Source: Salinibacter altiplanensis
GTDB lineage: Bacteria > Bacteroidota > Rhodothermia > Rhodothermales > Salinibacteraceae
DNA length: 64,000 bases
Reading direction: 5' to 3'
NCBI RefSeq assembly: GCF_002894645.1
Contig: NZ_NCQY01000020.1
Span: forward strand, 19,138 to 83,137
Shown: piece after piece, positions 1 through 64,000 of the stretch
Layout of the letters: each line of letters starts with the position of its first letter
How positions within the stretch are numbered: position 1 is the first letter of the stretch
Notes under the pieces: model-generated
Database searches by the model: none
What the model saw: only the letters and a program-made list of their open reading frames with translations
Told to the model about the DNA's origin: nothing
Position numbers and translations under genes: made by a program

Positions 1-1
1 G

Positions 2-550
2 GCGTCCATGCCTGGAGACACGACCGCGGCGTCGCCTCAGGACACGACCGCGGGGTCCCCTTTGGATACAACCGCCATGCGATCGCCCCGAGACTCGACG
101 GGGGGGCGGCCCCGAGACTCGGCACGCGGGGGGGGCTCGGTTGTCCAACGGCTTCGCGACTCCCTCAAGGTCGTCGGGCAGCTTCAAGATTCGGTCCGGG
201 CCCTTCGGGAGGAGCTTCGCACAACTGAGCAGGAGGCCACCACCCTTCAGGAGCGGGTGGCGTCGCTGGAGAACCGCGAGGCGAAGGTTGATGAACTGAA
301 GGACGCCCTTTTGGGCATGGGACAGCGGGAGCTCGCGACGGTGTTGACCAACGTCGACATGAAGGTCCTCAAGACGCTGTACCAGCGAACGTCGGGGCGA
401 ACACGGACCCAGCTGCTCCAAGCCATCTCGGCGGAGCGGACGGCACAGTTTGTGAATCAGGTGGTCGAGGAGGAGGATGCGGCCGCCGACACGACTGCTG
501 GGGAGGGAGCGGGAAGGAAAAGAGGAAGGGACGCGTCTCCGTTTCGGTAG
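2..550 (+). CDS. MotE-like flagellar protein, 5' end cut by window edge
   Basis: The frame is open to the left edge, so the start probably lies outside the window (first in-window ATG at 8). Visible parts are a low-complexity Thr/Asp/Pro/Arg segment with repeated DTTA and PRDS units, a coiled coil at about residues 45-105, and a C-terminal helical region (LKDALLGMGQRELATVL onward) resembling the MgtE-N-like domain of MotE proteins. MotE is a periplasmic/membrane-anchored chaperone of the stator protein MotC in other bacteria. An N-terminal membrane anchor would be expected upstream. It sits directly before fliK, where fliJ/motE-type genes commonly lie. The assignment rests on context and the C-terminal pattern and is tentative. 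Confidence 0.5.
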   Translation, partial: ASMPGDTTAASPQDTTAGSPLDTTAMRSPRDSTGGRPRDSARGGGSVVQRLRDSLKVVGQLQDSVRALREELRTTEQEATTLQERVASLENREAKVDELKDALLGMGQRELATVLTNVDMKVLKTLYQRTSGRTRTQLLQAISAERTAQFVNQVVEEEDAAADTTAGEGAGRKRGRDASPFR

Positions 551-609
551 CACGTCGTCCACACACCAAATTTTTGCTCAACCGGGCCCGTGACGGGGCC
601 GCACCCACC

Positions 610-2445
610 ATGCACACGATTCACTCTGCACCACCGGCCGAGACCGCTACGCAGAAGGCCCCAGCCACGGACAAGGCGGAGACGGCCGCCACGGGCTTCC
701 CGGCAATCTTGTCCAGGGTGCAGCCGTCGTCTGAGGGCACCGTGGAGGGGGCTGGACGCACGGTCCAGCGTCTCGTGATGGAAGGAGAGGGAGCGGCCAG
801 ACTTGAGAAAATGAAGGCCAACGGAGAAGAGGGCGGCGTCGCGGCGTTGTTTGGACGGGTGGTTTTTCGAGCGGGAAAGGGGGAGGGGAAGGGAGGCAAG
901 ACACTTCTTCCTACAGGAGCGCGCGCGAAGGGGAAGGGGAAGGACCAGTCGGCCTCGGCGGATACGCCCAAGCTGATGCCGGTCCTACACGTAGAGGGAG
1001 AGGGAAGGGTACGGCTGCTTTCCGGCGGGGCAGCTCGAGGTGGAGAGCAGGAGAACGGGCGGACCGGTACGAAGCAGGCTCGGGCAGCAAAGCAGGCTCG
1101 GGTGTCGCGGGGCCTGGTGGCCCTAGTGTCGGGCGATGGAACGGCACGGTCGGTGGCAGAGGGGGCATCGAAGGGACAGAAGACGGTTCTCCTACGGAAG
1201 ACGGTTCCCCTGGTGAAGAGAGGAGAGGCAGAGGGCCGACGGGCTGCGACGCAGGGGCGGTCGGGCGGGCAGAAGACGGGAACAAACGCGCCCAGGTTGC
1301 CCGGCGTCGGGGCCGGCCGTGCGAACCAGGTGTCCGAGGGAGGGCGAGGGAGAGAGGCGACCCCAAACGGAGGGGGACGAGCACACGTGCAGGGCACGGG
1401 TTCTGAGGGAGAGAAGGGGCGCACAGGTCAGAGGAAGGGCCGACAGCTTGTTCCACGCGGGTCGAGTGCGGAGGGACCGGTGCGGGAAGGAGCCGGCCGA
1501 CCGGCCGACGCTGGTTCGGGAAAGGGACGAGAGCCCGGGCGGGACGGAGCGCGCAGCAGGCAGGTGTCCCCATCGTCCGTGAAGGGAGGGAGTTCGGAGC
1601 CAGGGAGGGGGCGTGATGCAGCGGCCGATGGGCGTTCAGCCCGTATGGACCGAGACGGGGCACGCTCCGCCGAGCGGCGAGGGCAGAAGGGGCAACAGGG
1701 GGGGAAGGGCCGGCAGAAGGGCGGTGGCCAGCAGGGGCAGAATGCCGGCCAGAACGGAAAGGGCCAGAGCGGTCAGGGCCAGAGGGGGCAGGGTCAAGGG
1801 ACGAAGAACGGTCCCGGGTTTCAGGCCCTTGCGTCCTCCTCCACATCGACGTCCGAGACGTCCGGGGAGTCCGAGGCCCGCACGCTCCGCGCTTCCCTGA
1901 CGCGCGAGGGTGCCTCGACGGGCAGCGGCACGCAGACGGACGGGAGCGGGAAAAACACGTCCGGGGGCGGAGCGGGCACGGCGTCCAAGACGGGGGCAGA
2001 CGCGCGTCCCCGAGGCAAGTCGGGACCGCCCCGCACGATGCCATCGGCGTGGCTCAATGCGGCCAAGCAAGGGCCCCTTCGCACGGCGGAGCTTGCCGGC
2101 GGGTGGAAGTCCCTGGAGATGTCGCTGGGGGAGGACAAGGGCACGATGACTGTGAAGGCCCGGCAAGGGCAGGAGCAGACGGCCGTGTCGGTCGGGTTCA
2201 GCGAGACCCGAGTACAGGCTCAGGTGGCGGCCAATGCGCGCCAGCTTCAGGAGGCCATGCAGTCCCAGTACGGCACCGACGTCGACCTCTCCTTCGGGGG
2301 GGGCGACGCGAACGAGTCGGACCAGCAGGCCTCGGAGGGGGCGTCGTCGGACCGGTCCTCTGCCCTGGCGCCCGGAGACGAATCCACTGAGGAGAGCCCC
2401 TCCGGCACGTCCACCCTCCGCGGTCGCCGCGAATGGATCGGGTAG
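610..2445 (+). CDS. fliK: Flagellar hook-length control protein FliK
   Basis: FliK is exported during hook assembly and switches the export gate (FlhB) to filament substrates when the hook reaches its set length. The predicted 611-residue protein has a very long Gly/Arg/Gln/Lys-rich disordered region (about residues 60-450), suited to a molecular ruler. A C-terminal Flg_hook-type domain (about 490-570) carries the expected pattern LEMSLGEDKGTMTVKARQ followed by amphipathic helices. ATG at 610 is preferred over an in-frame TTG at 574. It lies between the MotE-like gene and flgD, the usual place. The ruler region is unusually basic for a halophile protein. Confidence 0.78.
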   Translation: MHTIHSAPPAETATQKAPATDKAETAATGFPAILSRVQPSSEGTVEGAGRTVQRLVMEGEGAARLEKMKANGEEGGVAALFGRVVFRAGKGEGKGGKTLLPTGARAKGKGKDQSASADTPKLMPVLHVEGEGRVRLLSGGAARGGEQENGRTGTKQARAAKQARVSRGLVALVSGDGTARSVAEGASKGQKTVLLRKTVPLVKRGEAEGRRAATQGRSGGQKTGTNAPRLPGVGAGRANQVSEGGRGREATPNGGGRAHVQGTGSEGEKGRTGQRKGRQLVPRGSSAEGPVREGAGRPADAGSGKGREPGRDGARSRQVSPSSVKGGSSEPGRGRDAAADGRSARMDRDGARSAERRGQKGQQGGKGRQKGGGQQGQNAGQNGKGQSGQGQRGQGQGTKNGPGFQALASSSTSTSETSGESEARTLRASLTREGASTGSGTQTDGSGKNTSGGGAGTASKTGADARPRGKSGPPRTMPSAWLNAAKQGPLRTAELAGGWKSLEMSLGEDKGTMTVKARQGQEQTAVSVGFSETRVQAQVAANARQLQEAMQSQYGTDVDLSFGGGDANESDQQASEGASSDRSSALAPGDESTEESPSGTSTLRGRREWIG

Positions 2446-2511
2446 AGTCGGCGGCATGCCCACATCCCCCGTATTGCTTGCGTCCTACTTTCCTAATGCT
2501 CCCAACCAGCC

Positions 2512-3219
2512 ATGATCGATCCCCTCGGCCCCTCCACAGAGACAGCCCGCCCCGCCTCCGCAGCTGAGAGTGGGGCGGACGGAGCCGGGGGCCTCTCGGA
2601 GGCCACCTCGGCGAACCTCGGCAAGAACGATTTTCTGAAGCTGCTCACCACGCAGCTCAAAAATCAGGACCCCTCGAACCCGATGAAGGGGAAGGAGTTT
2701 GCCGCGCAACTGGCCCAGTTTAGCTCCGTCGAGCAGCTCAACAACATCAGCGGCCAGATCAAGGAGCAGGGAAACAGCGATGGGGCGCTCGCCCAGAGCC
2801 TCAATGACAGCATTGCCACCGACCTCATCGGGCGCCGGGTGGAGACCTCGGGCAACACCATGCAGTGGACGGGGGAGGGGGAGGCCACCTTCGGCCTTGA
2901 CCTGGAGCGCCCGGCCGCCGAGGCGACGGTCACAATCCGCGACGCGGGCGGCAACGCGATCCACACGGAAACCCTCAAGGACGTGTCGGGGACGACGGAG
3001 GTGTCGTGGGACGGGACGACGGACGGCGGGGCCCCAGCGCCCGCGGGCACGTACTCGGTGGACGTAAACGCCACGAGCGGGAGCGGGGACTCCATTCAGG
3101 CGGCCGCCCAACTGGAGGGCACCGTCGACCGCGTGACCCTGGAGGACGGCGGGACGTCCCTCCGCATTGGCGGCGCGCAGGTAGCAATGAGCCGGGTGCA
3201 GAGCATTGCAGCCCAGTAG
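2512..3219 (+). CDS. flgD: Flagellar hook assembly scaffold FlgD
   Basis: FlgD caps the growing hook and guides FlgE polymerisation. The 235-residue protein has the conserved N-terminal block [20 protein letters not shown] followed by [16 protein letters not shown] (about residues 40-80). An Ig-like FlgD domain follows (about 120-185, TVTIRDAGG to [11 protein letters not shown]), then a C-terminal Tudor-like segment ([17 protein letters not shown]). It lies 66 bp after fliK and just before the TIGR02530-type gene and flgE, the order seen in many phyla. Length is typical. Confidence 0.94.
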
Positions 3220-3261
3220 GGCCCCTCTCCCCGCCGTACACACCCGTTTTTCAATCCCTCC

Positions 3262-3669
3262 ATGACGGTTCACCAGCGAAATGGCCGCATACCGCCGGAC
3301 GCGCTCCGGCAGACACCCACACAGGACCCCTCTTCGCCCGACGGGTCGTCCACGAACACGGACGAGACCTCGTTCGAGGATCACCTGAAGGCGGCTCGAG
3401 ACCCGACGGACGGCATTGAGCTGTCCGGGCACGCCAAGCAGCGAATTGCTCAGCGCAACATTTCGCTCGACGCCACCGAGCGCCAAGAACTCGACGACGC
3501 CATGACGAAACTCGACGACAAAGGGGCCCAGGACGCGGCCGTCCTCCGGGACGATGCGGCCTTCGTGGTCAACGTGCCGAGCCGAACCGTCGTCACGGCC
3601 CTCGACCAGCCTGAGATGCAAGGGCGGGTCTTTACGAACATCGACAGCGCCATGACGCTTTCGCACTAA
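3262..3669 (+). CDS. Flagellar operon protein, TIGR02530 type
   Basis: The 135-residue protein matches the small family found between flgD and flgE in many flagellar operons (TIGR02530, function not established). Diagnostic residues are in the C-terminal half: ELSGHAKQRIAQRNISL, a helix (TERQELDDAMTKLDDKGAQDA), then a beta-rich end with FVVNVPSRTVVTA and VFTNIDSAMTL. The N-terminal 45 residues are disordered. No signal peptide or membrane segment is seen. It starts 42 bp after flgD and is presumably co-transcribed with it. Confidence 0.83.
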   Translation: MTVHQRNGRIPPDALRQTPTQDPSSPDGSSTNTDETSFEDHLKAARDPTDGIELSGHAKQRIAQRNISLDATERQELDDAMTKLDDKGAQDAAVLRDDAAFVVNVPSRTVVTALDQPEMQGRVFTNIDSAMTLSH

Positions 3670-3829
3670 AGCCAGCACTCCTCAGCACCCTCGTTCGAAC
3701 TAGCGATTGAATCCGGCAGGACCCATGTCTCGGGGCCACTTGGGACACGGGACGCCGGGGCGCAGCCGACCGACCGACGCTGCGCGCGTTTCGACGTGTT
3801 TCTTTTTAAACCAATCACCCTGAGACCTT

Positions 3830-5173
3830 ATGAGTCTTCAGTCCCTGAGCATCGGCGTCTCCGGCCTTCGCAGTCACCAGACGCGCCTCGACACGGTCAG
3901 CAACAACATCGCAAACTCCAGCACCACCGCCTTCAAGCGCCAGCGCGCGGCCTTTAGCGAGGAGCTCGGCCAGGAAATTCTGGGGGTCGGGCGCACGGCG
4001 GGCGGCTCGGCCATCAACCCCTCGAAGGTGGGGCGCGGCGTCTCGGTCGCCTCCATCGACCGGGATTTTGGGCAGGGCTCGCTCAACGAGACGGGCATCA
4101 AGACCGACCTCGCGCTGGACGGGGACGGCTTCTTCATCGCCAGTCCCAAAAGCGGAGCGGCGAGCGACCAGCGCCGCCTCACGCGGGCCGGCAATTTCTC
4201 GTTTAACCAGAACGGCGAACTCGTGACGGCCAACGGACTGAACGTGAAGGGCTGGGAGTTCGACGACAGCGGGACCCTCGACACGGGCGAATTGAAAGAT
4301 GTCCAGTTCGACCCCAATGCCCAGTCGTCCGCGAAGGTGACGGAGGACATTTCCATCGGGGGCAACCTCTCCGCCGATCTATCAACCAACGGGGCAAGTC
4401 CTGGAGAGACGACCAGCATCTCCACCGTCGTGTATGACAATCAAGGCGAGTCGAAGTCCGTCACAGTAGAATTTGAGCGCGTTCAGAGCCGGGACGAAGG
4501 GGACCCAACCGACCAGTGGGAGTTTACGATCGAGGACGGGGAAGGGAATGTTCTCGATGACCCGGGTGGGCCGCCTAATGGATCGACTCCAAACACACTC
4601 GAGTTTGACGCGGATGGCAATGTGACCTCGGTTGACGGAACCGGTGTAAACCCCAACAATCCCGGCACGTTCGAAGCGAATTTTGACTGGGACATCAACG
4701 ACGACGGAGCCCAGGAAACCCTTAGCCTCGCGTTTGGAGACGAAACCGGCGGGTCGGTCACGCAGTACTCCGGCTCCACCACCACGACCGTGACCAGCCA
4801 AGACGGGCGGTCCTCCGGGGAGCTGGCCGGCTTTCAGTTTACGCCGGAGGGGGCCCTGGAGCTCAACTACACCAACGGCGTTCAGGACCAGCTCTTTCAG
4901 CTGGCGATCGGCAACGTGAACAACCCGAACGGCCTGGAGCAGCAGGGCGACAACTTCTTTACCACGACCAGCGCCTCGGGTGACCTGCAACTCGGGCAGG
5001 CCGGCCGCGACCTGCAGACCTCCGTGGTATCCGGGTCCCTGGAGTCGAGCAACGTGGACCTCGCGAAGGAATTTTCCGACCTCATCAAGGCCCAGCGGAG
5101 CTACCAGGCCTCTTCCCAGATCATCACGACCGCGGACGAGGTCTTGAACCAGACCGTTCAGCTCAAGCGGTAG
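3830..5173 (+). CDS. flgE: Flagellar hook protein FlgE
   Basis: FlgE polymerises into the hook, the universal joint between basal body and filament. The 447-residue protein starts with the rod/hook N-terminal motif (SIGVSGLRSHQTRLDTVSNN, then IANSSTTAFKRQ). It has an acidic FlgE D2-type beta domain in the middle (about 150-330, rich in D, G and N) and ends with the coiled-coil motif SNVDLAKEFSDLIKAQRSYQ and a terminal QLKR. Both ends match hook rather than rod proteins, and the length fits FlgE. A 160-bp gap precedes it, in which no clear promoter was recognised. Confidence 0.93.
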   Translation: MSLQSLSIGVSGLRSHQTRLDTVSNNIANSSTTAFKRQRAAFSEELGQEILGVGRTAGGSAINPSKVGRGVSVASIDRDFGQGSLNETGIKTDLALDGDGFFIASPKSGAASDQRRLTRAGNFSFNQNGELVTANGLNVKGWEFDDSGTLDTGELKDVQFDPNAQSSAKVTEDISIGGNLSADLSTNGASPGETTSISTVVYDNQGESKSVTVEFERVQSRDEGDPTDQWEFTIEDGEGNVLDDPGGPPNGSTPNTLEFDADGNVTSVDGTGVNPNNPGTFEANFDWDINDDGAQETLSLAFGDETGGSVTQYSGSTTTTVTSQDGRSSGELAGFQFTPEGALELNYTNGVQDQLFQLAIGNVNNPNGLEQQGDNFFTTTSASGDLQLGQAGRDLQTSVVSGSLESSNVDLAKEFSDLIKAQRSYQASSQIITTADEVLNQTVQLKR

Positions 5174-5248
5174 CCGGTAGGTCCGCACTGAGCCGTGTGA
5201 GACAAGGCATTTCATAGAGAACACGGGGCCCAGTGGGAGACCAAGCCG

Positions 5249-5290
5249 ATCGGCGGCCCGGAGGGTTAAAAGTCCGCCCGGGCCGCCGAT
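5249..5290 (+). repeat. 12-bp perfect inverted repeat spanning the cheW promoter
   Basis: ATCGGCGGCCCG at 5249-5260 is exactly mirrored by CGGGCCGCCGAT at 5279-5290, with an 18-base spacer. The right arm contains most of the sigma-28 -10 element and the spacer contains the -35 element. No T-run follows, so it is not a classical terminator of flgE. It could be an operator or an RNA hairpin at the end of the flgE transcript. Confidence 0.6.
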
Positions 5291-5292
5291 AA
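5266..5292 (+). promoter_or_regulatory. Sigma-28 (FliA) promoter of the cheW operon
   Basis: TTAAAAGT at 5266-5273, an 11-base spacer, then GCCGATAA at 5285-5292. This matches the enterobacterial FliA consensus (TAAAGTTT-N11-GCCGATAA), with a perfect -10 element. It lies about 70 bp upstream of the cheW ATG and 93 bp after flgE. Three other sites in the window share the same spacing. Confidence 0.75.
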
Positions 5293-5361
5293 CGAAAAGT
5301 GAGCCCATCCGACTGCCCTAACCGCCGCACGTTTCTTTCATCGCCGACTCGTTCTGTGTCC

Positions 5362-5883
5362 ATGCGCGATCCTGACTCTCAGACCGAAGACGTCCGCCAG
5401 TTCGTCAGCTTCATCGTGGCGGAGGAAGAATTTGGGGTCGATATCCTGACGGTGCAGGAGATCATCCGCCCCGTCGAGATCACCCGTGTGCCCCACGCCC
5501 CCGACTTTGTGGAGGGTGTGATCAACCTGCGCGGGCGAATCCTCCCCATCATAGACCTGCGCACGCGCCTCGGCTTTCCGGAGCGCGACCAGGACGAAGA
5601 CACCCGGATTCTCGTGGTGGAGCTGGAGGACCAGACGGTCGGGTTCATTACCGACTCCGTCCGCGAGGTTCTGCGCGTGGAAGAGAGCACGATCGAACCC
5701 GCCCCCGACCTTGCCACGAACATCGACACGCACTTTTTGCGAGGCGTGGCGAAGCTCGAGGAGCGCCTTCTCATCCTGCTGGATCTGGATGGCATCTTCT
5801 CCAAAGAAGAGGAGGAGGCCCTTCAAGGCATGGAAGGGGAGGAAGAGTCTGACGCACCCGCCGCGCAAGGCGCCGCGGCATAG
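5362..5883 (+). CDS. cheW: Chemotaxis coupling protein CheW
   Basis: CheW links chemoreceptors to the kinase CheA in receptor arrays. The 173-residue protein is a single CheW domain: QFVSFIVAEEEFGVDILTVQ, EIIRPVEITRVPHAP, then GVINLRGRILPIIDLRTRLG and a final ...LRGVAKLEERLLILLDLDGI. An acidic tail follows. ATG at 5362 is preferred; an in-frame GTG at 5299 would add 21 residues unlike the family and lies only about 7 bases from the -10 element of the sigma-28 promoter. It is the first gene of the che operon. Confidence 0.95.
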   Translation: MRDPDSQTEDVRQFVSFIVAEEEFGVDILTVQEIIRPVEITRVPHAPDFVEGVINLRGRILPIIDLRTRLGFPERDQDEDTRILVVELEDQTVGFITDSVREVLRVEESTIEPAPDLATNIDTHFLRGVAKLEERLLILLDLDGIFSKEEEEALQGMEGEEESDAPAAQGAAA

Positions 5884-5928
5884 CCCGTCCTCGCAGGTCC
5901 CCAACAGCTTCCCCTCGGGGAAAAACAT

Positions 5929-6807
5929 ATGAAACGGACGAATTCAAAAGAGGTGACCCTCTCGGTGCGGACGTTTGAACGTCTTCGCACGCTCATTCAA
6001 AAGCGCACCGGACTCGACTTTCCCGACGAAAAACGATACCTCCTGGAAAGTCGCGTCAAGCCGCGACTGAGGGCGCAGGGGGTGTCCAGCTTCGAGGCGT
6101 ACGCGGATCGTCTCGAGACGGACAACACCGGCGAGATTGCGAACCTGGTAAATGCGGTGACGATCAACGAGACAGCCTTCTTCCGGCACCCCTCGCAGTT
6201 CGAGGCGCTGGAGGAGTCGATTTTTCCCGAGCTGGTTCGGCGGCACCAGCAGCACCGGACGGGGCCCCTCCGGCTCTGGAGTGCGGCCTGCTCGGCCGGG
6301 GATGAAGCCTATTCGCTCGCCATTCTGATTCGGGAGGCGCTCGAGCCGCGCCACCCGCGCCTGGAGTACGAGATCGTGGGAACGGACATCGATACCGAAG
6401 CGCTCGACGAAGCTCGGGTGGGCCACTACCGCAAGCGATCCGTCCGAAACGTATCGTCGGCCTACCTGCGCGATTATTTCGATCAATCGGGGGACACCTT
6501 CGTGGTGAAGCCTTCGATCCGAGACATGGTGGAGTTCCGGCCCCTCAACCTTACCGATGCCCGGGACATGCGGAAAATGCGCAACTTCGACCTCATCATG
6601 TGTGCCAACGTGCTCATCTACTTCAACAAGGAATCCAAGCGGGAGGTGCTCCAGGGGCTGTACCGCTCCCTGCGCCCGGGCGGGTATCTCTTTGTCGGGG
6701 GATCGGAGGCCCTGGGCGAGCTGGAGGTTCCGCTGGAGGCTGCCCGTTACGACGGCGCACTCGCCTACCAGCGCCCCACCAACGGGTCGCTGTCCTCCTG
6801 CGCATGA
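5929..6807 (+). CDS. cheR: Chemotaxis protein methyltransferase CheR
   Basis: CheR methylates glutamates of chemoreceptors with S-adenosylmethionine, setting adaptation. The 292-residue protein has the N-terminal all-helical CheR domain (about 1-85, including LIQKRTGLDFPDEKRYLLESR and NAVTINETAFFRHPSQF). The C-terminal Rossmann methyltransferase domain follows, with the SAM-binding block LWSAACSAGDEAYSLAIL (about 112-129), VGTDID, and NFDLIMCANVLIYFN. The length is normal. It starts 45 bp after cheW and is followed by cheY, with cheB further down, so both adaptation enzymes share the operon. Confidence 0.95.
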   Translation: MKRTNSKEVTLSVRTFERLRTLIQKRTGLDFPDEKRYLLESRVKPRLRAQGVSSFEAYADRLETDNTGEIANLVNAVTINETAFFRHPSQFEALEESIFPELVRRHQQHRTGPLRLWSAACSAGDEAYSLAILIREALEPRHPRLEYEIVGTDIDTEALDEARVGHYRKRSVRNVSSAYLRDYFDQSGDTFVVKPSIRDMVEFRPLNLTDARDMRKMRNFDLIMCANVLIYFNKESKREVLQGLYRSLRPGGYLFVGGSEALGELEVPLEAARYDGALAYQRPTNGSLSSCA

Positions 6808-6879
6808 ACCCGAAGACCTCCCAACGGCAGCCTTTCCTTCGCACGCGTTCGCTTTTTCCTCAACCCCTTTGTTTTCCCC

Positions 6880-7251
6880 ATGAAGTTCTTGATCGTCGAC
6901 GACTCGCCCACGATGCTTCGCATCATTCGGAATGCCCTCCGAGAGATCGGCTACGACGAGATCGTAGAGGCCGAAGACGGCGAGGATGCACTGGACAAGC
7001 TAGAGGACAACGCCCCGGACTTCGTCGTCACGGACTGGAATATGCCCAACATGAACGGGGTGGATCTGGCCAACAACATCCGGAATCATCCCGAGTACTC
7101 CGACCTTCCGATCCTGATGATTACCACCCGAGGAATGAAGGAGGACGTGAAAACCGCCATGAAGGCCGAGGTGAATAACTACATCGTGAAGCCCTTTGAG
7201 CCGGAGGTGCTCGAAGAGAAGGTCGATAGCTGCCTTGAGGCAGCTGCGTAG
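6880..7251 (+). CDS. cheY: Chemotaxis response regulator CheY
   Basis: A 123-residue single receiver domain: FLIVDDSPTMLRIIRN (acidic pair D7/D8), phosphoacceptor D52 in VVTDWNMPNMNG, a Thr in ITTRG and the conserved Lys in NNYIVKPF. Phospho-CheY binds FliM at the motor to change rotation. Its kinase CheA and its likely phosphatase CheZ are encoded immediately downstream. The TDWNMP variant around the phosphorylation site is the one typical of CheY rather than of OmpR-type receivers. Confidence 0.95.
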   Translation: MKFLIVDDSPTMLRIIRNALREIGYDEIVEAEDGEDALDKLEDNAPDFVVTDWNMPNMNGVDLANNIRNHPEYSDLPILMITTRGMKEDVKTAMKAEVNNYIVKPFEPEVLEEKVDSCLEAAA

Positions 7252-7317
7252 GGGGGCTGGGTCCCACCGTCTCCACCTCACATGTAACTCCTTTTTCTTC
7301 TAATTCCTTTTTCTGCC

Positions 7318-8328
7318 ATGTCATCGCGTCCCCAAGTCCAAGAATTTCTGGACAAGCTGGACGAGCTGCAAGCGATCTTTGTGCTCAGCCGCCGGGTCTC
7401 CCCCTTTCTCGATCAGCTCTTCGACTTCGTCCAGGACATCACTGTACTCCTCGAAGAGGTCGATACCACGATTCGGACGCGCTCCGGACACATGGAGCGT
7501 GCGACCGAACACCTGAAAAGCGTGTCGGAGGCGACGGAGGTGGCCACGAGTGAGATTCTCGACCACTCCGACGAGGTCCTCAAGGATCTTCGAAGCATTG
7601 GGGACCAGTTGTCGACGCTCGAGGACCAGTTTGCCAAGGAGGCGGAGGCCGACAACCAGATTTTGGCCCTGCTTCGGGACGAGCTTGGGGAGGAGCACTC
7701 GGAGCTGCTGAACGAGGTGGCGCGCATCCAGGGCAAGAAGCAAGACCTGCGGGACGAGTGGACGACTGATCTCGAAGAGACCCGCGACGCCCTGTCTCCC
7801 ATCCGGGATCGGATGAACCAAATCATGATGTCTCTGCAGGTCCAAGACGTGACCGAGCAGCAGCTCTCTAGCGTGAACCACCTCATCGAGACGGTCCGTG
7901 ACCGGATCGACGCGCTTCTGGACCGGCTGGGAACGGGGGAGGCCGACCGGGGCCAGGCTCCCTCGGGGGTGCCCTCGCGCACGGCGGCGTTCAACATGAA
8001 CGCCGAGTACGACCACAACAAGCAGCGGGTGGCCGACGATGTGGTGGGGGGCAATGGCGAGGGAAGCACATCGACGGGGCAACGGAACGGTGGACAGGCG
8101 AAGGGCTCCTCGTCGCAGGCCACCGCGTCAGGGGGGGGCGCCTCCAATGGGGCTTCCTCCAGTGGGGCTTCCTCGAATGGAGCTTCCTCGGGGGGAGACG
8201 GAACGGCGGCCTCGCAGTCCGACATTGACGATATGTTCGACGATGGGGGCGGCGGGGGCGGCTCCAGTGGCGACGATGGCGGGGGAGAGGCGGCCTCCCA
8301 AGAAGAAATCGACGAGCTTTTTCAGTAG
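7318..8328 (+). CDS. cheZ: CheY phosphatase CheZ-like protein
   Basis: CheZ removes phosphate from CheY. The 336-residue protein is mostly long helices (about 1-205). A catalytic-helix motif near residues 172-186 reads SLQVQDVTEQQLSSV, where D177 and Q181 align with the Asp and Gln of the enterobacterial CheZ active site (FQDLTGQV). A Ser/Gly/Ala-rich linker follows, partly made of 15-bp DNA repeats. The tail contains two copies of an acidic peptide, SQSDIDDMF and SQEEIDELFQ, that resemble the C-terminal CheY-binding peptide of E. coli CheZ; one copy is usual. The position between cheY and cheA fits. Confidence 0.85.
   Translation: MSSRPQVQEFLDKLDELQAIFVLSRRVSPFLDQLFDFVQDITVLLEEVDTTIRTRSGHMERATEHLKSVSEATEVATSEILDHSDEVLKDLRSIGDQLSTLEDQFAKEAEADNQILALLRDELGEEHSELLNEVARIQGKKQDLRDEWTTDLEETRDALSPIRDRMNQIMMSLQVQDVTEQQLSSVNHLIETVRDRIDALLDRLGTGEADRGQAPSGVPSRTAAFNMNAEYDHNKQRVADDVVGGNGEGSTSTGQRNGGQAKGSSSQATASGGGASNGASSSGASSNGASSGGDGTAASQSDIDDMFDDGGGGGGSSGDDGGGEAASQEEIDELFQ
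8146..8190 (+). repeat. Three 15-bp tandem repeats within cheZ linker
   Basis: Units at 8146-8160, 8161-8175 and 8176-8190 follow the pattern ARTGGRGCTTCCTCS and encode (N/S)GASS three times. They lengthen the disordered linker between the CheZ catalytic domain and the CheY-binding tail. Confidence 0.75.
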
Positions 8329-8396
8329 GGCCCGTGCCCGACGCGCCATCCGCGGCCCTGGATTCTTCACACGGCGCACAATCTGTTTCCGGTCCC

Positions 8397-10307
8397 ATGG
8401 ACGAACAACATCCCCTACACGACGACGGCATGCAGGAGATTGTCGAGAGCTTCGTGGTGGAGGCCACGGAGATCTACGACGGGCTCGAAGGAGATCTCCT
8501 GCAGCTCGAAAAAACGCCCGAGGACGAAGAGCTCGTAGACAGCGTGTTTCGGGACGTGCACACGGTGAAAGGCACGGCCGGCTTCCTCGACCTCGAACAG
8601 CTCAGCACGCTCGCGCACCGGTTCGAAGAGGTGCTCGACGCGATGCGCGACCAGGAGGTCGACTTTGTGCCGGCCATGACCGACGTGATGCTGTGTGCCT
8701 TCGACCACATGAAGGTGCTCACGCAGCAGGTTATCGACCGCGAGCTGGAACCGCTCGACCTGGAGCCCCTGCTCGACGCCCTCGAGGCCATCAACGAGGG
8801 GACGTTCGAGGCCGGGGCCGTGTCGCTGCCGGACCCGGACGGCGGAGCGCCTCAGGACGTGGGCGGCGATGCCCCGGAAAGCACCGAAGAGGCGGCCGGC
8901 GGGGCCGAGTCGGGCAGCACGGAGACGGCCGCCTCCTCGGACGCGGGATCGGGTTCCGACGCGTCGTCGAGCTCTGACGACGGTGGGGGCCGTGGCGATT
9001 CCGAGCGAAAGGCGCCGGACACCATCCGCGTTGAGGTAAGCCGCCTGAATGAACTGATGGACCTGGTTGGCGAGCTGGTGCTGGGGCGCAACCGACTGCT
9101 CCAACTCATCACCGACGCGCGCACCGAACACGACGCGCGCTCCGACGCAGACGAAAGTCTCCGTCTCGACTCCCTACTGAGCGAGCTGGAGGAGGCAAGC
9201 GACAAGGTCGACTACACGACCACGGATCTGCAAAGCGCCATCATGCAGACGCGCATGGTCGAGGTGGGGCAGGTCTTCGGCAAGTTTCCGCGCGTGGTGC
9301 GCGACCTGGCCCGCGAGTTTGACAAACAGATCAACCTGACGGTGGAGGGAGAGGACACCGAGCTCGACAAGTCGCTCATCGAAGAGATCGGGGACCCGTT
9401 GCTTCACCTCGTGCGCAACGCGGCGGACCACGGCATCGAATCCCCCGAAGAACGAAAGGAAAAGGGAAAAGACCCGCGGGGCGAAATTCACCTCTCCGCG
9501 TCCCACGCCGGCAACCACATCATCATCGAAATTGCCGATGACGGGGCGGGCCTCGACCCGGATGTCCTGAAGAGAAAGGCCATCGAAAAGGAGGTGCTGA
9601 CCGAGGACGAGGCCACGGACCTGAGCGACGCGGAGGCGTACCAGCTCATTTTCCGTCCGGGCTTTTCGACCACCGAGGAGGTGGGACAGGTCTCCGGGCG
9701 TGGGGTGGGAATGGACGTCGTGAAAACCAACCTGGCTGAGCTCAACGGGACGATCGACATCGACTCTACGCTCGGGGAGGGGACGCGCTTCACGCTGAAG
9801 CTCCCCCTCACGCTTGCGATCCTCCAGAGCATGCTGGTGCGGAGCGGGGCGGAGACCTTCGCGATTCCGCTCTACGCCGTGTCGGAGGCCGTGCGCCTGG
9901 AGCCCGACATGATCGACACGATTCAAGAGGGAGAGGTCATCGAGCACCGAGACCGGGTGATTCCGGTGATGCGCCTCGGAGAGGTGCTGAACGTGCAGTC
10001 CCCGGACGCCGGGGGGCAGCGGGCCGACCGCTTTTCCGACAAGAAGGATGCATACGCCGTCGTGGTGAGCGTGGCCCATCGGCGCGCCGCGGTGGTCGTC
10101 GATGAGCTGATCTCCCAGGAGGAGGTCGTCATCAAGTCGCTCGGCGACTACCTGAAGTCGGTGCCGGGGGTTGCCGGGTCCACCATCCTGGGGGACGGCC
10201 AGGTCATCATGGTGCTCGATGTTGGAGAGATGATTCAGCACGAAGAACTCACCGCCGAGGCGGAGGCCGTCGAGGCAGAGGGGTCCCCAGCCGCCTCGTC
10301 GAAGTAG
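8397..10307 (+). CDS. cheA: Chemotaxis sensor histidine kinase CheA
   Basis: CheA autophosphorylates in response to receptors and passes phosphate to CheY and CheB. From ATG 8397 (636 residues) it has the P1 Hpt domain with phospho-His near residue 55 (FRDVHTVKGTAGF), an acidic/Ser-rich linker of about 145-200, the P3 dimerisation domain (VEVSRLNELMDLVGELVLGR), the P4 ATPase (N box LHLVRNAADHG, G boxes DDGAGLD and VSGRGVGMDVV) and a C-terminal CheW-like P5 domain. No clear P2 CheY-binding domain is visible; low-complexity sequence occupies that place. An in-frame GTG at 8334, 6 bp after cheZ, is an alternative start. Confidence 0.94.
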   Translation: MDEQHPLHDDGMQEIVESFVVEATEIYDGLEGDLLQLEKTPEDEELVDSVFRDVHTVKGTAGFLDLEQLSTLAHRFEEVLDAMRDQEVDFVPAMTDVMLCAFDHMKVLTQQVIDRELEPLDLEPLLDALEAINEGTFEAGAVSLPDPDGGAPQDVGGDAPESTEEAAGGAESGSTETAASSDAGSGSDASSSSDDGGGRGDSERKAPDTIRVEVSRLNELMDLVGELVLGRNRLLQLITDARTEHDARSDADESLRLDSLLSELEEASDKVDYTTTDLQSAIMQTRMVEVGQVFGKFPRVVRDLAREFDKQINLTVEGEDTELDKSLIEEIGDPLLHLVRNAADHGIESPEERKEKGKDPRGEIHLSASHAGNHIIIEIADDGAGLDPDVLKRKAIEKEVLTEDEATDLSDAEAYQLIFRPGFSTTEEVGQVSGRGVGMDVVKTNLAELNGTIDIDSTLGEGTRFTLKLPLTLAILQSMLVRSGAETFAIPLYAVSEAVRLEPDMIDTIQEGEVIEHRDRVIPVMRLGEVLNVQSPDAGGQRADRFSDKKDAYAVVVSVAHRRAAVVVDELISQEEVVIKSLGDYLKSVPGVAGSTILGDGQVIMVLDVGEMIQHEELTAEAEAVEAEGSPAASSK

Positions 10308-10352
10308 ACCCACGTTTGTCCAGTCGTTTTCACCGGGCCCTTTGGAATCGCT

Positions 10353-11477
10353 ATGATCCGCATACTCGTCGTCGATGACTCGTTGGTGATGCGGAAGGCC
10401 ATCTCGCGGATCTTCGAACAGGCCGACGACATGACGGTCGCAGACACGGCTACGAACGGGAAAGAAGGGGTGGAAAAGGCGCGTCGACTGGAGCCCGACG
10501 TGGTAACGATGGACGTGGAGATGCCGAAGATGAACGGCATTGAGGCCGTCCGCCGCATCATGGACACGGACCCGCGTCCCATCCTCATGCTGAGCTCCCT
10601 CACGGAGAAAGGGGCCGAGGTAACGATTGAGGCGATGCAGGCGGGGGCGGCCGACTTCCTGCCGAAGGGAGAGTCCAGTGCCACCCTCCGGGCCGACGAC
10701 GTTGAGGCCAAGCTGCTCAAGAAGGTCCAGGCCCTCGCACACTCGAACGCGCGGCTGTTTGAGGACGGAGGGGAGGGGCCAGGTCTGAACTCGTCGTCGT
10801 CCGGGGCCCGCACGACGTCCACATCGTCCCGTGCCTCATCGTCGAGGTCGTCCGGCACCATCTCGTCCGGCACGGCGCCCTCCCCCGAGGCCTCCTACGA
10901 GCTGGCCGTCATTGGCGTATCGACGGGCGGGCCCATGGCGCTGCAACACGTGATCCCCGCCCTGCCCGCCGAGTTTCCGCTGCCGGTCGCGGTCGTGCAG
11001 CACATGCCGCCCCAGTTCACGCGCTCGCTGTCGGACCGCCTCGACTCGCTCAGCGCACTTTCTGTGGCCGAGGCGGACGAGGGAATGCTGCTCGAACCGG
11101 GACGGGTTGTTGTGGCTGCGGGGGATCGTCACCTCACAGTGGAACGGCGTAAAGGGGAACTTTCGGTTTGTACACCGGCGGAGCCCGCAGAGGGCAGCCA
11201 CCGTCCATCGGCCAATGTTCTGTTTCGGTCTGCCGCCGAGGTGTGCCGGGGACGCATACTGACCGTCGTGATGACGGGCATGGGCAAAGATGGACTGGAG
11301 GGGGTCCGGGACATCAAAGAAGAGGGAGGAACCGTCTACATCCAAGACGAAGACACGTCCGTCGTGTACGGGATGCCCGGCGTCGTCGCCGAGGCCGGGC
11401 TCGCAGATGGGTCCTTTCCCCTCGATTCCCTTCCCGACGCGATGCAGAAGGCCGTGGGGACGCCGGCCCATCCGTAG
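10353..11477 (+). CDS. cheB: Chemotaxis protein-glutamate methylesterase CheB
   Basis: CheB demethylates or deamidates receptors when phosphorylated by CheA. The 374-residue protein has an N-terminal receiver (D54 in [22 protein letters not shown], phosphosite environment typical of CheB). A Ser/Thr-rich linker (about 145-175) leads to the methylesterase domain with catalytic Ser in [12 protein letters not shown], His in [13 protein letters not shown] and Asp in [12 protein letters not shown]. All three catalytic residues are present. It closes the core che operon, 45 bp after cheA. Confidence 0.95.
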
Positions 11478-11531
11478 GCGTCGGAAGGCCTGTTAGGACG
11501 AAGGCATGCAGTTTGTACCGTTCAGGAGCAC

Positions 11532-12239
11532 ATGGTCGTGGCCCAGTCCCGCTGCTCCGCTATGACGCCCAACAATCCTTCTCTCTCGGCCCGTCTGCTC
11601 GTCGCCGGTGGGCTGTTTTTTGTCCTCGTCGCCGTGGAGGCCGGCCCCGCTGTTCCGACTGCGAGGGCCCAACACGGCCCCCACGCCGACGAGCACGCAC
11701 GGCAAGTCGCCCGGAATGCGCGCCCCGAGGCGCCCGCTCGCTCTACCCAGCGGCGCCTCCGACGCTACGAGTCGTATCTCCAGTATTTCTCTGGACTGGC
11801 GTATGCCCGAAGCGGCATCAACCTGAATACCAACTTCGTCCGGGCGCTGATCGCGGCCGAATCGGGGGCCCGACCACGGGTCGTATCGTCGGCCGGGGCC
11901 GTCGGGCTCATGCAAATCCGTCCCGAGACGGGGCGCCGGGCCGCTCGCGCGCTCTACGCGACCGGCTACGACTTTCGATTTGTCAACCGGCGCCGGCTTC
12001 GCAGCCTGTCGGCGGACGACCTGAAGGACCCAGCCCTCAACATCCTGATCGGCTGCTACCTGCTGGACCACTACAACGCGGAGTTCGGGGACCACCTGGC
12101 CCGGACCGTCGGGGCCTGGAACGCGGGCCCGGACCGCGTGCGCCAGTACCGCGGCACGCCCCCCTACGAGGAGACGCTGGGACTCATCCGCCGCGTCAAT
12201 GCCTTCTACCTCTTCTTCCGACGACAGAACGGCCGGTAG
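11532..12239 (+). CDS. Lytic transglycosylase, SLT family, secreted
   Basis: The protein probably cleaves peptidoglycan to let flagellar structures or secretion complexes cross the wall. It has an N-terminal signal sequence (hydrophobic run RLLVAGGLFFVLVAV at about 20-35) and a goose-lysozyme-like SLT domain. The catalytic Glu lies in FVRALIAAESGARPRVVS, followed by SAGAVGLMQIRPETG, the ...LKDPALNILIGCYLL helix and VGAWNAGP. AGGAG stands 3 bases before ATG 11532; ATG 11562 would leave a shorter signal peptide. Its place between cheB and a chemoreceptor suggests a flagellar role, but a general wall role cannot be excluded. Confidence 0.85.
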   Translation: MVVAQSRCSAMTPNNPSLSARLLVAGGLFFVLVAVEAGPAVPTARAQHGPHADEHARQVARNARPEAPARSTQRRLRRYESYLQYFSGLAYARSGINLNTNFVRALIAAESGARPRVVSSAGAVGLMQIRPETGRRAARALYATGYDFRFVNRRRLRSLSADDLKDPALNILIGCYLLDHYNAEFGDHLARTVGAWNAGPDRVRQYRGTPPYEETLGLIRRVNAFYLFFRRQNGR

Positions 12240-12728
12240 CCCCTGCCCGTCCGTCGGCTCCCTTCGACCGTGCTGCCGGGGACGCATCTTCTCCCCGGAG
12301 CGTCTTCGCCACGACAGGCCCCTCTGTCCAGGGGCGTGTTGAGAGAGGGCTTCCGGCAAGACAAAAGGCGTAGGAACAAACAGATAAAAGTTCGGCCAAA
12401 GTCGTACAATTCCGCACCGATGCCCACACTACACGACAAAAAGCCAAATGGCCAGCTCTCTGCGTCAATCACAACAAGACGAGTCGTTCTAAGAGTCTGT
12501 TTTGATTTTGGGTCGGATCGCGAGAGCGAAAATTGACGGAGCGAACTCTGCAGAAAACGGCAGGCCGTCCCGGACCTCTCCTCTGACACCCTCGACGAGC
12601 CCCTCCGACATCGCTCCCCTCAGGATGACCCCCGCTCAGAATTTTTGTCGTGTGGCAAGACCGACGGCAGAGAGGGAGTCATTCGGCCACACGCCCCTTC
12701 GAAGTCGCATTCAGAAGCCCAGCCGACC
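12240..12728. other. Intergenic region before chemoreceptor gene
   Basis: These 489 bases carry no gene that can be supported. They contain a 39-bp repeat copy at 12492-12530. AT-rich stretches around 12375-12420 could hold a promoter (TACAAT at about 12411), but no sigma-28 box like those elsewhere was found here. Confidence 0.5.
12492..12530 (+). repeat. Short dispersed repeat, copy A (possible IS end relic)
   Basis: These 39 bases match 55681-55719 at about 32 positions (shared cores TGATTTTGG, TCGGAT and GAGAGCGA). The outer GAGTCTGTTTTGA resembles terminal inverted repeats of some IS5-family elements (IS427/IS1031-like), as recalled from general knowledge. No transposase fragment was recognised nearby, so it may be a solo end or a miniature-element remnant. 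Confidence 0.5.
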
Positions 12729-15449
12729 ATGTCCCCATTTCGCGACCTAAGCATCCGCGCGAAGCTCCTCGCCACCCTGCTCGGCGTTGGCGTCGTGTCG
12801 ATCGGTGCCATCGGATGGGTTGGATACTCCAATGCCCGAGAAGGCCTCAAATCCGAGGCCTTCGGGACGCTGGCGAGCGTGCAGTCGAATAAGGCCAATG
12901 CGGTCGAAGACTACTTCGGGCACGTCCGGGACCAGGTCGTCACGACCTCCGAGAACGACCAGACCGTGCGGGCGATGCGGAAGTTTCGGTCGGCCTTCCA
13001 GGTGCTCGATGCCCGGGGCGCTGCGCCGATGAGAGAGGGGGCGGAGGCGGTGCAGAGATACTACGACGCGGAGTTCGTCCCCCGGCTCGAAGAACACAGT
13101 GGGACGGAGGCGTCCGCCGATGCGTACGTGCCGGAGCAAGGGCACGTCCAGTATTTGCAGAACAAATACATTGCGTCGAACCCCAACCCTGTCGGCGAAA
13201 AAGACCAGCTGAACCGACCGGACGGGGGCTGGGAGGCCTATCACGTGCCGCACGCAGAGTATCACGACGACTTCCGGCGCTTTCTGCACGCCTTCAACTA
13301 CCACGACGTCTTTCTGGTAGAGCCGGACAACGGCCACATCGTGTATTCGGTGCACAAGGAGGTCGACTTCGGGACGAGTCTGCTCGACGGCCCGTACCAG
13401 GACAGCAACCTCGCCGAGGTCTTTCGGGCCGCCCGGGCGGCAAAAGGCGGGGAAGAGAGTCGGCTCGTGGACTTCGCGGCGTACGCCCCCTCGTACGGGG
13501 CCCCGGCATCGTTCATCGCCTCCCCCATCACGGACGATGGAGAGGTGATTGGGGTGCTTGTCTTTCAGATGCCCATTGGGGAGATCAACAAGACGCTCAC
13601 GGGCGGTCGGGAGTGGCGGGCCGAAGGACTTGGCGAGACGGGCGAGGCGTTTTTGGTGGGGGCAGACCAACGGATGCGGAACGACTCCCGGTTTCTTCTG
13701 GAGGACAAACGCGCGTACCTGGACTCCCTCCGTGCCCGCGAGTACAGGGCAGAACCCGTTGACCGGATCGATGCCCTCGGCACGACAATTCTCCAGCAGG
13801 AGGTTCGGATGGACGCGGTTGACCGGGCCCTGGACGGAGAGACAGGCCAGACGGTGGAATCGGACTACCGGGGAGAAAAGGTGCTGAGTGCCTACAGCCC
13901 GGTTGACATCGGAGGGGTTGACTGGGCCGTCGTCGCGACGATCGGCCGCGATGAGGCCCTCGCCACCGTCGACGCCCTGACGTGGCAGATTGGTGGCTGG
14001 GGACTCGCGCTTCTCGTGCTGGTCGGGGGCGTTGCGCTCCTGTTTGTCCGCTCGTTTGCCCGGCCCATCGTGGCGCTCCGGGACGCCTCGAAGAAGGCGG
14101 CGTCGGGCACCCTGGACGTGACCGTGCCCGTTCAGTCGCAGGACGAGGTGGGCGAGCTCACGGCGGCCTTTAACGAAATGGTCGACCAAAACCGGGCGGC
14201 CCTGAACGAGGCGGCCGCGAAGGACGAGGAGGCTCGCCGGGCGTCCCAGGAGGCCGAGGAGGCCAAAGAGCGAGCCGAGAAGCAGCGGGCGACCCTTCAG
14301 CACGACGTCGAAACGATGATGGAGGCCATGAACCGGTTCGCCGACGGGGACCTGACGGTACAGCTCGATGCGGACCGTGACGATGAAATTGGGCGCCTGT
14401 TCGACGGGTTCAATCGTGTCGTCGGAACCCTGCGTCGGATGGTCGTGACGGTGCGAAAGACGGCCGAGTCGACGGCCGTGTCCGCCGGGCAGATCAGTGG
14501 GTCCAGCGAGCAGATGGCGGCCAGTGCCGAGGAGCAGTCCGCCCAGGCCGAAGAGGTGGCCGCCGCGGTGGAGGAGCTCAACCAAACCATCAACGAGAAC
14601 GCCAAGAGCATCCAGCGCACGGCCGACGCCGCGGCGACAGGGAGCGAGCAGGCCCGGCGCGGGGGAACAGTCGTTGCCGATGCGGCGGACAAGATCGACG
14701 AGATTGCCGACGTGGTGGACCGCTCGGCCGAGACCATCGAGCACCTCGGGGCCTCCAGCGAAGAGATCGGCGAGATTGTAGAGACGATCGACGAGATTGC
14801 CGATCAGACCAACCTGCTGGCGCTGAACGCTGCGATCGAGGCGGCCCGGGCGGGAGAGGAGGGCCAGGGCTTTGCCGTGGTGGCCGAGGAGGTGCGCAAA
14901 CTGGCGGCGCGGACCGACCGGGCCACCGACGAGATTGCCGAGATGATTGCACAGGTGCAGTCGGAGACCGACGATGCCGTCGAGGCAGTGCGGCAGGGCA
15001 CCCGGCGGGTCGAGGAGGGACTGGAGCTGGCCAACGAGGCCGGAACGGCCCTCGACGAGATCGTCGAGTCAATTGCCCGGGTCGAGGAGCAGGCCGACGA
15101 GATCGCGGCGGCCTCCGAAGAGCAGTCCACCACCAGCGAAGAGATTGCCCAGAGCATCCAGTCGATCTCGACGGCCGCCCAAGAGTCGGCCGCCTCGGTG
15201 ACGCACGTGGCCGACTCGGCCGCCGACCTCGACACCCTGACCGACACGCTCCACGAGAGCCTCCAGCGGTTTCAGGTGGAGCGTCACGAGCCCCGATCGG
15301 GGACCACGGGAGAGGAGGGGCAAACAGCCGGGTCCGGAAGTGCCCGGGAGTCTGCCAGACGGCCCGGTGACGACCACCGCTCCGGAGGAGCCACTTCTTT
15401 ACACGAGACGGGCCCCCTTGCCGCCACGGACGGCCCGGGCGAGCAGTAA
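12729..15449 (+). CDS. Methyl-accepting chemotaxis protein (large receptor)
   Basis: A 906-residue chemoreceptor. TM1 lies near residues 12-33 ([20 protein letters not shown]), followed by a large extracytoplasmic ligand domain of about 380 residues (probably Cache-like), TM2 at about 420-442, a HAMP domain, and a second HAMP-like segment near 535-585 ([20 protein letters not shown]). The cytoplasmic signalling domain has its hairpin tip near 690-725 ([20 protein letters not shown], then [18 protein letters not shown]). ATG 12729 is preferred over an upstream TTG. The tail is disordered and shows no CheR-tethering pentapeptide. The ligand is unknown. Confidence 0.92.
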
Positions 15450-15482
15450 GCCCGAGTGCTGCTGGGAGGGAGCCGTGTCGGT

Positions 15483-15509
15483 TTAAGGTTTGCCGACCGC
15501 CGCCGATAC
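15483..15509 (+). promoter_or_regulatory. Sigma-28 promoter of the binding-protein/receptor pair
   Basis: TTAAGGTT at 15483-15490, an 11-base spacer, then GCCGATAC at 15502-15509, about 60 bp upstream of the ATG at 15571. One base in the -10 element differs from GCCGATAA. A short GTCGG/CCGAC inverted repeat (15477-15481 and 15493-15497) brackets the -35 element. Confidence 0.7.
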
Positions 15510-15570
15510 CTAGGGTGAAGAGTGTCTGTCTTGATGTTCGATCTCCTTCAAAAGCTCCTCTTCCTGCACC

Positions 15571-16188
15571 ATGCACACGCGCTCCCTTTCTCTCCTTTCA
15601 GTCCTTGCTGCCTTCCTCGCCATGGGCACCATGCCGACTTCTACGGGACCGTCCCCGGCGGCATCGGCGTCGGCTGACGGGCCCACGCACGCGGGGCCCA
15701 ATCCGGGGGCGGGGCTGGTTCAGCAGATGTTTTTCCTAAAAAAGATGCGCTCGGACGTGAAGCGCATTGGGCTCGTCTGGAAGCGCGGCGCCGCCAACCA
15801 AGAGAAAAAGATTGAACAGGCCAACCGGGCCGTCGCCTCCATTCAGGGCAAGCTGTACGTGGGGTACGTCGAAGACGCGAGCAGCGTCGCGGAGCAGTTC
15901 CGGTTGTTGACCCGCAAACACGACGTGCAGGCGATCTGGGTGATCGAAAACGACGGCGTCGTGAATGCCTCGGCCCCCCAGAAATACCTCATCAAAAACA
16001 CGATCAAGGAAGGCATTCCCCTGCTGGCACCGAGCCAAGACTGGGTCAGCGCCGGCGCGCCCGTGGCCATCATGGAAAACAACGGGTCCATTCAAATTAT
16101 GCTCAACGAGCAGGCAGCAGAGGCCACGGCACTTGATGTGCCGGAGAAATACCAGTCGAACACCAAGCTCGTCGCGGCGGCCAACTGA
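15571..16188 (+). CDS. Secreted ABC-substrate-binding-like protein of unknown ligand
   Basis: The 205-residue protein has a signal peptide (SLLSVLAAFLAMGTM) and one alpha/beta fold resembling half of the PF04392-type substrate-binding family: VKRIGLVWKRGAANQEKKIE, EQFRLLTRKHDVQAIWVIEN, KYLIKNTIKEGIPLLAPS and SAGAPVAIMENNG. These proteins usually have two lobes and about 300 residues, so this one is short. No permease or ATPase is nearby. It has its own sigma-28 promoter and precedes a chemoreceptor gene by 90 bp. That suggests a periplasmic sensing partner rather than a transporter component; this is inference. Confidence 0.6.
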   Translation: MHTRSLSLLSVLAAFLAMGTMPTSTGPSPAASASADGPTHAGPNPGAGLVQQMFFLKKMRSDVKRIGLVWKRGAANQEKKIEQANRAVASIQGKLYVGYVEDASSVAEQFRLLTRKHDVQAIWVIENDGVVNASAPQKYLIKNTIKEGIPLLAPSQDWVSAGAPVAIMENNGSIQIMLNEQAAEATALDVPEKYQSNTKLVAAAN

Positions 16189-16278
16189 CGTGCGTTCCCA
16201 TTGGGGAGCCCCAGGTGCCGCGAGCCCGTCTCCCCGTTTCCTTTCCGGTAGCTAGCACACCACTCGACCTCTCGACCC

Positions 16279-18180
16279 ATGTCCTTGCGGTTTTCGGATC
16301 TCAACCTCGGTCCCCGGTTTGTCCTGCTTTTGTCCATTGGGGCCGTGGGGTTCATCGTTTTGTTTCTCTCATTTGTGTTCTACTCCCTCGACCAGACCGA
16401 GCTGGAGCTGGAACGACGGGGTCAGCTCATGGCCGAGACGGTCGGACAGCAGTCCGTCGTCAAGATTAAGATGTCCGACCAGGCCGGGCTCGAAGAGACC
16501 CTCAAGCGGACCGTGGAGGGCAGCTCGGCCCTGGCCGGGGGAGTCTACGGCCCCGAAGGTGCACAGATTGCCTCGCATGGACTTGAGAAGGCACTTCCCT
16601 CCATGGAGGGGACTGTCGATCAGCAGGAGGGCAAAGCGGCCCAGTGGACCGAAACGGCGGACGGCACGTCCGTGCTGGCCGCGACGTCAGAGATCATGAG
16701 CAACGGGGAGGCGATTGGGTCGGTGCTCATGGTGATGCCGTCCGAGGTGCTGCAGGAGACCAAACAGACGAGCTACCTGATCGCGGGCGGCATTGTCGTG
16801 GGCATCGGGCTCCTGGGCGTGTTCATCATCATCATCCTGAAGCGCACGGTGGCCCGTCCGGTCAACGCGCTCCGTGAGGCGGCGGAGGACGTCCGCGACG
16901 GCCACCTGGACGCGCACGTCGACGCGGATCAGGGGGACGAGATTGGGCAGCTCGCAGACGCCTTCAACGCGATGGTGACGGCGAGTCGGGAGAAGACCGA
17001 GGCCCTCGAAGAGAAGTCGGCACAGGCAGAGGAGGCCCTGGAGCGGGCAGAGTCCCTCCAGCACGAGGCCGAGGAGGAGCAGGAATACCTGCGCGAGCAG
17101 TTCAACCGCATCTCCGATGTGTTGTTGGCCGTGGAAGAGGGAGACCTCACCCAGCGGCTGACTGTAAAGAAGAACGATGCGGTCGGACAGCTCATGGAAC
17201 AGGTCAACACGATGATCGGTCAGCTTGCCGGCCTGATTCAAGAGGTGGAGACTACCAGCAGTCAGCTTTCATCGGCCGCAGAGACGACGGCCTCGACGGC
17301 CGCGGAGATGTCGGCCGGCACCGAGGAGCAGGCCGAGCAGACGACGGAGGTGGCGGCGGCGGTCGAGGAGATGTCGTCGTCCGTGGCGTCGTCGTCCGAG
17401 CACGCTGAGCGCACCAACGACAAGGCTCGGGAGGCCTCCGACCTTGCGGAGAAGGGCGAGAAGGTCTTCAACCGCACCACCCAGGCCATGGAGCGCATTG
17501 TGGAGGTTGTCAACTCGTCGTCCGACAAGGTCTCGGCCCTGGGCGAGGCGAGTGCCGAGATCGGCGACATCGTCCAGGTCATCGAAGACATTGCCGATCA
17601 GACCAATCTGCTGGCCCTGAACGCCGCCATCGAGGCCCAGCGCGCCGGGGAGGAAGGGAAGGGCTTCGCCGTCGTGGCCGACGAGGTCCGCGAGCTGGCC
17701 GAGCGGACCACCTCCGCGACCCAGGAGATCTCCGACGTGGTCGTACAGATTCAGGAGCAAATCGACGAGGTCGTCGCCTCGATGGAAAAGGGCACCGACG
17801 AGGTGGAAAGCGGCCTCGCCCTTACGGAGGACGCCTCGGACGCCCTCGACGAGATTACCGCCTCCATCGACGAGATGGCGATGACGATCGACCAGATTGC
17901 GGCGGCCACCCAGGAGCAGTCGGCCACGACGGCCCAGATTGCGGAGAGTGTCGAGTCGATCTCCGGCGTTGCCGACAGCGTGTCGGACTCGACGAACCAG
18001 CTGGCAGAGATGGCCGACGACATGTCTCACCAGGCCGAAGACTTGGGAGAGCTCATCGAACAGTTCGACGTTTCGAGAGCAGGGGGGGCGGCCCGAGCGT
18101 CCCAGGACAAGACGACGCTGGAGTCCACCCCGGACGTGTCGGCCTCTGGTCCGAACGGAGCGGCGGTCGGGACTGCCTAG
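16279..18180 (+). CDS. Methyl-accepting chemotaxis protein (small periplasmic domain)
   Basis: A 633-residue chemoreceptor with TM1 at about 11-35 ([20 protein letters not shown]), a small extracytoplasmic domain of about 130 residues, TM2 at about 166-188 ([20 protein letters not shown]) and HAMP. A second HAMP-like repeat lies at about 270-320 ([20 protein letters not shown]). The signalling hairpin is near 440-475 ([20 protein letters not shown], then [20 protein letters not shown]). It probably shares a transcript with the preceding secreted protein, consistent with recognition of a binding-protein complex. The unit ends near the hairpin at 18274-18315. Confidence 0.92.
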
Positions 18181-18263
18181 CGCAGGACAACTGCGCTGTT
18201 GGGGAAAGGCACACGTCCGAGGGGACGCCCCGAAAGGCGAAGGGAAATGAGAACACTGGACAC

Positions 18264-18290
18264 TTAAGGTCCGCTCCGGCGCGCCGATAA
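18264..18290 (+). promoter_or_regulatory. Sigma-28 promoter upstream of the motA region
   Basis: TTAAGGTC at 18264-18271, an 11-base spacer, then a perfect GCCGATAA at 18283-18290. It lies about 800 bp before the motA ATG, an unusually long leader, and no nearer box was found. The -10 element sits inside the hairpin at 18274-18307. Confidence 0.7.
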
Positions 18291-18315
18291 TTGTGGGTGC
18301 GCCGGAGTTCTTTTT
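18274..18315 (+). terminator. Rho-independent-like terminator after receptor gene
   Basis: CTCCGGCGCGCC at 18274-18285 pairs with GGTGCGCCGGAG at 18296-18307 (one mismatch, 10-base loop). A T-rich run, TTCTTTTT, follows at 18308-18315. It would end the transcript of the chemoreceptor that stops at 18180. The hairpin overlaps the sigma-28 -10 element. Confidence 0.6.
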
Positions 18316-19090
18316 CCCGTCGTCTCGTGCCATGCAACGCCCGGCCCCCGACATGTGGACGGTTCCCTCTGTGGGGAGCGCTGTGCCCGTCCTGGGCCCT
18401 GCGCCCAGCCGTGGGTGCATGTTCCTGACGAGTCCCCAGGACATCCCCGGACCGACTGCCCCGCCCCCCGCCAAGGGGCCGGTCGAGAGCAGACGGGTGT
18501 GGCTCATGTGCCGTGTGGGGGAGGTGGGGCTGGCCCACGCCGTCTTTTTGCGACCGGGACGGGTAGGGCGAGGGAAAAGAAGAACGTCTCTCCGGCGCCG
18601 GGCCATGCCGGCGACCAGTGTTGCCTTGCACCGCAACTCTACAGGGCGTGAGACTGACCGGTTCGGGGGCCCTGCGTCGGACTGGGTGCTGCTCTGTGGA
18701 GCCGACAGATCGCGTCGGGGACAGGGGGGCATCGCGGCGGGGCCTGATTCCACGGGGCTTGATTCCAGGAGCGACAATGCTGGCTGTGCGAGGCAGTTGC
18801 CCTGCGGGCTGCCTGACGAAACCCCGCTGCACTGTGGAGGGCCGGGTGGTGGAACTGATGAGGACCCAGTGGGCCGCTGCCACGAAGGAGACGGGCCGGG
18901 CCGTTTCGTCGAACGTGGACCCGCCGACGGACGTGTCGATCCTGGGGGCGAGATCCCCCAGCTGAGGCCGTCGTGCTCGTGGGCAGAGGGCCGAGCGGAC
19001 ATCGTGTAGGCGGCACGATTTTCCGTGGTGGCGCCCTGGGTTTTTTCCGGCCCGTCGTGCTTTTGCGTTGTCATTCTGAGCGGACGTACC
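18316..19090. other. Long untranslated leader or unassigned region before motA
   Basis: About 775 bases lie between the sigma-28 promoter/terminator and motA. An open frame starts at ATG 18332 (about 40 bases after the -10 element) and runs to 19009. Its translation is rich in Gly, Arg, Pro and Cys and resembles no protein family, and the opposite strand is also open, as expected from the GC content. No structured RNA was recognised. It may be a long leader, an unrecognised small RNA or decayed sequence. Confidence 0.45.
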
Positions 19091-19915
19091 ATGAGGAAAT
19101 CGACCTCGATCGGTCTGATCAGTGGGTTTGCCCTCATCACCGGGGCCATTCTGCTGGGCAACACGTGGGGGAAGTTTTTCGACCCGGCCTCGCTGCTGAT
19201 GGTGGTCGGGGGCACGGTCGCGGCGATGGTGGTGAACTACTCCTTCGAGGACCTGAAGCGGGTCATCGGAATGACGCAGGAAATCTTCACGTTCGACCCG
19301 CCATCGCTTCAGCGTCGTCTCGATGAGATTACCAACATGGCCCGGACCGCTCGGCGGGAGGGGGTGCTGGCCCTCGACCGGCACATCGATGACGTCGACG
19401 ATGATCTTCTGCAGTTCGGGCTCGAAATGGCCGTCGACGGGATGGGAGAGGAAGAAATTGCTGAGATGCTGGACCAACGCATCGCGGAGAAGAAGAGCCA
19501 GCGCCAACTCGTGGCGGATTTCTTCACGAAGGCGGGCACCTACGCGCCCGCCTTCGGCATGATTGGCACTCTCATTGGGCTCATCCAGATGCTGAACAAC
19601 CTCGACGACCCAAGCAAGATCGGATCGGGCATGGCGACGGCCCTCGTCACAACCTTTTATGGGGCCCTGCTGGCCAATCTCGCGTGTCTGCCACTTGGCG
19701 ACCGCGCCCGAAAGCAGAACAAGCTTCGGGGAAAGGCCCACTATATCATACGGGAGGGCATCCTCGCCATCGCCCGCGGAGACAGCCCGCGCATGATCGA
19801 GCAGCGTCTCGGGTTCCTCTCAGAGGAGAAGGCGGCGGACGTCGAAGACGAGACCGCAGGGGCAGAGTCCACAGAAAACGCCGCCGATCCCCAAACCGCC
19901 GCGGCCGCGGCGTAG
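19091..19915 (+). CDS. motA: Flagellar motor stator protein MotA/PomA
   Basis: MotA forms the ion-conducting stator ring with MotB. From ATG 19091 (274 residues) it has four expected membrane segments: two near the start (SIGLISGFALITGAILLG and PASLLMVVGGTVAAMVVNY) and two later (YAPAFGMIGTLIGLIQML and ATALVTTFYGALLANLACLP). A large cytoplasmic loop with charged residues lies between. The N-terminal pattern looks closer to PomA/MotP sodium-type stators, which would suit a halophile, but sequence reading alone does not decide the coupling ion. An acidic C-terminal tail follows. An upstream in-frame GTG at 19025 is unlikely. Confidence 0.94.
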   Translation: MRKSTSIGLISGFALITGAILLGNTWGKFFDPASLLMVVGGTVAAMVVNYSFEDLKRVIGMTQEIFTFDPPSLQRRLDEITNMARTARREGVLALDRHIDDVDDDLLQFGLEMAVDGMGEEEIAEMLDQRIAEKKSQRQLVADFFTKAGTYAPAFGMIGTLIGLIQMLNNLDDPSKIGSGMATALVTTFYGALLANLACLPLGDRARKQNKLRGKAHYIIREGILAIARGDSPRMIEQRLGFLSEEKAADVEDETAGAESTENAADPQTAAAAA

Positions 19916-19951
19916 CCCCACTGGTTGCCCCACCCCCACTGGTTGCTCCAT
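19916..19951 (+). repeat. Two 18-bp direct repeats between motA and motB
   Basis: Bases 19916-19933 and 19934-19951 are near-identical (16 of 18), with the core CCCCACTGGTTGC. They fill the motA-motB spacer just before the motB ATG at 19958. Confidence 0.7.
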
Positions 19952-19957
19952 CCCCCT

Positions 19958-20734
19958 ATGAGTGATGCTGAGACGACCTCCGGCACCGACGAGGGCGACG
20001 GCGACGACATGCCGACGGCGCCGTTCTGGATGACGACCTACGGCGACATCATGACGCTCCTCGTTACCTTCTTCGTTCTTCTAATCTCCATGTCGGAGAT
20101 CCAGATGAAGAAGTTCAGGGACGCGATCAGCAACTTTCAGCGGCAGCCCGGCATGTTCTCGGGGAGCAAGTCCGTCGTGCCGGCCGACTACTCGTCGGGG
20201 TCCAGTCAGTCCCGGGCACGAAAGCGGGCCGAGCAGTATGAGCAGTTTCTCAAGAAGATCGAGGAGCGCGGGCTCGGGGATAAGGTGCAAGCAGACTTGA
20301 AGAAGGAGGGCATTCATGTCGTCATCGCCGACTCGCTGATGTTTCGCACCGGCCGGGCCCGTCTTCTCAAGCCGTCCCGGACGGTGCTGCGCGAGCTGGC
20401 GAACTTGCTCGGCCGAGACGTCGGGTCGGTGGTTGTTGAGGGGCACACCGATGATCGCCCCATTGGCACCCGAAAATTTCCGTCGAACTGGGAGCTGTCG
20501 ACTGCCCGGGCGGCGGCGTCGGTACGCTTTCTGCAGGAGAGGGCCCCCGAGTACGACGCCTCGCGCTTCCAGGCGGTGGGGCACGCCTCCACCGACCCGC
20601 GTGCCTCCAACCAGACGCAGGAAGGGCGGGCCCAGAATCGTCGTGTCGAAATTATGTTCAACTGGCGCTCATGGAACAGCAGCAAGACGACATCGACCCG
20701 CCCGCCGCCGGGGTCGACGGCGACGGGGCCGTGA
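19958..20734 (+). CDS. motB: Flagellar motor stator protein MotB/PomB
   Basis: MotB anchors the stator to peptidoglycan and supplies the ion-binding Asp. The 258-residue protein has one membrane helix near residues 29-46. The conserved Asp, D30, lies in WMTTYGDIMTLLVTFFVLL. A plug/linker region follows, then a C-terminal OmpA-like peptidoglycan-binding domain (VVVEGHTDDRPIGTRKFPSN, WELSTARAAASVRFLQE, AVGHASTDPRA...RRVEIMF). ATG 19958 is chosen; an upstream TTG at 19925 would add repeat-encoded residues. Its 3' end overlaps fliL. Confidence 0.95.
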   Translation: MSDAETTSGTDEGDGDDMPTAPFWMTTYGDIMTLLVTFFVLLISMSEIQMKKFRDAISNFQRQPGMFSGSKSVVPADYSSGSSQSRARKRAEQYEQFLKKIEERGLGDKVQADLKKEGIHVVIADSLMFRTGRARLLKPSRTVLRELANLLGRDVGSVVVEGHTDDRPIGTRKFPSNWELSTARAAASVRFLQERAPEYDASRFQAVGHASTDPRASNQTQEGRAQNRRVEIMFNWRSWNSSKTTSTRPPPGSTATGP

Positions 20735-21285
20735 CGGAGGGCGATGAATCGCTCGTCGAGCGGCACTTTCTCCTGTTGCTGGCCCTGGCCCTTGGCGTGG
20801 CCGGGATGGCAGGGGTCGGGGTCACATATGCGCAGTACGACCGTGTCGGAGACACGATTCGGTCGATTCCGTACGTCGGGCAGGTCGCCAAGAATCCGGG
20901 AACGGTTCCGTATGCCGATCAGATCGCAGGGGTTCTTCCGTTCCTGGGAGGAGGGGGCGACGCGGACTCGGAGTCCGAAACGCTCGGGGCCCTCTCGACG
21001 CTGGAAGGGCTTGTGGTCAACCCCGCAGGATCTCAGGGCAACCGGTACCTGGCGGTCAGTGTCGTTTTCGAAACCGAAACCCCTGACGCAAAAAAGGAAC
21101 TGGAACGGAAAAAGGTCGTCGTCAAAGACGCTGTGCTGCGGCTGCTATCAGAGCGAACGGTCGAGGAGCTCTCCGACCCCGAAAAGCGCGACGGCCTGAA
21201 AGACGCCCTGCGCGACGAGGCAAATGGCATCCTGAGTAAGGGGACGATTGACCGGCTGTACTTTACGGAATTCGTTTTGCAGTGA
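20671..21285 (+). CDS. fliL: Flagellar basal body-associated protein FliL
   Basis: FliL surrounds and stabilises the stator at the motor. The protein has an acidic N-terminus, one membrane helix (FLLLLALALGVAGMAGVGVTY, about residues 33-53 from ATG 20671) and a periplasmic FliL domain with YLAVSVVFETET, KKVVVKDAVLRLLSERTVEEL and the terminal LYFTEFVLQ. ATG 20671 overlaps motB by 64 bases. A GTG at 20731 forms a GTGA overlap with the motB stop and would give a more usual N-terminus; both are possible. It lies between motB and fliM. Confidence 0.88.
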   Translation: MEQQQDDIDPPAAGVDGDGAVTEGDESLVERHFLLLLALALGVAGMAGVGVTYAQYDRVGDTIRSIPYVGQVAKNPGTVPYADQIAGVLPFLGGGGDADSESETLGALSTLEGLVVNPAGSQGNRYLAVSVVFETETPDAKKELERKKVVVKDAVLRLLSERTVEELSDPEKRDGLKDALRDEANGILSKGTIDRLYFTEFVLQ

Positions 21286-21345
21286 TGCAGCCCCCACGGG
21301 CCCGGGGAGACTCGATGATCGTCTCAACTGCAGTGCAATGCCGGC

Positions 21346-22464
21346 ATGTCGAAGCCCCTCAGTCAGGAGGAAATTGATGTCCTTCTCGGCGATGCCGAGG
21401 CGGAAGAACAGGACGACCCTGCCGGACAAGCAGGGGACGAGCAGGACGCCCAGGCAGAAAAGGAAAAGCAGGCGCAGCCGTACAATTTCAAGCGGCCCCG
21501 TCTGTTTTCGCAGACCCAGAAGCGCATCCTGAATCAGGTACACGAGTCGTTTGCGCGCGACCTCTCGGTGTACCTGTCCGCCCAGCTCCGCACCATCGTC
21601 GACATTTCGTTGACGGCCGTCGACCAGGTGCTCTACTCCGAATTTGTGATGTCGAGCGCCCCGCCGTCGGCCCTGTACGTGCTGCGCGAGGACGAACTCG
21701 AGTACAAGTCGATCTTCGAGATTGACCCCCGGCTGGTGGTGTACACCATCGAGAAGCTCATGGGGGGGGACGGGCAGCTGATGGACGAGTCCCGTGAGGT
21801 CTCCCCGATCGAGCAGCGCATCATGAGCCGGGTGATGAAGCGGGCGTACCGGAAGCTGGAAGAATCCTGGCAAAAGGCCTACGACCTATCCGTCGAGGAA
21901 GTCGCGTTCGAGTCGAACGCCGAGTTTGTACAAATCATTCCTGCGGCCGAGCCGGCGCTCGTGGCGTCGTTCGATGTGCGCGTCTACGACGAGCCGTCGT
22001 TCATTAACATCTGCTACCCGTACCTCATGCTGGAGCAAATGCTGGGGCGCTCCGGCATGGAGCAGTGGATCTCCAGCTCCACGACCGCGGTCGAGCCCGC
22101 GGTGCGGGATCGGTACGAGAACACGCTCCGAGAAACCCAGGTGGACCTAAGCGCTGAGTTGGGGCGCACTGTTCTGCCCGTGACTGAGCTGGCCCAACTG
22201 CAGGAGGGAGACGTCATTCCCCTCGATCGCAAGACCGACGACCCCGTCAAGGTGTTCGTCAACGACGAGCAGAAGTTTGAGGCCGTGCCGGGCCGCTCGG
22301 GAACGAAGCGGGCCCTGCGCATCACGGCGGTGGAGTCCCCCGAAAATGTCGATTTCGATTCTCTGACCCTCTCTCCCGATCATGACCCAGAACACGCTCA
22401 CGACGCACGTACAGACGGCACTGAAAGCGCTGGAGGCGCTGCTGGAGCAGCTGAGCGGGGATGA
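21346..22464 (+). CDS. fliM: Flagellar motor switch protein FliM
   Basis: FliM forms the C-ring with FliG and FliN and receives phospho-CheY. The 372-residue protein starts with the CheY-binding peptide LSQEEIDVLLGD (residues 5-16). The middle CheC-like domain follows (FARDLSVYLSAQLRTIVDIS, VVYTIEKLMGGDG, PIEQRIMSRVMKRAYRKLEE). The C-terminal SpoA domain has VDLSAELGRTVLPVTELAQLQEGDVIPLDRK. The final tail (about 345-372, acidic and Gly/Ala-rich) is encoded by the same 83 bases as the start of fliN. Confidence 0.95.
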   Translation: MSKPLSQEEIDVLLGDAEAEEQDDPAGQAGDEQDAQAEKEKQAQPYNFKRPRLFSQTQKRILNQVHESFARDLSVYLSAQLRTIVDISLTAVDQVLYSEFVMSSAPPSALYVLREDELEYKSIFEIDPRLVVYTIEKLMGGDGQLMDESREVSPIEQRIMSRVMKRAYRKLEESWQKAYDLSVEEVAFESNAEFVQIIPAAEPALVASFDVRVYDEPSFINICYPYLMLEQMLGRSGMEQWISSSTTAVEPAVRDRYENTLRETQVDLSAELGRTVLPVTELAQLQEGDVIPLDRKTDDPVKVFVNDEQKFEAVPGRSGTKRALRITAVESPENVDFDSLTLSPDHDPEHAHDARTDGTESAGGAAGAAERG

Positions 22465-23356
22465 GATTCCGCTCGATGCGTCGGCCCCAAAGAACATTGC
22501 CGATCGGTCGCCCACGGAGGCGCTCCAGAGCGACCTGAAGGACCGCTTCGTTCTGCATGCCGCCGAGCAGGGCACGGTCGTGGCCCTGGACCCGGACTGG
22601 GTGCCTCTGTTCTCGGAGGCGATGTTTGGGGAAGAGATGGATCCCGACGCAGAAGGGGCCCTGGACCTCATGCAAGAGATTTCCTCGCAGGGCTTCGGCA
22701 CTGTGCAGAGCACCCTGTCCGAAGAGGGGCTGACCCTTCCTGGAATCCAGTTTGGCACGGCCGCCCCGGGCCAGGCGCCTCCGTCCCTCGATGGAGGGGG
22801 GGATTGGCTCGTGCCGTTTACCGCACAGCGGGACGAGGGCGAGCTGGACGGGTTTGCGCTCCTGCCAGACGGCGACGAAGAGGCGGCGGGAGCGGCCGAG
22901 GCCGACCCTTCCTCCCAGCAGGCACCTCAGCAGGCACCTCAGCAGGCATCTCAACAAGCATCTGCGGGGGGGGCGCAGTCGGCGGGCGCGTCGGGAAACG
23001 ACCCGTCCCCGTCGGCGGAAGGGTCAGACAGTGTCGAGGTGTCGCCCGCCGCCTTCAGTGAACTGGGGCAGGAAGAAATCAGCGGGGGCGGAGAGTCGGG
23101 CAACTTTGGGCTGCTCGCAGACGTGGACCTGGAGGTGCGCGTGGAGCTGGGCCGCCGGGAGCTGCCCCTGGCGGATGTGCTAAAGCTCACGACGGGGAGT
23201 GTGGTGGAGCTGGAGAAGTTGGTGGGCGAGCCGTTGTCGGTGTACGCCAACGGGCGCCTGATCGCCGAGGGGGAGGCCGTGGTGATCGACGAGCAGTTTG
23301 GGGTGCGGATTACGAATCTTGCCTCGGAAGGACGCCGCGAGAAGGCCTTTTTCTAG
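22382..23356 (+). CDS. fliN: Flagellar motor switch protein FliN, long FliY-like form
   Basis: FliN completes the C-ring. This 324-residue version is longer than the usual 80-140 residues. An N-terminal domain (about 1-165) resembles the CheC-like part of FliY in outline (...LDLMQEISSQGFGTVQSTL...), though the Asn of the CheC phosphatase signature appears to be Gln. A Gln/Ala/Ser-rich linker contains four 12-bp repeats. The C-terminal SpoA domain (about 245-324) has DVDLEVRVELGRRELPLADV and GEPLSVYANGRLIAEGEAVV. It overlaps fliM by 83 bases. Since CheZ is present, phosphatase activity here is doubtful. Confidence 0.88.
   Translation: MTQNTLTTHVQTALKALEALLEQLSGDEIPLDASAPKNIADRSPTEALQSDLKDRFVLHAAEQGTVVALDPDWVPLFSEAMFGEEMDPDAEGALDLMQEISSQGFGTVQSTLSEEGLTLPGIQFGTAAPGQAPPSLDGGGDWLVPFTAQRDEGELDGFALLPDGDEEAAGAAEADPSSQQAPQQAPQQASQQASAGGAQSAGASGNDPSPSAEGSDSVEVSPAAFSELGQEEISGGGESGNFGLLADVDLEVRVELGRRELPLADVLKLTTGSVVELEKLVGEPLSVYANGRLIAEGEAVVIDEQFGVRITNLASEGRREKAFF
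22916..22963 (+). repeat. Four 12-bp tandem repeats in fliN linker
   Basis: Units CAGCAGGCACCT, the same again, CAGCAGGCATCT and CAACAAGCATCT encode QQAP/QQAS repeats between the two FliN domains. The in-frame period allows length change without frameshift. Confidence 0.8.
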
Positions 23357-23497
23357 GCGGAGACGCCCACAATGGACGGACCCAGTGACGGGAAGGCCCG
23401 GATGGGGAGGCGGCTGGCATCGTTTTCGCAGAAGCAGAGGGTGCCCCGCGATCCTTCGTGTTCTGCTGCTCTGACCCATCCCGCTGTTTCCCGTCCC

Positions 23498-24070
23498 ATG
23501 GTTCCCTCCCCCCCAGACTCGGTCGGAGTCTCCACGCGTCGCCTGGCCTGGTATGCGCTGTACGCGCTCGGGGCGCTGGTGGCCCTCTGGGGGTTGGTGC
23601 AGGCCGCCGCGCTCGTGCCGTCCGCCGAGGGGGCCAAGTCCGCCGACGGAGTCGAACGTGAAGCCCCCGCCTCCCCCTCGACATCGTCGGACGCGGGCGT
23701 TGATCTCTTCACCTGGGGCAACCTGTCGGCCCTTCTAGTGCTCGTGGGGGGCGGTGGGTACGCGCTCTACATGCGCCGCCGCGTCTCGTCCAACGAAGAA
23801 TCCGCCGCCCTCCGCCCGATTGGGCAATTGGCCCTTGGGCCGTCGCAGCACCTCCGCCTCGTCGCGTGCGGGGAGGAGGTGCTTCTCGTGGGGACAACGG
23901 AGGAGGCGGTCGAGCTGCTGAAGACGTACTCCCGAGAGGCGTTTGACGAGTCGATTCTCGACGCGGCGGAGGGCGGCAAGGCCCCGCCGGGCGGTGGAGG
24001 GGGCACGCCCCAGTCGGCCCACTTTGCCGACGTGCTGAAGCAGTTCGCCCGTCAAAACTCCCTGTCGTGA
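23498..24070 (+). CDS. fliO: Flagellar export protein FliO-like
   Basis: FliO helps assemble the FliPQR export gate. From ATG 23498 (190 residues) the protein has two hydrophobic segments: residues 13-33 (WYALYALGALVALWGLVQAA) and about 70-88 ([19 protein letters not shown]). A FliO-type cytoplasmic beta domain follows (RPIGQLALGPSQHLRLVACG, then EEVLLVGTTEEAVELL). The typical FliO has a single helix before this domain, so the first segment may be a signal sequence. The weakly conserved family and the position between fliN and fliP support the call. An ATG at 23372 is also in frame. Confidence 0.8.
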   Translation: MVPSPPDSVGVSTRRLAWYALYALGALVALWGLVQAAALVPSAEGAKSADGVEREAPASPSTSSDAGVDLFTWGNLSALLVLVGGGGYALYMRRRVSSNEESAALRPIGQLALGPSQHLRLVACGEEVLLVGTTEEAVELLKTYSREAFDESILDAAEGGKAPPGGGGGTPQSAHFADVLKQFARQNSLS

Positions 24071-24921
24071 CGCTGCACGCCGTGTCTACACGCTTCTCCG
24101 TGCCGGGTCCCTCGACCGTTCGATGGGCCGGGAGACTCTTCGTATTGGCTGCGTTTCTACTGGCGAGTGGGCCCCTCGTGGAGACGACTGCGTTTGCGCA
24201 GGAGGCCGGGGCGACGGCCGCACAGGTCGACTCGTCCGGGGCGTCGCTCGGGGGGCTCCCTCAGGTCGACTTGACCCCCGCGGAGGACGGGTACGAGCTG
24301 CCGATCCAGCTCCTCCTCCTGCTGACGGTCCTCACGCTCGCCCCGGCCATCATCATCCTGATGACCAGCTTCACGCGCCTGGTCGTCGTCTTTAGCATCC
24401 TGCGCCGGGCGCTGGGGCTGCAGCAGTCGCCGCCCCGCCAGGTCGTGATCGGCCTCTCGCTCTTCCTGTCCATTTTTATCATGCAGCCGGTGCTGGAGAC
24501 GGTCCACCAGGACGCGCTCCGGCCGTACCTGGACGACGAGATTACCCAGCAGGAGGCGTTCGACCGGGCCTCCACGCCGATGAAGCGGTTCATGCTCACC
24601 CATACGCGGGACAAAGACCTCATGCTCTTCATGGACATGGGGGAGATCGAGAGCTTCGAGGGCCCGGATGAGGCCCCGCTCTATGTGATCGTGCCGGCGT
24701 TCGTCATCAGCGAACTCCGGATTGCGTTCCAGATTGGGTTCATGATCTTTCTGCCCTTCCTCATCGTGGACCTCGTGGTGGCGAGCATCCTGATGAGCAT
24801 GGGCATGATGATGCTGCCGCCCGTGATGATTTCGCTGCCCATCAAGCTGCTGCTCTTCGTGCTGACCGACGGCTGGTACCTCATCGTCGAGTCGCTCATG
24901 CAGGGCTACGCGGTGGGCTAA
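24067..24921 (+). CDS. fliP: Flagellar export gate protein FliP
   Basis: FliP is the main gate subunit of the flagellar type III export apparatus. The 284-residue protein has a cleavable signal peptide (RLFVLAAFLLASGP, to about residue 40). The conserved blocks are ILLTVLTLAPAIIILMTSFT-like near 80-105, LRRALGLQQSPPRQVVIGLS, FMLTHTRDKDLMLF, VIVPAFVISELRIAFQIGFM and the C-terminal SMGMMMLPPVMISLPIKLLL. A GTG start whose last bases overlap the fliO stop (GTGA) gives translational coupling. Length is typical. Confidence 0.95.
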   Translation: MTLHAVSTRFSVPGPSTVRWAGRLFVLAAFLLASGPLVETTAFAQEAGATAAQVDSSGASLGGLPQVDLTPAEDGYELPIQLLLLLTVLTLAPAIIILMTSFTRLVVVFSILRRALGLQQSPPRQVVIGLSLFLSIFIMQPVLETVHQDALRPYLDDEITQQEAFDRASTPMKRFMLTHTRDKDLMLFMDMGEIESFEGPDEAPLYVIVPAFVISELRIAFQIGFMIFLPFLIVDLVVASILMSMGMMMLPPVMISLPIKLLLFVLTDGWYLIVESLMQGYAVG

Positions 24922-24983
24922 CGGCGCGGGTCGTTCCACTGCCCCTTCGCAGTCACTGTACCTCACTACGCTCCCCTCCCCCG

Positions 24984-25253
24984 ATGAACGCAGATGTTGC
25001 TGTCTTCTGGCTCAAAGAATCGCTCCGCACCGGATTCTTGGTCCTCGGCCCCATGCTGGGGATGGCGCTCCTGGCCGGAATCGTCGTGAGTCTCTTCCAG
25101 GCCGTCACCTCCATGCAAGAGATGACGCTCAGCTTTATTCCCAAGCTCATCGCGATCGCCGTCGTCTTCTTTTTCATGATGCCCTGGATGATCGAGATGA
25201 TGACCGACTTCACGGCCGAGATTCTCGCGGCCATCCCCAGCGTGTCGAAGTGA
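24984..25253 (+). CDS. fliQ: Flagellar export gate protein FliQ
   Basis: An 89-residue protein with two membrane helices (FLVLGPMLGMALLAGIVVSL and IPKLIAIAVVFFFMMPWMI) around the conserved FQAVTSMQEMTLSFIPK. FliQ wraps around the FliP/FliR core of the export gate. Its size and its position between fliP and fliR are canonical. Confidence 0.95.
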   Translation: MNADVAVFWLKESLRTGFLVLGPMLGMALLAGIVVSLFQAVTSMQEMTLSFIPKLIAIAVVFFFMMPWMIEMMTDFTAEILAAIPSVSK

Positions 25254-25324
25254 CCGGCGGCCCGCCGCCGGACGCCCTCTCCCCATGCCCGTGACGCCCA
25301 ACGCCGAGATCAACGGCGTGTCCC

Positions 25325-26101
25325 ATGTCGCTGCTCGATACCGAATACATTCTGCGGGTGCTGCTCGTGTTCGTGCGGGTCAGTGGCCTGATGCTCGCGG
25401 CCCCGGTGTTTCAGCAGCAGGCCATTCCGGTGCGGGTGCGGGTCCTGCTCAGCGTGGTGCTGGCCTACAGCCTGGCGGGCATTGCGACGGGGCCCTTGCC
25501 CGAGCACGTGACCCACGACGTCGGCTTCATGCTGGTCGTCCTCGTGGAGGCGGGCACGGGGCTCGTCATGGGCTTTACGGCGCGCATCATCTTCTGGGGG
25601 GTGAGCTTCGCGGGAACCGTCATGGGGTACCAGATGGCGCTGAGCCTCGCGCAGACCTACAACCCGATCAGTGGCACGTCGAGCAACCCCCTCGGCCAGA
25701 TCCTGTCGTATACGTTTCTGCTGGCCTTTCTTCTGGCCGACGGCCACCACTTCCTCCTGCGGGTCCTCGCGCAGTCGTTTGAGGTGGTGCCGCTGGGCGG
25801 GGCCCAGCTGGCCGGGGCCGGGCCGCCGATGGTGGGATGGATGGGGGACTTCTTCCGGCTCGCCGTCCGGCTCGCGGCGCCGTTTCTGGTGATCCTCTTC
25901 CTGACCGACATTGCGCTGGGCATCTTCGCACGCCTCGTTCCCCAGGCCAACCTCTTCACGCTCAGCCTGCCCGCGAAGCTGCTCGTAGGCGTTGGAATCT
26001 TCTTTGTCTTCATCCAGGGGGCCCTCCCGTTCTTCCCGTTGCTCTTTGGAGAGATTGAGCGAATGGTGCACGAGGTCCTCCGGATCATTGCGCCCGGGTA
26101 G
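25325..26101 (+). CDS. fliR: Flagellar export gate protein FliR
   Basis: A 258-residue membrane protein with about six hydrophobic segments. Family features include VSGLMLAAPVFQQQAIPVRV near the start, LVVLVEAGTGLVMGFTARI, GYQMALSLAQTYNPISGTSS and the C-terminal ARLVPQANLFTLSLPAKLLV. FliR closes the FliP5FliQ4FliR1 gate and contacts FlhB. It follows fliQ by 71 bp and precedes flhB. Confidence 0.94.
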   Translation: MSLLDTEYILRVLLVFVRVSGLMLAAPVFQQQAIPVRVRVLLSVVLAYSLAGIATGPLPEHVTHDVGFMLVVLVEAGTGLVMGFTARIIFWGVSFAGTVMGYQMALSLAQTYNPISGTSSNPLGQILSYTFLLAFLLADGHHFLLRVLAQSFEVVPLGGAQLAGAGPPMVGWMGDFFRLAVRLAAPFLVILFLTDIALGIFARLVPQANLFTLSLPAKLLVGVGIFFVFIQGALPFFPLLFGEIERMVHEVLRIIAPG

Positions 26102-26203
26102 CCGGCGGCGGGCGGGAAAAGTTTTCCGTTGCGTCCCGCGCAGTCCTTTCCCCGTGCAGGGACGGCGGCCCCTCAATCGTGCGAGCCTCCTTGAGCGCCC
26201 CCG

Positions 26204-27265
26204 ATGGCCGAGACACAGGAAAAACAATACGACCCCACGCCTCGGCGCCTCGACCAGGCGCGCGAGAAGGGAAACGTGCTCCGGGCAACGGAGCCCGTGT
26301 CCGTGGGGCTCCTGCTGGTGGCCATGGCCACCTTTTCGGTGGGGGGCGCCTCGGCGTTCCAATCGATGCAGGACATGGCGGCGCGCATCTTTCTCCGGTC
26401 GGCGCGCATGCCCCTGACGGCACGGTCGCTGCAGAGCCTCGTCGCGGAGATTGGGGCTCAGCTCGCCGAAATGCTCGCCCCGCTCTTCATTGCACTCGTC
26501 GTCGCGGCGGTGGGGCTCAACGTCGTCCAGTCCGGCTGGAACGTGTCGTTTACCCCGATCCAGCCGCAGCTCAGCCGCGTGAACCCCTTGGAGGGACTGA
26601 AGCAGATTTTCTCTTCGAAGGGGGCCTTCGGCTTCGCGAAAACCCTCCTCAAGATCGGTGTGGTGGGGCCGATCGCGTACTTCGCCATGCGGCCGCTGAT
26701 TCCGGAGATGGTGCGGGTCTACACGCTGCCGCTGCCGGCGCTGCTCGACCAGGCGGCCGACTGGTTCTTCGCGCTGATGTGGCCGGTGCTGATGGGCCTC
26801 GTCGTCATTGCCGCGCTCGACTTCGCGTACGAGCGCTGGAAGTACTACGAGGACCTCAAGATGAGCAAAAAAGAAATGGAGGACGAACAGAAAGAAACGG
26901 AGGGGGACCCGGAGTTTGAAGAGAAGCGCCGGGAGAAGGCGAAGGAGCTGGCGGAGCAGCCGCGCATGGACCACGCCGTCATGAAGTCGGACGCGGTGGT
27001 GACAAACCCGACGCACTACGCCATTGCCCTGCGCTACGACCCCGACGAGGCGCCGGCCCCCCGCGTATTGCTGAAGGGGGTGCGCAAGCGCGCGCTTCGC
27101 ATCAAGGAGCTCGCCGCCGAATTTGACGTGCCCACGTTCGAAAATCGGTCCCTGGCACACGCCTTGTACGAGAATGTGCCAGAGGAGGAGGAAATCCCGG
27201 AAGACCTGTATCCCGCCGTCGCCGCCATCCTCGCCGAAGTGTACGAGCAGCGCGGCGACGTCTGA
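26204..27265 (+). CDS. flhB: Flagellar export switch protein FlhB
   Basis: FlhB sets the substrate specificity of export and is switched by FliK through self-cleavage. The 353-residue protein begins with EKQYDPTPRRLDQAREKGNV and has four membrane segments (about 30-215). A charged linker helix follows, then the cytoplasmic domain with the autocleavage motif NPTH (N268, in VVTNPTHYAIALRYDPDEAP) and RVLLKGVRKRALRIKELAAE-like sequence. All cleavage residues are present. The position between fliR and flhA is canonical. Confidence 0.96.
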   Translation: MAETQEKQYDPTPRRLDQAREKGNVLRATEPVSVGLLLVAMATFSVGGASAFQSMQDMAARIFLRSARMPLTARSLQSLVAEIGAQLAEMLAPLFIALVVAAVGLNVVQSGWNVSFTPIQPQLSRVNPLEGLKQIFSSKGAFGFAKTLLKIGVVGPIAYFAMRPLIPEMVRVYTLPLPALLDQAADWFFALMWPVLMGLVVIAALDFAYERWKYYEDLKMSKKEMEDEQKETEGDPEFEEKRREKAKELAEQPRMDHAVMKSDAVVTNPTHYAIALRYDPDEAPAPRVLLKGVRKRALRIKELAAEFDVPTFENRSLAHALYENVPEEEEIPEDLYPAVAAILAEVYEQRGDV

Positions 27266-27276
27266 TCCGTTGTGCT

Positions 27277-29484
27277 TTGTCATTCGCCCCCGTCGATCCT
27301 TTGTCCCGCGCTGCTGATTCCCACACGTCGTCGTCGCCCAACGGGTCGTTGGGGATTGGGGGCTTCGACAGCGAGATTTTCGTGGCCGGCGCCATCGTGG
27401 CGATCTTGTTCATGATGGTGGTGCCCCTGCCCAGCTACCTGCTGGACCTCTTCCTGGCCACGGACATCGCTCTCAGCCTCGGGGTGCTCCTGACGTCGTT
27501 CTACGCCGAGCGCCCCCTGGAATTTGCGATCTTTCCGGGCCTGCTGCTCACGACGACCCTCTTTCGGCTCTCGCTGAACGTTGCCTCGACCCGGCTCATC
27601 CTGGGGGACGCGCAGGCGGGGGCCCTCATCGACGCGTTTGGCAGCTTCGTCGTGGCGGGCAACTACGTGGTGGGGGCCATCATCTTCCTCGTGCTCGTCA
27701 TCATCAACTTCGTGGTCATCACGAAGGGCACCGAGCGCATCTCGGAGGTGGCCGCCCGGTTTACGCTCGACGCGATGCCGGGCAAGCAGATGGCCATCGA
27801 CGCGGACCTCAACTCCGGCCTCATCGACGAGCACGAGGCGCGCCAGCGGCGCGACGAGGTGACCGAGGAGGCCGACTTCTACGGGGCCATGGACGGCGCC
27901 ACGAAGTTTGTGCGGGGCGAGGCCGTCGCGGGCATCCTGATTACGGCCATCAACGTCGTTGGGGGATTGGTGATCGGCGTGACCCAGCAGGAAATGGGGA
28001 TTGGGGAGGCGGCGGGCACCTTCGCCCTGCTCTCGATCGGGGACGGGCTCGTCTCGCAAATTCCGGCCCTCATGGTCTCGACGGCGGCCGGCATCATCGT
28101 CTCGCGGGCCAGTGGGGAGGAAGGGTCATTGGCCAGCGAGATGAAGGGCCAGCTTCTCGACAAGCCGCCCCCACTGCTGATCACGGGATGCTTCTTGGGG
28201 CTCATGGGCTTTGTGCCGGGGCTGCCCATCGTTCCGTTCTGGCTGCTGAGCGGGGCGGTGCTCCTGCTGTGGTACCTGCGCAGCAAGGAAAAGAAGGCGG
28301 AGGACGAGGCGGAGGCCGAGCGCCAGCGCGAGGCCGAAGAGCAGCAGGCCGAGGAGGAGACCGAAGAGGACCCCTCCGATTTGTTGCTGGTGGACCCGCT
28401 CGAACTGGAGATCGGCTACGGGCTCATTTCCCTGGTGGACCCGGACCAGGGCGGGGACCTCCTGGAACGCGTCAAGATGCTGCGGAAGCAACTGGCCGAA
28501 GAGATGGGGCTCGTCATCCCGCCCGTCCGCATCCGGGACAACGTCGACATGGACTCGAACACATATGTGATTCGGCTGCGGGGCAATCCCATCGGGGAGG
28601 GACAGGTGATGCCGGGCTACAAGCTCGCCCTGCTTCCCGACGACATCGACGAGGCGCCGTCGGGCATCAAGGTAGAAGACCCCACCTTCGGGCTTCCCGC
28701 CGTCTGGGTGGCGGAGCGCAACTTGTCGGAGGCGGAGCAGATGGGGTTGACCGTCATCGAGCCGCCGGCCGTGATTTCGACCCACCTGCTGGAGGAGCTC
28801 CGGAAGAACGCCTACCGGCTGCTCGACCGCCAGGAGGTGCGGGAGATGCTGGACAAGGTGGAGGAGTCGGCCCCGGCCCTCGTCGACGAACTGGTGCCGG
28901 ACCTGCTCTCGCTGGGCAGCATCCGCACGGTGCTCCAGAGGCTGCTGGAGGAGCGCATTCCGATTCGTGACCTCGTGACGATCCTCGAAACCCTGGCCGA
29001 CCACGCCTCGCAGACGCAGACGGTGGAGGTGCTGACCGAGCACTGCCGGGCGGCCCTTGCCCCCACCATCACCCGCGAGTTCTCGGGGCCCGAGGGGCGC
29101 ATCAAGGCCTTCGTGATGGACCCGGCCCTGGAGCAGCACCTGCTCGAAAAGGCCGAAGCGGGGGGGTTGGATGCCAACACCCTCGGCCTCCAGCCCGAGC
29201 GGGCCGACGCCCTCGTGAAGGCGGTGGACGCACAGGCAACTCAGCTCATCAGCAACGACCGGGCCCCAATTTTGCTGATCTCTCCTGTGCTGCGGGCCAC
29301 GGTATATCAGTTCCTGGACCCGATGGTCTCGGACATCACGGTGCTTTCCTACAACGACCTTACGCCCGACGCCCCGGTCGACATTGTCGAGCAGGTCAGC
29401 ATCCCGCAGGGATCGTCGTCCGGCCCCGACCTCTCCGCCATGACAGAGCCGTCGCAGGCGGCCGCCGGGGCCTCCAACCCATAA
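27277..29484 (+). CDS. flhA: Flagellar export receptor protein FlhA
   Basis: FlhA is the nonameric export platform that docks chaperone-substrate complexes. The 735-residue protein has eight predicted membrane segments in the first 330 residues. Family signatures include FLATDIALSLGVLLTSFY, FPGLLLTTTLFRLSLNVAST, KGTERISEVAARFTLDAMPG, KQMAIDADLNSGLID and FVRGEAVAGILITAINVVGG. A large cytoplasmic domain follows (about 370-735), with an acidic insertion at the linker. No ATG is available near the start; TTG 27277 lies 12 bp after the flhB stop. The tail is Ser/Pro-rich. Confidence 0.95.
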   Translation: MSFAPVDPLSRAADSHTSSSPNGSLGIGGFDSEIFVAGAIVAILFMMVVPLPSYLLDLFLATDIALSLGVLLTSFYAERPLEFAIFPGLLLTTTLFRLSLNVASTRLILGDAQAGALIDAFGSFVVAGNYVVGAIIFLVLVIINFVVITKGTERISEVAARFTLDAMPGKQMAIDADLNSGLIDEHEARQRRDEVTEEADFYGAMDGATKFVRGEAVAGILITAINVVGGLVIGVTQQEMGIGEAAGTFALLSIGDGLVSQIPALMVSTAAGIIVSRASGEEGSLASEMKGQLLDKPPPLLITGCFLGLMGFVPGLPIVPFWLLSGAVLLLWYLRSKEKKAEDEAEAERQREAEEQQAEEETEEDPSDLLLVDPLELEIGYGLISLVDPDQGGDLLERVKMLRKQLAEEMGLVIPPVRIRDNVDMDSNTYVIRLRGNPIGEGQVMPGYKLALLPDDIDEAPSGIKVEDPTFGLPAVWVAERNLSEAEQMGLTVIEPPAVISTHLLEELRKNAYRLLDRQEVREMLDKVEESAPALVDELVPDLLSLGSIRTVLQRLLEERIPIRDLVTILETLADHASQTQTVEVLTEHCRAALAPTITREFSGPEGRIKAFVMDPALEQHLLEKAEAGGLDANTLGLQPERADALVKAVDAQATQLISNDRAPILLISPVLRATVYQFLDPMVSDITVLSYNDLTPDAPVDIVEQVSIPQGSSSGPDLSAMTEPSQAAAGASNP

Positions 29485-29511
29485 CCTCGTTCGTTTGACG
29501 CGCCCACCGCC

Positions 29512-30831
29512 ATGGACGTTAAGACCTTTACCGATTCGAGCATCCAGGCCGCCCTCGAAAAGGCGCGGCACACGCTGGGCGACCAGGTCGTGCTGGTTGA
29601 GTCGGAGCCGGCCACTGGCGACGCCCCCGCCCAGGTTACGGTGATGCTCGACGAGTCGGCCCGACAGACCGCCGCGCAGGGGGCGCAATCGTGGGGCCAC
29701 GTGCCGAAGCCGTCGGAGGTCCCCGCGTCGCCCGCCCCCGACCGCCATGGGGCGGCGACGGAGGCGCCCACCGGGGCCCAGGAGAACGGAGAGACGGCGT
29801 CGGGCGGGGCCGAGCAGACGTCGCCCTTTCAATCAGAACTGGAGGCGCACTCCCCTCCCAAGGGCGAGGCGTCACAGCAGGGGCCGGGCCGGGGGCGGGT
29901 GTTCCCGGCCTCCCCCTCGGAGGACGCCCGTGCTTCGTCGACCGGGGACCACGAGGCCTGGGTCGAATCGCGTCTCGAAGAGCTTCGGAACCGCTCCGGG
30001 GACGGGCACGACCGGACCGCCCGCCTCGCGGGAACGGAGGCGGACGAGTGGACGACGCACCCCCTCTACGGGCGGCTGCTGGAGAAGGGCCTTCGCCCCC
30101 AAACGGCGACTGCTCTCTTCAGCGACCTGACCGAGCGGGGGGTCGACCCCAGCGAGAGCCCCCGCGACGAACTGCACTGGGCCCTCGCGCAGGTGGTCTG
30201 TCGTCGCATCCGGACCGACGCCCTGACCGACGAGACGGGCGTGATTGCCCTGGTGGGCCCCAGTGGTGCCGGCAAGACGTCGCTCGCCCTCAAACTTGCG
30301 GTCCACGACCGCATGCTCGCCGGGCAAGACACCGCCGTGATCCATCTGCTTCCGGAAGAGGGGCGCAACGCGTCCTACCAGAACCCGACTCCCCTGTACC
30401 GGCGCTTTGGGCTGCCGGTGCGGAGCGTGCGCACGAGGGAAGACATGGCAAAGGCGCTCCGGTGCGTCGGCGACTTTGAACAGGTGCTCGTCGACACGCC
30501 GCCGCTCCCCATGCCCCTGTCGGACGCCCGCCCGGCCCTCCGCCGGTACCGGCGCCTCCTGCGGCCCCTGCCGAGGCCTGCGGTCCACTTCGTGATGGAC
30601 GCCACCCGGGCGCTGGGGAGCATCAACGACGAAGCGTTCGCTCAGCTTCCCCTGCGGCCCACGGCGGCGGCCCTCACCCATCTGGACGAAGTGCACGATT
30701 GGGGACAGGTGGCCGAGTGGCTGATCCACGTCGACCTGCCGGTGCAGATCGTGTCGGAGGGGCCCGAGGTTCCGGATGGAGCGCGGGCCTTTTCCCTGCG
30801 GTGGTTTGTGGAAGACATCATGGACCTCTAA
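29512..30831 (+). CDS. flhF: Flagellar SRP-type GTPase FlhF, with divergent G motifs
   Basis: FlhF helps fix flagellar position and number together with FlhG. The 439-residue protein has the typical start (MDVKTFTDSSIQAALEKARH, GDQVVLVES), a disordered region (about 45-150), an N-domain and a GTPase domain with P-loop GPSGAGKTS (about 249-257). The later motifs deviate from SRP GTPases: VDTPPLPMP stands where DTAGRS is usual, and THLDEV where TKLDE is usual, so hydrolysis may be altered. Its stop codon TAA is formed by the end of the small repeat at 30829-30948. It is followed by flhG. Confidence 0.88.
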   Translation: MDVKTFTDSSIQAALEKARHTLGDQVVLVESEPATGDAPAQVTVMLDESARQTAAQGAQSWGHVPKPSEVPASPAPDRHGAATEAPTGAQENGETASGGAEQTSPFQSELEAHSPPKGEASQQGPGRGRVFPASPSEDARASSTGDHEAWVESRLEELRNRSGDGHDRTARLAGTEADEWTTHPLYGRLLEKGLRPQTATALFSDLTERGVDPSESPRDELHWALAQVVCRRIRTDALTDETGVIALVGPSGAGKTSLALKLAVHDRMLAGQDTAVIHLLPEEGRNASYQNPTPLYRRFGLPVRSVRTREDMAKALRCVGDFEQVLVDTPPLPMPLSDARPALRRYRRLLRPLPRPAVHFVMDATRALGSINDEAFAQLPLRPTAAALTHLDEVHDWGQVAEWLIHVDLPVQIVSEGPEVPDGARAFSLRWFVEDIMDL

Positions 30832-30948
30832 TACCAGTTGCGAGAAATCACCGGATGGCTCTGAGACGTCTCGGAAGGCCGCCTCGCGACGTTCTCTTCC
30901 CGTATCACCCACACGAATGTGCACAATGACCGTCGGCATTTGGTATAA
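30829..30948 (+). mobile_element. Small repeat element with terminal inverted repeats, copy 1
   Basis: TAATACCAGTTGC at 30829-30841 and GCATTTGGTATAA at 30936-30948 form imperfect 13-bp terminal inverted repeats (10 of 13). Internal sequence CCGGATGGCTCTGAGACGTC recurs in inverted orientation in a shorter copy at 56022-56098. There is no coding capacity, so it fits a MITE-like or other miniature repeat. Its first three bases are the flhF stop codon. It lies between flhF and flhG. Confidence 0.65.
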
Positions 30949-30984
30949 CTGTCGTGCGTCCTCCTGTTGCCTGAGTCTTGACCG

Positions 30985-31755
30985 ATGGAAGTAACCTCCA
31001 ACGTTCTTACGTTTGCCAGTGGCAAGGGGGGCGTGGGGAAGAGCGTCGTGACGACCAACCTCGCCGAGATGCTCGCACACGAAGGGCACCGCGTGGCCCT
31101 CGTCGATGCGGACCTGGGCCAGAGCGACGCGGCCGTGCTCCTCAACGAGGCCCCCGCCACGACGGTGCGGGAGGCCGTGCAGGAGGGCGCCTCGCTGCAC
31201 GCAGTGCCGCACGAGACGGAGGCGGGGATAACCCTGGTCCAGGCCGCCACTCGCCCGGTGCCCGAGGCCTCGGATGAACAAAAGGCCCTCTACGCCGCGC
31301 TGGACACGGTGCTCGGGCGCCTCCGCGGGACCCACGACTACGTGCTGGTCGACGCGTCGGCCGGGACCGATGGGCCGGTGCAGTGGGCCCTGGATCGGGC
31401 CGACCTCGGGGTCCTCGTCGTTGTGGGCGAGCCCACCGCCGTTGCCGACGCTTACCGCCTTGCCAAGCAGCTGTGGACCGCCGACCCCGACTATCCGATG
31501 GGCCTCGTCGTCAACTTTGCCGAGGACGAAGCGGACGCCCGGAGCATCGCGGAGCGGTTCAAGGCAATCACGACCCGTTTCTTGGGACAGGCCCCGAAGA
31601 CGCTTGGCTGGGTTCCGTTCTCGCACGCTGTACGCCGCTCGGTATCAGACCAGGCACCGGTGGTCCGTAGCGAGGGGCCGGCCCGAGATGCCTTTGCTGA
31701 GCTGGCGGACACGACCGCACGGGGGCAGTACGCCCTCTCGCCGGCCCTCTCCTGA
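30985..31755 (+). CDS. flhG: Flagellar MinD-like ATPase FlhG
   Basis: FlhG is an ATPase of the ParA/MinD group that limits flagellar number and acts on FlhF. The 256-residue protein has the deviant Walker A FASGKGGVGKSVVTTNLAEM (about 9-28), VALVDADLGQSDAAVLLNE, a switch II-type segment (YVLVDASAGTDGPVQWALDR) and VVNFAEDEADARSIAERF. The usual DTGAG is DASAG here. Between it and flhF lies the small repeat, so the two genes are separated by 153 bp, more than elsewhere in this cluster. Confidence 0.9.
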   Translation: MEVTSNVLTFASGKGGVGKSVVTTNLAEMLAHEGHRVALVDADLGQSDAAVLLNEAPATTVREAVQEGASLHAVPHETEAGITLVQAATRPVPEASDEQKALYAALDTVLGRLRGTHDYVLVDASAGTDGPVQWALDRADLGVLVVVGEPTAVADAYRLAKQLWTADPDYPMGLVVNFAEDEADARSIAERFKAITTRFLGQAPKTLGWVPFSHAVRRSVSDQAPVVRSEGPARDAFAELADTTARGQYALSPALS

Positions 31756-31802
31756 GCCCCTTTCCGCCCGCCTCCTTGCGCCTCACGATTGCCCCCCACG
31801 TC

Positions 31803-32117
31803 ATGCCCTCCTCCGATACGGCCTTCGTGTCCCTGTCTTCCCACACGGTCATTGCCAACGTGAGTGTGCTGTTTGGCACCGGGATTTTCCTGGCGCAGAT
31901 GTGGGGCGGGGCGCCGCTAGAGCATACCCTGGTCACCACGGCCGGGGGAGGGGTGGCCGCCTACCTCATTCTCGCGGTCGGCTACGCGGCGGCCCGACGC
32001 ATCGTCCAAGATGGCATGCCCTTTGAGGTCCCTGCAGAGGAGGCCTCGGACAACGCGTCCCCTGCGGAGTCGGAGCCTGAGCCGTCCGATAACGTTCCGG
32101 AGGCCCAGGCTGCCTAA
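31803..32117 (+). CDS. Small membrane protein of unknown function
   Basis: Not recognised as a known family. The 104-residue protein (from ATG 31803; a TTG at 31776 would add nine residues) has two hydrophobic segments (about 17-39, VIANVSVLFGTGIFLAQMWG, and 45-68, TLVTTAGGGVAAYLILAVGY). These are followed by a cytoplasmic-looking acidic tail rich in E, S and P. It sits between flhG and fliA, in line with both, so a flagellar or housekeeping membrane role is possible but unproven. Confidence 0.6.
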   Translation: MPSSDTAFVSLSSHTVIANVSVLFGTGIFLAQMWGGAPLEHTLVTTAGGGVAAYLILAVGYAAARRIVQDGMPFEVPAEEASDNASPAESEPEPSDNVPEAQAA

Positions 32118-32157
32118 TCCTCCGCACCTCGTTGCGACGTCCTAATGCAGTATTGCC

Positions 32158-32904
32158 ATGTCCCGTGACCTACAGCCCCTCGTCGAGCAGTACCTCGCCG
32201 ACCCGTCGTCGTCGAACCGGGAGGCCGTCGTAATGGCGGCGCTTCCCCTGGTGCGCTCCATCATCGGCAAGATCAACGTGCCCGATCACCTGCTGGCCTC
32301 GCACGAAGACCTGGAGAGTGTCGGCATCGTCGGCCTCCTCGAGGCCCTCGACAACTACGATCCGGAGCAGGCGCAGTTTGCGACGCACGCGTACCGACGC
32401 GTCCGGGGCAACGTCATTGATTACCTCCGCTCGATCGATGTGCTCTCCCGAAAAAAGCGCAAGAAGATGGGGGCGGTGCAGGAGGCGCTCTCATCGCTCC
32501 GGCAAATGATGGGGGAGGAACCGTCGGACGAAGACGTGGCCGACTACATGGGCATGTCCGTGGGGGAGTACCACAAGCTTCTCCGAGACGCGCAGTGCCG
32601 CTTCTCCCTCTCCCTCTCGCGACCCAGCGAGAACGACGACCACACGATGCTCGACGTGCTCCCGAGCGACGATGGGACGGAGCGGTTCGAGCGATTCGAG
32701 AAGGCCTCGGCCCAGAAGCACCTCGAGGACCTCATCCAGACGCTTCCGGAGCGCCAGCAGACGATCTTGGGGTTATACTACACAGAGAACCTGACCCTGC
32801 AGGAGGTCGGAGAGGTGCTGGACCTCAGCGCCGCCCGCATTTCGCAGCTTCTCGGGAAAATTCATCTCACTCTGCAGTCGAAGGTCGAAGAGTACGCGCA
32901 CTGA
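32158..32904 (+). CDS. fliA: Flagellar sigma factor FliA (sigma-28)
   Basis: FliA directs RNA polymerase to late flagellar and chemotaxis promoters. The 248-residue protein has sigma region 2 (LPLVRSIIGKINVPDHL, then EDLESVGIVGLLEALDNYDP and FATHAYRRVRGNVIDYLRSI), region 3 (EEPSDEDVADYMGMSVGEYH) and region 4 with a helix-turn-helix (LPERQQTILGLYYTENLTLQ, then EVGEVLDLSAARISQLLGKI). The order and length match FliA rather than RpoD. It is the last gene on this strand in the block. The four GYCGATAM-type promoters in the window are its likely targets. Confidence 0.93.
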   Translation: MSRDLQPLVEQYLADPSSSNREAVVMAALPLVRSIIGKINVPDHLLASHEDLESVGIVGLLEALDNYDPEQAQFATHAYRRVRGNVIDYLRSIDVLSRKKRKKMGAVQEALSSLRQMMGEEPSDEDVADYMGMSVGEYHKLLRDAQCRFSLSLSRPSENDDHTMLDVLPSDDGTERFERFEKASAQKHLEDLIQTLPERQQTILGLYYTENLTLQEVGEVLDLSAARISQLLGKIHLTLQSKVEEYAH

Positions 32905-33176
32905 CAAGGGCGTCTAACACGCCTGAGGCCGCGAGGAGGGATGAGGGCTCTACACGCTGGGGGCCCTACGCAGAGCCCACTGGCCGGTGATAGGGGAGGA
33001 CGGGGCCGAGAGGCATCACAAAGGCCCCGACTCCCCCTTCGGATCCCGACTCGGAGGAGGCCCTGCCGGGCCCGTTTCCGGTTGAGCTGCCGTGTTGCGC
33101 CCCAATCGATCTGCAGGGGCGGGCTACGATCGCACAAAGGGGCGTTGGGGCCGGCCGTGGCGGCCCTGCAGGGGGG

Positions 33177-34022
33177 CTAGAAGTGGCCGACCTCGGACGC
33201 ATAGAGCGATGCGTCCTGGGCAACCTTCGCAACGAGATGATCAATGTCCGCCGCGGAGGTCTCGCCAGCGGTTTCCAGCGACCCGGCAAAGTCTTCGGTG
33301 AGGTCCCGGCGGGCGAGGTCGCTCCCGTTTTGAATGGACACCCCGAGCGTCTTGCCGGGCGATTCCGGCCTGTCCGTGGGGTTGGCGGCGATCTGGAGCA
33401 CCGAGCAGATCCGTTCCGGCAGGTTCCAGTGGTCGGCTGCCTGCGGGGCAAGGGTCCGGTAGTTTTCCCCGAAGGCATGGGTCTCGGCCTCGGTGCCGGG
33501 GAGGGGCCTGGTGTCCGCCTCGGCCAAGGTCGCGTACCGGTCCGGCTGAATGTGGAGCAGGACGAGGCGCCCCATCGCGTGGAGAAAGCCGGCCGAGAAG
33601 GCAATTCGGGCCCAGTCTTCTCCCACGTCGAGTGCTTCCGTGAGTCCCTGGGCAAACCGACCGGTGAAGACGGCCGAGTGGGCGATCTGACGAAGCAAGG
33701 TGGAGTGGGAATCGAAGTGATCCTGAAGCTCCTCGACTCCCTCAATCATGGCGATGGAGGAGACCTCGACGAATCCAAGGAGACGGACCGCCCGGTCTAT
33801 GCTCTCGACTTCTCGCTGGAGGCCGTGGTACGGAGAGTTGACGCGCCGAAGCACGTTCAGGGAGACGGACGGATCCCGCTCCACGATCTCGACGAGTGGG
33901 GCGGGGTCTGTCTGCCCGGAGGCAATAAATTCTTCCACCTTCGAAATGGTGGACGGGAGGGTTGGAAACGTGAGCGCAAGGTCCTGTTCTAGCACGGACA
34001 ACGTGTGGAGTTGGTGATTCAA
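33177..34022 (-). CDS. HDOD domain signalling protein
   Basis: A 281-residue HDOD protein. The domain fills most of the sequence: FPTLPSTISKVEEFIASGQT, PLVEIVERDPSVSLNVLRRV, NSPYHGLQREVESIDRAVRL, LGFVEVSSIAMIEGV, and later FLHAMGRLVLLHIQPDRY and AADHWNLPERICSVLQIA. HDOD proteins are non-catalytic relatives of HD phosphohydrolases that act in signalling, often in motility. It starts at a TTG (34022) and is convergent with fliA. A sigma-28 site about 100 bp upstream on the same strand supports co-regulation with the flagellar system. Confidence 0.85.
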   Translation of the reverse strand: MNHQLHTLSVLEQDLALTFPTLPSTISKVEEFIASGQTDPAPLVEIVERDPSVSLNVLRRVNSPYHGLQREVESIDRAVRLLGFVEVSSIAMIEGVEELQDHFDSHSTLLRQIAHSAVFTGRFAQGLTEALDVGEDWARIAFSAGFLHAMGRLVLLHIQPDRYATLAEADTRPLPGTEAETHAFGENYRTLAPQAADHWNLPERICSVLQIAANPTDRPESPGKTLGVSIQNGSDLARRDLTEDFAGSLETAGETSAADIDHLVAKVAQDASLYASEVGHF

Positions 34023-34118
34023 TTGCGCGAAGAACCCTGATGCAGCACCCGCCCCGATGCCGAACCCAACTGGCCCCTGCCCCTTGTGGGGACGAGTAAA
34101 ATGTTTCCTTTTGCTAGG

Positions 34119-34145
34119 TTATCGACACGTGCCCGTTCATCTTAA
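34119..34145 (-). promoter_or_regulatory. Sigma-28 promoter of the HDOD gene
   Basis: On the minus strand, TTAAGATG (34145-34138), an 11-base spacer, then GTCGATAA (34126-34119), about 97 bp upstream of the HDOD start. The spacing equals that of the three plus-strand sites; the -10 element differs from GCCGATAA at one base. Confidence 0.6.
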
Positions 34146-34282
34146 ACCCCGGGCACCGGGGCCTTGGGGGAGGCGTCTTAGCCTTCGCGCGCATGGGACC
34201 GGGGACGCGCCCTTTCCCTCCTGCTGGTCGAACCGATAACGATCCGACGGGTCTGTTCGCCGTTGGGGCGCAGGGCGGCTCG

Positions 34283-34621
34283 TTATCCCTGAAAGAGGCG
34301 CTTCTGCTCGAGGATGCGGCGGTCGGCCGTCACGTGGTCGCCGTGCTCGGGGCCTGCCTCGCGCAGATCGTCGGCGTGCTCGTCGAAGTAGGCCTGCAGG
34401 GCATCGCGGTCACGCACCTGGTACTGCACGGTCCAGGTCCGGTCGCCGGTCGGCTCGTCGGGCGGCGGGGCTTCCTCGCCGTCGTCGCTGGTCGCGTACC
34501 AGACGGCGGCCTCGAACCCGTCGAGCCCAAGCATTTCACGAATGTGCTCGCGCAGCCACGAGCTGTAGCGCGGGGCGGCCTCGCCGTCGACGGCCAGGGT
34601 GACTTCGTAGATCAGCATCAA
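34283..34621 (-). CDS. DUF4286 family protein
   Basis: A 112-residue protein matching DUF4286 in outline: LIYEVTLAVDGEAAPRYSSW at the start, EHIREMLGLDGFEAAVWYAT, then TWTVQYQVRDRDALQAYFDE and a C-terminal helix ending near DHVTADRRILEQ. This small alpha/beta-barrel-like family is common in Bacteroidota and has no established function. There are no membrane segments. It lies 90 bp downstream of the CapA-like gene on the same strand, so the two may share a transcript. Confidence 0.82.
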   Translation of the reverse strand: MMLIYEVTLAVDGEAAPRYSSWLREHIREMLGLDGFEAAVWYATSDDGEEAPPPDEPTGDRTWTVQYQVRDRDALQAYFDEHADDLREAGPEHGDHVTADRRILEQKRLFQG

Positions 34622-34711
34622 AGAAAAAAGTGAGTTTCGAGGATGAACATGCGAAGGCGCAATCTAAGAACCAGCAGCGGGAATGGCAGGCGAGGCGGTT
34701 GGGTGCAGTCT

Positions 34712-35599
34712 TCAAGATTCGTCGTTGAGGGAGATGTGCTGCGGGGAGGGCGGTGTGGAGTGGTGGAGGGTGACGCGGCACCGGTGGCGGTTGCGGTCGA
34801 GGGTGAGCGCGCGGAACTCGGCACGTACGATTTCGGGGACGGTCTCGTCCTCATGGACGAGGTCGACTTTGAGCATAGCCCCCTCACCGAGCACGGGGAG
34901 CTGCTTGCCGGTGACGAAGTTGCCCAGCGAATAGGCCACCAGTTGCCCGTTGTCCTGGACCGCGAACGGCTGAGGGAGGTGCGTGTGGTGGCCGGTCGTC
35001 AGCGTGTAGCCGTCGGGCGGGATTTGTTCGGGGCGCGGCTGCCGCTCGTGCTCGTAGCCCCAGTGGGGCAGGGCGATGTGGAGGCCGGGGGCACTGGGGG
35101 CCCCTGGGTTGCGGCGGGCCACGCCGTCGCCCCCGCGGTTGAGCCACCAGGTCCAGGCCGTCACCGTAACCCCGTTCCCGATCTGGAGGCGGGGACGGTT
35201 GGTGGTGCCCACCCATCGCAGGCCGCGATCTTCTAAGATCTGAAGGGTGCGCCGAAGATCCTCCGGGCCGTAGTCGGTGGCGTGGTTGTTTGCAACCGAG
35301 ACGACCCATCGGTCCAGCGGACAAAGCTCGGCCAGAGCCGGAAAAACGTCCGGTGCGTGTTTCATCAAGAAGGGCCACCATGCACGGTCTGAGAAGATGC
35401 CCTCGAAGTTGCCCACCACCACGTCGCAGCCCGCCAGAAAGTCCCGCACGCCTTCGCCAAACTGCGCTTCGCGCCCGAAGAGGGGGCAGATGTCGCCGAC
35501 GAAGCCGATGGTTTGCGTTGGGGCTGCGTCTCGAAAACGAAGGTCCCGGTCGAGGGAGGCGGGGCGGGGCGACGGGCCGGTAAACCGCCGCCACACCAT
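34712..35599 (-). CDS. CapA-like (poly-gamma-glutamate capsule) metallophosphoesterase
   Basis: The protein resembles CapA/PgsA-type calcineurin-like phosphoesterases: TIGFVGDICPLFGREAQFGE, FLAGCDVVVGNFEGIFSD, VVSVANNHATDYGPEDLRRT, LPHWGYEHERQPRPEQ and TTGHHTHLPQPFAV carry the metal-binding Asp, Asn and His residues. From ATG 35599 it has 295 residues. The frame stays open upstream to 35899, and the segment just before this ATG (ILIVHTVQNPFGPYSWGEFF) looks protein-like, so the true start may be earlier. No signal peptide is evident. The role is probably surface polymer or phosphate-ester metabolism; the substrate is unknown. Confidence 0.75.
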   Translation of the reverse strand: MVWRRFTGPSPRPASLDRDLRFRDAAPTQTIGFVGDICPLFGREAQFGEGVRDFLAGCDVVVGNFEGIFSDRAWWPFLMKHAPDVFPALAELCPLDRWVVSVANNHATDYGPEDLRRTLQILEDRGLRWVGTTNRPRLQIGNGVTVTAWTWWLNRGGDGVARRNPGAPSAPGLHIALPHWGYEHERQPRPEQIPPDGYTLTTGHHTHLPQPFAVQDNGQLVAYSLGNFVTGKQLPVLGEGAMLKVDLVHEDETVPEIVRAEFRALTLDRNRHRCRVTLHHSTPPSPQHISLNDES

Positions 35600-36086
35600 T
35601 GGGAAAAATTCGCCCCAGGAATACGGGCCGAAGGGGTTCTGCACGGTGTGGACGATCAGGATGGGTGTGTGGAAACGGCGGCTGGGTGGCGGGCTCTCCT
35701 TTCTGCAAGATCGGGGGACGCCAGTAGAGGAGCATGCGGGGCACCATGCCCAAGAGGGGGGCACCGGGGCGACTGTACGAGCGTCATGCAGGGGAAAACG
35801 GAGACGTTCGGCAAGTGCACGGGACGTGTAGACGTCCAGACGGGAGGAGTTCTCGTCTGGGCATACCGCTCTCCATCGACACGCCCGCATCGACGACAAA
35901 CGGTCGTGAAGAGCCGGGTCCTGCTCAGAAGGGGCGCCGGACCTTCATGGCAGAAGCGGGACCAGGGGGGTGTAACTGGTGTCTCCCAGCGTTCACCAAA
36001 CAGGCAATGCCGAAAAGAAATGGAGGCCGTCCCTGCATGAGTTTCCCGCTCGCATCTTTTCCTCTCTCGCGCACATCCACGCTTGC
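35600..36086. other. Divergent intergenic region between capA-like and MFS genes
   Basis: These 487 bases separate two divergently read genes and should hold both promoters. The first part may belong to the capA-like reading frame. No clear promoter, repeat or RNA was recognised. Confidence 0.4.
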
Positions 36087-37346
36087 ATGAGTCCTGTCCC
36101 GTCTTCGCCGGAGGCCTCTGCCTCTGGCGTCCTGCGCCGCAAGCCGCGTACCCTCGCTCTGCTGGCGACCGCGACGCTACTCGCGATGGCCCTTTGGTTT
36201 TCGGGGTCGGCCGTGGTGCCACAGCTGACGGCAGAGTGGACTCTGACCGGTGGGGAGCAGTCGTGGATGACGATGAGCGTGCAGATCGGGTTCGTCGCGG
36301 GGGCGGTGCTGAGCGCGAGCCTGACCGTGGCCGACCGGATCTCGGGGTCGGTGCTCTTCGCGGCGTCCGCGCTTGCTGGCGCCGTCGTCAATGCGGCGGT
36401 GGTCGTGGCGCCGGGGCCCGCGTTCGCGATTGCCTGCCGGTTCCTCACCGGCATGGCCCTGGCGGGGGTCTATCCGCCGGGGATGAAGCTCGTGGCGACC
36501 TGGTGCAAGGAAGACCGGGGGGAGGGCATCGGGCTGCTCGTGGGGGCGCTCACCGTCGGGTCGGCCCTGCCCCACCTGCTCAACGCCGTGCCCGTGGTCG
36601 GTGGCACGGGCGGACTGCCGCCCTGGCGGAGCGTCATCCTCATCGCGTCGGGGCTTGCCGTTGGGGCGGCCGGCATCGCATTCTTCTTCGTAGAAGAGGG
36701 GCCGCACCTGCGGTCGGCATCCGGCTTTCACTGGCGGCACGCGGGGGAGGGGCTCCGCAACGAGCCGCCCCGTCTGGCCAATATTGGCTACCTGGGACAC
36801 ATGTGGGAGCTTTACGCGATGTGGACGTGGGTCCCGATCGTCCTTCTGGCCAGCTACGAGGCGGCGGGGTGGAGCGAGCAGTGGGCTCGTGTGGCGGGCT
36901 TCAGCGTCATCGCTGTGGGGGGCATCAGTTGCTATCTGGCCGGCACCCTGGCCGACCGGGTCGGCCGCACCCGCATCACGGCCTGGAGCCTCGGCGTGAG
37001 TGGGGGCTGTGCCCTCGTGGCCGGATTGTTTTTTCAGATGCCCGGCGTGCTCACGGTCGTCTGCCTGGTGTGGGGCTTCGCGGTGGTGGCCGACAGCGCG
37101 CAGTTCAGCGCCGCGGTGAGCGAGCTGACGGACCCGCGCTACGTGGGCACAGCCCTGACCGTGCAGACCAGCCTGGGCTATCTGCTCACCCTGGTCACGC
37201 TCCGTGCCGTCCCGCCGCTCGTCGACATGTGGGGCTGGGCCGGGACGTTTCCGCTCCTCGCGGTCGGGCCCGCGGTCGGGCTGTGGAGCATGCTGCGCCT
37301 GCGCGGGCTGCCCGAGGCCACGCAGATGGCGTCGGGGAATCGGTAG
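36087..37346 (+). CDS. MFS transporter
   Basis: A 419-residue major facilitator protein with about 12 hydrophobic segments. It has LALLATATLLAMALWFSGSA at the start, QIGFVAGAVLSASLTVADRI, GMALAGVYPPGMKLVATW, and a second half with YLAGTLADRVGRTRITAWSL (the MFS loop motif GxLaDrxGRr). The arrangement is like sugar, cyanate or drug transporters of the CynX/NarK-like type; the substrate cannot be read. ATG 36087 is preferred over 35979, which would add a non-membrane tail. It stands alone, with the capA-like gene divergent upstream. Confidence 0.85.
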   Translation: MSPVPSSPEASASGVLRRKPRTLALLATATLLAMALWFSGSAVVPQLTAEWTLTGGEQSWMTMSVQIGFVAGAVLSASLTVADRISGSVLFAASALAGAVVNAAVVVAPGPAFAIACRFLTGMALAGVYPPGMKLVATWCKEDRGEGIGLLVGALTVGSALPHLLNAVPVVGGTGGLPPWRSVILIASGLAVGAAGIAFFFVEEGPHLRSASGFHWRHAGEGLRNEPPRLANIGYLGHMWELYAMWTWVPIVLLASYEAAGWSEQWARVAGFSVIAVGGISCYLAGTLADRVGRTRITAWSLGVSGGCALVAGLFFQMPGVLTVVCLVWGFAVVADSAQFSAAVSELTDPRYVGTALTVQTSLGYLLTLVTLRAVPPLVDMWGWAGTFPLLAVGPAVGLWSMLRLRGLPEATQMASGNR

Positions 37347-37477
37347 CTTTGGGTATGGGCACAAGTCCGGGAGTGGGGGGCTTCTCTTCGTCGTCTTAAT
37401 TTCGAGAATCTGAAAGAGTTGGTAGCATTTGGCGCTGTAGACTTCCAGATCCTCTCGGGCCTACGTGAACCGAAATT

Positions 37478-38665
37478 ATGGATGAGCACATCGTTTTCTT
37501 CTTGGGATCAGGGGTGTCACGTCCTTCTGGAATGCCGAGCGTTGCTGACATAACCCAGAAGGTCCTGGACGCTCCTCTCGTCTACACGGAAAACAAGCGG
37601 TATGTCTTTCCAGGTAGTGTGGAGAACAACCCCAAATTTGGAGAACCCAGCGATTCATCGCACGGACGTGTTGCAAAGCTCCGCGGCTATCTTGACTTGG
37701 TTAAGCAACATGCCGAGCCGGTCCTCAGCCAATTCGGTCGGGAGGTGACATACGAAGATCTATATGCCCTCTGTGGAGTGGTGGTGAATGATCAAGAACA
37801 AAGAAAGAGGGCTCATCAACCGGTTAATCCCGAGGCACGTCAGTTCTCGGAAAAACTCGAAGATAAGATCGGAGGAGACCTCCTCAAATGTCAGGAGGAC
37901 CCGCGCGGTCCCCTTGCTTTCACAGCCAACGAGGCAACTTTCCTGATTTCTGGGGTCGTCCGGGAAATGTTGAGCGATTCCCCCGATGAGATTCAGGGAT
38001 TGGATCCACTTCTTGCTGCCATTGAAGAGTTGGATCGCGTAACGATTGTCACGCTAAACCACGACCTGCTCCTTGAGCAGCTTCTAAAAGAGCACGATAT
38101 CGATTTCGATGACGGATTTGAAGAGAGGAAAGATGGTGACGTGCGCAGATACAGTCCTGAACCTCTCTTCGATGGCCCCAATGACGTGACCATTATCAAG
38201 CCTCATGGTTCGGTTCGTTGGTACGTCGACGACAGCGGGCACCAGTCTGAATATATTTCCTTCCCTGTCGATGAACCTGTTCCCGGTCCAACGAAATTGC
38301 TGAACCTATGGCCACGCGAACCCCGCATTCTTCACGGATACAGAAAAGCGGACCAGTATACTGCTGACATTTACGGTGATATGGTGGATGCGCTACTTCT
38401 TGCTCTCCACGATACCAGCACAGTGGTCGAGAGTGGCTTTGGATGGACGGATCCTGGAATGTACAATCACCTACACCGATATTTTCAATGGAGTCAAGAC
38501 AATCGGCTTCTGTCCCTCCATCCAGAAGGAGATTTCTCCGAGCCACACCCGCGTTCCTACTACTGGAATTCCTTTTCCAATCCCCCACAGGGACTCTTAT
38601 GGGACGAGTTGCAGGTCTACCTGAGCGGGACCTCCTGGAACGAAATAAAAACTGAAATCGAGTAG
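37478..38665 (+). CDS. SIR2-like domain protein, possible defence effector
   Basis: A 395-residue protein with a SIR2_2-type fold: the NAD-binding start IVFFLGSGVSRPSGMPSV, VTIVTLNHDLLLEQLLKEHD and the catalytic-type His in IIKPHGSVRWYVDD (H243). A late segment reads VVESGFGWTDPGMYNHLHRY. Such proteins in ThsA, DSR and SIR2-HerA systems deplete NAD during phage infection. The gene has no classic zinc cysteines, unlike the sirtuin at 45722. Its base composition is visibly less GC-rich than its neighbours, and a toxin-antitoxin pair follows, which suggests horizontal transfer. A defence role is inferred. Confidence 0.75.
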   Translation: MDEHIVFFLGSGVSRPSGMPSVADITQKVLDAPLVYTENKRYVFPGSVENNPKFGEPSDSSHGRVAKLRGYLDLVKQHAEPVLSQFGREVTYEDLYALCGVVVNDQEQRKRAHQPVNPEARQFSEKLEDKIGGDLLKCQEDPRGPLAFTANEATFLISGVVREMLSDSPDEIQGLDPLLAAIEELDRVTIVTLNHDLLLEQLLKEHDIDFDDGFEERKDGDVRRYSPEPLFDGPNDVTIIKPHGSVRWYVDDSGHQSEYISFPVDEPVPGPTKLLNLWPREPRILHGYRKADQYTADIYGDMVDALLLALHDTSTVVESGFGWTDPGMYNHLHRYFQWSQDNRLLSLHPEGDFSEPHPRSYYWNSFSNPPQGLLWDELQVYLSGTSWNEIKTEIE

Positions 38666-38707
38666 ATGGTGGTGTGAGGTGGCCACTCAGTTTCGCCGGG
38701 GTTTACT

Positions 38708-39115
38708 CTACACATCTTTCAAGATTTCCTGCGGGGATTGCACGGGGGGCGGGGACCCTTCAAAGTCTTCCACATTTCGTGTGGCGATGACATCACAGGA
38801 CGCACGATCGGCAAGTGCAGCGACCACGGCATCCTCGAAATCATCCATCTCAAGCTGACGGGCCGTCCGGAAATCGGGCTCACCTACCGGAGCGACCTCC
38901 ATACGCTCGAGAAGTCAATCGACGGTGGTCTCCGCACGCTCTTTGGTCACACAGCTGCGCACGAGGTAGTATATCGTCGTGATCGCGTGCCCCGGCACGG
39001 CTCCATCGACAGTTCCCTCAACAATCTTGCTGAGCAGACCCGCAGAGTCCGCGTAGTGGGGCTCCCGACGCTGCACGACGTCGAGGATAACGTTCAGATC
39101 GACGAGAATCGTCAT
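38708..39115 (-). pseudogene. PIN-domain toxin (VapC-like) with in-frame TGA
   Basis: The same frame reads a complete PIN domain of 135 codons interrupted once by TGA at 38917-38915. Before the stop: MTILVDLNVILDVVQRREPH (first acidic residue) to RSCVTKERAETTVD. After it: LLERMEVAPVGEPDF, then MDDFEDAVVAALADRASCD and VIATRNVEDF with the remaining acidic residues. A single change from TGG (Trp) would restore it. The ATG overlaps the antitoxin stop (ATGA). PIN toxins are ribonucleases; here the toxin is probably inactive, unless it is read through or restarts at ATG 38902. Confidence 0.75.
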
Positions 39116-39345
39116 GAGCCGTGCTTGCGACGCTGATGCTGTGCATGCGCCTTCTTCGCGTCAACATCTGAGGGGATAAGCCCCGTAATTTTGCGCACTT
39201 CCGGATGAATGTCCTCCACGTTCGTACGACGGAGCGAGGCAGCAAAGCGTTGGAGGACCTCATCAACGGTGAGCCCCTGCTCTTGGGCGTACGCTTTCAG
39301 CGTCTCGGCATCCTCCTTCGAAAGCTGAACGGTTCGCTCCGGCAT
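39112..39345 (-). CDS. DUF6364-like antitoxin of PIN toxin
   Basis: A 77-residue protein with an N-terminal ribbon-helix-helix-like part (RTVQLSKEDAETLKAYAQEQ, GLTVDEVLQRFAASL). Its C-terminus (IHPEVRKITGLIPSDVDAKK, ending KHGS) is typical of DUF6364 proteins paired with PIN toxins. It would bind the toxin and repress its own promoter. Its stop overlaps the toxin ATG. It is intact although the toxin gene carries a stop codon. Confidence 0.75.
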   Translation of the reverse strand: MPERTVQLSKEDAETLKAYAQEQGLTVDEVLQRFAASLRRTNVEDIHPEVRKITGLIPSDVDAKKAHAQHQRRKHGS

Positions 39346-39380
39346 GGTATCGGTTGTGCCTGCGCGTTCTGGAACGGAAG

Positions 39381-40892
39381 CTACGCCATCGCCGGCTCGG
39401 TCGTAATCGAGTCGGTTCGCGCCGCCTCTTCGAGCGTGGTCTGTTCGAGGGCCGTGCCCAGGAGCGTACTGGAGGTGCAGTCGTCGATGCGGACCCGTAC
39501 GTAATCGCCTTTCTCGTAGTCCTCGCGGTCGAAGACGACGCCCTTGTTCGTGTCCGCCCGTCCGAAGAACTGCTCGTCGCTCTTCTTGCTGGGGCCCTCC
39601 ACGAGCACGGTGTGCACGCGCCCGATCTCGGCCTCGTTGCTCTCCTTTGCGTGCTGGTTTTGGAGCTCGATGATCTCCTCGAGACGGCGCTGCTTCGTGT
39701 CCGCCGGCACATCGTCCTCGTACTTGCGGGCGGCGTAGGTTTGGGGCCGCTCGCTGTACTTGAACATGTAGGCGTGGTCGTAGCGGACCGCCTCCATCAG
39801 CGAGAGGGTGTCCTCGTGCTGCGCCTCCGTCTCGCCGCAGAAGCCGGCGATGAGGTCGGTGGAGAGGGACACGCCGGGGCACAGCTCCTTCGCTCGCTCC
39901 GTGAGCGCCAGGTACTCCTCGCGGGTGTAGGTGCGGCGCATGCGGTCGAGCACTTCGGTGTTGCCGTGCTGGACCGGCAGGTGGATGTAGTTGCAGACGT
40001 TGGGCCGGTCGCGGTGCACCGTCAAGAGGTCGTCGGTGCAGTCCTTTGGATGGCTGGTGGAGTAGCGCACCCGCAGCTCCGTCGAGACGCGACTGACGCG
40101 GTCCACCAGCTCGGCGAACGAGACCGACGTGCCGCTCTCGTCGGTGTAGTGGTACGAGTTGACGTTTTGGCCGAGAAGCGTGACCTCCTTGTAGCCCTCC
40201 TCCACGAGCTGGCTCACTTCCGAGAGAATCGTAGTGACCGGGCGGCTCTCCTCCCGGCCCCGCGTGAACGGCACCACGCAGAAGGTGCACATGTTGTCGC
40301 AGCCGCGCATGATGGAGACGTAGGCGCTCACGCCGTTCGAGTCGTAGCGCACCGGCTGAATGTCTTCGTACGTCTCCTGCTTCGACAGCTCCACGTTGAC
40401 GGCGGCCTGGCCGGTGGCGTCCGCCTCGTAGAGCAGCTGCGGCAGGTCGCGGTAGGCATCGGGGCCGACCACCACATCCACCAGGTCCTCCTGCTCCAAC
40501 AGCTTCTCGCGGAGGCGCTCGGCCATGCAGCCGAGCACGCCCAGCATGAGCTCCCCGTCGCGCTTTTCCTTCTCCGAGCGCAGCATGCTGAGGCGCACAC
40601 GAATCTTCCGCTCGGCATTCTCGCGGATGGCGCACGTGTTCAGCAGAACGACGTCCGCCTCCGCCTGCTCGCGTGTGAGGCCGTAGCCGCTCTCCTCGAG
40701 CACCGAGGCCACGATGCCGGAGTCGTTCACGTTCATCTGGCAGCCGTAGGTCTCGATGTAGACCTGCTTGTCGCCGGCGGTGGCGTCGTAGCCGTGCTTC
40801 ACGCGGTCGAGGTCCTCGTCGGCCTCTCCGTCCACCTCGCGCTGCCGTACACGCTCCTCGTCGAGAACGTCAAGGTCTTCAATCGGCTCCAT
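39381..40892 (-). CDS. miaB: tRNA-2-methylthio-N6-dimethylallyladenosine synthase MiaB
   Basis: MiaB is a radical-SAM enzyme that methylthiolates i6A37 of tRNAs. From ATG 40892 (503 residues) it has the UPF0004 domain with three cluster cysteines ([34 protein letters not shown]), the radical SAM motif [19 protein letters not shown] and [22 protein letters not shown]-terminal TRAM domain follows ([19 protein letters not shown]). An acidic N-terminal extension of about 40 residues is likely halophilic adaptation. The frame is open far upstream, but that part does not look like MiaB. Confidence 0.95.
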
Positions 40893-41342
40893 GGGAAAAG
40901 AAGGGCTGGTGGACAAGTGGTAGGCGAACGGGGAATCATGTTGCATTCGGGGTCCGGATGAACGTTCCCGGGACGATTCCTCCCCGGAAGGGGCCTGGCG
41001 CTGGGGAGCACCGGCAACGCAACGGACGGGCCTGACGCACACCGGCAGAAGGAGGACGTACGATTTGTGCCACCAGGGACATCTAGAATCCGGGGGCACT
41101 GAAATCCGGGGGCGCGCCCGAGCGAATGCCGTTCCCGGATGACCGCGTCTGGGGCCAAACGTTGGGGCCCGTGTCTCCGGGTGCGTAGGATCTTGGAAGA
41201 GAATTTGCAGTGTCCCACTCTGAGTCTGTGATCCCCAGCTGGTCTTTCTCCGCAGGATGATCTTGCTCTGGTCCGCGAGAGTGAGCACTCTGCGCCTCCG
41301 CGGGGAGTTTTGAGCTTCTGTCCTGCCTCCGCGCTCCCGTTT
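40893..41342. other. Divergent intergenic region between miaB and histidine kinase
   Basis: These 450 bases lie between divergent genes. A short direct repeat, AATCCGGGGGC, occurs twice within about 25 bases near 41090-41115. No gene or clear promoter could be assigned. Confidence 0.4.
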
Positions 41343-43586
41343 ATGCACGCTCTGATGCCTCGGCTTCTTCAGTTCCTCCGGCCCGACGACGAGTTTTTGT
41401 CGCGGCGGCACAGGTCGCTGGTGCAGGTGTACCGCCTGCTGTCCCTGCTCGGGCCGGTTCTGCTCCTCGTTCACGGGGCGGCTCATCGAGCCGCGGCCCC
41501 AAGTCATTACGACCCCCTGTGGTTTCGGCTCGTCCTCGCAGGGGGATTGCTGCTCCTCTTTTCCGCGTCCCTCGTCTCCGCGTCGGTCCGCCGCCGGTAC
41601 GTGGAGGCGTCCTGGGGGGTGTTGTACCTGGTGATGGCCTGGACCGTCACGCTTGCCGCATTAAACCAGTTCAGCGGGGAGTATTCGCTGAGCGTCCTGT
41701 TCGTCTACGCCCTCTTCGGAGGGATTGTGATTCTCGGCGCCGATTCGATGGCCCCGGTCCTGTCGTTTCTGGCAACGGGCTTCGTCCTGCTCGGCGTGGG
41801 GGTGTGGGCGGCGCCCGCTCGCGAGACGAGCCCGCTCGTCTTGGGCAGTGGGATGGCCGACGTGGCCCTCTTCGAAGCGGTGGCCCACTGGTGGGGGTTG
41901 TCGATGCGCGACAGCCTCAAGACACAACGAGACGAACTGCGCCGGTCTCGGGATCAGCAGCGGCAAATGATCGAGCAGCTGCCGATGGAGATGGCCGTCT
42001 TCGACACGGAGGCGCGGTTCCAGTACGTCAACGAACGGGCCGTCGGGGACCCGGCGGTGCGGGAGCAGTTGATTGGGCTCACCAACGAGGGATACTGCTG
42101 CCGGCACGATCTGGACGTGGCGTTGGGCCGGAGGCGTGACGAATCGATTCGAGAGGTGGTCGAGACCAAAGCGATCAACCGCATTCGAGAGACCATCGAG
42201 ACGGACGAGGGCCCCCGGCACTACCTCCGCATCCACGTGCCGATCACGGACCCGGACGGGACAGTAAGAAAAGTGGTGGGGGGCGGGCTAGACATCACCG
42301 AGCGCAAGGAGCGAGAGCGGGACCTTCGCGCGCGACAGGAAAAGATTGAGGCGCTTTACAAGGCCACCGGAAAACTTTTGCGGGCCGGGTCCCAAGAAGA
42401 GGTTTCCGACCGGATCCATTGGGTGCTGAAGAAGGTCTTCGATTACTCGTTCGTCCATACCGGATTTTTGGAGGACGGGATGATCGTCCCGGAGCGCACG
42501 GAGGCGGCGTCGGGGCTGTCGATGCCGGTCCCCGAAGCGCGTCCCCCGCAGACGAGCATGATCTCCGGACAGGCCCTGCGGGCCGGAGAGGCCGTCGTCA
42601 GTGACGACGTCCACGCCCTGGAGAATTCCATCGACTACGGCGACCTCCGGTCGGCCGCGTCTGTTCCGATTGGGGGCCACGGAGCCCTTGTGGTGGGAAA
42701 GGCGGACGACGAGGTGTACCGCCAGTTCAACCTCCACCTCCTGGAAATGCTCGGCGGGTACGGCGCGCTCGTGCTCGACCGGCTGCGTCGCGAGACCGAC
42801 CTTCGAGAGGCAAAGGAAGAAGCCGAGGAGGCGAGTCGTCTCAAGACAACCATGCTCGCGAACATGAGTCACGAAATCCGCACCCCCCTCACCTCGATCA
42901 TCGGGTTTTCCGAGATGATCGAGGACGAGATCGATCGTCTCGACGACCCTCTCCGAGACGCCGACCCATCTACCCTGAGCCGGTTTGCGCACCTCATCGG
43001 GAAGAGCGGGCGCCGACTCCTCGACACGCTCGACGGTGTGCTGAATCTATCGAAGCTGGAGGCCGATCGGATGGACCTTTCTCCAGAATGGGTTCCGCTG
43101 GCCGAGTTGGCGGACGGGCTGGTCGAAGAACTCCGTCCGCGGGCCGACGAGGCGGGGGTTCATTGCGAGAGCAGGGCCGCCTCCGAATCCGTTGTCGTGT
43201 GGGGGGATCGGGGCGGACTCCAGGTTGCGCTTCAGAACGTGATCAGCAACGCCATCAAATACACGGAGCGGGGCGGTCAGGTCCAGGTCCGATCCTACCG
43301 GACGGACGATGCCGCCGTGGTGGAGGTCGAAGATACCGGCATCGGGATGAATGAGGAGACGGTCGATCACCTCTTTGAGCCGTTCCGTCAGGCGTCTGAG
43401 GGCCTGAACCGAGAGTACGAAGGCACCGGGCTGGGGCTCGCTGTGACCAAGCGGGTCGTTGAAAAGATGAACGGGAAGATTGAGGTCGACACGGAGGAAG
43501 GCCTCGGAACGTGCGTTCGTCTTCGGTTCCCGGAGGGGGACATGGAGACGGCCCCGGACGCTGCGGCCCTGGACACGGGGTCGTAG
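41343..43586 (+). CDS. Membrane sensor histidine kinase with PAS and GAF domains
   Basis: About 747 residues. The N-terminus has five to six membrane helices (about 30-190: [51 protein letters not shown]). A PAS domain with a PAC end follows (about 210-330, ending [17 protein letters not shown]), then a GAF-like domain (about 345-480). HisKA has phospho-His near 510 ([17 protein letters not shown]), and the HATPase carries [30 protein letters not shown] and [17 protein letters not shown]. No receiver domain or partner regulator gene is adjacent. An in-frame TTG at 41310 is possible. It precedes the Bat operon by 134 bp; a link is unproven. Confidence 0.88.
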
Positions 43587-43720
43587 CGTCGGGGAACGCG
43601 ACGAACGATTGTCGTCGACGGCCGCTATAACACTGCCGCGACGCGCTGCCCACGCCCTCCCCGGCGGTGCCGTACCTTGCCGGGGGGGGACGGGCCCCTG
43701 CTCCCGACGTGCACTCTGCC

Positions 43721-44617
43721 ATGATCCCCGACGATCTCTTCGAAAAAATCCGCCGCCTGGAGGTCCGCACGCGCGGGGCGGTGGACAGCGTCTTCCAGGG
43801 CGAGTACCAGTCGGCCTTCAAGGGACGCGGGATTGAGTTTGCGGAGGTGCGTCCCTATCGGGCCGGCGACGACATCCGCACCATCGACTGGAACGTGTCG
43901 GCCCGGATGGACGACACCTACGTGAAGGTGTACGAGGAGGAGCGGGAGCAGACCGTCATGCTGTGTGTCGACGTGTCGGGGTCGGAGAACTTTGGCTCGC
44001 AGGGCAAGCTGAAGCGAGAGGTGGCCGCGGAAATTTGCGCGGTGGTCGCCGTCAGTGCCATCCGAAACAACGACACGGTGGGCTTGCTCCTGTTCTCCGA
44101 CGAGACGGAGCGGTTTGTGCGGCCGGGGTCGGGGCGGCGGCACGTGCTGCGGTGCATCCGCGAGCTGTTCACGGCCGAGCCCGAGTCGGTCGGGACGGAC
44201 ATCGGGGGGGCACTGCGGCGTGTGCTCCGCATCCTGCGGCGCCGGTCGATTCTCGTGCTGGTGAGCGACTTCTTCGACGCCGGCTACGACTCGATGCTGC
44301 GGGCGGCCGGGCAGCGCCACGACACGATTGGGGTCGAGCTCCAAGACCCCCGGGAAGAGGAACTGCCGCCGGTGGGGCTGATTGATCTGACCGATGCCGA
44401 GACGGGAGAGACGGTGACCGTGGATCCCCGCAACCCGGCGGTCCGGGAGGCCATTGAGGCATCGGCGCGCGCCCGCCAGAAGCGGACCCGAAAGACCCTT
44501 CGGCGGGCCGGTGTGGGACACATTATCGTTCGCACCGACGCCGACTACCTGGAGCCCCTTATCGCATTCTTCCGGGGGCGTGCCCGGCGGGGCCAGCGAA
44601 GGCCCTCTGCCCGTTGA
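43721..44617 (+). CDS. DUF58 family protein of the Bat operon
   Basis: A 298-residue DUF58 protein: GEYQSAFKGRGIEFAEVRPY, RAGDDIRTIDWNVSARMDDT and VKVYEEEREQTVMLCVDVSG are the family signatures. A VWA-like domain follows (FSDETERFVRPGSGRRHVLR, SILVLVSDFFDAGYDSML). DUF58 proteins normally follow a MoxR AAA+ ATPase and precede DUF4381/VWA proteins, probably as membrane-associated quality-control or chaperone systems. No moxR gene precedes it here. ATG 43721 is preferred over GTG 43667. Confidence 0.9.
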   Translation: MIPDDLFEKIRRLEVRTRGAVDSVFQGEYQSAFKGRGIEFAEVRPYRAGDDIRTIDWNVSARMDDTYVKVYEEEREQTVMLCVDVSGSENFGSQGKLKREVAAEICAVVAVSAIRNNDTVGLLLFSDETERFVRPGSGRRHVLRCIRELFTAEPESVGTDIGGALRRVLRILRRRSILVLVSDFFDAGYDSMLRAAGQRHDTIGVELQDPREEELPPVGLIDLTDAETGETVTVDPRNPAVREAIEASARARQKRTRKTLRRAGVGHIIVRTDADYLEPLIAFFRGRARRGQRRPSAR

Positions 44618-44631
44618 CCGACTTGGAACGT

Positions 44632-45630
44632 ATGCAGCGACGGATGCGACGGTGGACGCGGATCAATGACCGGTTCCTTCTGGTCCTGGGGCTGCTGCTC
44701 GTGTGGGGACCGCCCGCAGGGGCGCAGCCCGAGCCTCGCGTCGAGGCCCGCGTGTCGGCCGACAGTGTGAGGATCGGCGAGCGGTTCACGCTGACCCTGG
44801 TGGCCGCGCACGCCGCGGATCGAGACGTGATTTTTCCCAGGGGGGATGCCGGATCGGTCCTGTTCGGGGACCTGCGTGCGATTCGGCGGGGCGCGATCCG
44901 GACGCGCCGCCTCTCTGGGGCGCGTCGGGTCGACAGCGTGGCCTACGAGGTCACGACCTTCGCGCTTGACTCGGCCCGCGTCCCGGTCTTTCCTGTCCGT
45001 TTCGCGTCGGGGGGCGACACGGCGGTGGTGGGGACGTCGCCCCGCATGCTGCCGGTCGTGTCGGTCGTAGGGCCCGATGCGGAGGCGCTGCGCACCCCGG
45101 CCGCGCTCGCATCCTTTCCGCGCCCGGCCTGGGTGTGGGGGCTGCTCGGGCTTCTCACCGCGGCCCTGCTCGGGGGCGGGGCCTACGGGTGGTGGCGCTG
45201 GCGCACTCACGACGCGGACGCGGCCGACGACCCCGACCCGGAACATGCGTACGAGGCGGCGTCGGCGCGGCTCCGGCGCTTGGAGCGACGCCACCCGTCC
45301 GGGCGCGAGGCTGTCAAGGCCTTCTACGTGGACCTCACCGAGGCGCTGCGCGTCTATTTGGCCCGGCGCGTCGGCATCGAGGCCCCGGAGCAGACGACCG
45401 CCGAGGTGATGGCCGCGCTGCGCCGCCGGCCCGAGGTGCGGGCGGAAACCACCCGGCGCCTCCGGGCCGTGCTGGAACAGGCCGACCTCGTCAAGTTCGC
45501 CGACGCCCAGCCCCCACCGACGGAGAGCCGGTCCGTTCTCGACGACGCGCAGGGCGTGCTCGAGGCCCTCGAAGCCACCCGGCGTCGGGACGAAGCGCAG
45601 GCACTGGACGACGCGTCGTCCTCTCCGTAG
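44632..45630 (+). CDS. DUF4381/BatD-like membrane protein
   Basis: A 332-residue protein with an N-terminal signal sequence (FLLVLGLLLVWGPPAGAQ), a BatD-like beta domain (RVEARVSADSVRIGERFTLT, about 30-150) and one membrane helix near 155-180 (WGLLGLLTAALLGGGAYGWW). A cytoplasmic helical part resembles DUF4381 (RRHPSGREAVKAFYVDLTEA, RVYLARRVGIEAPEQTTAEV, ADLVKFADAQPP). In MoxR operons it lies between DUF58 and VWA genes, as here. A TTG at 44614 overlapping the DUF58 stop is an alternative start. Confidence 0.8.
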   Translation: MQRRMRRWTRINDRFLLVLGLLLVWGPPAGAQPEPRVEARVSADSVRIGERFTLTLVAAHAADRDVIFPRGDAGSVLFGDLRAIRRGAIRTRRLSGARRVDSVAYEVTTFALDSARVPVFPVRFASGGDTAVVGTSPRMLPVVSVVGPDAEALRTPAALASFPRPAWVWGLLGLLTAALLGGGAYGWWRWRTHDADAADDPDPEHAYEAASARLRRLERRHPSGREAVKAFYVDLTEALRVYLARRVGIEAPEQTTAEVMAALRRRPEVRAETTRRLRAVLEQADLVKFADAQPPPTESRSVLDDAQGVLEALEATRRRDEAQALDDASSSP

Positions 45631-45721
45631 GAGCCGATCCGGTATTTCTGTCCGGCACCCACTCTTTGTTCGCGCAGGGACCCCCTCGAACCGTTTCTCC
45701 GCATCCCCCCTTTCGTCGCCT

Positions 45722-46480
45722 ATGCCCGACTTTAGCGATACACTCGTCGACCGACTCGCTGAGGCCGATCATGTGGCCGTGCTGACGGGGGCAGGCATCA
45801 GCGCCGAGAGCGGCATTCCTACCTTTCGGGATCCGGGCGGGCTCTGGGACGAGTTCGACCCGCAGGAGCTCGCGAACGTGGAGGCGTTTCTCGACAATCC
45901 CGAGCTGGTGCAGGGCTGGTACCGGCACCGGCGCCAGGTGGTGGTGGAGGCCGAGCCCAACGCGGGCCACCAGGCCCTGGCGGACCTGGAGGCGCACGTG
46001 CCCTCGCTGGCCGTCGTGACCCAGAACGTCGACAACCTGCACACCCGCGCCGAGACTGGCACCGTCATCGAGCTGCACGGCAACATTACCGACAACTACT
46101 GCATGGACTGTGAACGGGCGGTCGGGGCGGAGGCGGTCGATGTCGCCATTCAGGAGGGCGAGCCGGCCCGCTGTCCGGACTGCGAGGGGCTCATTCGTCC
46201 CGACGTGGTCTGGTTTGGAGAGATGCTGCCGGCCGACGCGATGGCGCGGGCGGAAGCGGTGACCGAACGCGCCGACGTCTTCCTGAGCGTGGGCACGAGC
46301 GCCGTCGTGCATCCGGCGGCGCAACTGCCCGTCGCGGCGCGGGAACAGGGGGCCTACGTGGCCGAGGTGAATCCGGACACGACCGGCGTCACTGACGATG
46401 TCCACGAAACGATTCGGGGCCCCGCCGGGGACGTGCTGCCGGCCCTGGTCGACGCTGTCGCCGCTCGGGTGGACGTGTGA
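45722..46480 (+). CDS. cobB: NAD-dependent protein deacylase (sirtuin, CobB-like)
   Basis: A 252-residue sirtuin with VAVLTGAGISAESGIPTFRD (NAD binding), VTQNVDNLHTRAETGTVIEL and the catalytic His119 in ELHGNITDNYC. It has a four-cysteine zinc site (CMDC and CPDC), then LIRPDVVWFGEMLP, VGTSAVVHPAAQLP and a late VAEVNPDTTG. It removes acetyl or other acyl groups from lysines using NAD. It sits inside the Bat operon between the DUF4381-like gene and batA, and its stop overlaps a possible GTG start of batA, implying co-expression. The deacylated targets are unknown. Confidence 0.93.
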   Translation: MPDFSDTLVDRLAEADHVAVLTGAGISAESGIPTFRDPGGLWDEFDPQELANVEAFLDNPELVQGWYRHRRQVVVEAEPNAGHQALADLEAHVPSLAVVTQNVDNLHTRAETGTVIELHGNITDNYCMDCERAVGAEAVDVAIQEGEPARCPDCEGLIRPDVVWFGEMLPADAMARAEAVTERADVFLSVGTSAVVHPAAQLPVAAREQGAYVAEVNPDTTGVTDDVHETIRGPAGDVLPALVDAVAARVDV

Positions 46481-46548
46481 CGCCTGCTTGCGGCGCGCCC
46501 CTCGCGCTCCTTTTTGCTGATCCCGTCGGACCGGCGCGATTGCCCCCC

Positions 46549-47526
46549 GTGAGTTTTGTCAACCCCCAATTGCTGTGGCTGCTCCTCGCCGTGCCGGCGG
46601 TGGGGGGCTGGACGTGGTGGCGACGGCGGCGGACGGCGGGGCTTCGCTACAGTGACATAGAGCCTGTGCGTGGTGCGCCGGTCTCCTGGACCGTGCGCCT
46701 GCGGTGGCTGCCGGCGGCCCTCCGGATGGGGGCGCTCGCGCTCGGCATCGTGGCCCTGGCCCGTCCCCAAACCGAGGAGACCACGCGGACCCGCACGGCC
46801 GAGGGCATCGACATCGTGATGGTCCTCGACGCCTCCACGTCGATGCAGGCGGATGATTTCCAGCCCACCCGCTTCGAGGCGGCGCGCGAGGCGGCGGGGA
46901 CGTTCGTGGAGGGGCGTGTGTCCGACCGGGTGGGCCTCATCGTCTTTGCCGCCGAGGCGTACACACAGGTCCCCCTCACGCTCGACTACTCGTTCCTCCA
47001 GCGCATGCTCGATGACGTGGAGATCGGTGCCGTGGAGGACGGCACCGCCGTGGGCACCGCCCTCACGACGGCCGTTAATCGACTCAAGGACAGCGAGGCG
47101 GACAGCAAGGTGGCCATCCTGCTCACCGACGGCCGCAACAATCGGGGCCAGATGGATCCCCGTACGGCGGCCGAGGTTGCCCAGACGATGGGCGTACGGG
47201 TCTACGCGATCGGGGTCGGGTCGTCGGAAGACACAGATGCCCGGGAGGAAGCACTGCCCCAAGGCCCGCGGGACGAGTCGGCGGGCGTGGACGCGGAGAT
47301 GCTCCGGGCCATCTCCTCCTCGACCGGAGGGCGGTACTTTTCCGCGACGAACCGGGACGCTCTGGATCGCATCTACGCCGAGATCGACACCATGGAGGCC
47401 ACGCCGGTCGACGAGCGCGTCTACACGGACCGGACGGAGCGGTACCCGTGGTTCCTCCTGCCGGCCCTGGGGCTCGTGCTCCTGGAGGTCGGTCTCTCCG
47501 CGACCCTGTTCCGGCGCTTCCCCTGA
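46549..47526 (+). CDS. batA: VWA domain membrane protein BatA
   Basis: A 325-residue protein with an N-terminal membrane segment (SFVNPQLLWLLLAVPAVGGW), a second at about 50-70, and a von Willebrand A domain holding a complete MIDAS: DASTSMQ, then a Thr near GTAVGTAL and LTDGRNN. A C-terminal membrane helix follows (WFLLPALGLVLLEVGLSATL). Bat proteins are linked to oxygen tolerance or periplasmic quality control. GTG 46549 gives the family-typical start; a GTG at 46477 overlapping the sirtuin stop would add 24 atypical residues. batB would normally follow at once but is displaced by about 2.1 kb. Confidence 0.9.
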   Translation: MSFVNPQLLWLLLAVPAVGGWTWWRRRRTAGLRYSDIEPVRGAPVSWTVRLRWLPAALRMGALALGIVALARPQTEETTRTRTAEGIDIVMVLDASTSMQADDFQPTRFEAAREAAGTFVEGRVSDRVGLIVFAAEAYTQVPLTLDYSFLQRMLDDVEIGAVEDGTAVGTALTTAVNRLKDSEADSKVAILLTDGRNNRGQMDPRTAAEVAQTMGVRVYAIGVGSSEDTDAREEALPQGPRDESAGVDAEMLRAISSSTGGRYFSATNRDALDRIYAEIDTMEATPVDERVYTDRTERYPWFLLPALGLVLLEVGLSATLFRRFP

Positions 47527-47755
47527 ATATTGGCAATCGGAGGCAGGAAATCGATTGGGGGAAAGCCGCTCTACTGCTGGCTTCGTCCAGTGTGCTTTAT
47601 GAGAATGGGAGAGAGGGCGAGTGGGGAAATGGGGAGGTGCTGTAGGATAACGGGTAGGTCGCAATGAGGTCCTCTCTCTGTCAAATAGAAAGTACTTCAT
47701 GCTAAATTAATCTACAAATAGGAATAATCTAGTCAAAATGCTTTATCAGTGAGCA

Positions 47756-48901
47756 GTGAAATTGAGCAAATGCCCCCCTCAGATTATGGAAGAGCTTGCG
47801 TCAGAGCACAGTGACATTCTGTTCCGGGACACCTCCATGGAGGAGAAAAGGTCTGTACATACCAAATTTAAGCTAAGTGAGAAGGCCTTATCAGCACGTG
47901 AACGACTGGGTGATTATTGGGAAGTGACCCAAAAGGAAGTAGCCGAGGGAGTGGCAAAAAAGACGGATCAAATCATATCGAGAGAGGAGCGTGACGCTTT
48001 CGTCCGGAATGCCAGCAGTCGTGAAGGGGAGCTCACCCGAAAGACACACGTGGTAAGTGAGAAGACCCGGAATTTTCTCGAGCGGACTGCTAGAGAACTC
48101 AATCTTACCCGCGATCAATTCTTCGATGCTGCCCTCCGCCTCGTACACACAATGGTTCAGCAGAAGCGCAAGGAACAGATCGAGTGCCACGAGGAGCTTC
48201 TTCCGGCCCTGCGCGATCTTCTAGACCACACAGATAGAGTCCACACCAAAGTAGAGAAATTAATAGATGATGAAGATCCGTTGGGGGGTACTACCATTTT
48301 CGGGAAGCTAAAGCACCTCGAGAATATTGTTAGCGCTCTAGAAGAGGAAGTCCAGAGAGGGGAGCCTTTGGAGAGTGACTTTGATTTCTGGAGTTTTCCG
48401 TCTGAAGATGATTTTGTGAAAGGCTCGTTCGATCAGAGCGAGTCGGAAAGGAAGGATGAAAGTGATGATTACGGGCAGGCTTCGCTCTCCTCAGATGTTG
48501 TCCAGGTGGAGCCGGAGGCTCCCGAAGATTTGACCCACACAAAGGTTTTGAAGGCGGAATTTGGTGGTCAAAGGGTTTCGGATCCGAACTGGAACAAGCT
48601 GCTTAAGATCGCGCACGAAAAGGCGATAGAGGAAATGGGCTCCTTTCGTGAAGTCTCCCAAGTAACGAACAGTAATATCAAAGAGGGGAAGTTCGACAAG
48701 AAGGGGTTTCAGCATTATGTGACCTCAAGAAGCAAGATTCCTGACTTTTCGATTCAAGGCAAGAAGGCACGGACGGCGTGGCCCGATATCCTTCATCTCG
48801 CGCAAAATCTCAATACCAATGTCTTTGTGCGGTTCAAGTGGCGTGACAAGGAGAAAGCGGCTCATCCTGGAAAGATCGGAATTTTGCACTGGTCGGGATA
48901 G
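47756..48901 (+). CDS. Unknown protein of AT-richer insert, helical with distinct C-terminal domain
   Basis: Not recognised. The 381-residue protein (GTG 47756, or ATG 47786) is charged and soluble. Residues about 100-150 (SEKTRNFLERTARELNLTRD, QFFDAALRLVHTMVQQKRKE) look like a ribbon-helix-helix or coiled-coil region. An acidic linker of about 205-275 follows. The C-terminal domain (about 280-381: NWNKLLKIAHEKAIEEMGSF, IPDFSIQGKKARTAWPDILH, LNTNVFVRFKWRDKE) resembles modular end domains of mobile-element or restriction-associated proteins, without a firm match. Base composition is clearly poorer in GC than the flanking bat genes, indicating recent acquisition. Confidence 0.65.
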   Translation: MKLSKCPPQIMEELASEHSDILFRDTSMEEKRSVHTKFKLSEKALSARERLGDYWEVTQKEVAEGVAKKTDQIISREERDAFVRNASSREGELTRKTHVVSEKTRNFLERTARELNLTRDQFFDAALRLVHTMVQQKRKEQIECHEELLPALRDLLDHTDRVHTKVEKLIDDEDPLGGTTIFGKLKHLENIVSALEEEVQRGEPLESDFDFWSFPSEDDFVKGSFDQSESERKDESDDYGQASLSSDVVQVEPEAPEDLTHTKVLKAEFGGQRVSDPNWNKLLKIAHEKAIEEMGSFREVSQVTNSNIKEGKFDKKGFQHYVTSRSKIPDFSIQGKKARTAWPDILHLAQNLNTNVFVRFKWRDKEKAAHPGKIGILHWSG

Positions 48902-48957
48902 GACGAAGGAGAAGAGGTCGACATACATTCTTTTCCATTGTGTAGATTCAAAAGCTA

Positions 48958-49212
48958 ATGACACATACTCGACATGTGAAAGAACGGAGTCAGGGGCGGG
49001 GCATTCCGGCATCCGTCGTTGACCTCATCATCGAGTATGGGACCCCACAGCCCCAGCCAGACGGGACCTGCAAGTATGTACTCCGAGATCAGGATAAGAA
49101 GGCAGCGGCCAGTCAGCTTCGCCAACGACTTCAGCATCTCGAAAAGGCGATGGGCAAGGAGGCGGTCGTCGCCCAAAACGAGGTTATTGCCGCCTATCAC
49201 CGGAGCGATTAG
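48958..49212 (+). CDS. DUF4258-like small protein
   Basis: An 84-residue protein with HVKERSQGRGIPASVVDLII, EYGTPQPQPDGTCKYVLRDQ and a final VVAQNEVIAAYHRSD. This matches the layout of DUF4258-type proteins (HxxxRxxxRGI start, beta-rich end with a conserved HR). These small proteins often occur in mobile regions and may be related to RelE/barnase-like toxins, but their function is not established. It is the second gene of the AT-richer insert between batA and batB. Confidence 0.65.
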   Translation: MTHTRHVKERSQGRGIPASVVDLIIEYGTPQPQPDGTCKYVLRDQDKKAAASQLRQRLQHLEKAMGKEAVVAQNEVIAAYHRSD

Positions 49213-49237
49213 TCTGTTGCTTTGGCCTCTTTTTGCT

Positions 49238-49609
49238 ATGGACGTTTCTCTTGAAGGTATCAAATCCGAACTTTCGGCTGTAAAGGAGCAGATTTCTGAG
49301 GCTGAGGGTCGAATTGATAGGTTGAAGAAACAGTACCGTGATTGGTGGGAGAAGAGGGATCGGGCGGAGATTCAGAATCAGAAGGAAGCCCTCGCTCAAG
49401 CAGATCAGAAGGTCGAACAAATTGAGAAAAGTCTCACCCGGGCGAAAAACGCCGTCAAGCAGTTGACGGCGAGAGACGAATCGCTCACCGCACGGATACG
49501 AGAAGCAAAGCAGGCTGAAGACGGGGTGCCCACCCAGTTTGCCCTTCTAAGTAGGCTAGAACAGGTACGGAAGTTGAGAAGACTCAGCGAGATAGCAGAA
49601 GAGGAATAG
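49238..49609 (+). CDS. Coiled-coil protein of unknown function
   Basis: Not recognised. A 123-residue protein from ATG 49238, 25 bp after the DUF4258-like gene, is almost entirely heptad-like helix (LEGIKSELSAVKEQISEAEG, RIDRLKKQYRDWWEKRDRAE, QKVEQIEKSLTRAKNAVKQL). It ends acidic (EIAEEE). No signal peptide or membrane segment is present. Its close spacing suggests co-expression with the DUF4258-like protein, perhaps as its partner or antidote; this is inference. A basic upstream extension of the frame is unlikely to be used. Confidence 0.6.
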   Translation: MDVSLEGIKSELSAVKEQISEAEGRIDRLKKQYRDWWEKRDRAEIQNQKEALAQADQKVEQIEKSLTRAKNAVKQLTARDESLTARIREAKQAEDGVPTQFALLSRLEQVRKLRRLSEIAEEE

Positions 49610-49670
49610 CCGAGCCTCTGTTTTTCATTCCACCACTCCCCATTCTCCAAACTAAACTCCTCAATCCAAA

Positions 49671-50747
49671 GTGAACTGGTTGCATCCGGCGTACGCGTGG
49701 GCGCTCCTGCTCGTCCCGGCAGCGGTGGGGCTTTACGGGTGGGCGGCGCGTCGGCGCCGGGCGGACCGGGCACGGTTCGGGCACCCGGCGACCGTGCAAC
49801 AGCTCGCAACGACCCTGCGCCCACGCCGCCGACGGTGGAAGGCCGGCCTGGTGGTGGGGGCGCTTCTCCTCGGGGCCGTCGCCCTGATGGGGCCTCGCTG
49901 GGGCACGCAGGTGCGCACGGTGGAGCGCCGGGGCCTCGACCTCGTGGTGGCGCTGGACGTGTCGGCCTCGATGCGGGCCCAGGACGTTTCCCCGAGCCGC
50001 CTCCGGCGGGCGAAGAATGAAATCCGCACGCTGGTGGATGATCTGTCGGGCGACCGGGTGGGGCTTGTGCTCTTTGCGGGCACCGGGTTCGTGCAGGCGC
50101 CCCTCACGACCGACTACGATGCGTTCCGCCTCTTCCTCAACGCCGCGGCGCCCGATCAGATCTCGACGCCGGGGACCGATGTGGGGAGGGCCGTCGACGC
50201 CGGCCTCCAGGCCTTCGGGGCCTCCCGCCCAGGGGACGACACGACGGCAACTCCGGAGGCGCCGCGCCCCCGCGCGCTCCTGCTCGTATCGGACGGGGAG
50301 AACCACACCGGCGACCTCAATGCCGCCCGGCAGCGAGCCGAAGACGCCGGCGTCACGCTTCTGACTGCGGGCATTGGGACCGAGGAGGGAGCCCGGATTC
50401 CGGTCTACGAAAACGGGCGGCGGGTCGACTACAAGCGAAACCGCACGGGGGCGGTCGTGCGGAGCCGTCTGCGGGAGGCCCCCCTGCGGCGCCTCGCCCG
50501 GTCGGGGGCGTACTTTCGAATCGGCGCCGCCTCCAGTGCCCTGTCCGACGTGCCGGCGGCGCTCCGGCAGGTCGGAGCCTCGACATACGACGCCGACCGG
50601 TTTGCCGACTACGAGGAGATGTACCAGTGGCCCCTGGCGGCGGCCCTGGGGCTCCTGCTCGCCGGACGCCTCCTCCCGGCCCGGCGGCGCCCTCCCTCAG
50701 GCACGAGACGTGAGGAAGGGCGCGGCGGGACCCAGCATCCCGGGTAG
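49671..50747 (+). CDS. batB: VWA domain membrane protein BatB
   Basis: A 358-residue protein with the start NWLHPAYAWALLLVPAAVGL, a second membrane helix at about 60-78 (GLVVGALLLGAVALMGPRWG) and a VWA domain with MIDAS residues DVSASMRAQ, TDVGRAVDA and VSDGENH. A final helix (LAAALGLLLAGRLL) follows. GTG start at 49671. It probably pairs with BatA in the membrane. The 62 bp before it belong to the AT-richer insert, which separates it from the promoter region of the bat operon. Confidence 0.9.
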   Translation: MNWLHPAYAWALLLVPAAVGLYGWAARRRRADRARFGHPATVQQLATTLRPRRRRWKAGLVVGALLLGAVALMGPRWGTQVRTVERRGLDLVVALDVSASMRAQDVSPSRLRRAKNEIRTLVDDLSGDRVGLVLFAGTGFVQAPLTTDYDAFRLFLNAAAPDQISTPGTDVGRAVDAGLQAFGASRPGDDTTATPEAPRPRALLLVSDGENHTGDLNAARQRAEDAGVTLLTAGIGTEEGARIPVYENGRRVDYKRNRTGAVVRSRLREAPLRRLARSGAYFRIGAASSALSDVPAALRQVGASTYDADRFADYEEMYQWPLAAALGLLLAGRLLPARRRPPSGTRREEGRGGTQHPG

Positions 50748-50826
50748 TCTCGTTGGAATCAGCGGGCGGAACTGGCGGTACAACGGCCCTCCTGTCGCCA
50801 CATACACGCAACCAAGGCCCGACCGC

Positions 50827-51468
50827 ATGTTTGCCCGAGCGGCGCTCATTCTACTTCTTTTTGGCCTCCTCGGCGATGGTGGGGCAGAGAAGGGCCGGGA
50901 TGGCAATGCCCTCTTCGACCAGGGGCGGCACGTCGCCGCGGCGGACGCCTACCAGGCGGGCCTGGACGCCCTCGACGACACGACCGGCGCCGTGTACGTG
51001 GGCCTTCAGAACAACCGGGGACTGGCCCTTCATCGCCAGGACCGCCTCGGGGCCGCCCGGACTGCGTTCCGGAAGGCCCGCCGCGCCGCCACGACGGAGG
51101 CCGAGCGCGCCCGGGTTCTCTTCAATGCCGCCAACGTCGCGGCCGAGATGAAGGACCGTCCCGGCGCCCTAAACCGCTACCGGCAGGTGCTCCTCCTCGA
51201 TCCCACGCACGCGGCCGCCCGGTTCAACTACGAATACCTGAAGCGACAGAAGGGAGGACGCTCTGGGGGCGACCCGTCACCCCTCGAGCCCTCGCCCTTT
51301 GCCAAGCAGCTGAAGAAGAAGGCCGACGCCCTGGTGGCGCGGACCCAGTACACCACCGCCGCGGCCCTGCTGCGAGATGGAATGCAGCGGGACTCGACGG
51401 TCCGTGCGTACCGGGAGTTCGTCGGCCGCCTCGAAGAAATTGCCCAAATTGCACGTTCGGACTCGTGA
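50827..51468 (+). CDS. TPR protein of the Bat operon (BatC-like)
   Basis: A 213-residue secreted or membrane-anchored TPR protein. After a short hydrophobic start (RAALILLLFGLLG) come about three TPR units (GNALFDQGRHVAAADAYQAG, LQNNRGLALHRQDRLGAART, NAANVAAEMKDRPGALNRYR, LLDPTHAAARFNYEYLKRQK). A disordered stretch and a helical end (about 150-205) follow. BatC/BatE-type TPR proteins bind the VWA partners. ATG 50827 is chosen because the open frame upstream lies in batB. Its stop overlaps the next start. Confidence 0.78.
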   Translation: MFARAALILLLFGLLGDGGAEKGRDGNALFDQGRHVAAADAYQAGLDALDDTTGAVYVGLQNNRGLALHRQDRLGAARTAFRKARRAATTEAERARVLFNAANVAAEMKDRPGALNRYRQVLLLDPTHAAARFNYEYLKRQKGGRSGGDPSPLEPSPFAKQLKKKADALVARTQYTTAAALLRDGMQRDSTVRAYREFVGRLEEIAQIARSDS

Positions 51469-52064
51469 CGCGTCTGTGCTGGATCGGAGTCATTGCGGGA
51501 CTGCTGTGGGGGCTGGGGGGCACGCCGGCCCTGGGCCAGTCCTCCGCCGATGCCTTCTTTCACGACGCCGCGCAGCAATATGTGACCGGCAACACGGGGG
51601 CCGCCCGCCGGGCGGTGGAGGCGGGGCTGGACGTCGCCCCGTCGGACCCGCGGCTGCGGGCCCTCCAGAAGAAACTGGAGCAGCAAGAAAAGCGGCGTGG
51701 GAGCGGACGGCAGTCCCCGCGGGGCCGGCAGTCCCAGAGCCAACGTGATCCTTCAACGGGAGACGGTGGCCAACAAGAGCAGTCGGACGCCTCGGGCAAG
51801 GAGTCTTCGCCCCAGGCCGACGACGCCTCTGGGATAGAATCGCCTCCTCGTGAAGCGTCGGGGTCATCGTCGGCGGAATCGTCTGAGGGGCAGGCGCGGG
51901 GGCGCCAGGGAGACGATCGGGCGGGCGACCGCCGGTCGGCCCGTCGCCTGAGTCAGGCCCAGGCGGCCCGCCTCCTACAGGCCCTCGAAACCCAGGAGCA
52001 GAAGCTGCTGCGTGAGGTGCAGAGCGAGTCGCAGGAGCCCGGTCGGGTCGAGAAAGACTGGTAG
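51465..52064 (+). CDS. batC: BatC-like protein with single TPR and disordered region
   Basis: A 199-residue protein with a signal peptide (WIGVIAGLLWGLGGTPALGQ), one TPR-like hairpin (HDAAQQYVTGNTGAARRAVE) and a long Ser/Gln/Gly-rich linker (about 75-160). The C-terminal helix LSQAQAARLLQALETQEQKL is characteristic of BatC proteins. The GTG start overlaps the preceding stop (GTGA), showing tight coupling. It runs into batD with a small gap. Confidence 0.7.
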   Translation: MTRLCWIGVIAGLLWGLGGTPALGQSSADAFFHDAAQQYVTGNTGAARRAVEAGLDVAPSDPRLRALQKKLEQQEKRRGSGRQSPRGRQSQSQRDPSTGDGGQQEQSDASGKESSPQADDASGIESPPREASGSSSAESSEGQARGRQGDDRAGDRRSARRLSQAQAARLLQALETQEQKLLREVQSESQEPGRVEKDW

Positions 52065-52140
52065 CCCCGCGGACGGGGCGCCCCACCGCCACGAAACGGA
52101 CAAAGGGCGTATGGTCTTCTTTACCAGCGGCGCACGTCCC

Positions 52141-53997
52141 ATGTGGACCGCACAGTCCATGCTCGTACGAATTGCGATGTCTGCCGTCGTGATGGGGGCC
52201 GTGTGTGTCGAAGGGGGACAGGCCCAGCCCAACAGAACGGTGCGGGTTACCGCCGAGGCCGATCCCACGGATGCGGCGGTGGGCGAAACAGTCCACCTGA
52301 CGGTGCGGGTCGACGGGGCTCCGGCCACCGTCGTGCAGACGCCGGAGCTGCCCTCGACGACCCACCTGGAGCCCCAGCAGCGCACGCCTCAAACGCGACA
52401 GATTCGGGCGTCGAGGGGCGGGCGGCTCCGGCAGGGCGTCGTCTTTTCGTGGCGGCTCCGCCCGCGGCAGCAGGGGGCCGCACGCATCCAGCCCTTGACC
52501 GTCGTGGTCCGGGGAAAGCAATACACGACTGCCCCCCTTCGTGTCCGGGTGTCTGCACGGACGGGCGCGCCCGACGCCCCGACGCTGACGCGCCCCGACG
52601 GGGCGTCCTCGGATCCGTCCCTGGATGTCCGGGATCTCTTCATCCGTGCCCGGGCCACCGACGACCGGGTGTATCAGAATGAGCAGGTGATCGTTGAATA
52701 CAGCCTGTTCTACCGACCCCGAATCCGGCTCCGCCGTAGCCGCGTGGCCGGGTCGTGGGACGCGCCGGGCTTCTGGCGCGAAGAGCTCGATGTGGCCGCT
52801 CGCCCCACCCCCCAGCGGCGACGGACCGACGGGCAGACGTACGAGACCGTTGTTCTGAAGCGAGTGGCCCTATTCCCCACGCGGCCGGGCACCCTTCGGG
52901 TCGATCCTCTCCGCATCGAGACGGAGGCCCAGGGACGAATGCGCATGCAAGAGGACGGCCCGTCCCTACGAGGGCGTTTCGAGCCTGTGCAGATTGCCTC
53001 CGAGGGCCTCTCGTTGACTGCACGGTCCCTTCCGGAAGGGGCGCCGCCTGCCTTTGACGGGGCCGTGGGGCAGTTCGTGGTGAGGACCACTGCGGAGGCC
53101 GATAGCGCGTCGGTGGGGGAGGCGGTCACGCTGACGATGCAGGTGGAGGGCACCGGAAATTTGGCGACGCTCCCCCCACCGTCTGTGGAGTCGCCCCCGG
53201 ACGTGGAGGTCTACGAGCCGACCGTCGAGACCGACATTGAGCGCGACGGGTCCCGAATTCGGGGGACCAAAACGTTTGCCTACACGCTCGTGCCCCGGTC
53301 CGGCGGGCGCCACGATCTGCCAACCCTCGCATTTTCCTACTTCGACCCAGACGCGAAACGGTACAAGACGCACCGGGCCGAGCCCCCCACGCTGTACGTG
53401 TCGGGACAGGAAGGCCCGCGGGCCGTGGGACGGACGAGCGACGGTCTGCCGGTGGGCGACGTGGCGGATGCGAGGGAGGCGAGCGAGGCGCAGTGGGTGC
53501 GCACCGACCGGCGTCCCCTGTATCGCAGTGCCTGGACGTACCTGGCCCTCCTGGTGCCTGCCCTGATCGTCGGGGCCGGCGTTGCCTACCGGCGCTGGAG
53601 AGACCGTCCTGGGTCGTCCCCGGACGAGACGACTCCGGCTCTCGATGAAGACAGAGACCGGCTCCAGGAGGCGTGTCGTCACCTCCGGAGGGGGGCAGAC
53701 GCGTCCTTCTACGACGCTGTGGGGCGTACCCTACGCGCTTTTCTCGCGGAGCGGCTGGGACGGGCCGGACCCAACGACGTCCCCCGGACGGTGCTCGACC
53801 GCCACCTGCTCCGCCATGACGTCCCGGCGGATCTTCGGAATGCCCTCTACGACGTGCTCGACCGCTGTGACGAGGCCCGATACGCGCCCGGCAGCGCCTC
53901 GGTGTCCCCCGAGGACGTGCTGGCCAATGCCCACGCGGTGCTCCGACGGCTCGGTCCTCAACTTCCCCGGCCAGACGACCCGGCCCCCCGCTCGTAG
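52141..53997 (+). CDS. batD: BatD protein
   Basis: About 618 residues from ATG 52141 (ATGs at 52111 and 52159 are also possible). It has a signal sequence (MLVRIAMSAVVMGAVCVEGG) and several Ig-like BatD beta domains (VRVTAEADPTDAAVGETVHL, VIVEYSLFYRPRIRLRRSRV, VVRTTAEADSASVGEAVTLT, RIRGTKTFAYTLVPRSGGRH). One membrane helix lies near 465 (TYLALLVPALIVGAGVAYRR), followed by a cytoplasmic helical domain with FYDAVGRTLRAFLAERLGRA. The architecture matches BatD: a large periplasmic part tethered beside BatA/BatB. It lies between batC and batE. Confidence 0.88.
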   Translation: MWTAQSMLVRIAMSAVVMGAVCVEGGQAQPNRTVRVTAEADPTDAAVGETVHLTVRVDGAPATVVQTPELPSTTHLEPQQRTPQTRQIRASRGGRLRQGVVFSWRLRPRQQGAARIQPLTVVVRGKQYTTAPLRVRVSARTGAPDAPTLTRPDGASSDPSLDVRDLFIRARATDDRVYQNEQVIVEYSLFYRPRIRLRRSRVAGSWDAPGFWREELDVAARPTPQRRRTDGQTYETVVLKRVALFPTRPGTLRVDPLRIETEAQGRMRMQEDGPSLRGRFEPVQIASEGLSLTARSLPEGAPPAFDGAVGQFVVRTTAEADSASVGEAVTLTMQVEGTGNLATLPPPSVESPPDVEVYEPTVETDIERDGSRIRGTKTFAYTLVPRSGGRHDLPTLAFSYFDPDAKRYKTHRAEPPTLYVSGQEGPRAVGRTSDGLPVGDVADAREASEAQWVRTDRRPLYRSAWTYLALLVPALIVGAGVAYRRWRDRPGSSPDETTPALDEDRDRLQEACRHLRRGADASFYDAVGRTLRAFLAERLGRAGPNDVPRTVLDRHLLRHDVPADLRNALYDVLDRCDEARYAPGSASVSPEDVLANAHAVLRRLGPQLPRPDDPAPRS

Positions 53998-54030
53998 TTC
54001 TCGCGCCCCTCCCGGCTCGCCGCCCGTGCC

Positions 54031-54777
54031 ATGCGCCTGCTCGCCGTTGTTCTCGGTGGACTCGGACTGGTTGTCTCCCCAGCCTGGGGGCAGCCGTTCT
54101 CTGTGTCTCAGCAGTTTGGGGCGGCCCACGAGGCCTACGCGCACGCTCAGTACGAGGAAGCCGCCGAGAGGTACCGGGCCCTCCTCGATTCCGGGCACGC
54201 GAGCGCAGCGCTTTATCACAACCTGGGCAACGCCTACGTGCGCCTCAACCGCACAGGGGAGGCCGTCTGGGCCTACGAACGGGGGCGTCGCCTGCAGTCC
54301 GAAGGGCCACGCCTCCAACACAACCTGGAGTACATTCGTCGGCGCGCAGGGCTTCCGCAGGGCGGACTGCCTCCCACGGGCCTTGGGGCCGTCGTGGCGG
54401 GCTGGTCGCCCCTGGTGCTGTTTGGGATTGGAATGCTGGCGCTGTGCGCTGGGGCCTTCGGGGCTGTATTCCGGGTCGGTCCGGGCCGGAGTGTCGCCTG
54501 GTACGCTCCGATAGTGTGGGGGCCGGTAGGAGCGGGACTGCTGCTTGTCGCCGTCGCGCTGGGGGCCTCATACGTGCAGGCCCAGGAGCGCCGGGCGGTT
54601 GTGGTGAGTGAGGCGACGCCGCTCCGCTCCGCCCCCGCGGACACAGCGTCCGTCGATACGACCCTTCGTCCGGGACGGATTGTGGAGCCGAACACGAAGC
54701 GAGACAAGTGGGCGCGCGTGCGGGTCGGGGCCGAAACCAAGGGGTGGATTGCGTCCCGTGCGCTGAGGGAAATATAG
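54031..54777 (+). CDS. batE: BatE protein (TPR plus SH3)
   Basis: A 248-residue protein with a signal sequence (LLAVVLGGLGLVVSPAWGQ) and TPR repeats (AAHEAYAHAQYEEAAERYRA, ALYHNLGNAYVRLNRTGEAV, WAYERGRRL). Two membrane helices (about 118-140 and 158-182) and a C-terminal bacterial SH3 domain (RAVVVSEATPLRSAPADTAS to KWARVRVGAETKGWI) follow. This TPR-TM-SH3 order is the BatE architecture. It is the last gene of the operon. Confidence 0.88.
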   Translation: MRLLAVVLGGLGLVVSPAWGQPFSVSQQFGAAHEAYAHAQYEEAAERYRALLDSGHASAALYHNLGNAYVRLNRTGEAVWAYERGRRLQSEGPRLQHNLEYIRRRAGLPQGGLPPTGLGAVVAGWSPLVLFGIGMLALCAGAFGAVFRVGPGRSVAWYAPIVWGPVGAGLLLVAVALGASYVQAQERRAVVVSEATPLRSAPADTASVDTTLRPGRIVEPNTKRDKWARVRVGAETKGWIASRALREI

Positions 54778-54905
54778 CGAACGGGGGGATCCGACCCTGG
54801 AGCGATCCGTTTGCTACACAGACATAACATGCACATGTCCCGGGTCCGTGCTGCGCGTTCTGCGTCGGGTCCGGCCCGCACTCCCTCCCCCAGCGCTTTC
54901 ACGCC

Positions 54906-55682
54906 ATGCCGACGGGTCACTTCACCATTGGCGACCTTTCCTTTTCGTTTGAGGGCTCCCTGAAGGAGCTGGCGCACTGCCAAGAGATCGCCCGCGAAAT
55001 CGAGCGGGCGGAGCACCGGCTCCGTCGGGCGTCGGGGGCGGACCAGGTGGTCGTGATCTATGACCAAGACCTTGAGGGCGAACGGGGCACGTTCGACAAG
55101 ATGCGGCTCCGCGCCTACGACGACGAACACAACTACACGCTTGACCTTGGGGTGACGGACACCAATCCGCTCGGCGTTTACGTCGGGTACGATCAGAACA
55201 TCGAGGTCTACAATCGGGACACCGGAGAGACGGGACAGATTTCCCCTGAGGGAGACCAGATCGAAGCGGACGAGGCCGAGGCGTCCCCTCAAGACGAACC
55301 GACTGCTCGTGGGGCGGACTCGTCGCGGCAACGTTCTGCCTCTGCCGCATCCGCAGCCCCGGCATCGTCCGAGGGGCCGTCTCAGGCCGAGATTGACCGG
55401 GCCGCGGAGGTGCTTCTGAATCGCGTGCGCCGGCATCCCTCCGAGCAGCGAGTGGGAAACACGACGATCCCGGACGGCCCGCTTGGGGAGAAGGTCGTCG
55501 GGTTCGCCACGTACTGCGGGCGCAACGAGGGGTACCTGAGCCGCGTGCTCGACGTGGAGGGGGTGGCCGCGGTTGACGAGCTGACCGTGGGACAGGTATC
55601 GGGCGTGCTCGCAATGATCAAAGACGAGGAGACGCTTCGACAAAACGAGAGCTTCGAGCCCGACAACGATCTCCCGTTCTAG
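54906..55682 (+). CDS. Unknown protein with SSB-like C-terminal tail
   Basis: Not recognised. The 258-residue protein has an N-terminal domain (about 1-125) with HFTIGDLSFSFEGSLKELAH, KMRLRAYDDEHNYTLDLGVT and GYDQNIEVYNRDTG. A Ser/Ala-rich linker leads to a helical domain (about 155-245: AEIDRAAEVLLNRVRRHPSE, VVGFATYCGRNEGYLSRVLD, VAAVDELTVGQVSGVLAMIK). The end, FEPDNDLPF, closely resembles the acidic DDDIPF tip with which SSB recruits DNA-repair proteins. That hints at DNA metabolism, but nothing else confirms it. Neighbours give no pathway clue. Confidence 0.6.
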   Translation: MPTGHFTIGDLSFSFEGSLKELAHCQEIAREIERAEHRLRRASGADQVVVIYDQDLEGERGTFDKMRLRAYDDEHNYTLDLGVTDTNPLGVYVGYDQNIEVYNRDTGETGQISPEGDQIEADEAEASPQDEPTARGADSSRQRSASAASAAPASSEGPSQAEIDRAAEVLLNRVRRHPSEQRVGNTTIPDGPLGEKVVGFATYCGRNEGYLSRVLDVEGVAAVDELTVGQVSGVLAMIKDEETLRQNESFEPDNDLPF

Positions 55683-55719
55683 AACCTGTTGTGATTTTGG
55701 ATCGGATGGGGAGAGCGAG
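55681..55719 (+). repeat. Short dispersed repeat, copy B (possible IS end relic)
   Basis: Matches 12492-12530 at about 32 of 39 bases. It begins within the TAG stop codon of the preceding gene. The adjacent 300 bases show no recognisable transposase. Confidence 0.5.
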
Positions 55720-56021
55720 CATCGATGAGCCGAGAATCGGCGTATGGTCGAGGGCTGTCGTGGGACGCCCTGAGCGCCAGCGAAGCTAGTGCTGCCGCTC
55801 GGAGCCCCGAGACAGAAATTGAAACAGGTTCTTGGACAGAAGAACGTCCGGATCGCGTCTTTTGTGTGTCTGTGTCTCGTGTCCCCGGGGGGCGCGTGCT
55901 GCATCGCCTCCGTGGCGGCCCCCTCTCGGATCGTCAAGCTTTCGTCGGGCGAGGGCGGAAGGGCAGGTGGCAGTCCGGCCCTTTGCCGATGAGGCGGTCG
56001 GCATCCACGCCCCCGTGCTGG
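55720..56021. other. Intergenic stretch without recognised features
   Basis: About 300 bases between the short repeat and the inverted-repeat element. Several frames are open because of the GC content, but none resembles a known protein. It could be decayed mobile DNA bounded by the two repeats. Confidence 0.4.
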
Positions 56022-56098
56022 TTATACCAAATGCCGACGGGCCTTCCGAGACGTCCCAGAGCCATCCGGTGCATGGTGATCCCTCGCAACTGGTATTA
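56022..56098 (-). mobile_element. Small repeat element with terminal inverted repeats, copy 2
   Basis: On the minus strand it reads TAATACCAGTTGC... ...GCATTTGGTATAA, the same ends as 30829-30948, with the same core GATGGCTCTG-GACGTCTCGGAAGGCC. It is 77 bp long, lacks about 50 bases present in copy 1 and has a few extra bases near the left end. Its terminal TAA is the stop codon of the LysR gene. Confidence 0.65.
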
Positions 56099-56998
56099 GA
56101 TCGGGTTCTGGGTGAACGCATCCTGTTCGTCCGTCACGGTTTCCAAAAACCGGCCGAGCAGGGGCGAATCGTCGTCGTGACGGTGCGCGAGGCCAAGGGT
56201 GAGGGGGACGGTCGGCTCCACAATTTTTGCGTACCGCACGCCGGGGCGCTGAATCTGCACGTTCGAGGCGTGCGCAATGGAGACGCCGAGCCCAGCCTCG
56301 ACGAGACCGAGGAAGCTCTCCCCCCGCTCGATCTCCTGAAGAATCTGGGGGGTGAAGCCGGCTTCGTGGCAGGCGCGCACGTAGGCGTCATGAATGCGGG
56401 GGGCGCCGCGCCGCGCCCAGATCACGTGCGGCTCCCCCGCAAGCTCCCGGAGGGGCACGGACGCCTGGTCGGCGAGCCGGTGGCCCGTCGGGAGTACCAC
56501 CACCATTGGGGCCGTGAAGAGAGGCTGCACCCGCAGGCCGCGCTCATTGATCGGGAGAAACAGGAACCCAGCGTCCGTCTCCTCCTCCCGGAGGGCGTTC
56601 ATCTGCTCGCGGGTCGTATGCTCGACCAGGTCGAGCTCCCCGTGGGGGCGTTCGGCCCGAAAAGTTTTGATGATGGCCGGCAGCCCGCTCCGCATCGCGG
56701 TGGCCTCGTAGGTAATGGTGAGCAGGCCCGCCAGCCCGTCCCGGGCCGCCCGCGCCACGGACTCCGCGCGCTGGGCCTCGCGGAGCACACGCTTGGCGTA
56801 CGGTAGGAAGGTGCGCCCCGCGTCCGTCAGTTCGACGCCGCCGGACGACCGGTCGAAGAGAGACACCCCGATTTCGTCCTCGAACGCCTTGATCTGCTGA
56901 CTCAGGGTGGACTGGGCAACGAAGACGGCGTCGGCCGCGCGGCCGAAGTGCAGTTCGTCGGCGAGGGCCGTGAAATACCGAAGGTGACGGAGTTCCAT
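56096..56998 (-). CDS. LysR family transcriptional regulator
   Basis: From ATG 56998 the protein has 300 residues. An N-terminal winged helix-turn-helix (MELRHLRYFTALADELHFGR, AADAVFVAQSTLSQQIKAFE, GVSLFDRSSGGVELTDAGR) precedes a LysR-type effector domain (LTITYEATAMRSGLPAIIKT, GFLFLPINERGLRVQPLFTA, EPHVIWARRGAPRIHDAYVR). The effector is unknown. It resembles BenM/CatR- or HcaR-type regulators in its N-terminal block. The divergent neighbour is marC, a possible target. The stop codon lies in the small repeat element. Confidence 0.9.
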   Translation of the reverse strand: MELRHLRYFTALADELHFGRAADAVFVAQSTLSQQIKAFEDEIGVSLFDRSSGGVELTDAGRTFLPYAKRVLREAQRAESVARAARDGLAGLLTITYEATAMRSGLPAIIKTFRAERPHGELDLVEHTTREQMNALREEETDAGFLFLPINERGLRVQPLFTAPMVVVLPTGHRLADQASVPLRELAGEPHVIWARRGAPRIHDAYVRACHEAGFTPQILQEIERGESFLGLVEAGLGVSIAHASNVQIQRPGVRYAKIVEPTVPLTLGLAHRHDDDSPLLGRFLETVTDEQDAFTQNPI

Positions 56999-57241
56999 GG
57001 CGAAGAGAACCGGCGAGTGCTGAGGACAGAACGCACGGAGGAGGGCCCGCTGGCATGCCCTGTCCAAATGATCGATGGCGCCGATCGGTCCGAGCGAAAA
57101 ACTCCATGAAACGGTGCCGCGGGGGCTCCTCTACCACCCCATGTGGACGCAAGAGACGGTGCATTCTGGATTACATTGCGGTAATCTCTTCCCACTCGCC
57201 CTCCCGATGTGCTCTCGAACCCAATCGATCACTACGAATAG

Positions 57242-57838
57242 ATGACGGTGTTTTCGGCTGCTCTTTTGCTCTTTCTGGTCATGGACCCGTTTGGAAACGT
57301 CCCCGTGTTCCTTTCGGTCTTGCGTCCGGTGCAGCAGAGCCGTCGGCGCTGGGTCATCGCCCGGGAGCTGGTGATCGCTTTGGGGTTCCTGGTGGTCTTT
57401 CTGTTCGGCGGTCAGTACCTGCTCGCGGCGATTGGCATCTCGGAGTCCTCCGTGACGGTCGCGGGGGGCATCATCCTCTTCCTGATCGCGCTCCGGATGG
57501 TGTTCCCGTCGCCCGGCGGCGTGTTTGCGGAAGACGCGGAGCAGGCAAGTGACGCCCCGGTCCTGGTGCCCCTCGCGGTGCCGCTCGTGGCCGGGCCGTC
57601 GGCCCTGGCGTCGGTGCTGTTCATTATGAGCAAAGACCCGACGCGTTGGCTGGAGTGGCTGGCTGCGCTCGTCGGGGCGTGGGCGGCCACCGGGGCTGTT
57701 CTGCTTCTGGCGCCCAACCTGTCGCGCCTTCTGGGCCACCGGGGGCTGGTGGCCACGGAGCGGCTCATGGGGATGGTACTGACCGCGATTGCATCGAAAA
57801 TGGTCCTCGGCGGAGTTGCGGAGTTCTTCGGCCTCTAG
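57242..57838 (+). CDS. MarC family integral membrane protein
   Basis: A 198-residue protein with six hydrophobic segments. MarC features include LLLFLVMDPFGNVPVFLSVL at the start, GITL-like VAGGIILFLIALRMVF, and VPLAVPLVAGPSALASVLFI, which is the conserved P-A-G-P block. A final helical end (ERLMGMVLTAIASKMVLGGV) follows. The function is not established; early links to antibiotic resistance were withdrawn. It is divergent from the LysR gene and 61 bp before an MFS gene, so the three may form one regulatory unit. Confidence 0.88.
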   Translation: MTVFSAALLLFLVMDPFGNVPVFLSVLRPVQQSRRRWVIARELVIALGFLVVFLFGGQYLLAAIGISESSVTVAGGIILFLIALRMVFPSPGGVFAEDAEQASDAPVLVPLAVPLVAGPSALASVLFIMSKDPTRWLEWLAALVGAWAATGAVLLLAPNLSRLLGHRGLVATERLMGMVLTAIASKMVLGGVAEFFGL

Positions 57839-57899
57839 CCCTTCGCTCCCGTCTGCCTCTGCTCTCTGTTCGTCTCTCCTCACCAATTTCTCTACGCCT

Positions 57900-59096
57900 G
57901 TGACACTCTGGTCACGTCAAGGGGCCGTTCTCGGGACGTGCACCCTGGCCTTTTTCGCGACGATGGTCGCGCGCCTCGTCATCAGCCCGGTCGTTCCCTC
58001 CATCAGTGACGCGTTTGCCGTCCCCAACGGCGCGATTGGACTTGCCCTGACGGGCATGTGGCTGGGGTACGCCCTCTCACAATTTCCGAGCGGATTGCTG
58101 GCCGACCGCTACGGGGAGCGGCGCATCATCCTGGTGGCGGTGGGTGGGACGGCGGTCGCCAGCACGCTCTTGGCCTTTGCGTCGTCCTACGCGACGTTTC
58201 TGGTGGGAACGGCGGTGCTCGGAACCGTGGCGGGCCTTCACTACAGCGTGGCGACGTCGCTCCTGACGCGCACCACCGATCAGATTGGAACGGCGATCGG
58301 CATCCACACGGCGGGGGCGCCGGTGGCGGGGGTGCTGGCGCCGATGGCCGCCGGGGCCGTCGGGGCGTGGATGGGCTGGCGGTGGGCCGTCGCCCTGGGG
58401 ACGGCGTTCGCCATTCCCGTCGTGGGGCTCGTGATCTATGTGGTCCGGGCCCGGCCGCCGGTGCGCCCCAAGCAATCGGTCTGGGGCCGGTTCAAGATGG
58501 GTCCCCTGGTGGACCTCCTGCGCCGTCCGCCCATTGCCCGCACGGTGATCCTCTCGGCGGTGGGAATGTTCGTGTGGCAGGCCACGGCGTCGTTCTTGCC
58601 CACGTTTTTCGTGGCGCATCACGGCTATTCGGAGGCCACCGCCGGGGCCCTCTTTTCGGCGTACTTTCTGGTTCAAGGGGCGACTCAGCCCGGCCTCGGG
58701 GCGCTGTCGGACCGCATTGGGCGGGATTCGGCCGCGAGCCTCGCCATCGCGGTGGGCATTGTGGGATACGGGCTTCTGGTCGTGGGGACGGGGCTGACCA
58801 TGGCCGTCGTGTCGGTGGCCTGCGCCGGCCTCTCGATGGGGTGGGGGGCGGCCCTTATGCCAAAGTTTATGGATCACCTCGATGAGCACGAGCGCAGCGC
58901 CGGGTTTGGGCTCGTGCGGACCGTCTACATGGTGCTCGGGGCCAGCGGCAGCGTCGTGACGGGATTTGTGGCGGATGCGTTTGGGTGGGGCGTGGCGTTT
59001 CTCGGGCTTGCGCTGCTGCTCGTGGGCATGCTCGGGGCGCTGGTCCGGTTCACGTGGCGGAACCGGAGGGCCCGAAAGGCCCGGGTTGCGTCCTGA
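57900..59096 (+). CDS. MFS transporter
   Basis: A 398-residue major facilitator protein starting at GTG 57900. It has about 12 hydrophobic segments, the loop motif PSGLLADRYGERRIILVAVG between TM2 and TM3, and HTAGAPVAGVLAPMAAGAVG in the first half. PGLGALSDRIGRDSAASLAI is the corresponding loop in the second half. The substrate cannot be read from sequence. It lies directly after marC, probably on the same transcript. Confidence 0.87.
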   Translation: MTLWSRQGAVLGTCTLAFFATMVARLVISPVVPSISDAFAVPNGAIGLALTGMWLGYALSQFPSGLLADRYGERRIILVAVGGTAVASTLLAFASSYATFLVGTAVLGTVAGLHYSVATSLLTRTTDQIGTAIGIHTAGAPVAGVLAPMAAGAVGAWMGWRWAVALGTAFAIPVVGLVIYVVRARPPVRPKQSVWGRFKMGPLVDLLRRPPIARTVILSAVGMFVWQATASFLPTFFVAHHGYSEATAGALFSAYFLVQGATQPGLGALSDRIGRDSAASLAIAVGIVGYGLLVVGTGLTMAVVSVACAGLSMGWGAALMPKFMDHLDEHERSAGFGLVRTVYMVLGASGSVVTGFVADAFGWGVAFLGLALLLVGMLGALVRFTWRNRRARKARVAS

Positions 59097-59143
59097 GGGG
59101 CACCGCCCACGTTTTGCTGTTCTCCACAGAGCTGCCGCGTCCG

Positions 59144-59776
59144 ATGTACGTTTCGCCGGACACTGTCCTGTACCTTCTGGATCTGTTCGGCACGGCGGTC
59201 TTTGCGGTGTCGGGGGCGCTGGCGGCCGGCCGGCGGCGCATGGATCTGTTTGGGGCGCTGGTGATTGCGGCGGTGACGGCCGTCGGGGGCGGCACGGTTC
59301 GCGACCTGATTCTCGACCGCCACCCGGTCTTTTGGATTCAAGACCTGCGGTACCTCGCAGTGATCGCTGGGGCGGGCGGGCTCACCTTCGCCTACACCTC
59401 GGTCTTCCAGCCCCCGCGGCAGTCGCTGGAGGTGGCCGATGCGTTCGGGCTCGCGGTCTTCTCGGTCGTCGGGGCCCGGGTGGCGCTCGGCGTGGGGGCA
59501 CCGCCGGTCGTGGTCGTGATCATGAGCGCCGTCACGGCCACGGTGGGCGGCATGGTGCGGGATGTGCTCTGTGACGAAACGCCCCTCATCTTGCGGGAAG
59601 AGATCTACGCGACGGCGGCCCTGCTTGGCGGAACGCTCTACGTAAGCCTGCGGGCCTTCGTCCGTCCGGACGCGGCGGTGGCCGGCCTCACGATCATTGT
59701 GGTGTCGGCCGTGCGCCTGGCCGCACTGCGGTGGGAGGCCCACTTGCCCTCGTTTCGGGTGGAAGAGGCGGGGTAG
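59144..59776 (+). CDS. TRIC/YicG-type (UPF0126) membrane protein
   Basis: A 210-residue protein with seven hydrophobic segments and two UPF0126 repeats. Each carries the hallmark GGG/GGT-RD motif: VTAVGGGTVRDLILDRHPVF in the first and VTATVGGMVRDVLCDETPLI in the second. Prokaryotic TRIC-fold proteins form monovalent cation or glycine-type channels. ATG 59144 is preferred; upstream frame extensions lie in the MFS gene. It starts 47 bp after that gene. Confidence 0.88.
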   Translation: MYVSPDTVLYLLDLFGTAVFAVSGALAAGRRRMDLFGALVIAAVTAVGGGTVRDLILDRHPVFWIQDLRYLAVIAGAGGLTFAYTSVFQPPRQSLEVADAFGLAVFSVVGARVALGVGAPPVVVVIMSAVTATVGGMVRDVLCDETPLILREEIYATAALLGGTLYVSLRAFVRPDAAVAGLTIIVVSAVRLAALRWEAHLPSFRVEEAG

Positions 59777-59895
59777 GTTGGCGTCGCCCGTGCGGGCCTT
59801 CCTCGCTTCCATACAGAGTGGGGGTGGACTTCCTCCTCGCCCCGCAATTACCTTGAAAAGCCTGTGCACGCCCTCGCACCAAGCAGGCCTCGTTC

Positions 59896-60606
59896 ATGTC
59901 CGCGCTGGAGCCCCATATCGTTGACCGTGATCGCACCACCGGCTGGATGGAGGTCATCTGTGGGTCGATGTTCAGTGGCAAGACCGAAGAGCTGATCCGC
60001 CGGCTGCGCCGGGCCCGCATCGCTCGCCAGCACACCCGCGTCTTCAAGCCGGCCCTCGACGAGCGCTACAGCGAGGACGAGGTGGTCTCGCACAACGAAA
60101 ACTCTGTGACCACCACGCCGGTGGCGACGGCCCCGCAGATCCGAGAACAGGTGCAGGAGGCGGACGTCGTGGGCATCGACGAGGCGCAGTTCTTCGACGA
60201 CGCCCTCGTCCCGACGTGCCAAACGCTGGCCGACGAGGGGCACCGCGTGATCGTGGTGGGGCTCGACACGGACTACCGTGCGGAGCCGTTCGACCCGATG
60301 CCTCAGCTCATGGCGGTGGCCGAGCACGTGACCAAGCTGCACGCCGTGTGTGTTGTCTGCGGCGCGCCCGCCAACCACTCCCAGCGGATTGTGCCGGGCG
60401 AAGACCGGGTGTTGGTCGGGGCCACGGAGGCCTACGAGCCGCGGTGCCGGGCGTGCTTCGAGCCGGAGCCCGTGACGGTGACGCGTCCCCGGCCCCACAC
60501 CGAGGCGCTCCGAGAGGTCTCCACCGATGACGCGGACACGCCGACGAACGAGCCGAGCCCGGATGCTGCGACGGCGGCTGCCTCCCCCGACGGAACGGCG
60601 AACTGA
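59896..60606 (+). CDS. tdk: Thymidine kinase (type II)
   Basis: The enzyme phosphorylates thymidine for nucleotide salvage. The 236-residue protein has the P-loop [20 protein letters not shown] (about 20-39), [11 protein letters not shown] with the catalytic Glu, [13 protein letters not shown], and the lasso and zinc region with [13 protein letters not shown] and [10 protein letters not shown]. All four zinc cysteines are present. An acidic disordered tail of about 40 residues follows. Length and motifs match TK1-like bacterial enzymes. Confidence 0.95.
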
Positions 60607-60953
60607 GGAATGGGGCCAACAACCGCCCGGCAGGCGCGTACAAGCACGGTCCCGATGTAACGCGGACAAGCCATCGCCTTTGTCCCATGCCTTCCCTTCG
60701 CTCCCAGACGGGTCCGACCAACCCTCGTCGCCGTCGCACCCCACAGCGTACCCCGAAGCGCACCCCACAGCGCACGCCGCAGCGGCAGCCCACGCAGCCG
60801 CCCAAGGTGCCGAGCCCGACGCGCCGGGAACCGAACACCCCGGACCCGACGCGCCGAAAGCCGAACTCCCCGAGTCCGCCGTCGGACGTGACGTAACCGC
60901 CGCGGGCCGTAACTGGACCCGTTTCTTCTTTTTCGACCGTGCCCCCTGCTCTC
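60607..60953. other. Region between tdk and RDD gene with tandem repeats
   Basis: This stretch contains four 12-bp units at 60735-60782 (CGCACCCCACAG pattern) and a roughly 30-bp unit present twice near 60815-60875. A possible small ORF spans it (60687-60896). Nothing else was recognised. Confidence 0.5.
60687..60896 (+). CDS. Possible small Arg/Pro/Thr-rich basic protein
   Basis: A 69-residue frame from ATG 60687 to TAA. It encodes RTPQ/RTPK four times and then two PTRR-PN-P units. Both repeat periods are multiples of three in this frame, which favours a coding origin. The product would be extremely basic and disordered, unlike the acidic proteome around it, perhaps nucleic-acid binding. 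There is no homology that can be named, and it may be chance. Confidence 0.3.
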   Translation: MPSLRSQTGPTNPRRRRTPQRTPKRTPQRTPQRQPTQPPKVPSPTRREPNTPDPTRRKPNSPSPPSDVT

Positions 60954-61430
60954 ATGAATGGGTCCTCCACAGACGCCTCCTCCCCCGCGCAACACGAGCG
61001 GTTCGTCGCGGCCCTTCTCGACGGCATCATCGCGACGGGGCTGACTGCGCTGCTCGGCGGGGTGCCCCTGGTGGGAGGCGTCGTCGGGGGGCTGTACTTG
61101 GTCGCGCGGGACGGAGTTGAGGTCGGCCCCCTGCGTTTCCGGTCGCCGGGAAAGTACGTGATGGGACTCGACCTCGTGCGCCTCGACGGGCGGCCCGTCT
61201 CCCTCGAAACCTCGGTCCAGCGCAACTGGATGCTCGGCCTCAGTTCCGTCGCCGGTGCCTTCATTGTTGTGCCCATCGTCGGCGGTGCCCTGGCGTCGCT
61301 TCTGTCGCTCGCCGGTCTGGGGCTTATTTTGTTTGAGGTCTACAACGTCTTCACCGATCCCGTCGGTCGGCGGTGGGGCGACCGACTGGGCAGCACCAAG
61401 GTCGTGGCCGCCGGCGACGGGCTGGTGTAA
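60954..61430 (+). CDS. RDD family membrane protein
   Basis: A 158-residue protein (ATG 60954; GTG 60939 possible) with an RDD-like layout. RFVAALLDGIIATGLTALLG is the first helix with its R/D start, and RFRSPGKYVMGLDLVRLDGR, followed by PVSLETSVQRNWMLGLSS, matches the typical SxGkxxxGLrVv...G block. Two more helices (FIVVPIVGGALASLLSLAGL...) end in VFTDPVGRRWGDRLGSTKVV. The RDD function is unknown, possibly transport. It precedes dnaX by 171 bp. Confidence 0.82.
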   Translation: MNGSSTDASSPAQHERFVAALLDGIIATGLTALLGGVPLVGGVVGGLYLVARDGVEVGPLRFRSPGKYVMGLDLVRLDGRPVSLETSVQRNWMLGLSSVAGAFIVVPIVGGALASLLSLAGLGLILFEVYNVFTDPVGRRWGDRLGSTKVVAAGDGLV

Positions 61431-61601
61431 GCGGGGCGTCGCGCCGGGCATACGGTCCGCGGTCCCTTCCACCTGCGGTTGGTTTCTTCGGGGCGGCGCC
61501 GGTATATTGGCCGAAAAGCCGCTTCGTGGTGCCGCCGCCGTTAGGGGCCCGGCGCCGCTGTCCCCCCTTCCGTCTCTTTTTTACCCGTCCCCGCGGTTTT
61601 C

Positions 61602-63692
61602 ATGGACGAACAGCGATACCTGGTCACGGCGCGCAAGTATCGGCCCTCTCTCTTCAAAGAGGTCGTCGCGCAGGAGCACGTGACCGAGACGCTCAAGAAT
61701 GCGATTCGGATGGAGCGCCTCGCACACGCCTACCTGTTCAGTGGCCCGCGGGGCGTGGGGAAGACGACCGCCGCCCGCATTCTGGCGAAGGCCATCAACT
61801 GCGAGACGCCGAGGGAGGACCGGACGGACGGCGCCGAACCGTGCTGCGAGTGCGACTCGTGCAAATCGTTCGAAGAGGGCCGCAGCCTCAACGTGTTTGA
61901 AATGGACGCGGCCTCCAACAACAAGGTGGACGACATCCGCGAGCTGCGCGAGAAGGTGCGCATCCCGCCGCAGGGGGATCAGAAGAAGGTATACATTCTC
62001 GATGAGGTGCACATGCTGTCGAAGCAGGCGTTCAACGCCCTGCTGAAGACGCTGGAGGAGCCGCCGGCCCACGCCCTCTTCATCTTTGCGACCACCGAGC
62101 CGCACAAGGTGCTGCCCACCATCCTCTCGCGGTGCCAGCGGTTCGATTTTCGCCGCATTCCGGTGCCGGAGATCGTGGAGCGCCTACGCGAGATCTGCGA
62201 GACCGAAGGGGTGGAGGCCGACGAGGAGAGCCTCATGCTGCTGGCCCGCAAGGGCAACGGGGCGCTCCGAGACGCCCTCTCGGCGTTCGACCAGGCCCTC
62301 TCGCTCTGCGGGGCCACGCTGACCTACGGCGAGCTGACCCAGGCCCTCGGCGTGGTGGACCAGGACCTCTTCTTTCGCCTCACCGACCACGTGGCCGCCC
62401 AGAGCACGGCGGGCATGATTGAGCTTGTGCGCCACGTGGTGCGCAGCGGGTACGACCTGCAAGAGATCCTGGTGGGGCTGGCCGAGCACCTGCGCAACCT
62501 GCTGGTGGCCCACTCGCTGGGCGGGGAGGCCCTGGAGGAAGTTGCGGAGTCGACCCGCACCCGCTACGCCGAGGAGGCCGAGCGCTTCGACGAGGCCGAC
62601 CTGCTGCGCCTGCTTACGATGGCCGCGGACACCGAGGACGACATCAAGCAGAGCCCGCAGCCACGCCTCACGCTGGAGACGACGCTCCTGAAGATGGCAC
62701 AGCTCCGCCGCTCGGCCGACCTTCGGGCGGTGCTCGACAAGATTGACCGCCTGGAGCAGATGGCCGAGAACGGCGAGCTTCCTGAGACCGTGCCGGGCGA
62801 CGGGGCCACCCCCGCCGAGCCCGACGCCCCGAACGCGACCGCGGAGGAGATCAGAGAAGAGCCCCCCGACGCGGCCGCCGAACCCGTCCCCGACTATGGT
62901 CCCGAGTCGATGAAGGCGGCGGAGAACGCCTCTCCGAAGCAGGAGTCGTCTGGCGAGGGGCCAACCGATGATGCCGGTGCCGAAGATCTGTCCTCGGATC
63001 CGCCGGACGACGACTCGCTAGGTGACGACTCGCTGGGCGATGATTCGTCAGACGCTGACACGTCGGACGGCGACGCAGGGGACGCGCCGCCGTCTCCCGA
63101 CGCCCCTGCCGGCGGTGCGGACACGACAGAGCCGGACCCGTCCGTCGAGTACAACGACCTCTTCGGGGCACCCGCACTGGGCGGAGACGAATCTTCGGGA
63201 GGGGAGGAGGCGTCGGGTCCGACGGACGCTCGGGCCTCTGCGCCGGACCCAGGGTCGGAGGACTCGGAGGGGGCGACGGCCGCGGTGGCCGAGCCGGCCG
63301 TTGCGTCCAGGTCAGATGCCGACGGGGTGGCCACCGAGTGGCCCCAGATCGTGCAGTCGGTCAAAGAGAATCACATCAGCCTCGGCTCCTTGCTCGGCGA
63401 GGCCGAGCCCACAGAGTACGTCGACGGTACGCTCACCGTCGCTGTCCCCCGAGCCCTCCACCGCGACACCCTGCGCGACCGGCGACGCGTGCTGCTTCGC
63501 CACATCACCGACGCCGTGGACCCCGCGGTTGAGGACCTGCAGTTCGTCGTCGAGTCCACGAACGACGCTGCTGCCGAGGCCGACGCGTCCGGCGAGCTCC
63601 TCAGCCCCCGTGAACAACTGCAGCAGCTCCGCGATACCTACTCGGCCCTTGACGTGCTCTTCAGCGAGTTTGGGGCCGAGCCGGTGTGGTAG
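61602..63692 (+). CDS. dnaX: DNA polymerase III subunit gamma/tau
   Basis: DnaX is the clamp-loader ATPase that also ties the replisome together. The 696-residue protein has Walker A at about 48-58 (SGPRGVGKTTAARILAKAIN), a zinc site of four cysteines (CETP...CCECDSC), Walker B/DExx YILDEVHMLSKQAFNALLK, sensor 1 FATTEPHKVLPTILSRCQRF and clamp-loader domains II-III to about 370. A long acidic linker (about 390-570) leads to a tau-type C-terminal domain (EWPQIVQSVKENHISLGSLL). No A-run slippery site for a gamma frameshift product was seen. Confidence 0.96.
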   Translation: MDEQRYLVTARKYRPSLFKEVVAQEHVTETLKNAIRMERLAHAYLFSGPRGVGKTTAARILAKAINCETPREDRTDGAEPCCECDSCKSFEEGRSLNVFEMDAASNNKVDDIRELREKVRIPPQGDQKKVYILDEVHMLSKQAFNALLKTLEEPPAHALFIFATTEPHKVLPTILSRCQRFDFRRIPVPEIVERLREICETEGVEADEESLMLLARKGNGALRDALSAFDQALSLCGATLTYGELTQALGVVDQDLFFRLTDHVAAQSTAGMIELVRHVVRSGYDLQEILVGLAEHLRNLLVAHSLGGEALEEVAESTRTRYAEEAERFDEADLLRLLTMAADTEDDIKQSPQPRLTLETTLLKMAQLRRSADLRAVLDKIDRLEQMAENGELPETVPGDGATPAEPDAPNATAEEIREEPPDAAAEPVPDYGPESMKAAENASPKQESSGEGPTDDAGAEDLSSDPPDDDSLGDDSLGDDSSDADTSDGDAGDAPPSPDAPAGGADTTEPDPSVEYNDLFGAPALGGDESSGGEEASGPTDARASAPDPGSEDSEGATAAVAEPAVASRSDADGVATEWPQIVQSVKENHISLGSLLGEAEPTEYVDGTLTVAVPRALHRDTLRDRRRVLLRHITDAVDPAVEDLQFVVESTNDAAAEADASGELLSPREQLQQLRDTYSALDVLFSEFGAEPVW

Positions 63693-63856
63693 CGGCGGGG
63701 CGGCCGGACCCACCGAGAAGCGAGGCCGGGTGCATGATCAGGGATCGGTTCCGCTCGGCGTCCGTTTCCCTCCTCTGTAGACGCTGGTGGGCCCCATTCA
63801 CTTTCGGCAAACGGCCCTCCCCGCACGAGCCTTTGAATTGAAATGACCCTTTAGCT

Positions 63857-64000
63857 ATGGCCAACCCAGGAGGAATGAACATGCAGGACATGTTCGGGAA
63901 GATGATGGAAATGCAAGAAAAGATGAACGCCGCTCAGGATGAGCTTGCGGACAAGACGGTGACCGCAGAGGCGGGCGGAGGAATGGTGAAGGTTACTGCC
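63857..64000 (+). CDS. ybaB: YbaB/EbfC nucleoid-associated protein, 3' end outside window
   Basis: The first 48 codons are present: [40 protein letters not shown] and GGMVKVTA, the YbaB/EbfC start with a Met-rich helix and the GGGxVKV strand. The protein binds DNA as a dimer. It follows dnaX by 164 bp, the conserved dnaX-ybaB(-recR) order. No SRP RNA was found in the spacer. Confidence 0.92.

What the first reader, a model, noticed from the sequence alone, without database searches (positions are those of the whole stretch)
47527..49670. Three-gene AT-richer cassette inserted between batA and batB
The Bat operon is normally contiguous, but here about 2.1 kb of clearly less GC-rich DNA separates the two VWA genes. 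It encodes a 381-residue protein with an RHH/coiled-coil-like middle and an unknown C-terminal domain, a DUF4258-like small protein and a coiled-coil protein only 25 bp further. The last two look like a toxin/partner-type pair. All three read with the operon, so read-through to batB may continue. This is the strongest candidate for an undescribed accessory system in the window.
Basis: partly seen in the sequence, partly recalled or inferred. Interest (0 to 1): 0.65.

Follow-up and report, generated by a model that had tools for sequence, protein, structure and literature searches.

The report
Three-gene insert splitting batA and batB
A halophilic bacterium carries three extra genes wedged into an otherwise intact stress operon; the first is a one-off fusion of a genus-specific, probably DNA-binding protein with a widely travelling domain, and together with the second gene it looks like a toxin-antitoxin-type accessory module, although its function is untested.

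Summary
A 2.1-kb block with 50% GC (GC3 0.55-0.62 against 0.86 in batA and batB) separates batA from batB. All nine same-genus genomes in which batA was found have the two genes 68 to about 135 bp apart, and none of the 12 same-genus genomes carries gene B, gene C or gene A's C-terminal half. So it is a species- or strain-level insertion.

Gene A (start corrected to ATG 47786, 371 aa) is a fusion. Its N-half is a protein known only from this genus (5 of 13 genomes; no other genus among the 296 phylum genomes searched) with two weakly supported ribbon-helix-helix-like repeats. Its C-half is a domain without a Pfam family, named by NCBIfam after a 'T4SS effector SepA'. Elsewhere that domain sits behind an RHH-like N-terminus, on mobile DNA and sometimes beside defence genes.

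Gene B is a divergent DUF4258 (RelE-like, BECR) protein; relatives often lie beside a DNA-binding gene or an N-6 methylase. Gene C is a coding coiled-coil orphan.

Best guess (0.4): an acquired A+B toxin-antitoxin-like unit.

By-product: 20 of 23 standalone C-domain relatives carry a paired palindromic operator.

The parts
46477..47526 (+). batA (VWA protein), gene upstream of the insert, intact; relatives align from about residue 24
   Evidence: Pfam VWA 9e-26, BatA 1e-12; 67-90% identical in the genus
47527..47620 (+). zone holding the left end of the insert (exact base not resolvable); no terminator beyond chance
   Evidence: relatives have only 68 to about 135 bp between batA and batB; scan
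47621..47785 (+). low-GC (about 43%) upstream region of gene A, likely its own promoter; the operator of the C-domain family is absent
47852..48145 (+). gene A N-half: two RHH-like repeats (residues 33-66 and 96-130 of the 381-aa numbering), weakly supported; followed by a predicted helical/coiled-coil stretch to about residue 200
   Evidence: hhalign against RHH-type N-termini with shuffles; no Pfam RHH hit
48428..48892 (+). gene A C-domain (residues 225-379), predicted alpha/beta fold at pLDDT about 90-97 over residues 260-380
   Evidence: NCBIfam NF047386 E 6e-39, 133.7 bits against cut-off 110; phrog_24708; AlphaFold2
48958..49212 (+). gene B, 84 aa, divergent DUF4258-like protein (putative RelE-like BECR toxin)
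   Evidence: tblastn relatives on plasmids E 1e-5 and weaker; invariant H6, R10, R14, G28 kept; Pfam sub-threshold
49238..49609 (+). gene C, 123 aa, coiled-coil protein without relatives; coding by composition
49610..49670 (+). zone holding the right end of the insert, directly before the batB start
49671..50747 (+). batB (VWA protein), intact; starts GTG-AAC where most relatives have ATG-GAT/GAC
   Evidence: Pfam VWA_2 1.5e-15

Best explanation
A three-gene accessory unit inserted between batA and batB in this species or strain, without breaking either gene. Genes A and B most likely work as a type II toxin-antitoxin-like pair in antitoxin-first order. A would be the DNA-binding autorepressor and antitoxin: its N-half (two RHH-like repeats plus a helical stretch) would bind the promoter, and its C-domain would bind a partner, possibly B, or a second ligand. 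B would be a DUF4258-clade BECR/RelE-like protein that inhibits the cell (target unknown) when free. C is either a third component or a passenger. SHOWN: the insertion, the coding capacity, A's fused architecture, B's link to the DUF4258 clade through intermediates, and the recurrence of DNA-binding genes beside relatives of B. INFERRED: DNA binding by A, toxicity of B, the A-B interaction, transcription from its own promoter with read-through into batB, and horizontal origin.
For: Insertion: batA and batB are adjacent in nine same-genus genomes, and B, C and A's C-half are absent from the rest of the genus; composition. A's architecture: the N-half matches the whole roughly 205-aa genus protein (50% identity to G005), which ends where the linker begins; C-domain NF047386. 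RHH-like repeats: repeat 1 in register with the N-terminus of the protein translationally coupled to a B relative in Skermanella (0 of 60 shuffles as good) and with an annotated CopG protein (0 of 60); repeat 2 with an RHH-like neighbour of an Aeromonas B relative (0 of 60). B: DUF4258 (PF14076) is listed as a BECR-fold toxin family, target unknown, antitoxin-first gene order (PMC11980606). Relatives of B lie beside HTH/RHH genes: Thauera x2, Nitrosospira, pM02_c6, G279, Skermanella stibiiresistens, Rhodovastum, Aeromonas caviae. Standalone relatives of A's C-domain carry a dedicated operator pair, as expected of autoregulators.
Against: No instance elsewhere of an A-type protein next to a B-type gene; the two genomes found to hold both have them at separate loci. 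B misses the Pfam threshold, its model is poor (pLDDT 67), and it reads IAAY where most of its closer relatives read ITTY. RHH in A rests on weak profile scores only, and several panel members did not match; AlphaFold2 (no N-half alignment) gives all helices at low confidence, and Pfam finds no RHH. B's closest relatives often sit upstream of an N-6 methylase rather than downstream of a regulator, which fits an R-M-linked role as well as a toxin.
Confidence: 0.4

Rival explanations
1. Passenger DNA: three unrelated genes left by one or more transfer events (plasmid or island fragment) at a tolerant operon junction, with no joint function.
For: The trio is found nowhere else; gene C is an orphan; A's N-half is genus-specific while its C-half and B have relatives mainly in Proteobacteria, so the block is a mosaic. 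A different-genus genome (G014) carries an unrelated 3.1-kb insert at the same junction, so the junction tolerates inserts. Salinibacter accessory DNA is typically lower in GC (PMC6060240).
Against: All three genes are intact, co-oriented and close (56 and 25 bp), with coding-like codon-position composition; a relic would be expected to decay.
Confidence: 0.33
2. R-M or defence accessory: A's C-domain and B are small DNA-modification-linked factors (regulators or substrate-recognition/anti-self factors) that normally work with methylases or helicases, here separated from them.
For: C-domain genes 57 bp upstream of SNF2 genes in Thioclava and Ketogulonicigenium, with methyltransferase and DEAD/DEAH helicase genes following in the latter, and beside AbiE and N-6 methylase in Mesorhizobium; B relatives 1-9 bp upstream of N-6 methylase / type I M/S genes in Sulfuricurvum, Synechococcus and Aromatoleum, and 189 bp in Oscillatoria, and near ZorA.
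Against: No R-M or helicase gene in the insert; no PADLOC family fits; most chromosomal C-domain loci have no constant partner.
Confidence: 0.2
3. A secreted or injected effector locus, as the NCBIfam name of the C-domain (T4SS effector SepA family) would suggest.
For: NF047386 score above the curated cut-off. Brucella SepA is described as a 130-aa protein without known domains from a horizontally acquired region (PMC4602199).
Against: Family members seen here are RHH-like-plus-C-domain proteins with their own operator pair in mostly free-living bacteria; the domain is here fused to a genus protein in a free-living halophile. The name describes one member, not the family's function.
Confidence: 0.02

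Closest known systems
NCBIfam NF047386 (named 'T4SS effector SepA family')
   Same: C-domain of gene A scores 133.7 bits against a cut-off of 110; invariant S-Q-G-x-x-A...W and F-x-W-R...A...P motifs kept
   Different: Standalone members are about 185-190 aa with an RHH-like N-terminus (VVRxxDxTF...) and a paired ATATGTWACATAT operator; here that N-terminus is replaced by a genus protein and the operator is absent
Genus protein next to rpe, a CsoR-like gene and the SRP RNA (L002-L006; own copy G000:C19)
   Same: Gene A residues 11-211 align over its full length, 39-50% identical
   Different: The genus protein lacks the C-domain, has higher GC in the copies measured (0.60-0.63) and a conserved chromosomal place; gene A is no closer to its own-genome paralogue (43%) than to that of G005 (50%)
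DUF4258 (PF14076), BECR-fold toxin family of type II TA systems (PMC11980606)
   Same: H..R...R.I...G pattern, size, relatives on plasmids, DNA-binding neighbour upstream in several relatives
   Different: Below the Pfam threshold; candidate antitoxin is a 371-aa fusion rather than a small HTH/RHH protein; T of the ITTY motif lost
Salinibacter ruber genomic islands and indels (PMC6060240)
   Same: Lower-GC, strain-specific accessory DNA in an otherwise collinear chromosome
   Different: Only 2.1 kb, in the middle of a conserved operon, with no mobility gene

Membership tests
Type II toxin-antitoxin module | two adjacent co-oriented genes, small toxin after antitoxin | tested here: met
   A then B, 56 bp apart, same strand; antitoxin-first is the order listed for DUF4258
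Type II toxin-antitoxin module | antitoxin with DNA-binding domain | tested here: inconclusive
   weak in-register RHH-like matches; no Pfam RHH hit
Type II toxin-antitoxin module | toxicity neutralised by the partner | not testable with these tools
   needs expression in a laboratory strain
Type II toxin-antitoxin module | the same pair recurs in other genomes | tested here: not met
   no A-type C-domain or A-type N-domain beside a B-type gene found; only the generic pattern of a DNA-binding gene beside a DUF4258-like gene recurs
DUF4258 (PF14076) | score at or above the Pfam gathering cut-off | tested here: not met
   12.9 bits against 25; linked through relatives at 24.0 and 27.2 bits
DUF4258 (PF14076) | BECR fold | tested here: inconclusive
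NF047386 (SepA family) | score at or above the curated cut-off | tested here: met
   133.7 against 110 bits over residues 225-379
NF047386 (SepA family) | RHH-like N-terminus as in standalone members | tested here: not met
   N-half is a different, genus-specific domain; the model is matched from position 33 on
NF047386 (SepA family) | secretion through a type IV system (the function in the name) | not testable with these tools
   reported for one Brucella protein only (PMC4602199); that effector was named, not fetched
Known anti-phage defence system (PADLOC) | match to a defence family | tested here: not met
   only coiled-coil background matches for C and E 0.03 for A
Transposon or integron cassette | mobility gene, terminal repeats or target duplication | tested here: not met
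   none seen in the insert; attC sites not searched specifically

The most novel reading that the evidence does not exclude
A new class of regulator-effector protein: the NF047386 C-domain is a portable module that swaps between different, probably DNA-binding, N-domains (a single RHH-like head with its own paired operator in Alphaproteobacteria, a double RHH-like genus protein here). Together with a DUF4258-like partner it would form an undescribed three-gene toxin-antitoxin or defence-linked unit.
Probability: 0.15. Interest if true: 0.55.

Novelty: new variant of a known kind. Interest (0 to 1): 0.38.

Why it matters
It shows a conserved stress operon (batA-batB) taking up accessory genes without being broken, and a genus-specific protein gaining a far-travelling domain. 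It also indicates that a domain named after a pathogen effector belongs, in most of the genomes seen here, to small RHH-type proteins that look autoregulated by their own paired operator. That corrects a misleading annotation and gives a directly testable binding site.

Tried and rejected
Gene B + gene C as toxin and partner: C has no relatives and never accompanies relatives of B. Phage origin: no phage-record match for A or B; viral contigs gave none for A or B queries and two distant C-domain hits. Defence family: no PADLOC fit. Operator of the C-domain family upstream of gene A: absent, 0 matches with up to 3 mismatches in the whole window. Known solved structures: no significant match for A's halves or B. 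Kinship of A's N-half to the RHH protein next to the B relative on pM02_c6: not supported by profile comparison. Coiled-coil database matches of C (Laminin, SMC and the like) were treated as composition, not homology. A viral scan with the DUF4258 alignment and a taxonomic search centred on another genome were not possible.

Full report
What was checked. The window lies in a genome of 3.59 Mb in 30 contigs (window = G000:C15:19138-83137). Gene B and gene C are coded in the + direction with gene A; the spacings are 56 bp and 25 bp. GC by codon position (A 0.57/0.35/0.56, B 0.69/0.40/0.61, C 0.61/0.36/0.54) has the low second position typical of coding sequence, so gene C is probably real although nothing resembles it.

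Is it an insertion? Yes. In the nine same-genus genomes where batA was found, batB follows after 68 to about 135 bp, including three relatives about 90% identical in BatA. No same-genus genome encodes B or C or the C-half of A, by single-sequence search or, for A, by profile. Both flanking genes are intact. The ends cannot be placed to the base, because spacer sequence is not conserved and no strain of the same species was available; no terminal inverted repeats, target duplication or mobility gene was seen. A genome of another genus in the same family, G014, has an unrelated 3.1-kb stretch between batA and batB, so this junction tolerates inserts.

Gene A. Genus relatives begin at the methionine encoded at 47786, which makes the protein 371 aa. 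Residues 11-211 (381-aa numbering) match, over its whole length, a protein of about 205 aa that occurs in 5 of 13 genomes of the genus, one copy in this same genome, at a conserved place next to ribulose-phosphate epimerase, a CsoR-like gene and an SRP-RNA-like sequence (gene names by inspection). A profile of it finds no other genus among 296 genomes of the phylum. Gene A is 39-50% identical to these, and no closer to its own-genome paralogue (43%) than to G005 (50%), so it is an old paralogue or comes from an unsampled relative. The N-half contains two segments with the look of ribbon-helix-helix units. Profile comparison gives in-register matches that beat all shuffles for repeat 1 against a Skermanella neighbour protein and an annotated CopG protein, and for repeat 2 against an Aeromonas neighbour protein; other panel members did not match. 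Pfam finds no RHH, so this is suggestive, not shown.

The C-half (residues 225-379) belongs to NCBIfam NF047386 (E 6e-39, above cut-off) and phrog_24708, and has no Pfam family. The family name comes from a Brucella effector (PMC4602199; the link of name to that paper is my inference); I did not fetch that protein. In genome and plasmid records the domain occurs in proteins of about 185-190 aa with an RHH-like N-terminus, mostly in Alphaproteobacteria and one Balneolaceae genome, with no constant neighbour, but several times near SNF2 helicase, methyltransferase or AbiE genes.

An unplanned result bears on the function of that family. Of 23 standalone members, all have at least one copy within 3 mismatches of the palindrome ATATGTWACATAT in the 120 bp before the start, and 20 have two copies 32-36 bp apart; shuffled sequences give a mean of 1.2 and 0.03 loci. 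Some of these loci are duplicates or close relatives (for example L040 and L069 are the same plasmid), so the independent number is somewhat lower, but the genera are diverse. In 10 of 15 genomes tested the exact pair occurs, each time once per genome. This is the pattern of a dedicated autoregulatory operator. The window has no such site, consistent with a different head on gene A.

Gene B. Its relatives are DUF4258-like proteins on plasmids. B misses the Pfam cut-off but keeps the four invariant residues H6, R10, R14 and G28 of the aligned set and is linked by relatives at 24.0 and 27.2 bits. DUF4258 is listed among BECR-fold toxins of type II toxin-antitoxin systems, target unknown, antitoxin first (PMC11980606). 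Neighbours of relatives fall into two patterns. A DNA-binding gene lies adjacent, usually directly upstream, in Thauera (two), Nitrosospira, pM02_c6, G279, Skermanella stibiiresistens, Rhodovastum and, downstream, Aeromonas caviae (domains, some RHH calls by inspection). In Sulfuricurvum, Synechococcus, Aromatoleum and Oscillatoria the gene lies 1-189 bp upstream of an N-6 methylase or type I M/S gene. So B is a member of a clade at home on plasmids and near R-M genes.

Interpretation. The most economical functional reading is an A+B toxin-antitoxin-like unit in antitoxin-first order with C unexplained. I give it 0.4, because the pair itself is found nowhere else and neither DNA binding nor toxicity has been shown. 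The block is a mosaic of a genus-only head, a widespread C-domain, a plasmid-type gene B and an orphan, so a passenger fragment (0.33) and an R-M or defence accessory (0.2) remain serious rivals. The effector reading suggested by the database name is very unlikely.

Verdict. A true insertion, absent from all sister species examined, with ordinary-looking but previously unlinked parts; a new variant of a known kind. The by-product on the operator of the NF047386 family may be of more general use than the cassette itself.

Noticed in passing
L056-L079, L039-L043 (upstream of standalone NF047386 genes): Paired 13-bp palindromes ATATGTWACATAT, 32-36 bp apart, directly upstream of the gene in 20 of 23 loci; the exact pair occurs once per genome in the 10 genomes that have it. 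Looks like a dedicated autoregulatory operator; the family name 'T4SS effector SepA' is probably misleading for most members.
   Followed up: yes
L126 (G014:C3:248800-254500): A different genus of the family carries an unrelated 3.1-kb, lower-GC stretch (coiled-coil, STAS-like and nitrilase-like ORFs by inspection) between batA and batB, so the junction may be a recurrent insertion site.
   Followed up: partly
L101, L102, L104, L115: DUF4258-like small genes 1-189 bp upstream of N-6 methylase or type I M/S genes in Sulfuricurvum, Synechococcus, Aromatoleum and Oscillatoria plasmids.
   Followed up: no
L053, L091, L109, L052; L050, L051, L107: DUF4258-like genes repeatedly sit beside GIY-YIG-like ORFs (four loci, two of them by inspection only), and beside a conserved uracil-glycosylase-like ORF (three loci, by inspection).
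   Followed up: no
L086: A DUF4258-like ORF lies among ORFs that look like CRISPR-associated genes in a genome of the same class; function names by inspection only.
   Followed up: no
G000:C19:245303-245932 (L006) and L002-L005: Genus-restricted protein of about 205 aa at a conserved place between a CsoR-like gene and an SRP-RNA-like sequence, without any Pfam family.
   Followed up: partly
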